From Takashimella koratensis (lineage: Eukaryota > Basidiomycota > Tremellomycetes > Trichosporonales > Tetragoniomycetaceae): a stretch of DNA of 64,000 nt. Below, one piece after another: positions 1 to 64,000 of this stretch. The stretch spans positions 1,869,185-1,933,184 of the forward strand of contig BCKT01000003.1 of assembly GCA_003116875.1 (NCBI GenBank), written 5' to 3'. The first letter of the stretch is position 1, and each line of letters begins with the position of its first letter. The notes under the pieces are model-generated. The model was not told the DNA's origin. It saw only the letters and a list, made by a program, of their open reading frames with translations, and did not search any database. Position numbers and translations under genes: made by a program.

Positions 1-321
1 CGCAAACTGACTATTGGACATTCGCGATCTTTCGTTACCCATACCTCCTAGACCCTGGCCGTTGTCTTCATCACGCGTCCTGTTCGGTTTGTACTCCCAC
101 GCCACTTTGACACAGCGCCGGATACGTTTTGTTTCCCACTAAACAAGGTATCGGTCCAATATCGTACGACGTTCTCTGCGTGAGACTCCATCGACCGCCT
201 TGTGGGTATCGTCCGTTGCGTTGTACCCATGTCGTTTTGTTTCTCCCAATCATTTCCCACCGCCGCTCTCCTCTGGCCTCACCTTCCGCTATCGACCTCG
301 GCCTTGACCTCGGCTCCTCGA
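1..321. other. left-edge sequence, no gene seen
   Basis: This is the 3' flank of the BTB gene that ends at position 322. Open frames on the plus strand here are pyrimidine-rich and overlap the reverse strand of the BTB 3' exon. I see no splice-bounded coding exon or RNA gene. Confidence 0.5.
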
Positions 322-3300
322 TCAGACAACACCTACCACCACCGTCGCTCTCAACGACCCTCCACCTGTCAGTGCCGACTCATCCACCTCCCCTACCCAA
401 CCTACCACCTCCCCTTCGCCCAACCCTTCCCCTCCCCCTACTCCGACTCCCATTCCCTGCCCTGGACCCGGAACAGGAACCGACAAGTACTCTTCCGACC
501 TGAGAGCTGACGATTTCCAACCCCACGATTGAGAGAGGGAAAAACTGTCGGGAGCGGAAGAGAATCGGATAAGGGCGGTTCCCAGGGCCGATGCGCATGA
601 GATTGAGAAGTAGGCCTTGGCGGGTGGTCAGCAAGGTCAAATTACCATAGCGTGTATATGGTGGGGTGATGGTGGTGGAAAAGAAAGGGGAAATGAGAAA
701 CGATGCCAGATGACAGCGAGGAATAGACAGAGTTGGATAAAAAGGGTAGAGGTCACGAGACGAAACAAAGAAGAGCATCTCACGGCCGCCCACTAAAGCT
801 GACTCACCTTGCTGACTTTGCGTTTATCAAGGTACGCAGGCTCCGCCACTCCGTTTCCATTTCCATTTCCACCTCCACCCACCCCACTTGGCCCAATCGC
901 TCCTGGACTACTACCCAATATCGCCGGATGCGCAGGCGGCGATCCCACGCTCACCGGACTTGTCGAAAACGTTCGATACAATTGGTTTCTTGATGGCGGG
1001 GAGAGTGTGGCCGTATCTCCTGCTGCTGAGGCGGACGGGCCGGAGACAGAGCCGGAGACTGTGGGGTAAGGTTGAGGAGATGAGGGACGGTGTGAGATCG
1101 GTGAAAGGGGTCGGGAAGAAGGTGGGGGGAAAGGCTCGTTAGGTGACTGCGAATGAGAGTCAGTCTTTGTGAACTTGGATAGGGGTGAGGTAAGGAGGTG
1201 GCAGTGGAGAAGAGTATGGGAGAAGGAGGGAAGATGGTGGGGTGGTTGTGTGGATCGGTGGTTGGGTGGTTGGGTAGATAGTGGGGCTCGAGAGAAAGGC
1301 AAAACGTACTTGTCGATGGAGGTAGATACCCAATTGAATCCCCTTGTCCTTTTTCCTCACGGTGGAGACGTATCTGCTCAATTAGCACCATAGTCCACCT
1401 CTTGTCAATCCACACTCCAATCTCGGGGTCATCTACCGCCCTGTTCTCCTTCTTCTCTCCCTTTCTCAACTTCCCCCTCATTCGCTCTCATCCATTTCGT
1501 CCTCTACTCTAACATCTCCTCAAACCTCTTCCCTTCCTCATTCATGGCTTTTCTCCCTCCACGATACCCACCATCCCCACTGTCCTCACGGTTACAACGG
1601 CCCCCACACCTCCTCACCCAAGACCAGACCCCAGACCCCAGACCCCAGTCCCCAGTCCCCAAACCCCAACTCACACGTTAAAGTAGCTCCCGGCATAAAA
1701 GTGAGTCTGGGAATACAATCTCTCCTTTTCCGCAAGTTTCTCAACTTGCCAAAACTCGACAGAGAATCTGTAATGTTGATTTGATTCAGCTCAGCACTGT
1801 GAATTCTTTGTTGTGTTCTACTCAGAGCCCATTCCACCCTTTGCTCTCCTCCTCTCTCATTTGATCCTCATTTTTCCTTCTCATTCCATCTCACTCCTGA
1901 TTCTTCGCCCTTGACTCCCCACTTCCCCCACTCCTCGTTACTTGAATATTCTCTGACCCCATGACTCACCGATACGGATCCAATCTCGACCACCTCTCCT
2001 CTTTCCCATCTTTATCCAACCCTAACCCACCTAACCCACCCAACCCTGTTACTCCCCCAACTGGTCCAAACGCCAATTCCCTCGTCCTAGTTTGTTCAAT
2101 CTCACTCGCTGTCCTTGCTCCACCTGCAGCTCCGAAGAACGTCTTCTCCCCTTGCGGTGGTGGTCTAGGTTTCGCTCCCTTGCCGACACCGACACCTACG
2201 CCCGGTGTATCAGGAGGGTAGTCGTCCATCTCCGGCCCAAGGTCAGGCATTCCTTGCATACCCTGGATACCCGAGTTCCCAGAGACGGTAGTGAGGAAGA
2301 GTAAACCTCCCGCACCGATACGATGGGTATCGTCCGTGGGCACGGGGTGGTAGATTGCGTTGGAGCCGCCGGGAGCGGGTGGAGATGTGGACAAGGAGAG
2401 GGAGGAGAAGGAGTGGAGAGTTGGGTGGCTGGAAGTGCTGTGAACTCCTGTGGACTTGGACCAAGTGGACGTAGGGCTAGGCACCCGGCTTCGTGGTCCT
2501 CTTCGGCGCACAACGACGGACGCAATCTCACTGGTTGTCTGGGTAAGACCTAGTTCCGGCGCGTCGTCCTCTGGGAGGAACGAGGAGACCCGGGCTTTCA
2601 AGTCGGCAGCAGACCAGTGCGCGGCTTGGAGGACGGCGAGTGGCGCGTAAGGCAGAGACGTTGTTGGGTCAATATCCGCCGCGATGATTGAGAGGTCTTC
2701 GAATGTCTGTATGATCGGTGTGAGCAAGAACCCAACGAAACGAAAATCACAGCCATTTGTACACTTTGCTTTAGACTCACCATATGAGAATAAAAGATTC
2801 CCTCTGCAAAGACCTTATCCAGTTCAGCCTCATCATCGCCCACGTCCTCCTCTTCCAAATTCCATGCCCTCCTTCGCAGATCCACAACCTTTCTCGCCAT
2901 CTTATACCTCTCCATCTCATTAGCCACGAACAGAGCGTCTGACGACAGTACTGCTCTTGCAAAAGACGCTGGGATCCCCCCATGCGCCCAAACAGGTGCC
3001 GTTTCGTCTTCTCCCTCGTAGTGACTGTGATCCGGTTCGGGTTCGACTCCACTCTCGCCCAGTTCAGAAGACAAGACTTCACCACCCCACCTAGCCAGCC
3101 AGCAGACACAAGCCTCGCCAATCTTGTTCGATACGAAACCGTAGAAATGTGGCATGGGCGGTCCGTGATCATCGCTCTCGATTGTGCTTGCCAAAGACGT
3201 ATCGTTGCTCGTCTCAGCCGGTGCATGATCGGGTTTCCCACCTCCACCGACTTTGATCTCGTCTTCCGACTTGTCTGAGCGGTCTGTCGAGTCAGTGCTC

Positions 3301-5097
3301 GCGCGGTGCGAAACAACATGCACCGCCTCGTCGGTATCTATCGCCTGTCCCACGGAATCGAGACCTTTTGCACCTTCACCGTCCTGCCCTACCCACTCTT
3401 CGTCGCCGATACCATCGCCAATCGCAAAGCTGAGGTACCGCGAGACCGTCCCTGGGCCGACGGTGCGGAGAACCATCGCGAGGACTTCGCGGAGTAGCGG
3501 CTGTTGGCCGAGGTACGTGGTGGTCGCGAGGAGGGAGAGAAGGATGCGCGGAGTGGCAAGTTGGAACCCGTTCGTAAGCGCGGTGTGGGCCGTGAGGAGC
3601 GAGGGGGAGTGACGAGTGTCGAATGATGGTGAGAGGGGGTGGGCGGGTGTAGGGAGGAGAGAGACAGGGAAGTGGAGGTGTGGGAAGGACGAGTACAGTC
3701 GGGACAGGCATATCCTAGACAAGTCAGTAGATACGCGAAAGAAGAGAGAAAGAGCTTACTCGAAGGCTGCTCGGGTAATGTTCGGGTCGTCGAATGTAAG
3801 CTCAATATCTTCGTGTCGCCATGAGCCCGATGGGTCCGCCCTGCGCTGGCTCGAAGATGTTTCCGAAAACCCGCCGAGGAAGAGCGAGTGGAAGAAGCCT
3901 GTGAATGTGAGCATGTGTGTTGCGGGCCGAAATGCTCGGATCTGATCGTGCTCTTATCTGGTCTTTCCACTCACCCGCTTGGACGAGAACCACCCTGTGC
4001 ACGAGCCACCCTACGTCCCATGCTCTGACCCAGAGCCGGACATCTGCGCACGTCCCCTTGAGGAACGACTGATATAGGTGGTCATTGAGCGCAGTCACTG
4101 GTGGGACCGGGGTGATAGCGACCGAGAGCGGTGGAGGGTTGGACAGTTTCTTGACGGGCGTTGGGCGCGGGGTGGTGTCGGTGGTTGGGGTGGTAGGCGT
4201 CGGTGGGAGGACGGGGGAGGGGCGGAGAATAGAGGGGAGGATGGAGGTAGGTAAAGTGATGGGCAGGGTGGGAAGGGTGGAGGCGGGTAAGACGGAGAGG
4301 GACGGTGTGGTGGAAGAGGACGCTGTGGTGGTTGTAGTAGTTGGCGTAGGGGTGGACGCGGACGGTGGGTTAAAGCCCTGTTGTCGAGTGGTAGCTACGG
4401 TCCGAGACGGCGCTGCGGCGGTGGTTGCTGCTCGCGGTCTTGCCGATGCCGTCGACGGTGCACTCGACGCGGAAGTCGAGGCGACGGGGTTGTTAGCTGC
4501 GGTCGAGCTGTAGGAGAGAGGTGAGGAGACGGAGGGAGAGGAAGAGGGGAGGTTGATTGCGCTTCGAGTGACCGTGAGTGGTTCCCCGCCTTGAAAAGTG
4601 ACTGCGCGGTTTGGGTGGGGCGAGGGGTGCCGGGTAGGCGATGTGCTCGTCAAGATGGGAGGGGCGGGGGCGGAAGGGTGAGATGTGGTAGAGGGCCCAC
4701 TGCTGCTACTTGGTCGAGAGGAGATGCTGTGGCTGTCAGAGTCGACGGTGCTTGGTGTAGCCGGGGGTTGAGAAAGAGGAGGAGGCGGGGCAGGGCTGCC
4801 GGTTCGACTCCCTTCTCGACTCATGTTCGGTCGAACCGGGAGATCCGGGAACGGCAGGACCTTGGGGGAAGGTAGGTGAGATCGTGATGTCGATGCTCGA
4901 GGGCGGAGGTATAGCGAGGTGGTAGAGGAGGAAGCGTGGTGAGGGTGGGAGTAGGAGTGGGTGTGGGAGTGAGAGTGAGAGTGTGAGGCCGGGGAGCGGG
5001 ATGGGGATGGGGAAGGGGAAGAGGAAGAGGGCTGATGTGGGAGATGCGAGGGGCGTGGGAGTCGCGATGGGGACGAAGATGGCGGAGAGGCGACCAT
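322..5097 (-). CDS. large BTB/POZ domain protein
   Basis: The gene has eight exons on the minus strand: 5097-3975, 3898-3760, 3714-2781, 2706-1970, 1767-1675, 1373-1310, 1173-808 and 615-322. They sum to 1250 codons with matching phases. The first ~310 residues are Ser/Pro-rich and low in complexity. A BTB fold follows: 'LYQSFLKGTCADVRLWVRAW', then 'VHRVVLVQAGFFHSLFLGGF' across the first intron, then 'LTFDDPNITRAAFE'. The central part resembles the long fungal BTB proteins (segments such as 'HFPVSLLPTPAHPLSP' and 'LLSLLATTTYLGQQPLLREV'). The C-terminal exons carry 'PYRFSVEFWQVEKLAEKERL' and 'SQSWGWKSSALRSEEYL', followed by a Gly-rich tail. BTB proteins usually act as dimerisation modules or cullin-3 adaptors; the exact role here is unknown. 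The ATG at 5097 is the first in frame, but an extra upstream exon cannot be excluded. Confidence 0.85.
1620..1668. repeat. short CCCCAGA/CCCCAGT tandem in an intron
   Basis: Imperfect tandem copies of a 7-base unit (CCCCAGA, drifting to CCCCAGT and CCCCAAA) lie inside the BTB intron between the exons ending at 1675 and 1373, a few bases after the splice donor. Confidence 0.7.
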
Positions 5098-5999
5098 AGG
5101 AAGGAAAGGAGGGGAATGGTGGTCGGGTGGGAGGCAGGTGAGATGGGATGGAGATGGGGTGGTGGTGAGACGGGGGTCGGGGGAGGTGGTGACGAGTGGT
5201 CGTGCGAGGGTGGAGCAATGTCGACGTCGTCGTTGGTGGGATGGATGTTGTCTGGTCCAAGTCGTCTACTGTGTGGTGACACCGACACTATCTGTCTCTG
5301 TCCTGTTCTGTCCTGTCCAGCCTACGTCGCTACCGCTTTCGCTTTCGTCGTCGTCGTCGTCTTCGCCGTCGTGGTCGGATGAGTCAAGGTCAATGAGTGG
5401 AAGAGGAACAGAATAGCTTGGTCGGTTCCCATAAACAGTAAACGCTCCGAACCCTCTCGGCATGGCGCCGGAGCAGACCGGGAGCTCGGGGCCCAAGGGT
5501 AAAGAGGGAAACAGTGAGATGTTTGACATTGTCTTGGCGCAGCATGCATGTACATACATGTGTACATGGAATGAGGCGGGGGTGGGAGAGTGAGCGCACA
5601 AGTGTATATGTATATATCGATGCATAGGGGACGGACGAGTGGTGGGTACGGCCGAGAGGGGTAACACTGGTTGTGGCGGGGGTGTGGACGGAGAGGGCTA
5701 GCAAGATAGCAAGCACAGAACACAGCGACGAGAGGGGATGTCGGGTTCGTGGGCAGGTCTCAGCGGGGACAAGGAGTGGGACAGTACCCACGGTTCGAGA
5801 TGGTGGGACAGATGTACCATCCTTGTGCAAGCGAGTGAGCGATGACGACAGTCTTGGTGCGTAGCTTGGTCAGTCGCTGGGTGAGGTGGAGGTCACTCTA
5901 AGCCCGGCGAGGATTGAGGGAGGGTGAGAGTTCGTCAAAGGTGGATGATAAAAGGGTGAGTAGGCAAGTACAAGAATCAGTCAGAGTGAGAGCGGGAGT

Positions 6000-6015
6000 G
6001 GGGGGGGGGGGGGGG
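6000..6015 (+). repeat. 16-base G homopolymer
   Basis: An uninterrupted run of 16 G lies in the intergenic region upstream of the dehydrogenase gene. A second run of the same length is at 29351-29366. Confidence 0.9.
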
Positions 6016-6441
6016 ACAGCGAGCATCCAAGAGACTATCAACCTCGACCTGGACTCATGCAAGCCATCGCCTGCGCTTGGACGGTGCACTCCATCTCGGC
6101 GGATGCACCTCCGACGATCCCTTCCACCTCCACCTCTTCCTCTTCCTCGACCTGGTCTTGGACGCTGCAACGATCGTGACGAGTGGAGGTCAGGTTTCCG
6201 GTCGAGTCAGAGGATTGGTCTTTGGGTTTCCCCTCCACCCTCGGCTCCCTCTCAGCTCGCACCTCGTCCCTGCTCATGAGCCCCGTCCCGTCCTGTCGCT
6301 TAGTCACAGCCCATAGAGATTGAGATGAAGATTCCGACGTCAGAGGTCAGAGGTCCGGAGGCAGAGGCTCAGGTCAGCTGGTCTCGGCCTTTTCAACTTG
6401 CAGTAAAGCAGGCATCCGCCCTACCTCGACCTGGATCAAGA

Positions 6442-6450
6442 TATATATAG
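6442..6450 (+). promoter_or_regulatory. TATA-like element upstream of SDR gene
   Basis: TATATATAG lies about 165 bases before the ATG at 6612. It is the only clear TATA-like element near this start. Its distance would leave a leader of about 130 bases. Confidence 0.35.
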
Positions 6451-6611
6451 ACCTAGATATCTTTCTCGACATGCACTTGACTCATCCTCTTGTATCTGCA
6501 TAAACTGTAGACAATACTCTACCAAGAGCTCGATCCTTTTGTCATAGCCATACACCGATCGGTCACTCCACACCCCACCACACCGCAACTTCACCTACCA
6601 CACCTACCACC

Positions 6612-7656
6612 ATGGCACCTGTTCACACCCTCTCGTTCAAGTGCGCGCTCGTCACTGGCGGCGCAGGCGGTCTTGTAAGCAGCAGTCACCTCGCAGACCT
6701 TGCTTGTGGGGCTGGGTGACCTACTCACTCTCCTGTACTCTTCCGCCTCCTTGTCCGCTCGCTGACGCTCGGACGCTCGGACGCTCGCTATCAGGGCAAG
6801 GTTATGGCCGCCGACCTGATCAAGCGCGGGAAAAAAGTCATCCTCGCAGGCCGTACCGAATCGTCCTTGGCATCTACAGCTTCCGAGATCGGCGCGGCGG
6901 GTTACTACGTAATTGATACGGGCAACGTCGCTGCGATGCCGGATTTTGTGAAAAAGATCACAAGCGAGCATCCTGAACTTGATTGTGTGATTAACAATGC
7001 GGGTGTTCAGGTAGGTACTGAGATTTGGACAAAGGATACGCCTGGCCTGGAGCTTGAGCTGACCCCCGCAGCGGCCGTTCCAGATCATGGGTCCCGACTA
7101 TGGCTTTGACCTCGCCCAAGCCGACGGCGAGATCGACATCAACATTCGGGGTGAGCAAATGGTCCCATACCATCTCATCTATTCTTCACCACCATCTCGT
7201 CCATGAGCTGATCGACCTCTAGGCCCTCTCCACCTCTGCGTCTTACTCATCCCTCACTTCAACTCCCTCCCTTCTTCTGGTGTCATCATGAACGTCTCCT
7301 CCGTCCTTGGTATTGTCCCTTTCTCGTCCGTGAACCCTGTCTACAACGGGACGAAAGCCTGGCTCCACTTCTTCACCACTTCCTTGCGGACTCAGCTCGA
7401 TCGTGCTGGGAGCCGAATCAAAGTTGTCGAGATCTCACCTCCGAGCGTGGAGACCGACCTCCACAGAGATCGCATCGATCCGGACGATAACAAGAAACAC
7501 AAGGGCGCAAACGCGATGAGTGTGGATGAGTATATGGCGGATGTGAGCAAGGCGTGGGAAGAGGATACAGAGTGGATAGGGCCAGGGATGGCGGGGGAGT
7601 ATGTCAAGTTGTGGGAGGGGAGTATGGGGGAGAAGTATAAGAAGATGGTCAAGTAA
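6612..7656 (+). CDS. short-chain dehydrogenase/reductase (DltE-like)
   Basis: Four exons (6612-6674, 6795-7010, 7072-7150, 7223-7656) encode 263 residues. The N-terminal Rossmann motif is 'ALVTGGAGGLGKVMAADLIK' (a TGxxxGxG type, split by intron 1). 'VINNAGVQ' is the NNAG structural motif. 'MNVSSVLG' supplies the catalytic Ser and 'YNGTKAWLHFF' the YxxxK catalytic pair. These show a classical NAD(P)-dependent SDR. The closest architecture I recall is the DltE/YdfG-like group of fungal SDRs with a charged C-terminal tail. The substrate cannot be told from sequence. No signal peptide or membrane segment is visible, so a cytosolic enzyme is likely. Confidence 0.88.
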
Positions 7657-8169
7657 GTCAAAGTCCGAGGAGGAGGTAGCCGCCGAGGGAGGGAACAGAC
7701 CAGAATGAGCATGGAGTTGGATGAGAGGAAGAGCTGGGGGAGGGTGCAGCGTAAGATTCAGGCGGGGAGTGGATCGGTGAATCTTAAGAGTCATGCACGA
7801 GATAGCAAGTTGCGTTTTGTTCGCGATCGAGACGGACCTAAGATTCACCATTGCCGTCTGTCTCTTGCTCAACACCTATGCATGATTCAACCTCAAACTA
7901 ACCTCGTCGAGCCCACTGTGACCTCCCGTGTCCATCTATGACTCCGTCATATGCATACCTGTATCCATCCCTACCTCTATCCTATCGTCCCCATGTCTCC
8001 TACCTACCCACGCAGCACCCAACCCCGGCCTAAAGTGGAGGCCGTCCACCGAGCTCCACGTCTATTCACCGTTTGTCCATTCAATTCACTTTTAGTCCAT
8101 CCACCACTCCCCCCCTCTCAACAACATCACGACGCGCCGTACCTTCAAACCCCTCTTCGACACCGCACC
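7657..8169. other. intergenic, nothing recognised
   Basis: This holds the 3' flank of the SDR gene and the promoter of ALG12. The sequence before ALG12 is pyrimidine-rich (near 8030-8165), typical of fungal 5' regions. I see no gene or RNA. Confidence 0.5.
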
Positions 8170-10765
8170 ATGGCCGATCCCTTGCTGACTCTCCTCACGA
8201 TCACCGTACCTATCGCCCACGTTCTTCTCGCTCCATACACCAAAGTGGAAGAATCCTTCTCTCTCCATGCGATTCACGACTATCTCAACTACGGACCTCC
8301 TTTCTCTTTTCCACTCTCTTTCACCTCCCTCTCCTCTTTCCTCTCTTCTCTCCACAACCTATCCAAGATCCCAGGTCTCACATCTCTAGCGTCTCCGACG
8401 TTGGAAGACTGGGACCATGTCGAGTTCCCAGGTGCGGTACCTAGGAGCTTTGTACCACCTCTCATCCTCGCGACTGTATCGTACCCTTTCGTCGCGCTGG
8501 CCTCGGCGTTCGACGGGTTGAAATCTCCCATCGACGCGCAGATAATCGGTGAGTTCAAAGTCGAGTATTGTACCTTCAAACCATCTCCGTGAGAGCCAGC
8601 ACACGCGTCAAGGCTATTCACTATTGTTGTCCAGTCTTACCTCTCCTTGTCGTCCATCTTCTCTACCTTGCCCATAATGTCCATCTCTCCTTCCCATCTC
8701 CACGCTGGCTCTATCCAACCAGGCTCTCCGCTGCATATAACCTAGCCTTGGGGCCAGGTCACTAGGAGCTGCTCGCTGACACCCACAGCCCGCTGCGTAC
8801 TCGCCCTCTCCACATCCTTCGCCCTCCTCCACCTCTCCTCAACAATGTCCCGCCGCTCTTCTCGCTTGACCGCACGTTTCTTCCTCCTCTTCTCCATCTG
8901 TCAATTCCATATCCCTTTTTACGCCGGGAGGACGTTACCGAATTTCTTCGCTTTACCTGGTGGTGAGCTTTCCCTCGGAGCACCTGCGTCTGTCTGCTGT
9001 ACGCTCTGTACGCTGTCAGATGTCAGATGTCGATTGTTGGCTGTTGGCTGTTGGCTGGCTGTTGGATGTTGGCCGCTGGCTGTTAACAGAACGACCTTGT
9101 TGATCCTCGCTGACGACCTCAGTGATCTTCTCCGTCTCTCTACTACTTCGAGGCCGCCGCAGTATGCCCGTGATAATCCTCACCGCCCTAACCACTGTGG
9201 TTCGTCTCGAACTGGCGCTCTTCGTGCTCCCACTTGCGCTGGCACTGTTCGTTTCGGGGACGTCTTTGGCTAGCGTTGTGGGAGCTGGGATGATCGGGGG
9301 GTTTGGAAGCTTGTGTAAGTCCTCCTCATCAGCTGTGTCCATTGCGTCGACCGGCCGACCACACCCAACGTCTACATCTTCACAGTCCTCGCTCATCCCT
9401 ACTCATCCTCTTAAGCCTGTCTTCTTCTTCCCTCTTTACCGACTCACCCCTACCCTAGCCCATGTGCCGCCTCTTCCCACCTCATTTGCCTCCATTCTAA
9501 CACACATAGTCATCTGCGCTCCTATCGACTTCATCATGTGGTGGCCAACTCTTATCCCTGGTTTCTCCCATCTCGACTGCTTATGGCCCGAACTAGTCTC
9601 TGCCGTCTTCAACATCCTGCATGGGCACGCATCGGAATGGGGCGTCTCCCCGGCGGGATGGTACCTCACTTCCGCGATGCCCAAGCTCTTAGTGGGCGCG
9701 GGACCGTTGCTGGGTGTGGGGATTTGGGTCGCGGTGAGACGCAAAGCGGTGGAAGGGAGATTAGGGAGAGAAGTCGGGAAAATCCTGGGCCCGGGGGTGG
9801 TGATTTTGATAGGAGGTTTGAGTGCGGTGGGTCACAAGGTGAGTCAAGATGGAGTCTCCAATCGTTCATGGACCCGTCTTGCTCTTGCTCTATTCCCCAG
9901 CTGCCTCACACCACCCTCTTCCCTCTCCTCCACTTGTCTGATGTCCCTGTCTCAACTCATCCGTCTCTTTGCCAACTATCCAGGAATGGCGCTTCATCAT
10001 CTACGCTATCCCCATACTCAACATCCTCGCCTCTCTTGGCGCTTCTTACCTCTGGTCCACGCCGTCCAAGCTATCCAAACTATACCGCCCCCTGGCGCGC
10101 CTCACCGTCCTCGGTCTTGTCGGTGTAACGGTGTTGTTCACGATCTTCTCAACACTGGTTAGTAGGGGGAATTACCCAGGCGGCGGGGTTTGGAAGGTCC
10201 TTGATGAAGTGATTGGTGATCAGCCTGGTAAGTGCGCGTCTCTACCGCAGTCGATTCACATCCCGAACAATTCTCCTCGGCTGTACTTTGTGTTACACAA
10301 CTCTCTTGGTCTATTCAAATCTTCCGTTGCTGATACTTGTGTTCCTTCACTTTTGCACTACCTCCGCTCTCGCTCGCTACTACTCGCCATCTTGTTTCAC
10401 GCTCACGCTCGCCGCGCTCGCAAACAGCTACGATCCACTTCCACTCTGGTCCTCTGCAAACTGGTGCATCCCTCTTCACATTCACCCACTCGGCTCGGCC
10501 TCCTCAGTCCCTCCTCCTTTCCTCCTCTCCCGAATGGACGTATTCCAAATCCGAACTCCCATCTCTGCAAACCCCTCGAGGCGCACAGCACGAGGGGCTG
10601 GACTGGGTGGTCACGGACGATTGGGACAAGTGGGTTCGGGCTGGGTGGGAGGTGAAAGGGACGGTGCAAGGGTTGGAAAGGGTGGTGTTGAAGGGAAAGT
10701 ATGGACCCGAGCCAGTATGGGGAGAAAAAGTGGCCGTGTTGAGGAGCCCCGCTGGCCGGGTGTAG
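8170..10765 (+). CDS. ALG12: dolichyl-P-Man alpha-1,6-mannosyltransferase ALG12
   Basis: Six exons (8170-8548, 8789-8962, 9123-9314, 9510-9838, 9984-10227, 10428-10765) give 551 residues. This GT22-family ER membrane enzyme adds the eighth mannose (alpha-1,6) to the lipid-linked N-glycan precursor from dolichyl-phosphate mannose. Diagnostic segments are 'APYTKVEESFSLHAIHDYL' near the N-terminus (the luminal catalytic acidic region), 'WDHVEFPGAVPRSFVPPLI', 'WGVSPAGWYLTSAMPKLL', and 'GHKEWRFIIYAIPILN' across intron 4. Multiple hydrophobic segments match a polytopic protein. The introns are long (145-240 nt); intron 2 carries a small tandem repeat. The last exon joins at 10428, giving a soluble-looking Trp-rich tail ending near 'LRSPAGRV'. 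Confidence 0.93.
9014..9080. repeat. GTCAGAT and GTTGGCT tandem repeats in intron
   Basis: ALG12 intron 2 contains two short imperfect arrays in tandem: copies of TGTCAGA followed by several copies of TGTTGGC. They are too small to be a minisatellite and do not touch the splice sites. Confidence 0.7.
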
Positions 10766-11113
10766 ATAACGTGTGCCTGAACCGTGGGTGTAGATAGCGC
10801 CGAGTTTTGAGCTATAAGATATGCATGGGCTCACTGCGGCAAAGCGGCAAAGGCAACGATAATTCTGTGCTCTGAAGGAGATGGAACGGCATGAAGCATG
10901 CGGTCCGACTCGGTTCCAGGGTACTATCAGTGGTGATTGGTAAGATGAAGAGTTCGAGCTGGTTCCATGACGTCCTATCGGGGTCGAGTCGATAGAACTA
11001 TTTTTTTTTAACGAAGGTGGCTTACATATCCCCTTATCTCTTATAAGTGGGGGTTCTGAACCCACGAGATTTTGTTTTACACTACGCTTCATCCAAACCA
11101 AACTGCGCTGAGG
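10766..11113. other. intergenic, nothing recognised
   Basis: This lies between ALG12 and the MFS transporter. It has a T9 tract near 11002 and a small hairpin GTGGG..CCCAC near 11048. The hairpin has no tRNA A/B boxes around it. Confidence 0.45.
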
Positions 11114-13003
11114 ATGCCAGATATCGAGCTCGAGACGAGATCCGGGCCCAGGGACCTCCCTAGTAAACCCGTTGAGAACTCTACTTCCAACCTCAATTCT
11201 AACGGTAATACCAACGGGAATGGGACCGAGGTGGAGCTTGATTTTGATGGAGGATACGGTTGGGTCATTTTGGCTTGTTGTGGGGTTATCATGTAAGTCT
11301 CTCTGAGTTCAAGTCGCGGGGGAGGGGAGGGAGGGCTCAGCTCGGCTCTCGTTTACTAGCATCCACGCTTGCTTGAGTTACTAGTATGGGGTACTTTCCT
11401 TTCTTTGCGTTTGCTCCCGCTTACACCTCTAGGTTTTTCTTCACGGGGATGACTTATTCCTGGGGAATCATTCAACTTCGACTAGTCTCTGACTCTCTTG
11501 CTCCGGCATCTACTTTAGCATTTGTCGGGTCTCTCACTGTTGCTTGTATCGCCGTGTTGGCAATCATCAACGCTCGATTGGTTAGGTACCTTGGCGCAAG
11601 GAAGACAGGTTTACTAGGTGCCGTGGTTATGGCGTCGGGAGAGGTTCTCAGTGGGTGGACGACGGAGAATGTAGGTGGGTTGTTCGTGACGGCGGGTTTA
11701 ATCACGGGTGTCGGAGTGAGCCTGTGTTTCATGGTGAGTGGGAGTCATGGGTCAAGATCTGCTCTGCGTCGTATATCGTTTCCATAGCTCTCTTCCCAAT
11801 CAGACGTCAAGAATCAAGGAAGAGAAAGAGGAAGATTCCAGTGCTAACCCCTTCCCTCCTGGCTTAGGTCTGTTCCGTCCTACCTGCTCAGTACTTTCGT
11901 AAACGACGCGGTTTAGCCAACGGTATAGTCTACGGCTGCGGTGGTCTAGGCGGCGCCATCATCTCTTTCGTTCTTGATGGTTTACTCCAGAACTTGGGCC
12001 CAGCATGGACATTTCGAGTCATGGGGATTTTAAGTGCGGGTGTGTTGGTACCTGCTGCGTTGTTTATCAGGGAAAGACCTATACCTAGGTCCAACTTGTT
12101 CATTGAGTGGTGAGTCGCTTTACCAATCTGATCTTCGCTCAGAGCCCCCATATCGAATCCTTTCTCTAGGCTATATCCCACCCTCTTTCTATCTGTGATC
12201 AAAGACGCTCCAACCGTTCGACCCTCAATTGACCTTCTCCCATCCCCCTCCCCCTCCCCCTCCCTCTCCCTCTCCCCCTCCCCCTCCTCCTCCCCCTCTC
12301 CAGGCGCCTCTTCCGCGACCCCAAGTTCATCCTTCTCTTCATCACCGGCGCAATCGGTACATTCCCACTCTTTGTTCCTCCTTTCTTCCTCCCTCTCTAC
12401 TCCCAATCCCTCGGCTTCCAATCCGCCGCATCTGCCTCCTTAGTCGCGGGTTACAACCTATCCTCTTGTCTTGGTCGCCTAGTCTTTGGTCATTTCTCCG
12501 ATACTCTTGGACCCGTCAACTGTCTACTCTCATCCCTCGTTCTCACCGTGATCAGCCTCCTCGCTCTCTGGCCATTGAGTACAAGTATCGCACCGCTCGT
12601 GGTTTTTATCATTTTGAACGGAGTATCGAATGGAGCGTTTTTCGCATTGATGCCGACGGTGGTTAATACAGTCTTTGGAGCGAGTAGAGTCGCCGTGGCC
12701 ATGGGGATGTTGGTCAGTGGTTGGGCAGGGGGTTACCTTTTGGTAAGTGAAGATCAAACGGAAACAACCTTGTCTTCTAGAAAAAGTTGAACAGATTCAG
12801 GCATGGAGCTTACGACTTTTTCCCTCGGTCGCTAGGGCGCACCAATCGCTGGATACATCCTCGAAGCATTCGGAGGTAGCGATGCAGGCCTTCAAGCTTA
12901 CCGTCCAGCGATGTACTATGCCGGCGGCTTGGCTTTTGCAAGTATGACCTGTGTCGCATGGTTACGTCTCAATCTAAGTCGACGTCTCTGGGACCGTGTC
13001 TAG
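11114..13003 (+). CDS. MFS monocarboxylate-porter-like transporter
   Basis: Five exons (11114-11292, 11433-11733, 11868-12109, 12304-12742, 12836-13003) encode 442 residues. The hallmark of the monocarboxylate porter group, 'DGGYGWVILACCGVIM', opens the first membrane helix after a hydrophilic Asn/Thr-rich tail of ~45 residues. 'TYSWGIIQ' follows, then about 12 hydrophobic helices. 'QYFRKRRGLANGI' is the MFS motif of the loop after TM4. In fungi these proteins (yeast Mch-type) often do not carry monocarboxylates, so the substrate is open. The first-exon donor at 11293 joins an acceptor at 11433 inside a plus-strand open frame; the phase supports this over the longer frame starting at 11386. 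Confidence 0.88.
12240..12303 (+). repeat. CCCCCT polypyrimidine array at intron 3' end
   Basis: Imperfect CCCCCT/CCCTCT repeats fill the last 60 bases of the third intron of the MFS gene and run into its acceptor AG. This is an unusually long, C-rich polypyrimidine tract for this window. Confidence 0.7.
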
Positions 13004-13201
13004 TCCGGTCTAGCGAAAGCAGCCGACCAAATAAAACGCATAAAACCGACGCTTTGGGCTTGCCTCTCCCTTGTAAATTGTAACCTAGCCTGTCGGCATG
13101 AGGAACAACGCGGAACAGGAAATGAATAGGTAGAGAGCCATGCAGTGCATCGTTTGTATATCTGACCATGTAGACGAGTTGAGTTACGTAGTAGAATTGA
13201 A

Positions 13202-15846
13202 TCACGCAGACGTAGGTGGGAAGGCCTCAGCGACGAGTAATTTCTTCTGGACTTTGCCCATTCCCTATGAATTATTAGCCCACCAACAATCGGCATGACA
13301 ATGTTTTTCCATACTACAAGACAGCGACACTCGCCCATCACGGCTTGTAGCTTGCTTGACACTCACATTCCTCGGAATCGCATCGTAGATCCGCAACTTG
13401 CGAGGTAACTTGTACGCAGCTAACGAGGTACGGAGCTGAGATCTGAGCGTATCGAGGGTAAGGGAAGGTCGAGAGGTGACGATACATGCCGCGACCTGTG
13501 ATCCAAGACGGAGCGCCGAGCGGGGCGAGGCGCGAGGTGAACGGGCGTCATTGTCAAGAGAAGTTGGAAATGAAATAAAGTCAGCATTGCCCCTTACAAA
13601 CCAGTCTTCCGCTGCTCAATAGGTGACCAAGGCATCACCCATCGCGTGTCGCTCCACTCCTCGTTCGGGTCAACTTACAACCTGACCCCACTCTTCATCC
13701 TCCACACCTACAACCGCACAATCCTCCATGCCTTCCAACTCTAAAATAGCTCTCTCAATCTCTACAGCAGACACTTTCTCCCCTCCTGTCTTGATAATAT
13801 CGACACTTGAGCGACCGAGGATCCGAAGTTGGGTATACGCGGGACCAGGGAGGGAAGTACGGATAGCGACGTCGCCTGTGCGGAACCATCCCAGGCCAGC
13901 GGTCGAGTCGGTAGTGGTGTCGTAGACGAATTCCTTGGCAGTAGCATCGGGGAGGCGCCAGTACCTAGTTACCGTGTTAGCACTGTTCAATCATACCGTT
14001 CTGCGCGTTCAACCCGTTCGTGTATCCGGAAGCATGCTCTAATGAGAAGGCTCGGGTGTCATACAGCGGGCCCAGCTCCTCGCCAGTATGTGGCAGTCTT
14101 ACAGCCTCGCAGCCTTTTACTCACTCAATGAAGATTCCCTCTCCCTTTACCTGAACCTCGCCCGGCGTGTCCAGCTCATCGATGACCCTGCCCTTGTCCG
14201 TATCCCAAAGGCGCACTTGCACGTTCGACAAAGGGAACCCGACACATCCCTTGACGCGGAGATCGTCTGCCCATCCCGTGGACGCGATGATTCCCGTCTC
14301 TGTCATCCCGTATCTAGACGGATCAGCACGAGTCTGACCACAAGCAGAGTCCTGCCACGAGGACAACATGGATGTACTGGATGCACCCTTGCTCTACTCA
14401 AGCGCCGGCAAGATACAGCTTCTCGCTCGACTCAAGGCCCGCGACTCGACTCGATTCGGACGGGTTCACTCACCGCTCAAGCAAGACCATCCCTCCGCCG
14501 ACCCCACCTTCCCTCTCCCAAGCGACCTTGACACTCTCCGGCAACGGTGCCGAGCCCGAGACTTGCAGCCTGAGCGAAGCGGACGCCTTTGACGCCAGGG
14601 GCTGGACGTCGATTGGTAACGCCGTATGGGCTTGGATCAAGCGCGCTGCGGGGGTCAACCCATGCTCATGTGAACCTCGTAGGCCGTGTGTGGAAACTGT
14701 ATAGTCCATTGAGAAGACGTACAGTATACAGTGGGAACACCGAAGAACATGGTGATGGGCGCGCGGGATTCGGCGTTGATCCATCGATACCAGATCTGCC
14801 TCGTCAGCTGCGTACACAGTTGCTCTCTCAACCTCTCTCTCGCCCTCTTGCCCTCTCGCGATCTCGCCATCTCGTTATGAACAACCATCCTCACCCTCGA
14901 CCGTGAACTCGCGCGCTCGACTCACTTTAGTCCCGTCAAACTTCTCCCACATCTCCACGCTCGCACCTGCCCAGAGGGTAGGTAAGAGTGCGACGACGAT
15001 CCCGTGTAGGTGATTGAGCGGGAGTACGTGGAGGAGGTTATCCTATGCGAGTCAGCGGGTCGTTCGTACACGTCTGAGTCATTGTATTCCTCGCTCCTCT
15101 CCAGTCTTTGCAATCGTTTGCTGCGGTCTTGATTGCTTCCTAATCGCTGCACTCACTTTCCTGGTCCACCTCCAAGCATCCACGATCGCCTTTACCTGAC
15201 TCGCGAGCGCTGAATGCCTCGTGACGACACCTTTTGGCCTTCCCGTCGTCCCGCTAGTATAAAGCATCATTGCTCTTCTCTCTCCTTTTATCCCTTGCAG
15301 ACCCTTGATCACATCCACCGCGTCGATGCCTTCCTCTGCTGCGGCTCTCACCCTCTCCACGCTAATCTCCACCACCGCGACTGTACACTCCCCTCCCCCC
15401 GCACGGGCCTTGGTAGCTTCTGCAGCAAGTGTATCCGCGCGTTGGCGATTCGCACTGTCGCAGAGGATGATATCGCACTCCGCGTTGGTGGCGATATAGT
15501 TGTGTTCTGGGAAAGGGAGACCAGGGAGGAGCGGAACGGCAAGACCGCCTGCTGTCCATGTCGCGAGAAGGGAGAGGGGCACGAGGTACCCTTTGTTACA
15601 GAGGATAGCGACGCGTGTCTCCCCGAGGTCAAGAGGGGTGGAAGTGGGCGCAGGAGCCGAAGGAGAAGAGGCAGAGACCGCGATGAGCTGAGATGCGAGC
15701 GCCAGGACGTCGGAGCAGAGATTAGGGTAGGAGATGGAAAGAGAGTGAGAAGGGTCAACGATGGCTGGAAGGGAAGAGGAAGCGTCGGACGCGTGAGTCG
15801 CGATCCGGGCCAAGAGAGGGAAAGAGGAGAGGAGTGGGGTGGTCAT
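13202..15846 (-). CDS. acyl-CoA synthetase, malonyl-CoA synthetase (ACSF3)-like
   Basis: This minus-strand multi-exon gene begins at ATG 15846 and ends with TGA at 13202. Exon 1 is 15846-15157, exon 2 is 15042-14926, and exon 3 begins at 14795. The ANL-superfamily AMP-binding signature is 'LYTSGTTGRPKGVV' in exon 1. Exon 2 has 'HVLPLNHLHGIVVALLPTLW', which resembles the malonyl-CoA/methylmalonyl-CoA synthetase (ACSF3) group. 'ERYGMTETGIIAS' is the adenylate-contacting motif. 'GWFRTGDVA', 'LGRSSVDIIKTGGEKVSAVE' and the catalytic-Lys region 'NGMGKVQKK' (across the last intron) complete the C-terminal domain. It would activate a carboxylate to its CoA thioester via an acyl-AMP. There is no clear peroxisomal C-terminus (ends -PTSA). 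The acyl specificity is inferred from similarity only. Confidence 0.87.
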
Positions 15847-16995
15847 GTTGTGTTATGAACAGGGATTGGGTAGGTGTTGAGTCGGTAGAATGAGATGGAG
15901 GTCAAGTTGGAGAAGGAGGTCAAGACGGGTTGAGTTGAGATATGGTGAAGGGATAAATTCGATACATAGCACAACATCAGTACCTACCCTCTGCTGCTCT
16001 TTCACCATGGCCTCTCGCATCCCGGCTCCTTACATCTCGCCCCACTGTTGAGCCCACCACCACTGCCGTCGCCCGTCCCAGAGCCAAGGGATAGTTTTTC
16101 GCCCCATACCCCCCTCGGACAAACCAGGTTCCGGAATTTGGCCGATCCGAGATAAGATTCCCGATCGGGCGGGGTTGAGTTGGGTCGGGTTGGGTTCGGT
16201 CGGGGCTGGGGAGAGAGGGGGAACGGAAGAGGCGAGCAGGAGAGTGGATATGAGGAAGGATCGACGACGAGAGGAACGGTACCTGTTCAAGAGGGGGTTG
16301 ATGGCTTGAATGAAGTATGGGGTATGGATGAGTAACAGCGCGGCCCATGCGCAGATCATGTCGTTTGAGGCATACCCCGCAACGACCCTCGGCAAGCTGT
16401 CTAACCCTAATGTATCGAGGTCAACGAGACATAGACGGGTGTGTGGGATAGGAGCACCTTAGGTGCTAGGAGATGCATGTGGGGTTGTTGCTTGCATGTG
16501 CATCTGGATAGGCAGTTTGGGCCGTCGCCGATGGGTAGTCATAAAATGCCGCAAAGGCTCGGCCTTTGTCTCGGCGGATCCTACATATTTCTCTCATCCC
16601 CCTCACCTGCAATTGCTTGACATGGACTAGTGAGAGGCAGACATGTCCTCTACCTGAGCATCACCCCCTCCCGCTTCCCCCCTGCCTCTTTCTCGCAAGC
16701 ACCTGTCGTCCTCTCGATCCCCTGGGCACGATCCCAGAAGACCGTCCAGACCCCGTGCACATTGCGTAGTGGCGAGCTCGGCCCCGAGGTGGTGCTTTAT
16801 ACTATTAGTTTTCAGTTTTCTCATGACCACATCCCGTTGAACCCGGGGATCAAGGTTGGAGCGGAAAACAACGCATAGGTCGGTGATGGATCCAGAGGAT
16901 GGTATAAAACAGACAGAGCAGAGAAGAAGATACAGGCTCCTGCTCAGACAACCCGTCATCTTGATACAGCAACTGCCAGATACTCTACACTCACC
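15847..16995. other. divergent intergenic region with one doubtful small ORF
   Basis: This lies between the ligase start (-) and the NmrA-like gene (+). On the minus strand, 16395-16030 reads a 121-codon frame whose first part is hydrophobic ('MICAWAALLLIHTPYFIQAI', one membrane-like segment). A possible donor follows at about 16280, and a second coding-like stretch 'WFVRGGYGAKNYPLALGRAT' lies in another frame near 16065-16130. A small spliced membrane protein is possible, but I could not fix a start exon. A TATA element for the downstream gene is at 16903. Confidence 0.35.
16903..16909 (+). promoter_or_regulatory. TATA box of NmrA-like gene
   Basis: TATAAAA lies 87 bases before the ATG at 16996, a usual spacing for a fungal TATA promoter. 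Confidence 0.55.
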
Positions 16996-18276
16996 ATGTC
17001 CGCCGCCAAATTCATCACCAAAGTCGCCATGGTCGGAGTGAGTCCTTATCCCCACCTTTGCAGCCCACCTCGACCGGGCTTGGCGATACTTTCTACCCAC
17101 GCCCAATGACGTTGTGTACACCCACCGACCTGTCTTTCAGGCTGGGGGCAACTCTGGCTCTCACATGGCCGAGGCCATTCTCGCAACCGGCAAACACACG
17201 CTCACCGCCTTGACGCGAGAGGGTAGCGCCACGACCCTTCCATCTGGTGTCATCTCCAAGGTTGTCAATTATGACGACCCCAAGACCCTCGTCGACGCTC
17301 TCATGGGCCAAGAGGCTCTCGTCGTCACACTCGGCGTCACCACACCCAAAGACACGGATATGAAACTCGTCAACGCCGCTGTCGAGGCCGGGGTCAAGTG
17401 GATCTTCCCTAATGAGTGGGGGGTGGATACAGACTCGAGCTTGCTCTTGGAAGATCTGCCAATGTGGGCTGCTAAGGGTGAGTAGGCGACAAGCGAAACG
17501 ATTTGCTCGGACCGAAGGGAGGATCTTTTGAGATCGCGACGGGCGAGTTGATGAAGGCGGTCAACATCGGAGAGAGACAATGAGCTGACCAGTCTAGTCG
17601 CTCTCCGCGACCACATCCGATCCCTCGACTCGCTGTCCTTCATCGCCGTCACCACTGGATTCTGGTACGAGTGGAGCCTTGCTCAGCCTCTCGCTTTTGG
17701 CTTTGACTTTGCTCAGCGCAAGGTGACGCTCTTTGACGAGGGCGAGGTGAAGATGTCTGTCTCGACTTGGCCCCAGGTGAGTCTGAACGTGGAGTGATCA
17801 ATTCATTACTTGCTGCTAACCTAGACTATGTTATCCTCTAGGTCGGTCGAGCTCTCGCCGCTTTGCTCAGCTTGCCCATTGAATCTAACGACGGTCGCTC
17901 TCTCACCGCCCTACGCAACACCATCGTCTACGTCAACTCCTTCACCGTCTCTCAACGTGACATGTTCTCCTCTGTCCTTCGAGTGACCAACACCTCCGAG
18001 TCCGACTGGACCATCACCAAAGTTCCCGCAAATGAGCGCGTAGCTCAGGCCAAGATCGAAATGAGTCAGGGGAAACGATCCGCGTTCGGGAAAGTGCTGT
18101 ACACGCGCTTGTTCTACCCGGATGGCACGGGAGACTTTGAGAGTCACAAGGGGACTAAGAATGGGCTGTTGGGGCTGCCCAAGGAGGATATGGACGAAGT
18201 GACAAAGAGGGCGATCAAGAGGTCCCAGGAGATTGAGCTGTGGCAGGAGGAAGGGCCCAGTCACCGAGACGCGTAA
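16996..18276 (+). CDS. NmrA/isoflavone-reductase-like NAD(P)-binding protein
   Basis: Four exons (16996-17037, 17141-17477, 17598-17776, 17842-18276) encode 330 residues. The N-terminal glycine motif 'KVAMVGAGGNSGSHMAEAIL' (split by intron 1) is the GxxGxxG-type dinucleotide site of NmrA-like atypical SDRs. 'TALTREGSA' supplies the Arg that usually selects NADP(H). 'WIFPNEWGVDTD' corresponds to the conserved 'PSEFG' region of isoflavone-reductase relatives. Members either reduce phenylpropanoid-like compounds or act as redox-sensing regulators. No catalytic Lys pattern is clear enough here to choose, so the role is open. It is not clustered with an obvious pathway. Confidence 0.85.
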
Positions 18277-18591
18277 ACGCGTAGAGTGATTACAAAACTA
18301 TTTAAGAGCGATGCAGTCGCTCAAGTGATATGCATACCGATATTGACCTCTGGCCAGAACCGCGGTATGAGTGCATGTATGCATGAGTTTGTCGACTGTG
18401 TATGGGGTCGTTTGGTGACGGGTGACTGCCTCCTGCTGACTGCTAACCGCCCGGGCCGATGGTTCAGCCACCAGCTGGCAGATTTTGATTTATTCTCCTC
18501 TGCACCATCGATCAACACCACCCACCCCCTAACCCACTCCTCCTGTTCACTCCCTACACCTCACCCTAACCCAACCCACACCACCCACACC
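18277..18591. other. ESS1 upstream region
   Basis: This 315-base gap before ESS1 ends in a C/A-rich pyrimidine leader (18510-18590). I see no further gene. The in-frame upstream extension from 18286 is judged non-coding. Confidence 0.45.
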
Positions 18592-19688
18592 ATGGCGTCG
18601 ACCGGCTGGGAGATCCGCTTCTCCTCCTCTCGCCAGATTCCCTACTACTACCACGCCGCTACTGGCCGGTCGACGTGGGAACCTCCTACCGAGCTCAGCT
18701 CGGAGCAGATCTTCGCTCTCCCAGGTGCAGACAAGTACCTCCGCCCCGCTGCGGGTGGTGGGCCCGCCGCCGCCGGCCCCCCGGGCCAGGTCAGGGCGAG
18801 TCACATTCTCGCCAAGCACAAGGGAAGCAGGAGGCCGAGTAGCTGGAGAGAGGTGAGTAGAGTCAATGATCCCCGCGACAGTCTGCGCGTCAGCACGTTC
18901 CGAACTTCCGATGTTTCCGATATCCTTCAACCAATCACCCACTGGTCAACCTTCAAACTTGGGTACAACGCTGACGCAGTATCTAAAACTTGCTTGAACC
19001 CATCTCATCTCCTCTTATCCATCTCCCATCACCTTGCATCACCGTTCTCCGACTGGCTATTCTCACCGCTCGACCTGGGACTCTTGGCGTCGCGTCAATA
19101 TCTCGTCCTTCTCCCATTGTCACTCCCTTACACGCGCCTTCGCGGCTCTCACCTACCTCTTCCCACTCGATATACTCACAACGCGCCGCTACCTCTCATC
19201 TCCAATCGCGACACTCGCTGCGCTCGTGATTGCTCCTTAGGCCAACATCACCCGCTCTCTCCCCGAAGCCCGCGCGATCATCCAAGCGCACATCGACAAC
19301 CTCACCTCTCTCCCCTCCGACCAAGTTGCCGCTGAATTCGCGCGTATCGCAGCAGACGGAAGTGACTGCTCGTCTGCCAAGAAGGGCGGGGACTTGGGTT
19401 GGTTTGGGCCCGGGATGATGCAGAAGAGCTTTGAGGTGAGTCTACATATGCCAAGTTGCGTTATGCCTTTGATGGGGAGGAGCTGACGAGTACATGCTAC
19501 TATCTACCATTGGTCTACTACTATGATTCCGACACGACGCGACGACAACGACACGACCAAACCCTACCCACTCCATCTCACCCCACTCTCTCACACCACA
19601 GGAAGCAACCTTCGCGCTCGAGGCTGGGCAGCTGAGCAAGATTGTCGAGTCGGACTCGGGCGTTCACGTCATTCTCCGCACTGGATAG
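18592..19688 (+). CDS. ESS1: peptidyl-prolyl isomerase ESS1/PIN1
   Basis: Three exons (18592-18852, 19241-19435, 19602-19688) encode 180 residues. The N-terminal WW domain is 'GWEIRFSSSRQIPYYYHAAT' followed by 'STWEPPTE', giving the two Trp of the fold. The parvulin domain starts with 'VRASHILAKHKGSRRPSSWR', which includes the phosphate-binding basic loop, continues with 'SDCSSAKKGGDLGWFGPGMM' and 'SFEEATFALEAGQLS', and ends 'SDSGVHVILRTG'. The order and length match yeast Ess1 and human Pin1, which isomerise pSer/Thr-Pro bonds, chiefly in the RNA polymerase II C-terminal domain. Exon 2 supplies the active-site Cys ('DCSS'). The first intron is 388 nt, the longest I resolved in the window. 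Confidence 0.94.
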
Positions 19689-20098
19689 GCTGCGACCGTC
19701 GGCGCCTATTGGCGAGGAGGTTGAGGCGTAGGCAATGGGCGTGGAAGGCAGGGATTTGTGGGCGAATGGTGGGGGGTTGATATGCCGAGAAAGGGGATGA
19801 TTTGCTGCCGCGGGATGAGAGAGGCGATGGTCGTCGTACCATGCCCATTGGTCGTGGCTTGTGAACGTATCTTGAGTGACCTTTCGCGCAGTCGAGTCAA
19901 TAAAAGCTTGAAAGATCAGAAACTCGAAAACCATATCTGGGGCCTAAAACGTACAGTTCTAGTCTTCTTTAACATACCCTGTTCTAGCCTGAATGTATGT
20001 GACAGTGTCGGAACCGCTTCCTTCCCACCTTGATCGAATGCTTTGACCGTCGTCCACTTATCCAACGGGTGCGCAGGGCTCATCGTCCACGACGAACT

Positions 20099-20404
20099 CT
20101 AGAGCCTCGCTTTCCCATCGGGTCGAGGAGCGAACCCGTCCCATGCCGGCGAGACATACCGCACGTCCATCCCCATCCCCTTGACATCTGCAGAACCTGG
20201 TCCCAAACCCGCCGCAATGCTCGGCTGGGGAAGGGGAGAATGTGCCGAAGTGACGTGGACACGCGCGAATAGTGAACCGGAGGCGGAAGGTACGGAGGGA
20301 GACGACAGGACGGACGCAGGGTGGGTTAGGGAGGGGTTGAATGGGGCAGGACGGGAGAAGACTGCGGGTGGGTTGACGGTCGGACGACGGTCGGTTGAGT
20401 GCAT
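20099..20404 (-). CDS. possible small Ser/Pro-rich protein
   Basis: A 101-codon frame on the minus strand starts 'MHSTDRRPTVNPPAVFSRPA' and ends 'DVRYVSPAWDGFAPRPDGKA'. The second half has little low-complexity bias and looks more protein-like than its surroundings. No intron sites or known domain are seen. The surrounding 19689-20705 gap holds no other candidate. It could equally be a chance frame in GC-rich DNA. Confidence 0.25.
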   Translation of the reverse strand: MHSTDRRPTVNPPAVFSRPAPFNPSLTHPASVLSSPSVPSASGSLFARVHVTSAHSPLPQPSIAAGLGPGSADVKGMGMDVRYVSPAWDGFAPRPDGKARL

Positions 20405-20705
20405 GGTCGATGACGAGGGCACTAGGATGTTGAGGTCGATGGACGGTTGAGATGTGGTGGATGGTGGATGTTGGATGGGAGAGTAAAGCCAAGACGATGA
20501 CGAACAAATTTCAACGGGTGAATCCGGTCATCATCATCCCAGTGGCAAGTGGTATGGATAATGGCAACCACAACCCATTCTCACCGACCCGCTAGCGATT
20601 CATGCATGATTATTCATACATGAAAATAATCTACCTTTCGTCTACACAAAGCACCCATCTCCTCCCCCCCGCTGGCTTTCGTCTGTTCGCCTCCAACTCT
20701 GGCTC

Positions 20706-23700
20706 TCAAGTTCCTCTCGGATCCCACGTCTGCCCATTCCCGTTGGTCCCCACATTCGCACCTGGTGTTGTCCAATTCCACCAGTTTGTCGCGGTCTGTC
20801 TCACACATATCAGCACAGACACAAACACAAATACAAAAACAAGGAATATTTAGTGTAGTGTCCCCAGGACGAAGTCATGAGAAGATCGTGGAAGTGAGGG
20901 AGGAGATTGTGAAGGTCAGAGAAAGACGTACCGCTGTATCTGCCATATCTCCGCTCAACTGCCCGATCAACGCCGGGTCCCAGAACTGGTGAAGCTACAG
21001 ACTTTATCAGTACCCAAGCTCCTCTCAAACACATTGCTGTCCATACCCCAACCGGTTGCCCACTTACCAGATCATCCGTAGACGTGTCGACAACTTCACC
21101 GGGGGTTACACTCAATAACTGGTCCATTCCCATCATCACTGCTCCATCCATTACTCCCCCCACCTCACCCGCTGGGCCTAGACCACCTACCACTCCATCT
21201 ACTCCGACCCCGACCGGAACTCCGGGGACAATACCACCACCGTTCGCTTCCCTACTCATCCCGCTTCCCACATCACCCTCGCCTCTCCCTGCTCCCGCTC
21301 GGTTCGAGATCGTCGTGGCCTTTTGGACCCCCTGAGCAGCACGCTCAATCAACCTCGTTCTCCAACCCAGCAGTTCCACGTCATCTTCTCCCTCTCCTTC
21401 TCTCTCTTGTCCACCTGCAGCTCCAACCCCTACACCTCCCGATCCCAGTACCACCCCTCCTCCGCCGATCCCACTCTGCGCGGCCTTGCCCAACGCCCGC
21501 TTGCGCAGCTGAAGCAACCACTGCAAATTCTGTGCCGCCGCAGCGGACGTCGACGTCTGCGTCGTCGCCAATACCGAAGTGTACAACGAAATCGCTTGGT
21601 CGACTTGTCCCAAAGCGAAACTGACGAGAACGTTATGTGGGTTTTTGATAATGAGCGTCCCGACACACACAGCTGCGGTAAAAAGGTGGTACTACGGTCA
21701 GCAAGGACATGTTGCGTACATACCCAGAAGAACCAGTGACGCGCGGTCACCGCGGGGTACAGCTCGTACAGCCCCGAGACGACTTGGATCATGACCTGGA
21801 TGAGTTAGTCAAGACTCTGCGTAATGACCTACATTACACCGCTCCACAACAGCGAGGTACGACGTTCCGTACACTGAGCGAGTCGGGTCTGCTGGATGCT
21901 CTTGCATCGCCCGCGCAAAGTAAGGGCGCTGGAGGAACAGGATTGTCTCAGAGACATTGAGCGCCAGTTGAAATTGCTGAAAAGTTCGGTGTAAGTTGCG
22001 CCGGTTGACTTCCGGGCTATTGGCGATCGCTGATTCTGGATCAGGGTATGAAGACGGGAGAACCACCAGTGCCCCTCGACACCTAAGGTCGTATGGGATT
22101 TGCTTTTCAAATGATCGTCTAATTGTCAGCTTGCCCACCGAAGGTCTACTTACAGCCTTTCGTACAGGTCGTTGACTGCTGCATACCCGGATGGCCTCAC
22201 ATCCATCGCTTGATTCAACACGCTACGGTCAGCGCAGAGACCAAGAAGCTACCCACGCATTGGAGATCTGGCATAGCTCGTACTTGAGCGTACGGAAGGA
22301 CTTGACCCCTACGGGTCCGTCAGCCCATGTTTGAGACGGGAAAGCGGTATCAATATGTTCTGGTCGCAGGGCGCTCGGGCGGGAAAAGCAATTTGCCTAA
22401 GTGAGGGTTAGATGAAGGCTCAGATACTCGGAATTAGCTGGCCTATCGCAAGTAACCCGACTCACCTGGAACACGTCGATAGTGTGACACTCCCAAAACA
22501 CTTGCCGGCGCTCCTCGATGACGTCGTCGGGCAGGTTCCACCGCTTGCCATCACGATGCAGCCCCATCTAAGCATTAGCAATACCATTGACTCTTCGCTC
22601 ACTGCGACAATGATTCTCATCGCGAGACCCCACAGGGGCCATGCTGCATCTCCTGTTCTTCCCTTTTCCGTCTCCCTGATTGTCAGTTCCGCTCACCCTC
22701 CGTACGCACAAATGATAATGCGCCATGATCACCAGTGCTTGCACTCCCGGGATCGTATTGTGCGCTAAAAAGTTGCCAGCGATGAGACACTCTTCAGCAA
22801 AGCTGTGGAAGTGGCTCGCTGACGGGTCGTTGGGCGGGAAATCGAGGTTGTGAATTGCGCCCATGGCGAGGATCGCAAAGACGAGGGAAAGCTCTTGCAT
22901 ATGTGCTGGGTCGTCGTCGGCTCGAGGCGCGAGAGAGGTCTTGAACACTTGGTCGAAGATGACTTGGAACGCACGGCGTGGGGCAACGTCGTGACTGGGT
23001 ATGTTAGCGAAAGTGAATCGATTGAAGTTGGCAGATCAAGACTCACTTCCAAGTGTAGTAGCGATAATAGCTATCAACAAGAACAGACGCCTCGTCAAAG
23101 GGTGGAAGCTGTTGGAGGAACTCTCCCAGACGAGATCGTCTTGGTCGGCCAAACGGCAGGCCCGAACCCAAAGCGTTATCTTGTAACGCCGACGTGCGCG
23201 CCACGGGACTGTGCGAAGGTGACGGTCCTCTACTGATCTCTTGCTGCAAGTGCATCAGACCGCGATAAGCCCCCTCCACAGATACACATGCCCTACTCAC
23301 ATCTTTGAGCCACTCGGTACCCGCCGTGGGGCCAAGCCACTTGGATCGCCCAGCCTTTCCAATCATCAGTGTTCCGTAGCTTTGTTCCATCCCATCTGCG
23401 CTCTCGCCTCGCACGTCCGATTGCGGCAATGTCGAAGAATACGGTCTCACGGGGGGTGCAGCGAAGACACCGCTAGATACGGAGGGGATCGTCTCTGCCT
23501 CTCCTTGGCCATGGTGTCGATGTGGGCCAGGGGGGCTACGACTTCGGGACGAACGAGAACGCCACCATGACTGCGCCTGGGGTTGGGACTGGAGATGAGG
23601 AGGGTCTCCCACCGGAGCGGTTCGTGCACCACCGTCGTTGCCCGGCCCAAACGCTCCAGCGGTCCCAGGTGAACCTGAGGAAGGAGAGGGGTCGCCAACG

Positions 23701-24218
23701 AAACGGGTCAAGAGGGACTCGAGTGATGCTATCCGGTCTTTCAATTCGACAATCTCGGTCGTGTTGTCACTGGTATACGGTCAGCTGGGGCATTTTGCGC
23801 CATTTCCGAGTGTCAAGATAGCGACGTACCCGGGACGTTTCTTCACTCTAATACCGTTGGGGCAGATTTCGACGCATCCTCTGCGTACGCAATTGGAGCA
23901 GGGCACTGGGTTGGATCAGTTGATTCAATTGGGTCTGTCTCATAAAGGAAGCCAAATCGTGTCGGGGAGGCTCAACCACTCACCGTCACGGTCGCATTTG
24001 AGCTTGAGTCGGTGACACTCTGGAAGTCTCGTCAGCCGAGTGGCGGAAGAGAGCGGAGGCGTTGAACCTACTCCAAACTTACCGGCACAGCTTAGCTGCC
24101 GCTTTCCTCGCACCTCCTCGCGGTCCTCGTACTTGACCCGTTTGGCCTGGGGTCCAGGTCCAGCTGACCCCGACCCGGAGGGTGCGCTAGACCCGCTGTG
24201 TGTGCTCGAGGGCTCCAT
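20706..24218 (-). CDS. Zn2Cys6 transcription factor with fungal_trans domain
   Basis: This is a many-exon minus-strand gene from ATG 24218 to TGA 20706. The binuclear zinc cluster is spread over three exons: 'LSCAECHRLKLKCDRD', then a Cys-rich piece with 'PCSNCVRRGCVEICPNGI', giving six Cys in Zn2Cys6 order. A nuclear-localisation-like 'PQAKRVKYEDREEVRGKRQ' precedes it. A dimerisation-type helix follows ('ELKDRIASLESLLTRFVGD'). The middle homology region includes 'QELSLVFAILAMGAIHNLDF', 'MGLHRDGKRWNLPDDVIEER' and 'VFWECHTIDVFQ', typical of PF04082. The C-terminus is Gly-rich and ends with a Trp/Asn-rich exon closing '...QTWDPRGT'. The target genes are unknown. It is divergent from the MFS transporter at 25121, a possible target. 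Confidence 0.85.
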
Positions 24219-25120
24219 TCGCGGACCCGGCGTCGGCGTGAGTGGTGTCGGAGTTGAAGGGGTGGCCGGAGGGGAGTTGGAGGGGTCAGCTGGAGCCCCT
24301 GTATGATTTGACGGCGCCGTGGTTGGCTGCTGGTCGTGGGTAATGTGGGGGTGGACAATGAGAAATTGCAGGTGGACCTGTGGGACACCGCGATCGGACC
24401 CGGGCCGGACATGGCAAGATCAACAAAGGAGCGTAGATGGGGGGAGTAATTAAGCACAAAGGAGGGGCTCAAAGGAAGGAAGGTTCAAAGGAGGGGGTTC
24501 AAAGGAGGGACTGTCCACACAACCGTGCCTGGGTTGCCGATCAACCCTCAGCCCACCCGGCCGGCCCGCCTGGCTGCATGCAGTCCCTCATATGTCTTGG
24601 GCACTAGCACTAGTCATAACGGGCGTCCTTTGGTGATACGCTTAATCAGAATAGACTCCATGGTATATCTGCGAGCGTCGTACTTGGGTCAATGCGCGTC
24701 CTCCGTTTCCCGCGGACTCCAATAGACCCCATGAACCCGTGACACATCACTTACCGTCGCTTCAGCTGTTTACCCGACCCTCTCGGCTCTGCGCCCGGTG
24801 CAATGTCCCAGCGAAGGCACTCAACAGAGGCGCGAGGCACTCGGCTCGCGCGCCAGACTCCCGACTCAACCGCCCATTTATGCGGGGTTCCACGGAGAAA
24901 AAATAACACCAGGGGCGGGGTCGGGGCCAAGGATCCCGAAAAAGAAAAAGACGAGCACCCCCCTGGAGATTTTCACTTTCCCTCTCCCTTTTCTTTTCCT
25001 CGAGTCACATCTTCCCCATTACTCAACCTCTTCAGCTAGCGACGTCGTTCGAATCGTCGCGTCTACCTCGTCCCCACCGTCTCTTCCCCGTCCCTCACCA
25101 CTTCTTCCCCACTCCGCATC
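24219..25120. other. divergent promoter region, regulator / MFS transporter
   Basis: About 900 bases separate the two start codons. Direct repeats of AAAGGAGGG-type units occur near 24450-24512. A CT-rich stretch (24970-25120) leads into the transporter ATG. Several short inverted GC-rich motifs are present, but I cannot assign binding sites. Confidence 0.45.
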
Positions 25121-26782
25121 ATGACTGACGCCCATGGCGGCCTCGAAAAGGCCATCAACAACCTCGGACCCGTTTCGGCCGAAAACGAAAATGGCAGCGA
25201 AAGCAGCCGAAAAATCGATCAGACCGTGCTTCGTTCAGCGTTGCTCAGGCTCGACATCTTCTTCCTCCCGGTCATCACGTTCATCTACTTCTTGAACTTC
25301 CTCGACCGAAGTAATATCGGAAATGCCAAGGCCGCCAACTTGTTGGTCGATCTCAACCTGACCAGTCAACAGTACTCGATCGCGTTGACCGTCACCTATG
25401 TCCCGTACATTGTGGCTGAGATGCCACTGACCTTGCTTATGAAGATCGTGTAGGTCGCCAGAGCTGTTCAGAGCTAACCTGTAGCGGACCTAACCGCCTT
25501 TTGCCCATCCTGGTTATCGCTTGGGGTCTCGTCACGACCTTCCAGGGCTTTGTTTCCAACTATGGTGGTCTCATCGCGGCGCGTTTCTTCCTCGGTCTCT
25601 GTGAGGGTGCTATTCTCCCGGGTTCCATCGCGTACCTTTCCATGTTCTACCGCCGTAACGACCTTGGCAAGCGCGTCGCGTTCTTCTTCTCTGCTACCTC
25701 GCTTGCCGGCGCGTTCAGTGGTCTCCTCGCTGCGGCCATCGTCAATATGAACGGCAAGGGCGGCAAGCACGGCTGGCAATGGATCTTTATCTTGTAAGTG
25801 ACGCTGAAGCTCAGAGCTGACCGTTCAGGGAGGGCGTCTTCACTGTCGTCTTTGGCGTCTTCGCCTTGTTCATCCTGCCGCGAACTGTCCAGACTGCGTT
25901 CTACCTCTCGCAGGAGCAGCGACAGGCGCTCACCGCCGCGATCGAGCTCGAGTCGCGCAACCACGACGACGAGGAGACCATGTCTCGAGGATCCTTGTGG
26001 GCTGCGTTCCGGTCGCTCCAAGTCTGGCTCATCTTCCTCGCCTTCTTCTGCAATGGATGTGAGTACCCTCGCTCTTGGCTCAGCTGACAGTTCAGCTGGT
26101 CTTTACGCCTTGGCCTACTTTGCTCCCACCATCGTGGCGGCGCTTGGGTACACTGGTACCTCTGTTCAGCTCCACTCCGTTCCTCCCTACGTCTGCTCCG
26201 CGTTTTTCGCCGTCCTCTGCTGCTGGTACAGTGACAGCATCCGCCACCGCGGTCTGTTTGTCATTGTCGCCGCGGCGATCGCAATCGTTGGGTATGCGCT
26301 GTTCCTCACCTCGACTAGCAAGAACGTCCTATACGCGAGCTTGTTCCTTCAAACCATCGGCCAGTACACCCTTGCTCCACTTCTTTCGACCTGGATGCGT
26401 AAGTGAAAAAGAAATCATATCAGTATGAGACTGACGCGGGACCAGCGAACAACCTCCGGAGCTACTACACTCGGGCGACCGGTATCGTTCTCGGATTTAT
26501 CGCGACCAACTCTGGCGGCATCTTGTCTACGTGAGTCATGATCATCTGATCTCGAGAGGTAGGGCTGACTTTTGTAGATGGTTGTTTCCCGCAACTGACG
26601 CGCCGAGGTATCACCGAGCTACCTCTGTTCTTTTGGGTCTTGCGTGCGCCATCATCCCGTTGGCGGCTATCAACTCTGTCTACCTGAACCGGCGTAACCG
26701 CGCCAACGCCGACGCTCCGGAGAAGAACGATGGCTCTGTGGCTGATACTGAGAGTGCCGTCAGCTTCAAGTACATTACCTGA
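25121..26782 (+). CDS. MFS transporter, Dal5/allantoate permease (ACS) family
   Basis: Six exons (25121-25449, 25485-25793, 25829-26058, 26096-26398, 26446-26530, 26578-26782) encode 486 residues with introns of only 35-47 nt. Typical anion:cation symporter features are 'FLNFLDRSNIGNAKAANL' in TM1-loop, 'GFVSNYGGLIAARFFLGLCE' and 'FYRRNDLGKRVAFFF' after TM5, and the conserved 'PNNLRSYYTRATGIVLGF' near TM10. The family takes up small organic anions such as allantoate, nicotinate and other vitamins, and some take dipeptides. The plasma membrane is expected. The substrate cannot be fixed; the neighbours (regulator upstream, feruloyl esterase downstream) allow an aromatic acid, but that is only a guess. 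Confidence 0.9.
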
Positions 26783-26931
26783 GTACATTATTACATTTGA
26801 GGCCCAAAGGCACCTTCCCGAAAATCTCCCGTCGACTCACGGCGGGCGCAGTCGTTTCGCTTCTGTCTCCATATTCATAACCGGGTCTAGCGATCCCTTG
26901 CATCGCCGACTAGCATCTCACTCATTCTACC

Positions 26932-27296
26932 CTATGCACTGTCTTTCATCCTATTACTGCGGCTGAAGAGGTTGTCAAAGGCGCTTGCGGTGAATAGCGG
27001 GGACTTTCTGAACCCGTCCGCAGTGAACTGCTAGGTTATTCAGTCAGGTGACCAAGGGAACTGGAACCAGCGAGTTGACGTACCTCCTTTTCCTCAACGA
27101 TTAGATCGAGGAAACCTCCACTTCTCTGGTTCTGGAACAGCTTGCCGACCTGAGATCTCTGCCGGACATTGGGGAAGCTCTAGCAACCCTGATCCAAGAG
27201 GCACATGATTGCGGGGTACTCGATGAAGCCGGTCAAGTTGGGGAGTGAAAAGGACGCCTCCGACGATGCCGGTTGCGGGGTCTTGCGGGGCAACAT
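26932..27296 (-). pseudogene. small gene interrupted by one in-frame TAG
   Basis: On the minus strand an ATG at 27296 opens a frame reading 'TGFIEYPAIMCLLDQGC'. It meets TAG at 27182-27180 (codon 39), then goes on in the same frame with 'SFPNVRQRSQVGKLFQNQR' and 'GGFLDLIVEEKE'. A GTACGT donor and a CTGACTGAATAACCTAG acceptor follow, then an in-phase last exon 'FTADGFRKSPLFTASAFDNL' ending with TAG at 26932. The length would be about 106 residues. Intact splice sites and conserved-looking amphipathic sequence argue that this was a real gene. I do not recognise the family. It may be a recent pseudogene, a readthrough gene, or hold a sequencing error. Confidence 0.45.
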
Positions 27297-27345
27297 TGTA
27301 GATGGTGAGTTGAGTTCGAGTTCAACGAGACTACTCTCGCCATGG

Positions 27346-27352
27346 TATAAAA
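27346..27352 (+). promoter_or_regulatory. TATA box of feruloyl esterase gene
   Basis: TATAAAA lies 59 bases upstream of the esterase ATG at 27405. It sits in the 108-base gap shared with the divergent small interrupted gene. Confidence 0.55.
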
Positions 27353-27404
27353 TCAGTGCTGAGTGAGATCAGAGGGGGACTCGCAAACGTCTCGCCTCGC
27401 AATT

Positions 27405-29176
27405 ATGTTCCGTCTCTCTGCCTTTGCCGCCTTCGCTTTGCTCCTGTCGTGTCTCTCGTCTCTGACCACTGCCGCCCCGGCACCTCCTGCGATCGGCAAA
27501 CGATGGACACTCGACTCGCTCTGTACGACCAGCTACGTTGCTTCTCTTGTCAGCGAGCTCTCTGATCTTTCCACGGTCACCTACCACCCTTCCTCCGTCA
27601 ACGCTACCATCTTTACCAACCACTCTGCCACTCCCAACGCTGGCGGACCGTTCTGGCCCCTTGTCACCGGCTTGGACTTTTGCAACGTCACCCTCTCCTT
27701 CACTCACAAGAACCTCAACGATAATGTAAGTGTCTCCAGAGTCTTCGCTGACATCAGGTCACCCTCACGCTGCAGTTCCCAGACCCAGCGGTCTATAAGA
27801 ACCGCTGGCTGACGCTTGGTGGTGGTGGCTGGTCGGTCAGCGGGACCGGCAATCTCGACGCCGGGTTGGCGTACGGCGCAGCGAGCGGTGCGACAGACGG
27901 CGGGTTCGGCTACGGTGGTCAGCTTACGGCTCAGCTCATCTCGAAAGTTAACGGCACCATCGACTGGTCACGTATCGAGAGCTTTGGCTACCAAGCGATC
28001 CACGAGCTCACGGTTACCGGTAAAGAGCTCGCCAAATCCTTTTACAACGCGACGAGCATCACTTCCTACTACATGGGTTGCTCGGAGGGTGGACGTGAGG
28101 GACACCAGTCGACCCAAAAGTACCCCAAAGACTTTAACGGTGTCGTCGCTGCTGCTCCAGCCTTCTACTTCCCCGTTGTGCAGCTCGCTCAGGCTTGGCC
28201 CAACATGGCGATGGCGCAGGCGAATCACTGGCCGAGCCCCTGTGCGTTCCAGGCGGTCTTCGAGGACGTCATCGCTGAGTGCGACCCCCTCGACGGGAAG
28301 TCGGACGGGATCGTTTCACGCTCAGAGCTTTGCTCGTATGACACTTCCAACAGTGTTGGCAAGACCTGGTCCAACTGCAACCTCACTTCGGTGACTAGCG
28401 TTGGCGCCCCGACCTCTGGCACCATCTCACAGGCGGACGCCGACGTTGTCAAGGCCATCTACCGCGGTCCGTTCACCTCCAGCGACGAGCAGATCTACTG
28501 GACTTATCGCAACGGCACCAACCTCAACGTCGAGGCTGTCGTCGCATACCAGAATGGCTCGTGGGTCAGCGGTCAAAACTTCTTCTTTGGTACCTACTAT
28601 CAAAACCTTGTGCTCAAGAACACGGTCGCTCCGACCGTCAACTACAGTACACTCTCGGTCGATGGCATCTACGAGCTCATGAAGGAGGGGCTTCAACAGT
28701 ACGGTAGCTTCACCGAGGCGACTTTCCCAGACCTGAGCGATTTCCAGGCAGCTGGGGGCAAGCTCATCCATTGGCACGGCGAGCAGGATACCAACCTCTA
28801 CCCACAGGGGTCTGCCAACTTCTTCGAGCGTGTTCAGTCGATCATGTACCCCGGATCGACCGACTATGGACCGATCAACGATTTTTACCGCTTCTTCCTT
28901 GTCCCCGGAGCCGCTCACTGCGCGATCAACTCGTACCAGCCGGATGGTCCGTTCCCTCAGTACGCTCTGCAGCAGCTCATCGACTGGGTCGAGCAAGGCA
29001 CCGCTCCTGCTTACCTGAACGGCACGACTCAGAGCGGGTCGAGCACGCAACCTGAGATTTGTCTTTGGCCGACCCGCCCGTCATGGGACAGCTCTGGCAA
29101 GTTCAGCTGCGTCCAGGCCAACGCCGCCGCAGAATTCATCCAGCCGCTCAATGCTTGGAAGGTGCACGACTATTAG
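27405..29176 (+). CDS. secreted feruloyl esterase / tannase family protein
   Basis: Two exons (27405-27725 and 27758-29176, with a 32-nt intron) encode 579 residues. A signal peptide ('FAAFALLLSCLSSLTTAAPA') begins the protein. The catalytic serine sits in 'YYMGCSEGGREGHQSTQKYP' (the CSxGG form of the tannase family PF07519, in which a Cys next to Ser pairs by disulfide with a Cys next to His). The acid is in 'HGEQDTNLYPQG' and the His in 'VPGAAHCAIN'. A Ca-binding-like acidic loop 'ECDPLDGKSDGIVS' is present, as in this family. Many NxS/T sites fit secretion. The enzyme would release ferulic or related hydroxycinnamic or gallic acids from plant cell-wall esters. Feruloyl esterase against tannase cannot be separated by eye. 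Confidence 0.92.
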
Positions 29177-29692
29177 TTGGGCGGGCGTATGACTACTATG
29201 TCGGGGGTTGAAAATAGTTCCTTGTCTTGGCTTTTCTCGGCCAAAGTAAAATCTACAATCGAAATGCATTTGTGGTGATTCGAATTTCGGGGAGAAATGG
29301 TGTGACAGGAGGTCATGACGCACATTCCAGCGAATCCAACACTGCCGCCTGGGGGGGGGGGGGGGGCTCCTGACGCGTAGATTCATTGAAAAGGCGCTAA
29401 AAGACAGGATGTGGCAACTCAGCATTGCGACATCGGGGCGACCAGATGGCGAATCGTCAGGCATGCGGTACATGCGGTCTACAAGATCCCGGAAGTCTGC
29501 TCAAGCATTGAACTTCTGTACCATTCCTGCTTCGCTTAGTGAAGTCGTTGCTACTTATGGCGTCAGCGCGATGCATATGGACGACCGAGCACGGCACCTT
29601 TGAACCGCTCACACGGACCGTTCGGCGACTCTCAACCTATAAAAGCATACAACAGAGCGATCCGACTGCACGTCACCTTCAGACTCCCCAAA
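29177..29692. other. intergenic with poly-G run and permease TATA box
   Basis: This holds the 3' flank of the esterase and the promoter of the permease. A 16-base G run is at 29351. TATAAAA at 29638-29644 lies 55 bases before the permease ATG at 29693. I see no coding exon. Confidence 0.5.
29351..29366 (+). repeat. 16-base G homopolymer
   Basis: An uninterrupted run of 16 G lies about 175 bases after the esterase stop codon. It matches the run at 6000-6015 in length. Confidence 0.9.
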
Positions 29693-31662
29693 ATGGCGTA
29701 CGGAAAAGACGTTCCCAGTCCAGATCCGAGCACAACGGTGTCCGAGCCTGATTGGCAGGGCGACTACAAAGCTGGTAGCCTGGAGTACATCGCCCAGGTC
29801 GCGGAAAATGGTGGTGGGGCAACCTACCAGGAAGTCAGTGGAGCGCCAATTGAGACGAAATCACCTCTTGGTCTCTCGGCTGGGTGGATCACCATCATCG
29901 CGTTGAACTTGAACCAGATGATTGGTACCGGTGTATTCTCAACTCGTAGGTTACTCAAACCTGGCGCCAGCTGATATAAAGCCTCCAGCATTCTGTCCAA
30001 CACCGGCTCTGTCGGTCTTAGCTTGATCTATTGGGGTCTGGGTTTCCTCATCTCAGCGTGTGGCCTTGCAATCTACGTCGAGCTGGCATCTTACTTCCCC
30101 TCAAGGTCCGGAGCCGAAGCGGTCTACTTGGAACAGGCATACCCTCGACCAAAGTACTTTTTCCCAGTCACCTTTGCCGTTCAGTCTGTCATCTTGTCTT
30201 TCAGCTCCAGTAACGCCATTGGTGAGTGTTACTCCCATCATTGTGCTGACACGCAGTCGCGGCGCAGTATTTGTACAAAATGGCAGGCAAGACGCCCACC
30301 AATTGGGAGCAAAAGGGAGTGGCAGTCGCTGTCTACTCCGTTGCGGCCATTCGTGAGTGATAGAGTTGGGCTTGGGCTAATTGCAGTCGTCATCTGCAAC
30401 ACTCGAGTCGGTTACTGGGTCAACGCGGGTACCGGCTTGATCAAAATTGTGACACTCATCTTGTAAGTTTGGTCTTCCGTTTCTCGCCTGACCGTTTCAG
30501 CATCAGTATTACTGGCCTCGTCGTTCTTGGCGGCCATACTTCGATCCAAGACCCCACTGCCAACTTCCGCGATGCTTTCGCTGGGACTTCTAGCAGTGGC
30601 TACAGCATCGCAAATGCTCTCTACAAAATCACCTTCTCGTACGCTGGATACGCCAACGCTTTCAACGTCGTCGGAGAGGTGAAAAACCCCGTCAAGACCA
30701 TCCGAAAGTCGGCACCGGCCTCGCTCCTTATTGTGGCGATTCTTTACGTTCTGTGCAACGTTGCTTACTTTGCAGCAGGTTCGTCATCCATCTTGAACCA
30801 AGCTAACCGACAGTGCCCAAGGCTCAGATTAAGGCCGGATCTCTTACCGCCGCCAATCTCTTCTTCACCGCCGTTTTTGGTGCAAACGCCGCCAAGGGTC
30901 TCAATTTCCTCGTCGTCATTAGCTCTTTCGGAAACCTCATTGGTGTCCTCATTGGACAATCACGAATGCTTCGTGAAATCGGACGGTATGTCAGGATTAT
31001 GTGTCGTCACTGAGACAACAGGCAAGGCACTCTCCCCTTCCCCCGCTTCTGGGCGGGTACCAAGCCCTTCGGGACCCCAATTGGGCCGTACCTCTTGAAG
31101 TGGGGCTTGACTGTTATCATGATCATCGGTCCTCCTGCCGGTGACGCCTTCAACTTTGTCGTCGACCTTGCCATCTACCCTTCATCCTTCTTCCTGTTCC
31201 TCATGGCTCTTGGGATTTACTTCATTCGGCACCAGCGCAAGAAGCTCGGTCTCGGCCGCGGCGACTTCCGTGCTTGGGACGTGGCGATCATTTTCTTCTT
31301 GGCTGTCCAGCTGTTCTTGCTCATCATGCCGTGGTACCCTCCTCTCGGCGGTGCTCACGGTGGTGACGTGAGCTTCTGGTATGCGACGTACTGCGCGGTC
31401 GGTCTTGGAATGTGAGTCACCCTGTCTGAATAGCGCTGACTTCAGTATCGCGTTGTGTGCTTTCTACTACTGGGTGTGGATTCATCTCCTTCCTCGACTC
31501 GGAGGGTATCAGATCAGGCCGACGATCATTCACGTGCCGGGTGGAGGGGTCAGTCATGCTTTGGTGAAAGTGAAGAACGACGAGTTGGAAAAATGGGACG
31601 CCGAGCACGACCCAAGCGGTAACTTGCTCCAACAGGAAACGCTTGACGCTGCGCAGCCGTAG
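29693..31662 (+). CDS. amino-acid permease, LAT/methionine permease (MUP)-like
   Basis: This multi-exon gene has introns of about 30-40 nt; exon 1 is 29693-29945 and exon 2 starts near 29983. A hydrophilic N-terminus of ~65 residues precedes 'LGLSAGWITIIALNLNQMIG' and 'GTGVFSTPSSILSNTGSVG', which spans the first intron and matches the first unwound helix of yeast Mup1/Mup3-type methionine permeases of the LAT/APC family. 'SRSGAEAVYLEQAYPRPKYF' and 'YKITFSYAGYANAFNVVGEV' are further family segments. About 12 hydrophobic helices are present. It is probably a plasma-membrane importer of methionine or other neutral amino acids. It ends at TAG 31662, 96 bases from the convergent methyltransferase. 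Confidence 0.88.
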
Positions 31663-31758
31663 TGAACACATGGATGAGCGAGAATGAACGTCAGAATAAG
31701 GGATGGATATAATTACATGAATGAATCAACTTTTACGGTGTCGTCTCACAGCTTCAGC

Positions 31759-32752
31759 TCAGCTCGCCTCCGGCTTCTTGGCCGTAACAATCAGGGCGCA
31801 GCTCGTAATGTAACACGGGCCGTCACCGAAATCAGAACGCATGATCTCCTCAATCTTCTTGAAGATCTCCCACCCTTCCTTCTTCTTCACCTCTTCGGGC
31901 AACATCTTCGTCATCAGCATCACCACGACTCGCATCTTCATCGCGAATTCGGTCGGGTTGTTGGCGGGGTGCCTAACATTCGCCGCCTCGATCTTGATGT
32001 CAGTGAGTCCGAGGCTTTCGAGAGTTTCGCGGACAAACGTGCGGTCATGCCAGTAGCCGTTGGCCAGCATCATCGTTGCGGACTGAGTGGTACGGACGTT
32101 CGGTGCGGTGGGTATGAGGGTGATGGCGTGAGATAGGAGGTGGAAGAGACCCATGTGCGCCCATGTTGTGAACGCAAGTGTGTCTCCCCGACGCAGGACT
32201 CGGATTGACTCTGTCCATCAGCACCGTTTGCTTCGGATCTCACCTTTGAGCGCATCGATCGGCTTGGGCAAAAGCATGTATACCATGTTGGCAGTAACGT
32301 GGGTGAAGTGATCGTGCGGCAGTCCATTTGCCTGGCGTTAGTGGATCACATCCTACCCAGTAACTCACCAGCGCATCAAGCTGTTTGACTTCTACGCCCG
32401 GCCAATTCTTTTGCTCCGCCTTGCGTTTGACCGCATCAACCAGGCTCGGGTCGATATCCCCACACGTGATGTTGATGCCGTCAGCCAGTCGATGGAGAGT
32501 TGCATCATCTTGGAGATATGTCTCGACGAGCTGCCCAAGGCCGGTCCCTACGTCGAACAGGACAACCTTGCCTGGACTAGAAACCTCACTCGAGGCGGGG
32601 CACCCTGTGGTGGTCGACAGCTGCGGTGGAGGGAGAAGCAGACCCATCTGCCTCAGAAGTATGTTCGCCGTCGAGGTGGTAACATACTCGGTCCCCTCGT
32701 ACGCCTCAGCAAGGTTGGAGGTGAGCCAGAGCTCGGGCGTCCACTTGTCCAT
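31759..32752 (-). CDS. class I SAM-dependent methyltransferase
   Basis: Three exons (32752-32369, 32331-32244, 32210-31759) encode 307 residues from the 'MDKWTPELW' start. Another in-frame ATG lies at 32833, but the shorter start fits the family better. Motif I is 'VVLFDVGTGLGQLVETYL', the acidic post-I residue lies in 'NITCGDIDPSLVDAVKRKA', and 'HDHFTHVTANMVYMLLPKP' is motif IV-V. This layout is common in fungal small-molecule methyltransferases, including those of secondary metabolism. The substrate is unknown. It lies between two amino-acid permease genes and ends convergent to the first. Confidence 0.82.
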
Positions 32753-32856
32753 GGTGTTTAAGGAGAACGGGGAACCTAGATGATGACTTGGGTGTTTTAT
32801 GCATGCGTTGACGTCGACGATCTCGGCCTTCAATCCAAGATTATGAATACATCCAT

Positions 32857-34671
32857 CTACTCGTCCGCAACGCCCTGCCAGGCTGTCTCGGTCCCGTCCT
32901 GAGGGCCTTCAAAGTGCTTGCGCCCCCAAACAAACCAATCCATCAGCGAAATCAATGCCATGGCCGCTAACACCGCGACGCTGTAGTCTGGTGACGTCAG
33001 TAGGTTCCTTTCGGCGGTGCGCACTCATCTCGTCCCCGTCGGGGCTTGGGGTCAACGGGAACAGCCACATAACGGTCGTGAAGATACACCAGATCACGGT
33101 GACGATGTTCGCAACCCAGCCGACGATCCCAAGCTTGAGCCAGCGACCAGGGTTCATCTTACGGCCCCGGAGCATGAGCTGGATTGCCGGGATCGCGTAC
33201 GAGATGTTGCCAAGGATGATACAACACGCGATGATGGAGTTGTATACCGTGGTGGAGGCGACATAGAGGACGCCGAGGATGGTTACTCCAAAGAAAGAGA
33301 AGAAGAGCGGGAGGACTGGGACACGGAAGCGAGGGTGGATTCGCGCAATCGCCTCGGACTTGGGGAACCCGCGGTCGCGCGAAAACGACCAACTACATCG
33401 TCAGTTTGTTCCGCCGTCGACTTACATCAACCGGGAGGTCGCCTGGTGGACCGAGTTGCTCGAGATGGTTAAAACCACGAGGAAGCAGGTCATGAATACT
33501 ACACCCGCCGCAGGACTGCGCGTGGCCTGAACAATGATTGTGAGGAAGGGAAGCCTGGTGTTAGTCAAGACTAAGGACACAACTCACTCGCTGCTTGTTG
33601 CGGCATCGAGGTCCTGGATGCAGTAGAGGAGGCCCACGGAGAAGGCAAAGCCAGTGAGGAAGCTGGTATGAGCCACGCATGTGATGATGACCTACCCCAT
33701 GCCAACAGTGGACAACAGTGCGTAGGGCACAGTCTTGGCTGGTGACAAACAGTCCTCGGCGATGTGGATGGCCCCGTCCAATCCCGCAAAGACATAGGCT
33801 ACGGTCAGTGATGTTTTGACATGGATGTACCTGGGTTGACGATGCCAGTGGCCACGACGACAAAGCCGTTGTTCCATCCGATGTCATTGGTATATGTGCC
33901 CCAGACGAACCTGTTGTCAGCCAAGTCAAACCCAGACCCACTTGTTGTCCTGGTACGACGGCGCGGCGGCGACGCAGGTAATCAAGATGGCGAGGAACAC
34001 GATCGTCGAGTAGAACAGGAAGATTGTGCCCATCTTGGGCGAGCTTGAGGTAGCAAGCACGTTGTAGAGGAAGGAGATGATGTTCACGGCTTCAAAGACA
34101 AGGAAGACTTGCCACCGTTCGATTACAAAGTCCGGATGGTACAGCTGCACCAGGGCGAAGACCACCTCGGCGAGGATGATGACGACGGAGGCAACGATGG
34201 TGAGCCAGGAGAAGATGGTGATCCACCCGACGGCAAATGACACTGGTCGCCGAGATCGAGGCCCAGCAAGCAGCGACGACCACACGTACTGCCGTCAGAG
34301 AGGCCGATGTTAGAGCTTACCTGACCTCCCGCGGATGGGTACGCCGACGCCATCTCTCCAAGAGACAGCGCCAGGAACAGGTTAATGATGGACGTCCCGA
34401 TCAGGCCATATAGGACCACCGGAGTACCTCCCTGAGACAGTCCGATAACCTATGGGTCAGTCTTGAGCAGATGAGGTCACTCACGATCGTCGAGCTCATC
34501 GCGGCCCAGCCATTGCAGACTGCTGTTAGCGAGTTTTCGGGTTCCGCACTCACTCGACATGGCAAGGCCGATGATCGACAGCGCGGTAATGTTGCGTTTC
34601 AACGTCGGCTTGCCGGCCTCTTGCGCGTACGCTACCTCGTCCGAGGTCCCTTTCATTTTGGATTCGCCCAT
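32857..34671 (-). CDS. APC permease, choline/GABA (ACT) family
   Basis: This is a multi-exon minus-strand gene with short introns, from ATG 34671 to TAG 32857. Segments are 'LKRNITALSIIGLAMSVCNG' at TM1, 'GEMASAYPSAGGQYVWSSLL' (the conserved SAYPxAGGQY motif of the amino-acid/choline transporter family), 'GLDGAIHIAEDCLSPAKTVP' (DxxxHxAEE-like motif in the TM6-7 loop) and 'TSRLMWSFSRDRGFPKSE'. These are the marks of yeast Hnm1/Uga4-like permeases. Candidate substrates are choline, GABA, or another amino acid. Its promoter is shared with the divergent dipeptidase gene, which suggests joint use of peptide-derived amino acids. Confidence 0.9.
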
Positions 34672-34891
34672 TGCTGATGTTTCATGGAGCGGGTGGACCA
34701 CTTGTGGACGGACCACCTTTTATATGGATTCCATTGTTGTTGCCGCTGCTGACGTTGTAGATAAGTTCAGAGCTAAAACCCACTTTTCAACAACCCGCAC
34801 CCACTTTTGCCCCCACCCTTGCCCCCACCCTACTCTTGTTGCCCACCTCGGATATCTGAAAGTAAACCATACATTGAACATCCACACAACC
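34672..34891. promoter_or_regulatory. bidirectional promoter, permease (-) / dipeptidase (+)
   Basis: A 220-base gap separates the two start codons. On the minus strand TATAAAAGG (34725-34717) stands 46 bases before the permease ATG. Near the dipeptidase, copies of CCCCACCCT/CCCCCACCC (34802-34832) and a CACAAC leader occur. Confidence 0.6.
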
Positions 34892-36448
34892 ATGCGTACG
34901 TGCTTGCTCGGCGTTCTCGGTGCTGCCTTTCTGGCGGCGCTTGCAAGAGCATCTCCTGATGAGCTGCACGACCGAGCCATTGCTCTCATGCAGCAACACC
35001 CGCTCATCGACGGTCATGTCGACCTCCCGTTCATTGTCAAGAGCTTAGGTGGGTTTCGAAATGTTCCTGGGCTGACAGCAGGCATCAAGCCATTGGAGAT
35101 TGTTGCAAAGCACAACGAGACGATGCCAGGTCATGTGGATCTGCAACGCATGCGCCAAGGGCAGCTAGGGGGCGTTTTCATGGTCGCGTGGACACCGTGC
35201 ACCGCTCAGAAACCAGACCAGTTTCTTGATCCGTCCGACGTGAGTGCAACACAAGGCATTGCTGACATTTAGTCTGTCCGAGATACACTAGAAGCGATAG
35301 ATATCATCCGGAGCTTGGAAATTGCCACGCCGAGAGTAGGTCCACCGTTGGGACAAGCTGAATTCCAGGACCTTGTATGGGTGCACTCGTCAGCAGATGC
35401 TCACGCAGCCTTTTCGGAAGGAAAGATCTCGATGTTCATCGGGGTGGAGGGGTGGGTCCGAGCGTTGAGCGAGCTAACGACAGCGGTCATCAATTGGGAA
35501 ACAGTCTCTCTGCGATCCGGCTCTACGCAGAGCTTGGTGTGCGATACGTCACCTTGACACATACATGTCATAATGGTGAGCAACCACACGAGTTAGCTGA
35601 CCGAAGCGTTCGGTTCGTCCGCTGGCAGTGGCGACCCGATCTCGCCTGTTCACCCAACGAACGGGTTGACTGATTTTGGAAGGGAGCTTGTCCTCGAGAT
35701 GAATCGACTTGGAGGTAGGTTTGGACACGGCGGCGCTGACTCTGGTCCTCGTCGACCTCTCCCACACGTCTCCCCAGACCATGCGCGATGCCATTGCTAT
35801 CTCGCGCGCACCTGTTTTGTTCTCACACTCTGGTGCACAGGGCGTCTGGGGCCACCCTCGAAATGTACCAGATGACGTCCTGGATCTGATAGGGGACGGT
35901 CCTGGACAAAACCCAGGCGTGATGTAAGTCATGGATGGTGTCCAAGCTGACCCCAGTATGTCTGTCTTCTACCCCGCCTTCGTCGATCCCACCAATGCCA
36001 CGGTAGAGCGAGTCGCCGATCATATCGAGTATATCGCAGAGCGCTGCGGGAAGAAGCACGTTGGCATCTCGTCTGATTTTGGTAAGGTTCCCAAGAGGCG
36101 TAGCTGACAAGCAGACGGAATGGAGAGCTCGGTCAAAGGGCTTGAAGATGCGAGCAAGTATCCCAACTTAGTAGGTGCTTGAAATGGTATGGCTGACCCC
36201 AGATCGTGGAGTTACTGCGACGTGGATGGAGTGACGCGGACTTGACCGATCTCATGGGCGGGAATGTCCTTAGGCTGATAGATGATGCCGACAGAGTTAG
36301 GGAAAGCCTCAAATTCATGCCGCCGTCTTCGGCGGTGTATCACGCCCGACAGGATCTTCCCGTAAAGTGGGGAGGTCCAAAGGGCGACTACCTCCCTCTC
36401 GACGTGAAGGAATACCTTGCTCAGACTCCACGCCATGACGAATTATGA
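34892..36448 (+). CDS. secreted M19 (renal-type) dipeptidase, splice defect
   Basis: A signal peptide '[16 protein letters not shown]' starts the protein. The zinc-binding HxD is in '[11 protein letters not shown]', the bridging Glu in '[14 protein letters not shown]' (across an intron), and the His ligands in '[14 protein letters not shown]' and 'VLFSHSGAQ'. These define peptidase family M19, metal-dependent enzymes that hydrolyse dipeptides and tolerate a D-residue at the C-terminal position. One intron looks broken: 35715-35745 has a good donor, a CTGAC branch site and the right phase on both sides, but ends in GG instead of AG. Without removal of those 31 bases the frame shifts and stops early, losing one His region and the whole C-terminus. 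The gene may be inactivated, use a non-canonical acceptor, or contain a base error. Its stop is 4 bases from the stop of the convergent regulator. Confidence 0.8.
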
Positions 36449-36452
36449 TGCA

Positions 36453-38347
36453 TCATGCCGATACTAAGCGATCTACTACCTTGGCTGCGTCTTGCACTGA
36501 TTGTCAGCATCTTCGTGGTATACACTTACGGTAGCTTTCTGGCCTTGCAAGGAGACTGGACACCACCCATGTGGCCAGGCTATGAACGGCATGGGAAGGG
36601 AGCTCTGGGGATGGTAACAGGAGCAGCCTCTGGAGGAGCTGACAGCTCTCTATTGGGCTTTCACGACCTGCCCGAGATGAAGTTTCAGACGATGGCCGCC
36701 GTGACATGACATACGTCGCCCACACCGTAAGCTAAAGTGAGCGCGATCATCGGCAAGGACTTACGAATGACAAGTATATCGTCCAGAAGTGCAGAGCATC
36801 GCCTCCGATGACGGACTGCGATCAGCGTTGTCGTCTCCTTGCTCACCATGCAATGCTCTATAAAGTTCAAAGCCGAGGTTGTCGTGGTCAGGCCCTGATG
36901 GGTAGCGACCCACTTGCGCAGTCGCTTTGAAGCGTCGATGTAATCTGAAGGCCGGACGGGTTGTAGCACACCAACTTGGGTTACCCCCGCGTGGACTTGC
37001 AGCGATGTTCTGACGTCAGTATGAGCCTGGAGAGCACTTACAGATCCACGAGTACCTCGAGTTTAGCAAGCCACACTAGGGTGTGGATTTTCTGGTACGT
37101 CGGGCTTGAAGGGAGATCCAGTACTTGGAGAGCTCTAAGCAGGACTGGACATCAGTGATGGCCACGCGCACACTTACAATCATTAACGTTGGTCGGCAAC
37201 TCTTTCGACATCTCAGGGGCTGCTGTCAGCAGGTACGGGCAAGACTACGCACCAACAAGGTTCCTCCTCGTCATATCCCAGTTCAACGCGACTAGCGAGT
37301 GAACCAGCACGGCTCTTGCGAAATCTGACTGAGAGTGTTCAGTTGGCGCAAGTAAGGATCCTCGTCGCGCGATCAAACTTTTCAGCGCAACTGCCAGTGT
37401 CTCTCCATTGGCGAAAGTGTTTGACCATGCCTCAGGATCCGGAGCGTTCCAGCAGGTTTCGGAGCATGGGAGCTCCACAGGCAGACGGAAGGGAGTCATG
37501 GCTCTTGTTGGAAGCTGCTGATAAAAGCTTGCGTATTCAATCTGCCTTTAGCTGAATTGCTCATGTCGGACCTACATCGCGAACTAGGATTGCCCAGGCC
37601 ACCCTGAAGTCAGCACAGTCTTGTCACAAACTCACCTTCTCAATGATTCCTCCTCCACCCAAGCTTCCCATCGCTCTCGCAGACCGAAAGACGTCTTGGT
37701 CAACCGCCTCGCTTCATATAGATTGGATCGCCGTGCAAGCTGGTGTCAACAGGAGTCGGAAGGTGACTCACAGTGAGCGCGTAGCTGAGGATTGCTTGAG
37801 CTTGATCTTGCTCTGCCCGGTCCATGGACGAAGCCACGTAACTTGCCATCCACAGTGACCGGAGAACCAGCAGCTGGTCCGATGGTGTTTCGATTTTGTG
37901 CTTTTGTCAGACGGATCATACCCCTTTGCTTACCTGAAAAGCTCCAACTGTGAGCAATGGAAGCATTTGCTTGGCCTTTTGCCTGTCTTCGGCTGTTGAT
38001 GTGCTCCCTGCCGCTGCAATCATCCCCAACAACAGCAGCGGGTCGCAAGAAGTCGCATCGAGCGATGACCGGTGGATGAGGGGAAACGACGGTGCAGGCC
38101 CACCGCTGATCCCGAGGCATCGCTGGTTGTGCGTTAGAGAAGGGCAAGAGTGGGGCCAGTGCAGATCTTGAACCCGCCGAGGCCCTGATAAGCCTCCACC
38201 CTGGACCCGCCGAACCCACTTTTCGTCAATCCGACTCCCAACTCCGGCGTATCGGACCTGACGCTTTCCCGGAGTGCCAAGATTAAGAAAAGTTCGAGTA
38301 TTGATGCATGACAGCGCCGAGTTTGCCCGATTTTTGTTCAACAACAC
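36453..38347 (-). CDS. fungal transcription-factor homolog lacking a visible DNA-binding domain
   Basis: About eleven short exons with 30-40 nt introns read cleanly from near 38130 down to TGA 36453. Segments are 'PSFPLIHRSSLDATSCDPLL', 'TKIETPSDQLLVLRSLWMAS', 'LRERWEAWVEEESLRRVAWA', 'IEYASFYQQLPTRAMTPFRL', 'PVELPCSETCWNAPDPEAWS', 'AVLVHSLVALNWDMTRRNLV' and 'GGDALHFWTIYLSF'. This is the PF04082-type middle region and C-terminus seen in C2H2 or Zn2Cys6 activators. No zinc cluster or zinc finger lies upstream. The only in-frame ATG is at 38347, three bases from the start of the divergent oxidase, so the 5' end is doubtful. It may be a truncated activator, or start at an undetected exon. Confidence 0.65.
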
Positions 38348-38350
38348 ACC

Positions 38351-39644
38351 ATGTCTGCTTCTAATTTGGGTCCTACACCGTCCAAGGTCGTCGTCGTCGG
38401 TGCTGGAGGTGAGCTGGACGACCTGTTCTTGTGCTGATCTCAGTCATCGGCTTGACCACCGCGCTGTCTCTCGCCCGCAGGGGTTACGAGGTTGCCGTTT
38501 ACGGTCGGGACTTGCCAATCGACTCTGAGGATTTTGTTTCGCAGGACTGGGCGTCGCCCTGGGCGGTGAGTATCTGGCACACAAACGTGCTGACAGCCAG
38601 GGAGCTAACTGGTGCCCTTTCGGGTCGGAGCCTCGCGTCTGCAAGTGGGAGACTGAGGGATTGTGAGGTATCCTTGGCGGCCAACGCTGACGTTTCAGGG
38701 CCCGGCTGCTAGAGCTTATCCCAACGGGTCTGGCGATGCATCTCCCCATCACCCGCTTCGCCGCTACCGAGGCGGGCTTGCACAAGCACTGGTATGAGAA
38801 CGTTGCGAAGAACGTGAGTTACCGCGTAATGTCTCAGCTGACGTCCAGTACCGCCGGTTGTCACCCGAGGAGTGCCCTGAGGGCTCTGTCGGAGTCGCTT
38901 TCGACTCGGTATCTGTCAACGCACCGGCCTACTGTCAATGGCTGTACTCCCAGGCCAAATCGCTTGGCGTCACGTTCACTCGCACGGCGGTGACCTCCCT
39001 TGCGTCGCTTTACACCGACAATGTGGCTGTCATCGTCAACGCTACTGGCATGGGTAAGTTCACTCTCTGTTGGTCGCTGACAGCAGGCGCTTTGACACTT
39101 TCGGATGTCAAAGACGAACTCGTCGAGCCCATTCGCGGCCAGGTCGTCCTAGTTCGAGCTCCCGGTGTCAAATCCTGTGTGATGGACGCTTCCAAGTCGG
39201 GCGAGGACCCAACTAGGTCTACTTACATCATCCCGCGACCCAACTCTGGGGGCCAGGTCATCTGCGGCGGCTGCTACGAGGTAAGTCTCGACCCGCAGGC
39301 CCAACTCACCCCAGGTCGGCTCGTTTGACCGTGCCGTCGACCCCGAGCTCAGCCAGAGCATTCTCAAGAAGTGTCTCGCCCACTTCCCTCAACTCGCGAC
39401 TAAGGGCGAAGGCGTCGCTGGTATCGAGATCATCCGCCAGTGTGTGGGTTTCCGCCCGTCCCGCAAGACCGGCCCACGGCTCGAGAAAGAAGTCATCACG
39501 AGCGAGGGCAAGACATTCGCTGTCGTCCATGCCTACGGAATCGGGCCAGCAGGGTACCAGGCGAGCTGGGGTATGGCTAAGGAGGTGTGCGAGCTCATTG
39601 CAGACGTCGACATGTCGGACAAGCTCGAGAAGCTCGCCTTGTAG
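38351..39644 (+). CDS. D-amino-acid oxidase
   Basis: This is a multi-exon FAD enzyme; exon 1 is 38351-38408 and a 35-nt intron is followed by exon 2 at 38444. The dinucleotide-binding motif '[20 protein letters not shown]' spans intron 1. 'GANWCPFG' matches the GAxWRPF/GANWxPF region of DAAO. '[16 protein letters not shown]', '[20 protein letters not shown]', '[19 protein letters not shown]' (substrate-carboxylate Arg) and '[20 protein letters not shown]' complete the family pattern. The reaction turns D-amino acids into 2-oxo acids, ammonia and H2O2. The C-terminus is -EKLAL, which is not a canonical peroxisomal SKL-type signal; most fungal DAAOs are peroxisomal. It is divergent from the regulator-like gene and close to the dipeptidase. 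Confidence 0.92.
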
Positions 39645-40266
39645 TTGTTTACATGTATTGGGTCTTTGGAACTCAGATTTGACAGTGACGGACAGTCAGT
39701 GCCGCTTCTCCGACTCGACTGGAACGTAAAATTAGCCCTGAGGTTGGACCCTGAAACCAAACAACGACGCGGTGAACTCCATCTTTCCAGTTGCTTCATT
39801 CCTCGGTCCCGCTATTGTTTCGACCATTCTCAATGCAACGTGTACTGCCAAACGCGCACTGACTGGCACTGACTGAGAGTTCTGCACGAGTACATACTGA
39901 CTACTTGTGAGCGAGACGATGGCCGAGCTCGCTGCACTCAGAATTTCCATCGGAAAGGCACTCTCGACAAACCTCGGTCCCCGAGGTCAGCCAACAACCT
40001 GATCTCTACCTCCAACCTCGACCTACACTGACTACATATACTAACCTGCTATCTACAGACTGCTGAATGTCAACCACTGGGTTTGCACAGAGCTCTGACC
40101 GAGGCCATGTCGGAGTAGACGCTGTCCGTGCTGTTCTCCAGCGGAAAGCTGAAGGTTAGCTTCGCCGTGCCCGAGGTGGTGCGGCCGCCGTCAAAGGTAT
40201 AAATACGTCCATCTAAGACGATTAAGAGTCGATATCGTTTATCTCTCAACCTCTTCACGGAACAAA
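39645..40266. other. intergenic, promoter of NmrA-like gene
   Basis: I see no gene in these 622 bases. TATAAATA at 40198-40205 stands 69 bases before the ATG at 40267. Minus-strand frames at 39732-39950 and 40070-40258 are short and without splice support. Confidence 0.5.
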
Positions 40267-41284
40267 ATGCACACCGTCGCGCTCTACAATCACAACGGCA
40301 ACCTCGGTAGCCAGATCCTTCGAGCTCTCGCTCCTCACCACGAGAATGGGACGATCAAGCTTGTGGTCCTTCACCGCCCTGGTTCCAAACTCGACTCAAT
40401 CCCAAAGTCCGTCGAGACTCGCGTCATTGAAGTCGACTCACCCAAGGGCCACGAAGAGGCGAACAAAAAGGCGGTCCGGGGGTTGAACATTGTCATGTGA
40501 GTGTTGAAAAAGGCGAGGCTGAGTCCAGCTCGGCGGCGTCAATTATCGGCAACAATGGCCAGATACCTCTCATCAAGGCGCTGATCGGCTCCCCGGATAT
40601 CTGGGCGTACGTTCCATCGCACTACGGGCCGCGCTACACTGCCACCGAGACAATCGAGAACCCTGCCATGGCCTTCCTTTTCGAAAGAGAGAAGCTCAAT
40701 ATCATGGCTCGTGAGAACGGTGTGCCCGTCGGCGACATCAAGGCGGGGCTTTGGCTCGACCTCGTTCTCGCCAAGAGCTACATGATGATGGAGCTTGGGT
40801 AGGTCGCAAAAAACAACAGATCTGAAAGTAGAAACCGCTCCATCGACCTGGCGAAGAACACCATGAAGGCCATGGACGGTTACGAGACGAGTCCCATGCC
40901 GTTGTCGTAAGTGAACTACTAGTCGTTACTGACTCTAGGACTATTGCATACATCGCGGAAGGCATTGCCCAGCTCGTCGTCAAGCGCCCGCACGAACTCG
41001 ACAACAAGGCCTTCGATCTGATCGAGTTCGAGCCGACTGGCGCTGAGGTGGCCAAACTGCTGACCAAAGTCTGCGGCTCGGAGCCGACCATCCAGAGGTA
41101 TTCACCCGAGGATTTCAAGGCCGACCTCGAAGCCGACTTTGTCAAAAAGGTCTTTGCTATCGTCTCCAACAAGTGGGCCACGAACACGTGGTACTGGGTC
41201 GGGGAGAGGCCCCTGGTCGAGGGTTGGAAAGGGAAGAGTCTTGAACAGTTCATGGTCGATGCGAAAGCCGCCCTTGACAACTGA
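40267..41284 (+). CDS. NmrA-like NAD(P)-binding protein
   Basis: Four exons (40267-40496, 40529-40798, 40832-40906, 40939-41284) encode 306 residues. The start 'MHTVALYNHNGNLGSQILRA' carries a GxxGxxG dinucleotide motif (NGNLGS), and 'VVLHRPGSKL' supplies the Arg of an NADP(H)-type site. 'NIVISAASIIGNNGQIPLIK' across intron 1 matches the 'DVVISAxG' strand of isoflavone-reductase-like proteins. 'WAYVPSHYGPRYT' sits where the family has 'PSEFG'. The second half resembles the substrate-binding part of NmrA-like/phenylcoumaran reductase relatives. It shares little detail with the other NmrA-like gene at 16996, so it is not a recent duplicate. Its function is unknown. Confidence 0.83.
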
Positions 41285-41679
41285 ACGCAGTTTTCATGCC
41301 CGAGGTACAACTTTTTGAATGTAGAAGAAATGCAGAAAGCGTGTTGAGATTTGAAGGGTTTTGTAGGGCGCGCCTCGGCCACCGGGTTGGAAACCAACGA
41401 CGAGGCCGAGGCGTTGGATTCTGATGTACGGTCACGTGAAGCATGCAAAAGATGCATAGTGACGTCTGAGCTTTCCCTTTTCCCATCCTCATGAGGGATA
41501 GCACGCTTCCTTAGGCTATCATGGTCGTGGTTGTGCGAACGCAGTCACTCGCGAGCAGATGTGGATGTAGCCACCGGGATTCTCGTCTTTTACCGGTCCG
41601 ACGCCCGCCGGGCCGCTGTCGCCATGACAGATATAGTCCGAGCTGCCGCCATGATCTCTGTCACGCCCTCCAACCCGCC
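41285..41679. other. intergenic, nothing recognised
   Basis: This is the 3' flank of the NmrA-like gene and promoter of the oxidoreductase. Plus-strand frames from 41521 run into the next gene's start but read as non-coding before it. No TATA box is obvious. Confidence 0.45.
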
Positions 41680-42978
41680 ATGACTTCCCAGGCCAGCCCC
41701 AAGATCCTTCGAGCTTCCATCCTGGGCACAGGCTCGTCTCTACGCGCTTTCCACCACCCAAGTGTCGCTGCACTCCCAGCCAAGTTCAAGCTTCACTCGG
41801 TTCTGGAGCGAACCAACCGGGGCGTCGCAGCGTCTATTTGCGGACCCGAAACCAAGGTTGTTTCGACCCTTGCTGAGGTCGTAAATGACCCTGAGGTGGA
41901 CCTGGTATGTGCAGGAGGAGAGTAGAGCTGAGTCCAGGTGATTGTCGCGACGCCAGACAACACACACTTTGACTACATCAAGGCTGCATTGAATGCGGGG
42001 AAACACGGTGGGTCCGATCAACGATACCTGGCTGACCGCAGTTCTCACCGAGAAACCCCTGACGATTGAGGTTGGGGAGGCAGAGAAGCTAAACGCCTTG
42101 GCAAAAGAGAAAAACCTCATCCTTACAGTGTATCAGAACCGCCGATGGGACTCTGACTACTTGACGGTCAAGAAGCTCATCGAGTCGAGCAAGGTACGTC
42201 CAGTGTCGAGCTAGGCTGATAGCAGCTCGGCGAGCTCAACGAGTTTACATCCTGTTTCGATCGCTACCGTCCAGTCGGACCGCTGACCGCGGAGCCCGGA
42301 CAGAAATCTTGGAAGGAGGATGGAGCCCAAAACAATGGCATCATCTACCAACTGGGAACCCACACTATCGACCAGGCATATCTCTTGTTTGGTATACCCC
42401 AAAGCGTCTACTGTCGATCGTGGGACAGCCGGGGCAACGGCGTCCAAGAATGCGTAAGCCCTATACAAGGCTAGAGCTCACGCCCAGATTGATCTACAGA
42501 TGTACTATCCACCACAAAGAGGGTCGCCTTCGCCCTTGACCTGCCATATTCTCAGCAACAACTTGTCATGCCTTGAGCCCCAGCTCCGCTTCGTGCTCAA
42601 GGGTTCGGCCGGATGCTATACCAAGTACGGGCACGACTACCAGACCAAGCACACGGCGAACGGTATTGGCTATTATGATGCTGAGTATGGTCTCGAGCCA
42701 GAAAGTGACTGGGGAGTGTTGGTGGAAGGCAAGTGGACAGGCGAGATGGAGGGCAAAGTTGGGTCAGAGACTCGGTGAGTGCACCCTGGGGCAAAACTGA
42801 CCTCAGCGTACCCGCGGAGAAAGGCAACTATGTGTGGATTTACGAGAATCTGTACGAAGTGATACTATCGGGCAGGCGAGACGAGCTCATGATCTCGCCC
42901 GAGTCGGTCATCGAGGTGCTCAAGATCATCCAGGCGGCGCGACAGAGCTCGAAGGAGAGGCGGGTGGTTGTTTTGTAA
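41680..42978 (+). CDS. Gfo/Idh/MocA family oxidoreductase
   Basis: Six short-intron exons run from ATG 41680 to TAA 42978. The N-terminal Rossmann motif is 'RASILGTGSSLRAFHHPSVA'. 'VIVATPDNTHFDYIKAALNA' and 'GKHVLTEKPLTIEVGEAEKL' contain the family's EKP motif with the catalytic/cofactor Lys. 'YQNRRWDSDYLTVKKLI' and 'GIIYQLGTHTIDQAYLLFGI' (catalytic GTHxxD-like Asp/His) follow. Such enzymes oxidise or reduce sugars, inositols or pyrrole carboxylates with NAD(P). The exact substrate is not evident. It lies downstream on the same strand as the second NmrA-like gene. Confidence 0.9.
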
Positions 42979-43347
42979 CGGTGTTGTATAAAGTAACTAT
43001 GCAGGAACTGTCTGTAGCAAAGCATCTATCGTCCCGCGTCGCCGCTGCACTCTTGCCCCGCCCGCTCCTCCCGCCCCCATTGATTTGTTGACTGTGACTC
43101 TTGTGACTCGAGAGAAACCTAGAACTGAAAAATAAAAAATTACCAGATTCATATCCAAGCTAAACGGGGGTCCTTTGGATAGTTTACTTCATCTTCATCT
43201 CTCTCCACTCCATCCTCCATCGCAATCAACCTCGCCCCTCGTGGACACCCACCGCGCGCGTCGGACACTCGCTACCTGTATCCATATCCAATAGACCACC
43301 GCCCAGACCCCACCGCCGTCGACGCATTCGACTAGACACTACACGTC
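42979..43347. other. intergenic, promoter of PQ-loop gene
   Basis: A CT-rich stretch (43180-43345) typical of the leader before a fungal ATG. I recognise nothing else. Confidence 0.45.
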
Positions 43348-44411
43348 ATGTTCTACCCCCCGCTCACCCCGCATGTCCTCTCGTCCATCGTACGTCTCCC
43401 CGGCCCCCCGAGATGTCACTCTTGCATAGCTAACTCCCTCCCCTTATAGTTTGGCTACATGAGCTGTAGCCTTTGGGTCGTCGTGTACAGTCCTCAAAGT
43501 GAATCCTTGATTTTCTGACTCGCGGTGTCTTTTTTCTAACAGTGTCATTTGTCCAGTATGGGAAAACTTTGTGCTTAAATCCGGTGAGGGACTCTCGGTC
43601 CCCTTCATCGTGCTCTGGCTCTTGGGAGATATCACCAACCTCATCGGAGGTCTCATGGCTGGTGTCCTCCCTACCATGGTTATCCTGGCTGGCTACGTGA
43701 GTACATACCCTGGTCCTTCGCTGATATCTAGTACACCCTCTGCGATGTCATCCTCCTCGTCCAGGTCTACTGGTACCGATACCGTCGCGCGCGTCTCGAG
43801 GCCGAGGTCGAGGCTGAGCCTTTGCTCTCTCCTCCCTCCCCACTCCCTGCTCAGCCCAAGCCCCTCATTCCCAACTCCCTCCTCTACCCAATGCTCCTCC
43901 TCTTCGTCGTCGCTACCGGCATCATCGCTTGGATCGCGACTCCCGACGACCAGGCCCACATCCCCGAGAACCCGGGCGGCAGCGAGGATGGTGTCGAGCT
44001 TGAGTGGAAGAGCCAGCTCTTGGGGTACACCTCGGCGGTGCTCTACATTGGCAGTCGTATTCCCCAGATCGCGCACAACTAGTGAGTTGAAACTTGTTCT
44101 CAGCTAACCGTGTAGCAAAACCCGGTGCGCTGGTCTCTCCCTCGCCATGTTCTTCTTCTCCATCTCTGGCAGTGAGTACTAGCTCCGCGCCCAGCTCACA
44201 CCCAGATGTCACCTACGTTGCATCCATTCTTTTCACCTCCCTCTCTCGCCACTACCTCCTCGTCAACGCGTCATGGCTCGCGGGATCCGGCCTTACGGTC
44301 TTCCTCGACCTCTTCGTCCTTGCGCAGTTCGCCATGTTCTCGTACCAGGACAGGTACGGCCAGAAGCTGCTCGCAGACGATGATCGAATCGGAGCCGACG
44401 AAGACGCTTGA
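43348..44411 (+). CDS. PQ-loop vacuolar/lysosomal cationic amino-acid transporter
   Basis: The start exon is tiny (43348-~43389) and five further exons follow. Two PQ motifs are visible: 'VVVYSPQIWENFVLKSGEG' (split by an intron inside the Ile codon) and 'YIGSRIPQIAHNY'. Seven hydrophobic helices can be counted, with a hydrophilic loop 'RLEAEVEAEPLLSPPSPLPA' between the two three-helix bundles. This matches the yeast Ypq1-3 / mammalian PQLC2 (SLC66A1) family, which moves lysine and arginine across the vacuolar membrane. 'EPLL' is a dileucine sorting-like signal. The first two introns are about 60 nt, longer than those of neighbouring genes. Confidence 0.9.
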
Positions 44412-44498
44412 TCATGAGGCATTACGTGCATCTCAAGCAACAACATGTACACCTCATATGCTAGCCGGATGTACACCACTATCATTGATTATCACAAC

Positions 44499-46515
44499 TC
44501 AAGCATTTTGAACGGCAGTGGACGGCTGCAGGTCGGTACCGTTGAGCTGGTAGAGCTCAGCTGCCTCCCTCTCAAGGTCTACACGTCAGCTCTGCTCACA
44601 TGAGAACACTTACACTTTGCGCACTCAATCTTGGCTTGGTCAACGTTGACAAACCAAAGCAGAACCATGCCGAGAAGCCCGGAGAAGACCAGGAACCAAA
44701 ACGCCGCCGAAGTGTTCCCACCGGCATCGTCGATGATGGCAGAGGAAATAAAGGGACCAATGAATGCGGAAGTTTTCTGATATGAGCAGCGTCGTCAATC
44801 AATACTCACCCCGACGATGTTGAACAACGCAAAGAACATGAACGTTTTGGGCGCCGGGACGACTTCGGAGATCATGGTAATGGAGTATGCGTACCAGCCC
44901 GCTACACCGAAACCGATCCACACGTTGTACGCCCAGAATTCCCACACTATCGTCAGTTGACTACTGAGGTCGGCACGTACCATTGTGGAACCCTAACTTG
45001 TCCGTCCAGTTACCGATCAGACCCCAAATGTTGCTATCGTTAGCTCGTTCTGGAGGATCACTCACTAGAAGATGATGGTAGATGCGCAGAACATGAGCAT
45101 GCTCTTCACTGAAATCTTCCACCGCGCTTGAATTTTGTGAATAACCAAGACTCCGATGCCCTCCCCAGCGAAGACAAGGATGTAAAGGGCGACAAGCGTA
45201 GTGGTGTCGAATGAGATAACCCTGAAGTCAGCCTTGCCTTGCATGGTACCCACTCATTCTGCAAAAGGGAGACGACAGTCCCGCTCGTGTTGAGGCAGTC
45301 GTTAATAAGGAAATAGGAAGCGAGGTACAGCATAGTGTTTCGAAGCTGCCAGGCGCATTTCGCAGCCTGCCACAATTGCCTGATGTCAGCGGTCATTCAC
45401 CCATGCTCTTACTTTGGGCCGATAGTGAGGTAGTTTGATCCTTTGGGGATCTGCTGCCCCGGACGGTACTGTTCGAAGTAGAACCAAGGCAAGCCCGTAA
45501 CAATCCAAGCAGCCGTAAAGTACCCGACCAACACGGAAAAGACTTTGGTGTTTTGCTCCGTCGTCTCGGTACCAATACCGTAGCAGATGCCCAAAGCGAT
45601 GAGGAGGACAATCGCGGTGCCAGAGCCCGAGAATGTGAGCGACAGGTTGGCAAGCTTGGACCTCTCCAACATGTCCAGGCTAACGTGATCTTCGGAACTG
45701 GATGTCAGCTTTGTATCGTTTCCCACTCACGATTTTTCACCCGCCAGGACTTGTTGCTCGGACTCCATCATGACCGGCGAGTCTCTGACAACCCCAGGGA
45801 AAGCCGCTTGGTAGAAGGTCCAGCAGATGTTGTACGCTAGAGTCAGTGGTGAACCGAGTTTTTACTTACAGAAATACCCCACAACGTAGATCGCCGTCCC
45901 AGCTTGCCATTTGTCTGGAGATTCCAAGCCCAGCCAGGCAAACCCTGTCCCCCAGCAGACCAAAGTAAAGACTGTCATCAGTCGAGCAGCTGGCTGTTGA
46001 CTCACAAATGAGAATGTACGGTCGCCAATTGCCGTAATCGGCGTAAGGACCAAGAGTCAAGAAGACAAAAGTCTGAATGGCAAAAGCGATTCCATTCACG
46101 TCCAAGATCATGGCATCGACTGGCTGTTAGCATGTGCCTTGGCGCATAACGTACGGCTCTTGGTTCCCCCTCCCCAGGTAATGAATCCATCGGGGAACGC
46201 CAAGTAGAGGAGGTTTTGAAACTGGGACGGCGCAAAGTTGAACGGTCCAATACCGCTCGCTCCGACGTCTATCGTCAGCAAAGCAATTAACTCAGACTTA
46301 CAAAACAGGCAATAGGACCAGTATTCCCAGCGAGTAGTCTTTTTGCGATCGCCAGTGAGCGGAATGTAGTGAGACTGCTGGATCACCGCGGCGCCGACAT
46401 CTTGCTTGCCGTCCATCATGAGCTCTTGAACTTGGACCATTGGCTGGTCCTTGGCTTCCTCGGGAGGAATCGCTTTGTTGGATGTCTCGGACATGCTTGC
46501 GCGCTGTGTCGCCAT
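44499..46515 (-). CDS. Atg22-like vacuolar MFS transporter
   Basis: This is a many-exon minus-strand gene from ATG 46515 to TGA 44499. Segments are 'ASGIGPFNFAPSQFQNLLYL', 'LDVNGIAFAIQTFVFLTLGP', 'YADYGNWRPYILI', 'GTGFAWLGLESPDKWQAGTA' and 'AYNICWTFYQAAFPGVVRDS'. These correspond to the Atg22-like fungal family (PF11700), related to the vacuolar effluxer that exports amino acids after autophagic breakdown. About 12 membrane helices can be drawn. The second half has 'YLASYFLINDCLNTSGTVVS' and 'YAYSITMISEVVPAPKTFMF'. Fungi carry several paralogs, so true Atg22 function is not claimed. The tail is short and hydrophilic ('LEREAAELYQLNGTDLQPST'). Confidence 0.86.
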
Positions 46516-46840
46516 GATCGACGAAGCTCCCGTTGTTTATGAACACTGGGCGCGGATTCCTATCTCCCAAATTCCGGCATGTTGAAGTCGTCCTCGGTCG
46601 CCTTCCGAGCGAGGTAGGAGCAGAATGAGAGGAGCAAAGTGAGATGGTCATATCAAGAGATAACATGACTTGCTTGGCGGGTCTTTGAAAATTCCATCGG
46701 TCGGCCCGGCCGAGACTCGTAATTCAAGTCGATTCGGCTATGGATACAGCGTGGCAGATTGGGTCAAACTGTCTCCATGCTTGGCATGCAAGTTGCAAGA
46801 AGCGCGATAGATGTATGATACGTAATCATTGCATGCACTA
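46516..46840. other. intergenic, nothing recognised
   Basis: This lies between the Zn2Cys6 regulator 3' end and the start of the Atg22-like gene, both on the minus strand. It would hold the latter's promoter. I see no clear motif. Confidence 0.45.
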
Positions 46841-48860
46841 TCAATGAGCACTACCCTCTGTGATGTTGTCGACAAGCCAGACACTCTGCCAATCAGCGCC
46901 CGCTTCAAGCCTCAACTTACCGGGTCCGTGAGCAAGCTCGTGAACAGGGTCTGCATCCCTTCGTTTTCAAACTCGAATGGGAGACCCGGGTCAGGGTCGA
47001 GTGCGATATCTGGCTGCACCAACAGAGCCTGAGGAGAGAGATCCGAGAGCCTTTGAGATAGGTTGTTCACTCTATCATACAGCAGACGGAGCTGAGGAGG
47101 ACAGTTACCGGCTTCAATCATGCTTGAAAGCAAGCTTGACAAACGGCTAACTGCCTTGGTCATTTCGCCAGAGTCGACAAGCTCGGGGGCATACGTCGCG
47201 ATTGACATCAAGAACCCAACACCGAAGCCAAAGGCATGGCGCAATAGGAATTCCTAGGGTCAGCTTTAAAAGTGGTTTGACCTACCATGGAGCTGTTCAA
47301 AGTGATGTCGTACACTTTGAGGTCGAGAGAAAGCTGGACGGTAGCAACAGCCCAAAATGCAGCCGACTGCAACGCCTTACGTCTTCGCGCACCAACTGCC
47401 GAGCCGTGAACGCCATGCAGAGCGAAAGAATAGATGTAGCTGATGTCAGCGCAAGGTAGACCTCCCGTTACCCTTTGGCAAACGCAAACGGTGCTCTAAG
47501 ACGTTGCCGATGCTCCAAGTACTGTGTAGAGAGCACACTGCCGTCGAACGGTTGAGAAGTGTCGTCGTCTTTGTTCAGCGCGACTCAAGACAGCTACTCA
47601 CGGACATGCCAGTTCACCGCCCACTGGTTCATCTCTCGCTCATACTTCTCGAACAAATCCGTCATTGTCTCCTCCAAGTCTTCTGAAGGGTCATTCTGTA
47701 GGTCAAAGCTGGTGTATTCGAGCGGCAGTGTATCACGAAATCTTAGAAGAATAGTAACCATTTGCGAGTAGGACACGATGAGAATATCGAATTCCTTGAC
47801 CAACGACGCGAGGAAGAGACCGGTAGAAGAAACGGGGTGCTGTACCAATGCAAACCATCGGAGAGCTTGGTTGATAGCCTCTCCAATCCCATGGGACATG
47901 GCCGCAGTTCCGGCGTACAGCGACATGCTGTCGTCAGCGAAATCTATTTCGCCAACTCACTGTTGCTCAGCATTGCAGCATGAGAGCCAGAGGCGAAACC
48001 GCGCGGTGATCTCTTCGGCCTGGTCGGTGGATCCCCCCGTAGCCAGCTTGGAAATGAATGCACCGAGTTGGCGTGAGGACTGGTCGACTCTGAGCTCATG
48101 AGCCCAGCCGACGGCCATACGAACAATACGCAAGTCTCCATACCATGCGCCCCACATGAGTGCAGCTTGCACATCGCTCGTCGTCGCGGAGCCCGTATTG
48201 AATAGGCGTTGTCGCGTGAATCTGGCGCACTGGACATGTTGTTGACTCTCTGGACGCCCCGCTCGTAATCCAAGGGTGATTGCCACGTCTCGGAGAAGAG
48301 TAGGCTCCTCGGGTAAGGAAGCGATAGGCTGCAGGAGGGGATGTCGGCGTGAGAGGTACTTTGAGTAGACCTCGAACATCTCGTGCGCTTCTGCATCCGA
48401 AACCAGCTGAGCCTCAATCAAGCCCACTATAGAGTGTGAAGCGATGGAAGGGGATCCCAGCTCGCCGATGAATACATCTCGCTGGGAATCGGATAGGTAT
48501 GGCCGGGGCAACTCTAGCCTATCAAAGGACGGAGGGCTAGCGTCGCGCTGCTGGAGTTTACGCCGTTTGGTAGAGCGTGCATGTAATCCGGGCTGATGCT
48601 GCTGCAGATGACGCTCATAGTCCTGGCGCAAACGCTCAAGCTGAGCTTCGACGAGCGACAGCCGATCCTCATAGCGGTCATGGTTGTCGGCCGAGGGTCC
48701 GTCGGACGCGGAGGGAAACACGCAGTCGAGCCGAGAGCTCTGACAGCTGCTTGTCAGCGGTGCTGTAGCCACTTTCCTACCGGATGCATGGGTCCCCACC
48801 CTTGCATCGAACTTTGGAGCGGCGACAAGGAAGGCAGGCCTGTAGCGATCTGGAGGTCAT
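46841..48860 (-). CDS. Zn2Cys6 transcription factor
   Basis: I place the start at ATG 48860, because a first exon there spells 'LQACLPCRRSKVRCKGGDPC' and, after a 33-nt intron, 'CQSSRLDCVFPS', giving a complete six-Cys zinc cluster. Starting at the longer downstream frame (48799) would lose it. A coiled-coil-like stretch 'EDRLSLVEAQLERLRQDYER' and a basic patch 'RSTKRRKLQQR' follow. The rest is helical fungal_trans-like sequence ('DVQAALMWGAWYGDLRIVRM') with few introns. The last exon 'SVWLVDNITEGSAH' ends at TGA 46841. Such factors bind CGG half-sites. It is divergent (148-base gap) from the proline iminopeptidase, a possible target. Confidence 0.85.
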
Positions 48861-49008
48861 TGCGATAACGGTCAAGTTGACGAAAGAGTTCGCTCGGCCC
48901 GCCCGAGATCAAAGAACAGGGTCGGGAAAGTCGGGGTTACGATTTTCCGACCAGACAATAAAACTCTCCGTTGTAGGTGTGGTCCCCCGGATACCTCCCC
49001 ATGACACT

Positions 49009-50357
<1,349 letters not shown>

Positions 50358-50409
50358 GGGAGAACAAACAAACAAACAATGAATATGCATACACATACTT
50401 GGCACAGGT

Positions 50410-53119
50410 CTAGTCTTCGAAGAATCCCACGATCGCCTTGAGATCGGCTACACCGACCCGTCCTTGTGGATAACATATCCAGACTCCTTCACCTTGGACG
50501 CCAAACTTGTCCCTGAACGTCTTCTTTTCTCGCAGGCTAAGACTGCGCACGATCCCCTTGTACGTGTGTGATAAGAAACGTGCACGAGCGCCTCGTAGTT
50601 TATTGCCTGGTACAAGCTTGTCCGAGACGCCCGCACCGAAAGTAACAGGTTGATTTGGGATAGCCGAGAGAGCGACGGCAACGAGCGCCTCGATAGAACT
50701 TGACCCTGAGTTCGGAAAGTCGAGCGCCCATTTGACTTGATACCCGTGCTTAGGCGATAATCGTGCGAGCACGACCATTGCGTCGATGACCTCGTCCACA
50801 CCAGACCCGCGGTATGCAACAAAATACCGCCGATGACTGTCGTCCTTCCACGGTGCGATTTCCGTCAGGTGCACCTGTTTTCCCTTCTCTCCACGCTCCT
50901 TCTTCCACTCTTCGATTCGTGCGTCGACCTTGCGAATAAGATCGTCACTAGGTCGTACTTCCTCACAGCGGATTCCCTCTCGTTCCGCCCGCCGTTGGTC
51001 GCGACTGTCCTGCTCCCCGTGTGGCTGATCGGCGTCCAGTCGTTGTTCCTCGGTACAGCTGAGCGTGCGCCACCCGAAAGTTCGCCCAAGAATATCCTCC
51101 ATCTCGTCCGAGACCAACATCCACACTGGAGTCAAATTGAGCTTTCGTTTGGCGAAATCGATGAAAGAGGACGCGACGCTGGCCTTTTGTGAATCATCAC
51201 ACAGTGGGTCACCAGTGATGAAGACGAATTTGCCTTGGGGAACGTAGCCGACCGCTGCGCCGTTCGAGTGTCGCCAGATCTCAAAGCGGTCGTCGAGCCA
51301 CGAGGTATTGGAGGCGTCTCCGTAGTTGGCGATGAGGTTTTCCAACGGTGGGGCTTCCTTCGTCGCTGGGTTGAGAGTGGAGGACTCGGGGTGGGGCAAG
51401 ACCAGTGGTCGCGCTGGCAAGGACTTTGGATCTCGATGGAACAATGAAGCATTCCGTACGTTCTCCAGTCCTAGCGCAAATGTGATGATCCGTTCCAAGC
51501 CTAGACCAGCTCCGCCATGTGGTGAAACGCCGTAATCAAACGCGCCGAGGTACTCATCCATCCCCTGTTCCGCAATCCCGGCCTCCCTCATCGCATCCCG
51601 CAGCTGCTTTGGATCGTGTATCCGCTGTCCGCCCGTGCATATCTCTTGGCCTCGCACAAACATGTCAAACGATCGCGTCGTAGTGTCGTCGAACGGCATG
51701 GTGTAGAATGGTCGCGCGCTCTTCGGGAACTTGTCGAGAACGAAGAAATCTGCCTGATACTTGTCCTTGACGAGCTCGCCTAGTCGAATCTCATCGCGTG
51801 TAGATAGGTCTTCCATCTCGACCTCTCGGCCGTCACGTCGCAGCATGTCGACGCCCTCGGCAAACGGGATCACGGGCACATCGTCGGGGTCGCTCGGCCA
51901 CAGCAAATTTGGTACGTCCCAGCGAGTTTTGACGAGATTGATTTGGTCCGCGTCCGCGTATATCGCTTCAAAGATCTTCAATAAAACCTTGATCAGAACG
52001 CTGATGACCTCTTCATATGTGGTTTGAAGAACCATCTCTAGATCGAGACCCGTGTACTCGGTCAGGTGGCGGTGTGTGTTGCTGTTTTCGGCTCGGAAGA
52101 CGGGTCCAATCTAAAGTCAGACAAGTCTAACAGAAACCTACCTCGTAGACTTTTCGAAGGTCGGCAGAGATGGCCATTTGTTTTGCGAGTTGGGGACTTT
52201 GCGCGAGGAACGCCTGTCGACCAAAGTAGTTAACCTTGAAGACCTCGGCACCGCTCTCCGTCGCTGAGGGTTGAAGCTTGGGCGTATTGATCTCCAAAAA
52301 GCCAAGATCGTCGAGCCCGTCTCGCCATGCCTTGAGCACTTTGGAGCGGATACGGAAGATGGCCTGGTTGGCGGGATCACGCAGGTCGACGATGCGGTTG
52401 CTCAGTCGTGTGTGGAGGGCAGTCGGAGGGTTATAGATAGAGAAGGGGACGTCTGCGTCGCTGACGAGGTGAATCGTCTCGACATGTACCTCGAGGTCGT
52501 GCATCGTTGCTGATTTGATGGGTTCTTTTGGCTCTCGCAGCTCCCCAGTGACATGAACAATAGACTCTGGAGATAGCCGCCGAGTCCAGCGTATCATGTG
52601 CTCCGACGCCTCCTCCCTCGTCACGACGCCCTGTATCGAGTGGGTCCCAGCTCGGAAAAGGATAAACTCTAGTTTCGACGACAGGTGGCGCTGGGTGTGG
52701 ATGCGGGCTCGGAATGCGACATGTTTGCCTGCTTTCAACTCCGACACCTCTCCGAGGTCTAACAGCGCCGCGGGGTGGTCGAGGTCGCCATATTTCTCTC
52801 GCATCTCTGGGGACTCTGTCTCGGCGGCTTCCTTGTCCTCTCGCTCGAGTCGCTGTTTCAACTCTTGTCGTTCCGCCTCGTGCCGCTCTGCCCGAGCAGC
52901 CTTGTCCTCCCTTTTCGCAGCATGTCGGGCGACCGCCTTGCCAGAGGTGACCCCGGCGTCACCCTTTTCGTCATCATCGTGACCGTTTGCGGAAGACTTG
53001 ATACGAGCGGCAATCACTGACGGTTTGAGGTTGTGGCCGAGTTTTGCCAGTGGCCCAGGTGACGACGAGCGCGATGGGGACGGTGAGTCTGATTGCGAGG
53101 ATGGCGAGTCGACAGCCAT
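50410..53119 (-). CDS. erdS: AspRS-DUF2156 fusion, ergosteryl-3beta-O-L-aspartate synthase (ErdS)-type
   Basis: Two exons (53119-52142 and 52110-50410, 31-nt intron) encode 892 residues. Residues 1-~110 are Ser-rich then Lys/Arg/Glu-rich, like the tRNA-binding extension of cytosolic eukaryotic AspRS. An OB fold follows ('FRARIHTQRHLSSKLEF'), then the class II core: 'QSPQLAKQMAISADLRKVYE', motif 2 'FRAENSNTHRHLTEYTGLDL', and motif 3 'GGAGLGLERI' near residue 530. AspRS normally ends soon after. Here about 310 more residues form a GNAT-like DUF2156 domain ('VGYVPQGKFVFITGDPLCDD', 'RYFVAYRGSGVDEVIDAMVV', 'VKWALDFPNSGSSSIEALVA'), the transferase fold of bacterial MprF-type enzymes. Published work on Aspergillus named this fusion ErdS: it charges tRNA-Asp and passes the Asp to ergosterol. 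Function here is inferred from architecture. A separate AspRS for translation is expected elsewhere. Confidence 0.9.
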
Positions 53120-53601
53120 GATGAAGGTGGTTGACGTCGAGAGAGAAGAAGTGAATATGTGGTGATAGATCAGCCTGCAGAGCTCATCACGAAGTATCAC
53201 CGTCGTTGCCAAGGAAGGGAATAGGGAAGCGAGCGCAAAGCTATGAGGTCAGGCCATGTTTCACGCTCCTCCTTGGCTCTCGGCGACTGAAATTGAGCGA
53301 GGCATTGGGCGTTACTCTGGTGTTGCCGCTGCTATCCGGCGTTTGAGAGGGGATACATGTGCCGGGAGTCAATGATGTCAAGCATTGCTGGCGAGGATGG
53401 GGCAAGGTCAGTGACGAAGGGGTTGCGGGAATCAACGTGACGCGCTAACCCACGAGTTGTTTACGTGGTCGCGCCCTTCTTTTGCTTCGGGGGCGCAACG
53501 ACGTCACGGAAGCATCCTCGGAGCCCCACAGCACCGCTCCGCCGGAATCAATCACGTTGGCACAGGCTCCTCTCATCACCTCTTTATCTACCACAACCAT
53601 C
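53120..53601. promoter_or_regulatory. shared promoter, erdS (-) / hydrolase (+)
   Basis: A 482-base gap separates the start codons of the two divergent genes. A GACGTCA (CRE-like) element lies near 53500. No clear TATA box was seen in either direction. An in-frame ATG at 53482 could lengthen the hydrolase by 40 residues, and one at 53212 could lengthen the synthase by 31; both extensions look non-conserved. Confidence 0.5.
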
Positions 53602-54768
53602 ATGTCGTCCGAGGCGAATCAACGCCCGACCGAGGCGGTGGCCGACAAGGTTGTCGACACCATCCTGCCGACCGCTGAAGACGGAACCGTCGACGCGCCT
53701 CGTCCGGATATTCCTTTACCTCCACCGTCCCGGTGGAAGCTCCAAGCGCGCGCTGCCGTCCTGCGCAACCTTGCCAACTTGGGCTACACCCTATTCAACA
53801 GAAGCGCGCCGGCTGCGACCAAGACCATTTGGATCGAGAGCACTCTATCGACTCACAAAGGAAAGGCAAAGATCAGGCTTGATGTCTACGATCCTCGACC
53901 GCGACACAGCAAGGAACAGACGGCGAAGCGACCCGTCGTCATCACCTACCACGGCGGAGGGTACACCATCGGGCACGGCACCGACGATGCGCGATGGGCA
54001 AAAGCTTGTATGGATGGACTTGGTGCCGTGGTTGTCGGCGTCACTTATCGCCTTGCTCCAAGCTACCCTTTCCCGACGCCACTGGAAGACTCTGCCGACG
54101 CGATCCTCTGGGTTGCCCAGCACGCCGACGAGTTGAATATCGACATGGACCGCTTGTTCCTCTCTGGATTCTCGACCGGAGGCAGCCTCGTTTTCTCCTC
54201 ACACATGCTGTTACACCATGCTCAAGCCCAAGGGCAAGGTCGGACCCCGCGTGCAAGCGCCGCATCGACCCTAGGTACCGGTCAATGGTCATACTCATAC
54301 GATATCCCACATCCGCCCAAGATCTGCGGCATCGTCTCCTTCTATCCGATTCTCGACTGGACCATTCCGCGATACGTCAAGCGAGGGCGGTGCCCAAAGC
54401 CCGAGCTCACCCTTCCCGTCTCTATCACCGAGCTGACGGACGCCGCCCACCTCCACCCGGATCCCGATCGCTTCGACCCGCGCCTAAGCCCATCCGTTGC
54501 GCCTGACGAGATGGTCGACAGCCTCCCGCCAATCCACATGGTTTGCTGCGAGAACGACATGCTTCTCCAGGAAGGCGTCGATTTCACCGAGCGGTTGAAG
54601 CAACGAGGGAAGACCGTGACAACCCGAGTCGTCAACGGCGAGCAGCATGCATGGGACAAGCCACCGCCCCTGAACCCGAAACCGAGTGTCGCGGTGGAGT
54701 ACGACGCTGCATTGGCGGCGATGAAGGAGTGGATGACGGTCACGACCCCTGCTCGGGGTGTATATTAG
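53602..54768 (+). CDS. alpha/beta hydrolase (abhydrolase_3 type), ErdH candidate
   Basis: This is a single exon of 388 residues. The start is taken at 53602, because the 40 residues before it in the open frame are Ser/Thr-rich leader sequence. The hormone-sensitive-lipase group pattern is clear: oxyanion motif 'VITYHGGGYTIGHG', 'GVTYRLAPSYPFPTPLEDSA', nucleophile elbow 'LFLSGFSTGGSLVFSSHML' (GFSTGG), acid region 'MVCCENDMLLQEGVDF', and catalytic His in 'VVNGEQHAWDKPP'. There is no signal peptide or membrane helix. It is transcribed away from the ErdS-type fusion through a common promoter. Published work described a second enzyme, ErdH, that removes Asp from ergosteryl-aspartate; this gene is the natural candidate by position and fold. 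A general esterase unrelated to sterols remains possible. Confidence 0.8.
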   Translation: MSSEANQRPTEAVADKVVDTILPTAEDGTVDAPRPDIPLPPPSRWKLQARAAVLRNLANLGYTLFNRSAPAATKTIWIESTLSTHKGKAKIRLDVYDPRPRHSKEQTAKRPVVITYHGGGYTIGHGTDDARWAKACMDGLGAVVVGVTYRLAPSYPFPTPLEDSADAILWVAQHADELNIDMDRLFLSGFSTGGSLVFSSHMLLHHAQAQGQGRTPRASAASTLGTGQWSYSYDIPHPPKICGIVSFYPILDWTIPRYVKRGRCPKPELTLPVSITELTDAAHLHPDPDRFDPRLSPSVAPDEMVDSLPPIHMVCCENDMLLQEGVDFTERLKQRGKTVTTRVVNGEQHAWDKPPPLNPKPSVAVEYDAALAAMKEWMTVTTPARGVY

Positions 54769-55026
54769 AGAGATCCGGAGTCGCGTCGACTCGGGGGGCT
54801 TCGAGTAGGGGTGTTCCGAATGCGGCCGGAGAAAAGAACGTTACGCAACTTGGCGGGGGCCGCTTACGATTGACACTCTCATTCCGACGACAAAAGACTG
54901 GCTAAGATCGACTCGGCTTCGGCCTCGGTGCATAGTGACAGAGTTGATGGCCGAGCGCGCCTGGGATGGGCGACGGCGGCGTGGTTATAACTGTATCTGT
55001 AGTGGTCCTGCTCCATTGCACCCATC

Positions 55027-55951
55027 ATGCTACCCACCTCATTCAGGATGACCGCCGTTCGCACTCTCAAAGTTGACGTCAACGTAGGTGCCCTGACATT
55101 GACGCAACTGACGCTAGACCGACGTGATCTGCACCTTTTGCATGCTGGGCCTTCGACAACTTGATTTTGGTAAGTAACTGGCGTTGATGGTCACTAACGT
55201 CAAGCGAAATCCAAATACAACTCGCAACGCCCGCCAATCGAGCTGGATATTCGAATCCACCCCTTCCCTCTCAACGGGATTATCAGCAACGAGGCCGTAT
55301 CTAGAAAAGCTTGGGGATCTGGTCGATTCGGCGAGGAAGCATGGACAAAGATCACACAAGGCCTTGTACCCAAGTTTAATGCCGTTGGACTCAACCCGTG
55401 AGTGCTTTGGTTGACCCACGCTGATGAGCAGAAACTTTGACGGCATGATATCCAGTTCACGCCAGTCTCACCGTCTCGAAGTGTACGCGCTCAAGCACAA
55501 ACCAAAAGCGCAGGTCGCCCTGGCTTTGGATTTGTTCACTTCGTTCCATATCGATGGGAAGGCACCCTCGGACCAAGCAGCATTGACGACCCTTGCTGTC
55601 AAACATGGCGTCTTCCCGGACCAAGACAGTGTCCTCAAGTTCCTCAATGGCGATTAGTGCGACAGCGAGGTTGCTGCGTCCTATAAGCGAGCGCGCGAGG
55701 CTGGGGTACCAGGCGTACCGTTCTTCGTCTTTGAGGACAAGTACACGGCCGAGGGGGCAGTGGGAGTGGACGGTTTTGTACAAGTAAGTATTGACGGATG
55801 CTTTGCTGACGTTCAGATCCTCGAGTCTGTGGTTGATCAATCTGCAATTGTCCCAGTTGAGGGGCAAGCCTGCGAGCTAGAGTCTGTTGGGACCGCCGGA
55901 GACATGGCAAGAGTAGGAGGAGCTGCGAGCTCATACGTCAAGAATTCATAG
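55027..55951 (+). pseudogene. DsbA/FrnE-like thioredoxin-fold oxidoreductase with in-frame TAG
   Basis: Exons with 35-nt introns read 'MTAVRTLKVDVNTDVICTFC' (start at 55027 or 55048) with the redox motif CTFC, then 'AKSKYNSQRPPIELDIRIHP', 'AYGLVP'-type downstream segments such as 'GLVPKFNAVGLNP', 'HKPKAQVALALDLFTSFHID' and 'HGVFPDQDSVLKFLNGD'. A TAG at 55655-55657 interrupts the frame. The same frame then continues with the conserved 'YKRAREAGVPGVPFFVFEDK' (the cis-Pro GVPFF of the family) and a last exon ending 'GGAASSYVKNS' at 55951. FrnE/DsbA-like proteins are 2-hydroxychromene isomerase or disulfide oxidoreductase relatives. One nonsense codon in an otherwise intact gene suggests a recent pseudogene, readthrough, or a base error. 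No intron could remove the TAG. Confidence 0.7.
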
Positions 55952-55995
55952 CTTAGATCAAAGCCTCTTCACACCTGAGCCGACTTGTAAACCAC

Positions 55996-56751
55996 TCACA
56001 CCAAAGCCTCTTGGACCACCTTCCAATACCTCACTTTGTCATGCACAGCATGCGAGACATGCGCTCCACCAAACTGCTCCAGCCTTACGTCCCACCCCTT
56101 TGCCTTGGCGTCACGAGCGTTGGCCTCGACCGCGGGATACTCGACCATTCGATCCTCACGACTGTAGATGTAGCATCGTTTGCCGATCGTCAAGGCGGTG
56201 GGGTCGAGCAAAAAGTTGTATGCGGTGACGAGCGGGTTGGTAGTGAACAGGGCGATGAAGCGGTAGACATTTAAGGCGATGATGAGGAGAAGGCAAAGTG
56301 GGTAGTAGACGATTGGAGACTTGGGAAACCCATGCGCGAATGCCGCGTAAGCCGACCAGAACGTGGGAAGGCCCGGCGCGGAATCAAGCAGCATGTGGGT
56401 GACGGGGATGGGCTTTCGGTATGCGCTCGAGAGTGCGCGAACCATCTTGACACCGCCGTTGGAGAAGGCTACCAGGCGGACATCGCTGCCGAGATCGGGA
56501 AGCAGAGGGCGCAGGGGGCTTGCAAGGGACTCGACCGATTTGAAAACGAAATCGTTCGGGTTGCTGGTGAGAACGAGGACGTTGGAGGATGGGAAGAGTT
56601 TGAGATACTCGTCGGTATGCTTGGCGATGTGTCGATTGGATGCGCCCATCCACGCGGCGACGACGAGGAAGGGGCCCGAGGCTTGGTCGCGGCGGAGCAG
56701 CTGGGCATTGGCGGTGAGCCGCACAAAGTTAGGCAGCGCCTTAGATGTCAT
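55996..56751 (-). CDS. TMEM53/DUF829 alpha/beta-hydrolase-like protein
   Basis: This single exon encodes 251 residues from ATG 56751. The start is chosen because it begins 'MTSKALPNFVRLT'; an upstream in-frame ATG at 56820 adds a non-conserved leader. 'FLVVAAWMGASNRHIAKHTD' is the first strand and loop of the family. 'RLVAFSNGGVKMVRAL' holds the nucleophile elbow (FSNGG). 'LLDSAPGLP' and 'YIYSREDRMVEYPAVEANAR' (acid) follow, and 'FGGAHVSHAVHDKVRYWKVV' gives the terminal His. A hydrophobic stretch in the middle ('YYPLCLLLIIALNVYRFIAL') suggests membrane attachment. The family's biochemical role is poorly known. It ends 44 bases from the convergent DsbA-like gene. Confidence 0.87.
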   Translation of the reverse strand: MTSKALPNFVRLTANAQLLRRDQASGPFLVVAAWMGASNRHIAKHTDEYLKLFPSSNVLVLTSNPNDFVFKSVESLASPLRPLLPDLGSDVRLVAFSNGGVKMVRALSSAYRKPIPVTHMLLDSAPGLPTFWSAYAAFAHGFPKSPIVYYPLCLLLIIALNVYRFIALFTTNPLVTAYNFLLDPTALTIGKRCYIYSREDRMVEYPAVEANARDAKAKGWDVRLEQFGGAHVSHAVHDKVRYWKVVQEALV

Positions 56752-56878
56752 GGCGGATGGTGAGGAAGGGAAAAGCGGCCGCGGGATACGGATCCTATTA
56801 TAGACCACCTGTCTTGGCAACGGCCAACGGACGCTAGGACCTCGCGCGGCCGCGGATGCTATGCATGATCACTCTGAT

Positions 56879-57703
56879 TCATCGGGAGCCCGACAGCATC
56901 TCCGTGAGCTCCTTATACGCCGTCTCTACCTCGTCGGGGATATCAACATGATTAATGAACCCCTGGCCGAGTGGTCCATACCCGCCTGGACCATCTCTCA
57001 ACCGCGGGATCTCCCCTAGCAACAAGTCAAAGAACCGCTGATAGCTCCAGAGCGCCGCATCCTTCTCGCCTCGTAGGCATGCCCACTGCACCCTTTCACC
57101 CTTTGCCCCCTCCCCACGTCCAAGCTCCACGCGCGGTACAAACGTCGGCCACGTCATCAGCGTCGGTGATCTCGTCTCGTCCTCGGCGTAGTACTTTTCC
57201 AACCCGGCGAGCGTGCGGATGGACATCGTCGGGTCTTGTACAATAATGACGCGATCGACTCGCTGCGCGTCGATGAGCCGCTTGCTAAACAGCATGTTTT
57301 GGCCGCAGTTGGTGCTCTTATCGTCGACCAAGATAGAGAAGTCGCCTTGTCGTGCTCGCTCAGCGAGTTTGGGCCAGCAGTTGACAAGAACAAGCTCGAG
57401 CACGCGAGCCTCGGGCAGGCCAAGCTCTCGAATCGAGTGTGACTGAGCGGTCCGCGCAAAGCGGGGGTCCTGTTCGATGGCATCGTAGAGGTAGGAAGTC
57501 GAGTGACCGATCCCGCCGGATAGGACTAGCGTCGCCGGCGTCGTCAACCCGTCGAGATGGTCGTACAGTGTCGTCATGGTGTAAAGGACCGCATGACCGG
57601 CGAGGATATAGACAGTGTGGGGCTGTTCATTTGGGGGCTGAGCGGGTGCATGGGCAAGGAAATGTGCGACGAGGTTGATGTTGTCAACAGTGTGCTGGTT
57701 CAT
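56879..57703 (-). CDS. DUF218 (YdcF-like) domain protein
   Basis: This single exon encodes 274 residues, starting 'MNQHTVDNINLVAHFL' at 57703 (upstream in-frame ATGs at 57859, 57790 and nearby lie at or before the TATA box). Family marks are 'VYILAGHAVLYTMTTLYDHL', 'ATLVLSGGIGHSTSYLYDAI' (the GGI turn), 'DDKSTNCGQNM' (matching the E-STNT-EN motif) and 'VIIVQDPTMSIRTLAGLEKY'. Members resemble E. coli YdcF, an S-adenosylmethionine-binding Rossmann-like protein of uncertain function. In fungi it is sparsely distributed. It shares a 109-base promoter with the divergent phosphomannose isomerase gene. Confidence 0.83.
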   Translation of the reverse strand: MNQHTVDNINLVAHFLAHAPAQPPNEQPHTVYILAGHAVLYTMTTLYDHLDGLTTPATLVLSGGIGHSTSYLYDAIEQDPRFARTAQSHSIRELGLPEARVLELVLVNCWPKLAERARQGDFSILVDDKSTNCGQNMLFSKRLIDAQRVDRVIIVQDPTMSIRTLAGLEKYYAEDETRSPTLMTWPTFVPRVELGRGEGAKGERVQWACLRGEKDAALWSYQRFFDLLLGEIPRLRDGPGGYGPLGQGFINHVDIPDEVETAYKELTEMLSGSR

Positions 57704-57766
57704 GGTGGGGAGTGAAAAACAGACTTGACGCGATGCGGTCATCGATGTCATCATGGCTCCAGCACT

Positions 57767-57774
57767 TATATAAA
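57767..57774. promoter_or_regulatory. TATA box in a 109-base bidirectional promoter
   Basis: TTATATAA is nearly palindromic and is the only TATA element between the starts of the DUF218 gene (ATG 57703, -) and phosphomannose isomerase (ATG 57813, +). It stands about 40 bases from the isomerase start and 64 from the other. Confidence 0.55.
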
Positions 57775-57812
57775 GCTGGCGAGTATCCATCTCACCTCGT
57801 TTACCAGCCAAT

Positions 57813-59351
57813 ATGACAACCGACGCCCGTGTACGACGCCTGGCGTGTAATCCCAACAACTACCCATGTACGCCCACTCAGCGCTGCATATGCTGACTCG
57901 CAGGGGGAAAGCAAGGCGACCAGGGGCTAGCCGCTCAGCTCGCGCCTAACGCGTCTCCGGATTTCAAGCTGGAAGGGACTAAAACATACGCCGAGGTGAG
58001 AGCGGTGACGGGCCTTGAGCTGACAACAGCTATGGATGGGAACGCACCCGAAGAATGAAGCCAAGCTATGGGGAAAGGACGAGACCTTGCGAGAGTTTGT
58101 AACCAGCCACCCGGACTTGTTGGGTGATGTGGCCCAAGTGAACAAGTTTCCGCCGCCTTTCGAAGGCGACTCGTTACATGTCCCGTTCCTCTTCAAGATA
58201 CTCAGCTGTCGCCAAGGTGGGTCGTGATCAGGAGCCGCGCTGACATGAAGCCCTCCCCCTACAGATCCATCCCGACAAGGAGTTGGCCGAGCAGCTTCAC
58301 CGCAAGAACCCGGATCAGTTTCCAGAGTAAGTAACTATACATTCGCGACTGATCTTAGCACCAACCACAAACCTGAGATCGCTGTATGCTTGACCGATCG
58401 CTTCTTGGGCTTTGCAGGGTTTCGGCCATACGAGCAGATCCGGTCATTCTTGCTATGCACCCCCGAGGTAACCATGCTGCCCGGAAACATCAAGGAGGCT
58501 ATCAAAGAGTTCACCGCCGCAGGGCAACTGGACAAGACCACGCAGTCGGCGAAGCTCAGAACCCTCTGGCATGCCTTCCTGGATCTGAAGGGAGACAAGG
58601 CGGTGAACGTGTTCTGCACTAGGGTCTCACGAGAAGGAATTGAAGCGTTCTCGCCGATGGGAGAAAAGGAGCTCGACTCGGCGGAGCGCAGCGCCCTCGT
58701 CGACGCCGTTGCCATCCTGCACAGGTACAATCCTGGTGACGCTTCCATCTTCACCTCATTGTAAGTCTGAACGCAGTCGTGGCTGACGAAAGATTCTTCA
58801 TGAACTTGGTTGAGTTGCACAAGGGCGAGGGTATGTACGTCGGCGCCGACGGAATTCACGCGTGGTTGGAGGGAGGTGAGTACTGCGTTGAGACCACACT
58901 GACCATAGACATTGTCGAGCTCATGGCGGTATCCGACAACGTGCTCAACGTAGGCTTTACACCCGAGAAAGACTCGACGCGGCTCGTGGCCAACGCAATC
59001 ACCGTCACCCCAAAAGCCAAGTCTCAGCTTCTCTTGAAGCCCCAAACATTTAAAAAGGGCAAGAAGGGCAAAACTACCGTGTACAGCACCCCGTTCGAAG
59101 AGTTCTCGATCCTTCGCGTTTCCGGAAGCGAAGAGCTTGAGGCGTTGACGGGGCCCGCCGTCGCCATTGTCACTGAAGGAAAAATGACTTTGTGGGACAA
59201 GGGCGAGCGACAAGTGCAGCAAGGCCAAGGACCAGGGACAGTATACTTTGTTGGTGCAGGCACGAATCTCGTGGTCGAGGGTGACGGAGAGGTCTGGATG
59301 GCGTTTTACGATGGAGACCCAACGGTAGCGGAGCAAGTGGGACCACAATGA
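57813..59351 (+). CDS. mannose-6-phosphate isomerase, type I
   Basis: Exons with 31-50 nt introns run from ATG 57813 to TGA 59351. The zinc-site segments of the type I family are present: 'YAELWMGTHPKNEAKLWG', 'LPLQIHPDKELAEQLHRKN' (Gln and His ligands, restored by splicing of a 34-nt intron at about 58218-58251), 'TNHKPEIAVCLTDRFLGFAG' (Glu ligand), and 'GMYVGADGIHAWLEG' (His ligand) followed across an intron by 'DIVELMAVSDNVLNVGFTPE'. The C-terminal cupin has 'GPAVAIVTEGKMTLWDKGER'. The enzyme interconverts fructose-6-P and mannose-6-P and so feeds GDP-mannose for glycoprotein and wall synthesis, including the substrate line of ALG12 at the other end of the window. It equals yeast PMI40/Cryptococcus MAN1 by homology. 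Confidence 0.93.
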
Positions 59352-59854
59352 GCGAAGTGCAAGTACCAATCAGAAGCGGCCGCAATGCACACGTTTCAAT
59401 GTCGAAGACGTGATGCATTCCCAGATGCGCAGTACGTTCCAGCGCGGCGGTGCCAAGGAAGCATAAAGGTATGTATCTCATCTCGGCGCTCGACTTGTTG
59501 CGGTCGTGAACTCGTACAAGAACCTGCCAAGCAGTCTTCGAAAATTGACGTGGTCGCCCGACTGACCCTTGGCCAAGCCACGCCAAGCCGTGGCAACTTT
59601 TTTGACCGAACAAATCGCCACTTCATGACCTTCCGATACCAGTTGAACCGCTGCTCAGTCTCGTTGCGGCGTGCGTTGCCAAGACGCTCATTGTCACGAG
59701 AAAGCTGATCCACGCACGTTTGTTTCTGACGATCAATCAGTCCCAACGCCGAGAGTGCCAAGTTGAAGCTGAAAAAAGTTGACTCCAAACGCCCGAGTAT
59801 AAAGTCCGGCGACGATCTGCCTCTCCGCAATCGTCAAACGAGTCAACCTTCACC
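59352..59854 (+). promoter_or_regulatory. promoter of PHO89-type phosphate permease
   Basis: In these 503 bases TATAAAG (59798-59804) stands 51 bases before the ATG. Two copies of CACGTTT (59390-59396 and 59715-59721) match the lower-affinity E-box form bound by Pho4-type factors in yeasts. No coding exon is supported here. Confidence 0.45.
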
Positions 59855-61765
59855 ATGCCTACTCTTCACCAATGGGACTATCTCTTCGCGTTCGGAACGA
59901 TCTTTGCGACACTCGACGCGTTCATGATTGGAGCCAACGATGTGGCCAACTCTTGGGCGACATCGGTTTCGAGTAAGAGTGTGACTCTGCGTCAAGCAGT
60001 CCTCGGCGCCATTGTATTCGAGTTTTTGGTAGGTCTTGAGCCCAACAGCGCTAACGGCAGGGTGCGGTCCTTGTCGGCGCCCGTACTACCACGACCATCA
60101 AAAGCGGCATCATCAGCGCCTCTGTCTTCCGGGGCAACGCCGGTGTCCAGCTTCTCGCATTCACTAACGCCATCTTCGTCTCCTCTATATGGCTGACGGT
60201 TGCTACGAGACTTTCGTGGCCTGTGTCCACCACCTACTCGATCGTCTCCGCTGTCGCCGGTACTGGAAGTAAGTTCATTTTCAACTCGTGCTGACTGTCA
60301 GTCGCTGTCGGTGGTTTCAACGCTCCCAACTGGGGCTGGAACAACGCCAACGGTCTCGGTGCCATCTGGGCGGGATTGATCATTGCCCCCGGTTTGTCGG
60401 CCGCGTTTGGTGCCATTTGCCACCTCCTCGTCAAGTTTATTGTTTTGCGTCGCAAGAACTCTACCAAATGGGCGCTCTACACCGGTCCCTTTTGGTTCTT
60501 CGTTGTGGCGGCGGTTTGCACCATGTCAATCAGTTGGTATCTCCTTTGAATGAGCTGACCTCAGTTTACAAGGGCGCTCCGTCGCTCAACCTCAAGTCGA
60601 TGCCCCCCGGCAAGACTGCCGCAGCTATCCTTATTACCGCTCTCGTCGTGTCCATTCTTGCAGCTGTCTTCTGGATGCCGTATGTCAACCAAATCGCTGT
60701 CAAGAACGACTACAGTAAGTTGACACTCGATGAAGCTGACAACAGCCATTCGATGGTACCACTTTTTCTATGGTCCACTTTTGTGGAACCGACCCGCCCC
60801 TGAAGACGCTGCCGATTTGCAAAAACAGGCAGTCGCAGACTATCGGATCCGACACGACCTCCCCGAGGAGACGCGCGAACGTGACTCCCAGCCTTCACGT
60901 GAGCCTCCAGAGAAACATGTCTAACTTTAGCCGTGGCCACGACAGAGTCAATCTCTGAGAAGGGACGCCATGGCGTTGAGGAGCAAACCCCTGTGGTCGA
61001 GCAGGAAGCCGCCATCGAGGACCCTACGCCGGCGCGACCCAAGATCGAAGGACCCATCATCCTCCCGCGCAATCTCTGGATCATCATCCGTTACAAAATT
61101 CCCGCCATCCTCCTCCACGGCTCATCCGTTGACGTCCATGCCATGCAAGCCAAAGCCGGAACTAAGGAGCACTCCGAAATGCAGAAAGTCTACGAACGCG
61201 CTCGACAGTACCCCAACTCGACCGAGACGGCATACTCATTCGTCCAGATTGTGACTGCCTGTACCGCCTCGTTTGCCCACGGTGCCAACGACCTCTCCAA
61301 CGCTGTCGGCCCATTCTCCGTCATCTGGAACACGTGGTATACAGGTGCCCTTACCGGCTCGAGCGCTCCTACCCCTGTCTGGATTCTCATCTACGGCGCT
61401 GCCACCCTCGATCTCGGTCTTGCTCTTTGTAAGTTCTGCTTTGAACGGCGCTGATGAAAGACGGATACAACATCATGGCCGTCCTCGGCAACCGCATCAC
61501 CCTTCACTCGCCCTCTCGTGGGTTCTGCATGGAGCTTGGTGCCGCGATCACCGTCATCCTCGCTTCGCAGTACGGTCTTCCCGTCTCGACGACCATGTGC
61601 ATCACCGGAGCGACCATTGGTGTCTCTCTCTGCAACGGTGATCTCCGTTCGACCAACTGGAAGGCCATCGGCTGGATCTATCTCGGGTGGATCGGGACCA
61701 TTATCGTGGTCATGATCGCCAGCGCATGTTCTATGGCCATCATCCTCAACGCTCCTCACTTCTGA
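59855..61765 (+). CDS. PHO89: PHO89-like Na+/phosphate symporter (PiT family)
   Basis: Several exons with introns of about 30-45 nt run from ATG 59855 to TGA 61765. Both inverted-repeat PiT signatures are present: '[20 protein letters not shown]' near the N-terminus and '[20 protein letters not shown]' in the second half, each giving the GANDxxN motif. Further family stretches are '[20 protein letters not shown]', '[17 protein letters not shown]' and '[20 protein letters not shown]'. A hydrophilic loop of ~150 residues rich in Glu and Arg ('RDSQPS...[10 protein letters not shown]' region) divides the two halves, as in Pho89. The plasma-membrane protein imports phosphate with a cation and is usually induced by phosphate starvation or alkaline pH. 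Confidence 0.93.
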
Positions 61766-62013
61766 GCTTTGTCTAATAGATTGAATGACCGGCATGCATA
61801 CACTGCAACCAGATATCATGAATGAGACTGGAGGGATCGTGTTAGGTTTCTCACTCGATCTGGGGGATCCATCGCTCGACGCTCTACGGACTGCTATATA
61901 TCCCTCTGTCACTCTGAAACCTCTCTACCCCTGTGGCGTCGGTCGCCGTCGGTCGCCGGCACACGGTTCGTTCCTCAGACGATGTGCCTCAAACCTGACA
62001 GATCGAAGTGTGG

Positions 62014-64000
62014 ATGGCGCAACATCGGGACGTGATATTTCGTTATATAAATGTTGGCAACGAGATCGCTCGTGTCTGTGAAGAATTTGATTGGGCTTTG
62101 GACTTTGTGAGCTCGCCTCACAGCATTGAGCTGATATTAGTTTGAACGGTTATTGGTTTATTGTGACACCGTGGTCGAGAAATTACGTGTTGTCTGTTGC
62201 ATCATCAGTCAGTTGACCACCGGTGAGTACGAGGATATTCTAACCCTAACTTTTAGCCAACCGCCCTACCGAAGCCGCTGAGCGCGCGTTTGAAACATTC
62301 CGCGAGCTGGGATATGACCTGGAAAATCCTGAAAAGGTTTCATGGTGGCACCCGTCGTCACCCGAAGAAGTCGAAGAGCTTCGAGAGTTGTTGCTCACTC
62401 AAGAGCTCCTGCCTGAGGACAACGAGCTGCACCTCTTAATGACGTTGTACTGTGCTGCCGGGTGAGCAACTGAGCTTATCACAACTAACAGCCAGACCAC
62501 CAGTATACTTTATCAGATCGCCATTGATGGTACCCTTGTTTAACATGGGGCTCGCCCTGAAGCCGCTAGTCAACCATCGACCGCATGTTGTTACTTGATC
62601 GGATCTTATTCTGTTGCCGTGAGCAGTTATCAATGATTTTGCTGACAAAAGGGTGCACGATATGTTACCAACATGGCTGTTAAACGAGCGTTATATGGCC
62701 TGGCTGCGGACGTTTCAAAGAAATTACCTCTCTCGCAGTGGACAAGTCATCAACTTTACGTCTGCATCTCCGTGGGATGGGTGAGTGAGCTTATCGACAG
62801 ACACTAACAGCAGTGCTTCCACCCTCTTCACGAGGTTGAGCGGCAATTCGCTCACACATTTGAGCAAATCATTAGCATGGGAGACGGCGATTTTGCGAGC
62901 TGTAAGCCAGGACCAAAGCGGTACTGACGAGTAGACTTTCTCATGGTCGACTTACCATGCCGGGTATTGTCAAGAAAACCGATCGACCTAGAGCTCCTGG
63001 CAAACCGGTACGGTATGATAAAACTGTTCTTCTCGCAAAGCAATCGGCTACTAGTTCATTCGACCGTGCAATATCTGGAGGATCGGGTGCACGAGAAGCC
63101 GTACGACGCTTTGATGGAAGGGGCTTTCACTACACACTTCGAGATGGCTGAGAACACACAACTCGGATACCACAACGGCTTGTTCCACATGTACGAACTC
63201 CGACTGCTTGTATGGTACGATGCGCCCCTCGAAATCCAACTTCAGAAAGCTGTGGCCGGAGTTCAATGGGACGACGGTGTGGGTGGGTTCCCACCCGCGT
63301 ACGAGCTCGCATTCTTGCGTTCTATCATCTTCATCCGGGCGAACAGAGATTCGCCCACCATCGCCGAAGCCTACACACTATTTGAAAGGATTGAAAAGTG
63401 GTGTAAGTCGGTGTCCTCGTTCGTACCTAATTTGCAGCGAGCTCTTGGTCACTTCGCATCAAGTTTCTCAAAGCATTGCAGCAGCTCAGAGCCGATCCCC
63501 TGGGATCATTGCTAGCTGTCGAACGGACAGTGCGGCTACTCCAGGATGCCAAAGAGCACGAACTATGTGGCCTTCTCAACATGTTCATCGCCAAGGAGCT
63601 TCGCGCCGTTATGCAGACCGACGGCGTTTCAATCGGTTACATCAGACGCGCCTTTTCCCAATACGAGATCGTACACGCGCATGGATACTTGGAGATGTTA
63701 CGAGGACGGTATCCAGGGAGTTGCCCAAACTTGCCTGGGCCGCCCCAACTTCCATCACATATCTTGGGGCTGAACGTGAGGGTGTCACGAAGAACATCCC
63801 AGGTGTCTATGCAAGGACGTGGACCGCTCATGGCAGAATCCAAGGACATCAGGACGGACCCTGACTCTGGCAGTGACTCCAGCATCGACTCCATGACGTG
63901 AGTGACGCCAAGTGTCTCCATTAATGCCAAGGTTGATGAGGTCTTCCTTGACGCTGGCGCAAGAGAAGGACCCCGACGCACTGCTTTGTAGATTACTGCG
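62014..64000 (+). CDS. unrecognised protein, runs off the right edge
   Basis: This region carries a chain of coding-like exons, but I could not join all of them. The first (from ATG 62014, or from an acceptor just before it) reads 'RYINVGNEIARVCEEFDWAL', continuing across a 34-nt intron with 'FERLLVYCDTVVEKLRVVCC' and then 'TEAAERAFETFRELGYDLEN'. Later exons give 'VHDMLPTWLLNERYMAWLRT', 'ERQFAHTFEQIISMGDGDFA' plus 'LELLANRYGMIKLFFSQSNR', 'YELRLLVWYDAPLEIQLQKA' and 'LLNMFIAKELRAVMQTDGVS'. The helical, TPR-like spacing of aromatic and small residues suggests a superhelical repeat protein, perhaps related to the TPR segment of large fungal signalling proteins, but no domain is certain. The piece at 62470-62650 does not splice cleanly. 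Confidence 0.45.

Follow-up and report, generated by a model that had tools for sequence, protein, structure and literature searches.

ErdS is the ergosteryl-3β-O-L-aspartate synthase reportedly described by Yakobov et al. in 2020, and a PNAS study from 2020 is said to use the name ErdH for the Erg-Asp hydrolase. The substrates of the bacterial MprF and LysX enzymes are bacterial glycerolipids. In the accessible part of PMC9437257 ErdS is given as an AspRS fused to a DUF2156 domain, and the A. fumigatus ErdS is AFUA_1G02570 in the accessible part of PMC11619415. ErgS, the ergosteryl-3β-O-glycine synthase, is also a DUF2156-type sterol aminoacyl transferase, as judged from the accessible part of PMC10449517 and from its reported kinship; according to the same text its Gly-tRNA is supplied by an independent glycyl-tRNA synthetase, and ErgS is found in Ascomycota only. 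Neither aminoacylated sterols nor the combination of free-standing DUF2156, sterol and fungi gave a match in our literature searches, and a search for Erg-Asp or Erg-Gly gave the review PMC9437257 alone. The locus analysed here, located within a stretch of DNA of 64,000 nucleotides (the window), very probably represents an ErdS/ErdH pair covering both halves of a cycle in which aspartate is attached to sterol and removed again, with substrates and products assigned by analogy to the known family. The AspRS part of the fused protein would charge tRNA-Asp with aspartate, its DUF2156 part would hand this aspartate over from the charged tRNA to the 3β hydroxyl of ergosterol, and the adjoining ErdH would cleave the ester, giving free ergosterol back. 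The pair is a known system and mostly as expected, not something new.

The two genes are divergent, with the AspRS–DUF2156 fusion on the minus strand, the alpha/beta hydrolase on the plus strand and 482 bp from ATG to ATG (Table 1). The fusion gene, with its ATG at 53119 and a stop codon ending at 50410, encodes a product of 892 residues and has a single intron of 31 nt, which must be spliced out since only then does KVYE join IGPVFRAEN. This length is not unusual here, because four introns of 33–35 nt each were found in the gene that we modelled downstream of the hydrolase. The intron of the fusion gene had not been recorded in the original prediction. That prediction had described a complete class II AspRS with motifs 2 and 3 running without a stop into a DUF2156 domain, and a single-exon hydrolase with an intact Ser-Asp-His pattern starting 482 bases away in the opposite direction. 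All of this was confirmed, by a tRNA-synt_2 match and intact motifs in the alignment with a solved fused chain, by a junction that lies open inside exon 2 and is followed by about 315 residues of DUF2156 fold, and by a hydrolase of 388 residues starting at the ATG at 53602. A single bidirectional promoter with co-regulation of both genes is possible, as judged from their common upstream gap. Using a simple pattern search, we found no TATA box and no SRE-like (sterol regulatory element) site in this gap, and one CCAAT-type match (ATTGG) at 53304, patterns that decide nothing with regard to a shared promoter.

Table 1. Positions of the features of the divergent ErdS-type and ErdH-type genes in the window.
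Feature	Position	Strand	Remarks
ErdS-type exon 1	52142..53119	-	residues 1-326: charged N-terminal extension, OB-fold region 135-218, start of class II core
Intron, 31 nt, GT-AG, phase 0	52111..52141	-	directly before IGPVFRAEN (motif 2)
ErdS-type exon 2 with stop	50410..52110	-	residues 327-892: AspRS motifs 2 and 3, linker, DUF2156
DUF2156 (MprF-like) aminoacyl transferase domain	50413..51357	-	about residues 578-892
Gap between divergent start codons, possible shared promoter	53120..53601	.	482 bp
ErdH-type alpha/beta hydrolase, hormone-sensitive-lipase kind	53602..54768	+	388 aa, single exon
HGGG oxyanion-hole motif	53950..53961	+	hydrolase residues 117-120; 39/39 aligned sequences
Nucleophile Ser191 in GFSTG	54172..54174	+	39/39 aligned sequences
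Acid Asp319	54556..54558	+	39/39 aligned sequences
His349	54646..54648	+	39/39 aligned sequences

Like ErdS, the fusion carries AspRS and DUF2156 in one protein. Pfam matched tRNA-synt_2 at residues 236–552 (E = 1.5e-73) and LPG_synthase_C (DUF2156) at residues 593–797 (E = 6.5e-10), together with an OB fold at E = 1.1e-5, slightly short of its Pfam cut-off. Motifs 2 and 3 were intact in the Pfam match and in the alignments with the solved fused chain and with relatives, and an MprF-like fold extended along the full length of the DUF2156 part. Three solved fused chains were colinear with the fusion (best E = 1e-226), one of which, 9w9f, has the molecule name ‘Aspartate--tRNA ligase, cytoplasmic’ only; no source organism was shown for the solved fused chains, and 9w9e–9w9g were absent among the fold matches listed for the DUF2156 part. 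Elsewhere in the genome we found an unfused cytosolic AspRS on contig C1, distinct from the fusion, and a bacterial-type AspRS on contig C5, showing that the fusion is a paralogue beside a housekeeping AspRS.

Among the matches listed, the fusion was 54–63% identical to fused relatives over the parts compared, and both tree and alignment grouped its C-terminal domain with other AspRS–DUF2156 fusions. In a quick ErdS tree (LG+G4, without bootstrap, and with a long-branch warning for the window protein with P0029), the window ErdS belonged to a separate group of 12 sequences that includes Naematelia (SH-aLRT 100), on a branch apart from the Sordariomycete sequences. Over the DUF2156 part, the best named ErdS matches among those listed came from Colletotrichum (up to 61%) ahead of Naematelia (57%), which raised the possibility of a horizontal transfer from Sordariomycetes; this reading was set aside in view of the separate group in conjunction with the apparently shared intron. 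The reading frames of five relatives, taken from both branches of the tree, were interrupted at the same residue as the window intron, a position that thus appears to be common to both branches, suggesting that the fusion is ancient and that the fused gene has been vertically inherited. A basidiomycete affiliation of the window pair is probable, carried in the ErdS group by its single species-named sequence, that of Naematelia encephala.

The hydrolase gave an Abhydrolase_3 match (Pfam, E = 1.4e-40) and is, like ErdH, an HSL-type alpha/beta hydrolase encoded beside an ErdS-type gene, with the triad and HGGG motif identical in all 39 sequences aligned, these being the window protein and 38 relatives chosen from the best 120 listed. 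Its fold cannot separate ErdH from other esterases, since general HSL-type esterases fill the 50 fold matches listed. Trees were built from chosen sequences, the larger with 122 and the smaller, also used for constraint tests, with 50 (31 of the best 120 hydrolase sequences listed, 17 of the 31 listed first for a second ErdH-like protein from contig C7, plus both genes from the present genome). The window hydrolase fell inside a clade of 39 sequences (96/89) together with hydrolases located on the same contigs as ErdS-type fusions in other fungi. In the free tree it stood with P0121 and P0122 outside a group (94/86) joining Cryptococcus and Kwoniella with Sordariomycetes; placing it with 13 basidiomycete-type sequences, five of them from Cryptococcus or Kwoniella, was not rejected (p-AU 0.22; all constraint groups were defined after the tree had been viewed). 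The source name ‘putative ergosteryl-3β-O-L-aspartate hydrolase’ is not diagnostic, because it is borne by P0258 outside the 39-sequence clade as well as by P0191 within it; P0194, having the same name, was nested among Sordariomycete sequences in the 122-sequence tree.

The pairing of ErdS and ErdH recurs in other fungi. Comparing the best 120 ErdS with the best 120 hydrolase sequences listed, we found 15 ErdS/hydrolase pairs on shared contigs, recognised by exactly equal contig sizes, and in two species the ErdS-type and ErdH-type genes have consecutive locus tags. As a control, the same lists held one ErdS/hydrolase contig pair within 0.1% in size yet unequal, which makes it unlikely that the 15 exact equalities are due to chance. 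Four of the 15 shared contigs are chromosome-sized (>6 Mb), where sharing alone does not show adjacency, and the 105 ErdS sequences having no partner are uninformative because each list was a best 120 with only the longest contig per cluster included. The shared contigs suggest that the pairing is ancient too. Together with the grouping of both proteins and the separate AspRS, this recurrence supports the proposed synthesis/turnover pair for aminoacylated sterol. The three findings that the original prediction had named as speaking against it did not occur, as the C-terminal domain lies with AspRS-fused DUF2156 domains and not in another clade, the hydrolase sits among ErdS-contig hydrolases and not among unrelated esterases, and the genome has another AspRS.

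With regards to the fused protein, its DUF2156 domain could instead move another amino acid or use another lipid, in the manner of the glycyl enzyme ErgS or of MprF with aminoacyl phosphatidylglycerol, and bacterial MprF and PG synthases were indeed the closest folds besides AspRS among the matches listed, with 14–18% identity to the window domain in the MprF and PG-synthase rows listed. However, fusion to an intact AspRS makes Asp-tRNA the supply at hand, and the fusion can be aligned almost from end to end, in the same order, with the solved AspRS–DUF2156 chain 9w9f. We found no free-standing DUF2156 in the genome, the fusion being the only place where this domain was found, unlike the ErgS arrangement of a DUF2156 protein with no synthetase of its own, which is moreover described solely from Ascomycota in the accessible text cited above; we therefore regard such a substrate as very improbable. 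That the fused gene would mainly serve as a second translational AspRS having an inactive C-terminal domain agrees with its intact AspRS motifs, but is extremely hard to reconcile with the unfused cytosolic AspRS of the same genome and with the many invariant positions retained along the DUF2156 part when the window exon was aligned to a selection of 45 relatives.

A distinctly unlikely alternative is that the fusion is a genuine ErdS while the working Erg-Asp hydrolase is encoded on C7, with the window hydrolase acting on another ester. Here the genome differs from the described ErdH setting in having a second, divergent ErdH-like gene, alone on another contig (C7:311071-312108), whose product has an intact triad and keeps 37 of 44 invariant positions. 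When the genome was probed with the Colletotrichum ErdH-type protein P0124, C7 gave the best single piece (252.7 bits) whereas the window gene was hit in two pieces (190.6 and 170.4), which roughly summed favour the window gene at 361 bits. C7 formed a long branch outside the 39-sequence clade, which makes its tree position unsure, and in contrast to the window gene it could not be placed with the 13 basidiomycete-type sequences (p-AU 0.0012). None of its 46 database matches exceeded 49% identity, or 42% when at least 70% of C7 was covered, and no synthetase was recognised among frames of at least 150 codons in the 9.9 kb surrounding it.

With its two genes kept next to each other, the window pair adds a well-resolved case whose grouping is separate from that of the Ascomycota sequences. 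In the accessible part of PMC9437257, a role of steryl amino acids in membranes, drug response and pathogenicity is proposed, and given that role such a compact two-gene locus, in a clean background with one DUF2156 found and an AspRS apart from the fusion, would lend itself to genetic work. The lone ErdH-like gene on C7 is the remaining question of the system. It is unlikely, but would fit two old, functionally split ErdH-type hydrolases, that C7 deacylates a further, undescribed amino-acid steryl conjugate with the window enzyme tied to ErdS; a second DUF2156-type sterol aminoacyl transferase, the would-be supplier of that substrate, was not found in the genome. A recent duplication making the window ErdH and C7 sisters was rejected (p-AU 0.0022), and the same test did not reject a grouping of the two that also included P0121 and P0122 (p-AU 0.088).

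The original prediction of an AspRS–DUF2156 fusion was borne out by Pfam, which placed both domains in one protein, with the class II tRNA synthetase core (D/K/N type) at residues 236–552, DUF2156 at residues 593–797 and an OB fold, slightly below cut-off, at residues 135–218. The intron of this ErdS-type gene is not unusually short for the genome, since the gene 3′ of the hydrolase was modelled with four introns of 33–35 nt. On the opposite strand, 482 bp from the ATG of the fusion gene, begins the intron-free frame of the ErdH-type hydrolase, whose predicted intact Ser-Asp-His triad was confirmed, with HGGG, Ser191, Asp319 and His349 being invariant in all 39 aligned rows (the window protein and 38 chosen relatives). 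The main interpretation held as well, and judging from sequence the locus would very probably be an ErdS/ErdH sterol-aspartate pair, which is a known kind of system. We consider the pair well supported and the surprise modest, with a divergent second hydrolase on another contig, C7, as the main loose thread.

Features of the ErdS/ErdH locus, its surroundings and the second ErdH-like gene (window positions unless a contig is named)
Feature	Position	Strand	Remarks
ErdS-type gene	ATG 53119, stop ends 50410	-	892 residues after intron removal
ErdS-type gene intron	52111-52141	-	31 nt, GT-AG, single
ErdH-type hydrolase	53602-54768	+	uninterrupted frame, 388 residues, Abhydrolase_3
Second ErdH-like gene	C7:311071-312108		Ser-Asp-His triad intact, distant from ErdS locus
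DsbA/FrnE-like oxidoreductase gene	about 55048-55955	+	3′ of hydrolase
In-frame TAG in DsbA/FrnE-like gene	55655-55657		DSBA-like sequence on either side
DUF829 protein	55999-56868	-	E 1.4e-32
DUF218-like protein	56882-57859	-	E 5e-6, slightly below family cut-off
Tannase/feruloyl esterase family protein	27752-29173	+	E 6.4e-89
Candidate proline iminopeptidase-type alpha/beta hydrolase	about 49673-50330	+	several short exons, likeness by eye

PDB chain 9w9f, a fused protein of 947 residues, was colinear with the fusion from residue 39 to the C-terminus (E 1.1e-226), and we take it to be ErdS, its depositors' molecule name being only 'Aspartate--tRNA ligase, cytoplasmic'; the construct of 9w9e is shorter, and 9w9g has the size of 9w9f with altered residues in the AspRS motifs. 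The fold neighbours of a predicted exon-2 model (pLDDT 85.9, pTM 0.61) were AspRS for model residues 1–233 and MprF or PG synthases for 252–566. A search with the DUF2156 part gave 812 relatives, and each of the 120 listed has both domains. A review describes ErdS as AspRS and DUF2156 united, with Erg-Asp as product (PMC9437257), another paper gives Gly-tRNA as the sole substrate tRNA of ErgS and restricts its occurrence to Ascomycota (PMC10449517), and a third names A. fumigatus erdS as AFUA_1G02570 (PMC11619415).

The window spans C3:1869185-1933184 of a genome of 25.1 Mb in 24 contigs, in which PF00152 gave 15 matches representing six loci. Besides the window gene, we read their translations as two further AspRS genes (one unfused and cytosolic on C1, one bacterial-type on C5), a LysRS on C8 and two AsnRS-like genes, one each on C7 and C14. 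The C1 gene provides the separate AspRS expected beside an ErdS; its protein ends directly after motif 3 and is 47% identical to the window AspRS over a 132-residue exon piece. DUF2156 was found at a single genomic place, both by the Pfam model and with the window's own domain as query, in six-frame searches scoring the best candidates only. The ERG4/ERG24 and ERG2 families were both found, and an ergosterol-type pathway is therefore likely. A 2020 PNAS abstract reportedly states that the entire synthesis and hydrolysis pathway is conserved across higher fungi.

Of 24 short ErdS rows, four (P0029, P0039, P0118 and P0091) open with an unrelated leader and match from residue 326 onward, and P0064 has the same break before IGPVFRAEN, judged by eye; the other 19 start further down and are uninformative on the intron. 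Taking the leaders as intron sequence, an intron before IGPVFRAEN is apparently common to these relatives. Two of the five rows belong to the window's 12-row ErdS group with Naematelia and three to the other branch, with Sordariomycetes, so that fusion and intron, and perhaps also the pairing, seem to predate the split. Comparing 120 ErdS and 119 ErdH rows as listed (hydrolase P0147, with no contig size given, was left out), we found 15 ErdS/ErdH pairs with exactly equal size of the longest contig, six of them on 10–81 kb contigs and 11 with the same organism named in both listings. In one of these pairs, P0059/P0135 (65.7-kb contig), the ErdS member falls in the window's 12-row group. Consecutive locus tags were seen in Phialemonium thermophilum, among the 15, and in Apiospora arundinis, outside them (the longest contigs of its clusters differ). 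A literature search outside the primary ErdS papers found no published account of this adjacency.

In a hydrolase tree of 50 rows (LG+C20), the window protein fell inside a clade of 39 rows (96/89) whose other members include hydrolases from Colletotrichum, Apiospora and Phialemonium as well as from Cryptococcus and Kwoniella. Together with its nearest rows, P0121 and P0122 (53–56% identity), it stood outside a 36-row group (94/86) of the Cryptococcus/Kwoniella rows plus Sordariomycetes, and the tree by itself therefore does not show phylum. Its closest solved structures in a fold search were general HSL-type esterases, and none of the 60 chains listed, out of 119 sequence matches, was named Erg-Asp hydrolase. 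That the C7 gene instead encodes the working Erg-Asp hydrolase seems very improbable. Its protein retains 37 of 44 invariant positions (133/336 identical to the window hydrolase), and a Colletotrichum ErdH-type probe matched it in the best single piece, at 252.7 bits, the window gene being matched in two (190.6 and 170.4 bits). Against this, it joins the ErdH-type clade basally by a long branch (support 99/95, 40 rows), and no synthetase was recognised among frames of at least 150 codons in its 9.9-kb surroundings, where a peroxiredoxin-like frame was found. With groups defined only after the tree had been inspected, its placement among basidiomycete-type ErdH was rejected (p-AU 0.0012), and that of the window hydrolase with the 13 basidiomycete-type rows was not (p-AU 0.22). 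The top-scoring of its 46 database matches were largely the same ErdH-type proteins at 40–42% identity; no match was above 49%, or above 42% where at least 70% of its length was covered. As the unconstrained tree did not unite the window hydrolase with the named basidiomycete rows, we slightly lowered our confidence in the ErdS/ErdH pair and slightly raised that in the C7 gene.

Adjoining the pair is the DUF829 protein, of a family (TMEM53 type) that also has an alpha/beta hydrolase fold. A Pfam search with one exon of the proline iminopeptidase-like candidate gave no support. In the DsbA/FrnE-like gene, DSBA matches were weak and below family cut-off both before the TAG (E 0.019) and after it (E 3.2e-4), and this codon may reflect gene decay, an error in sequencing or a splice missed by the model.
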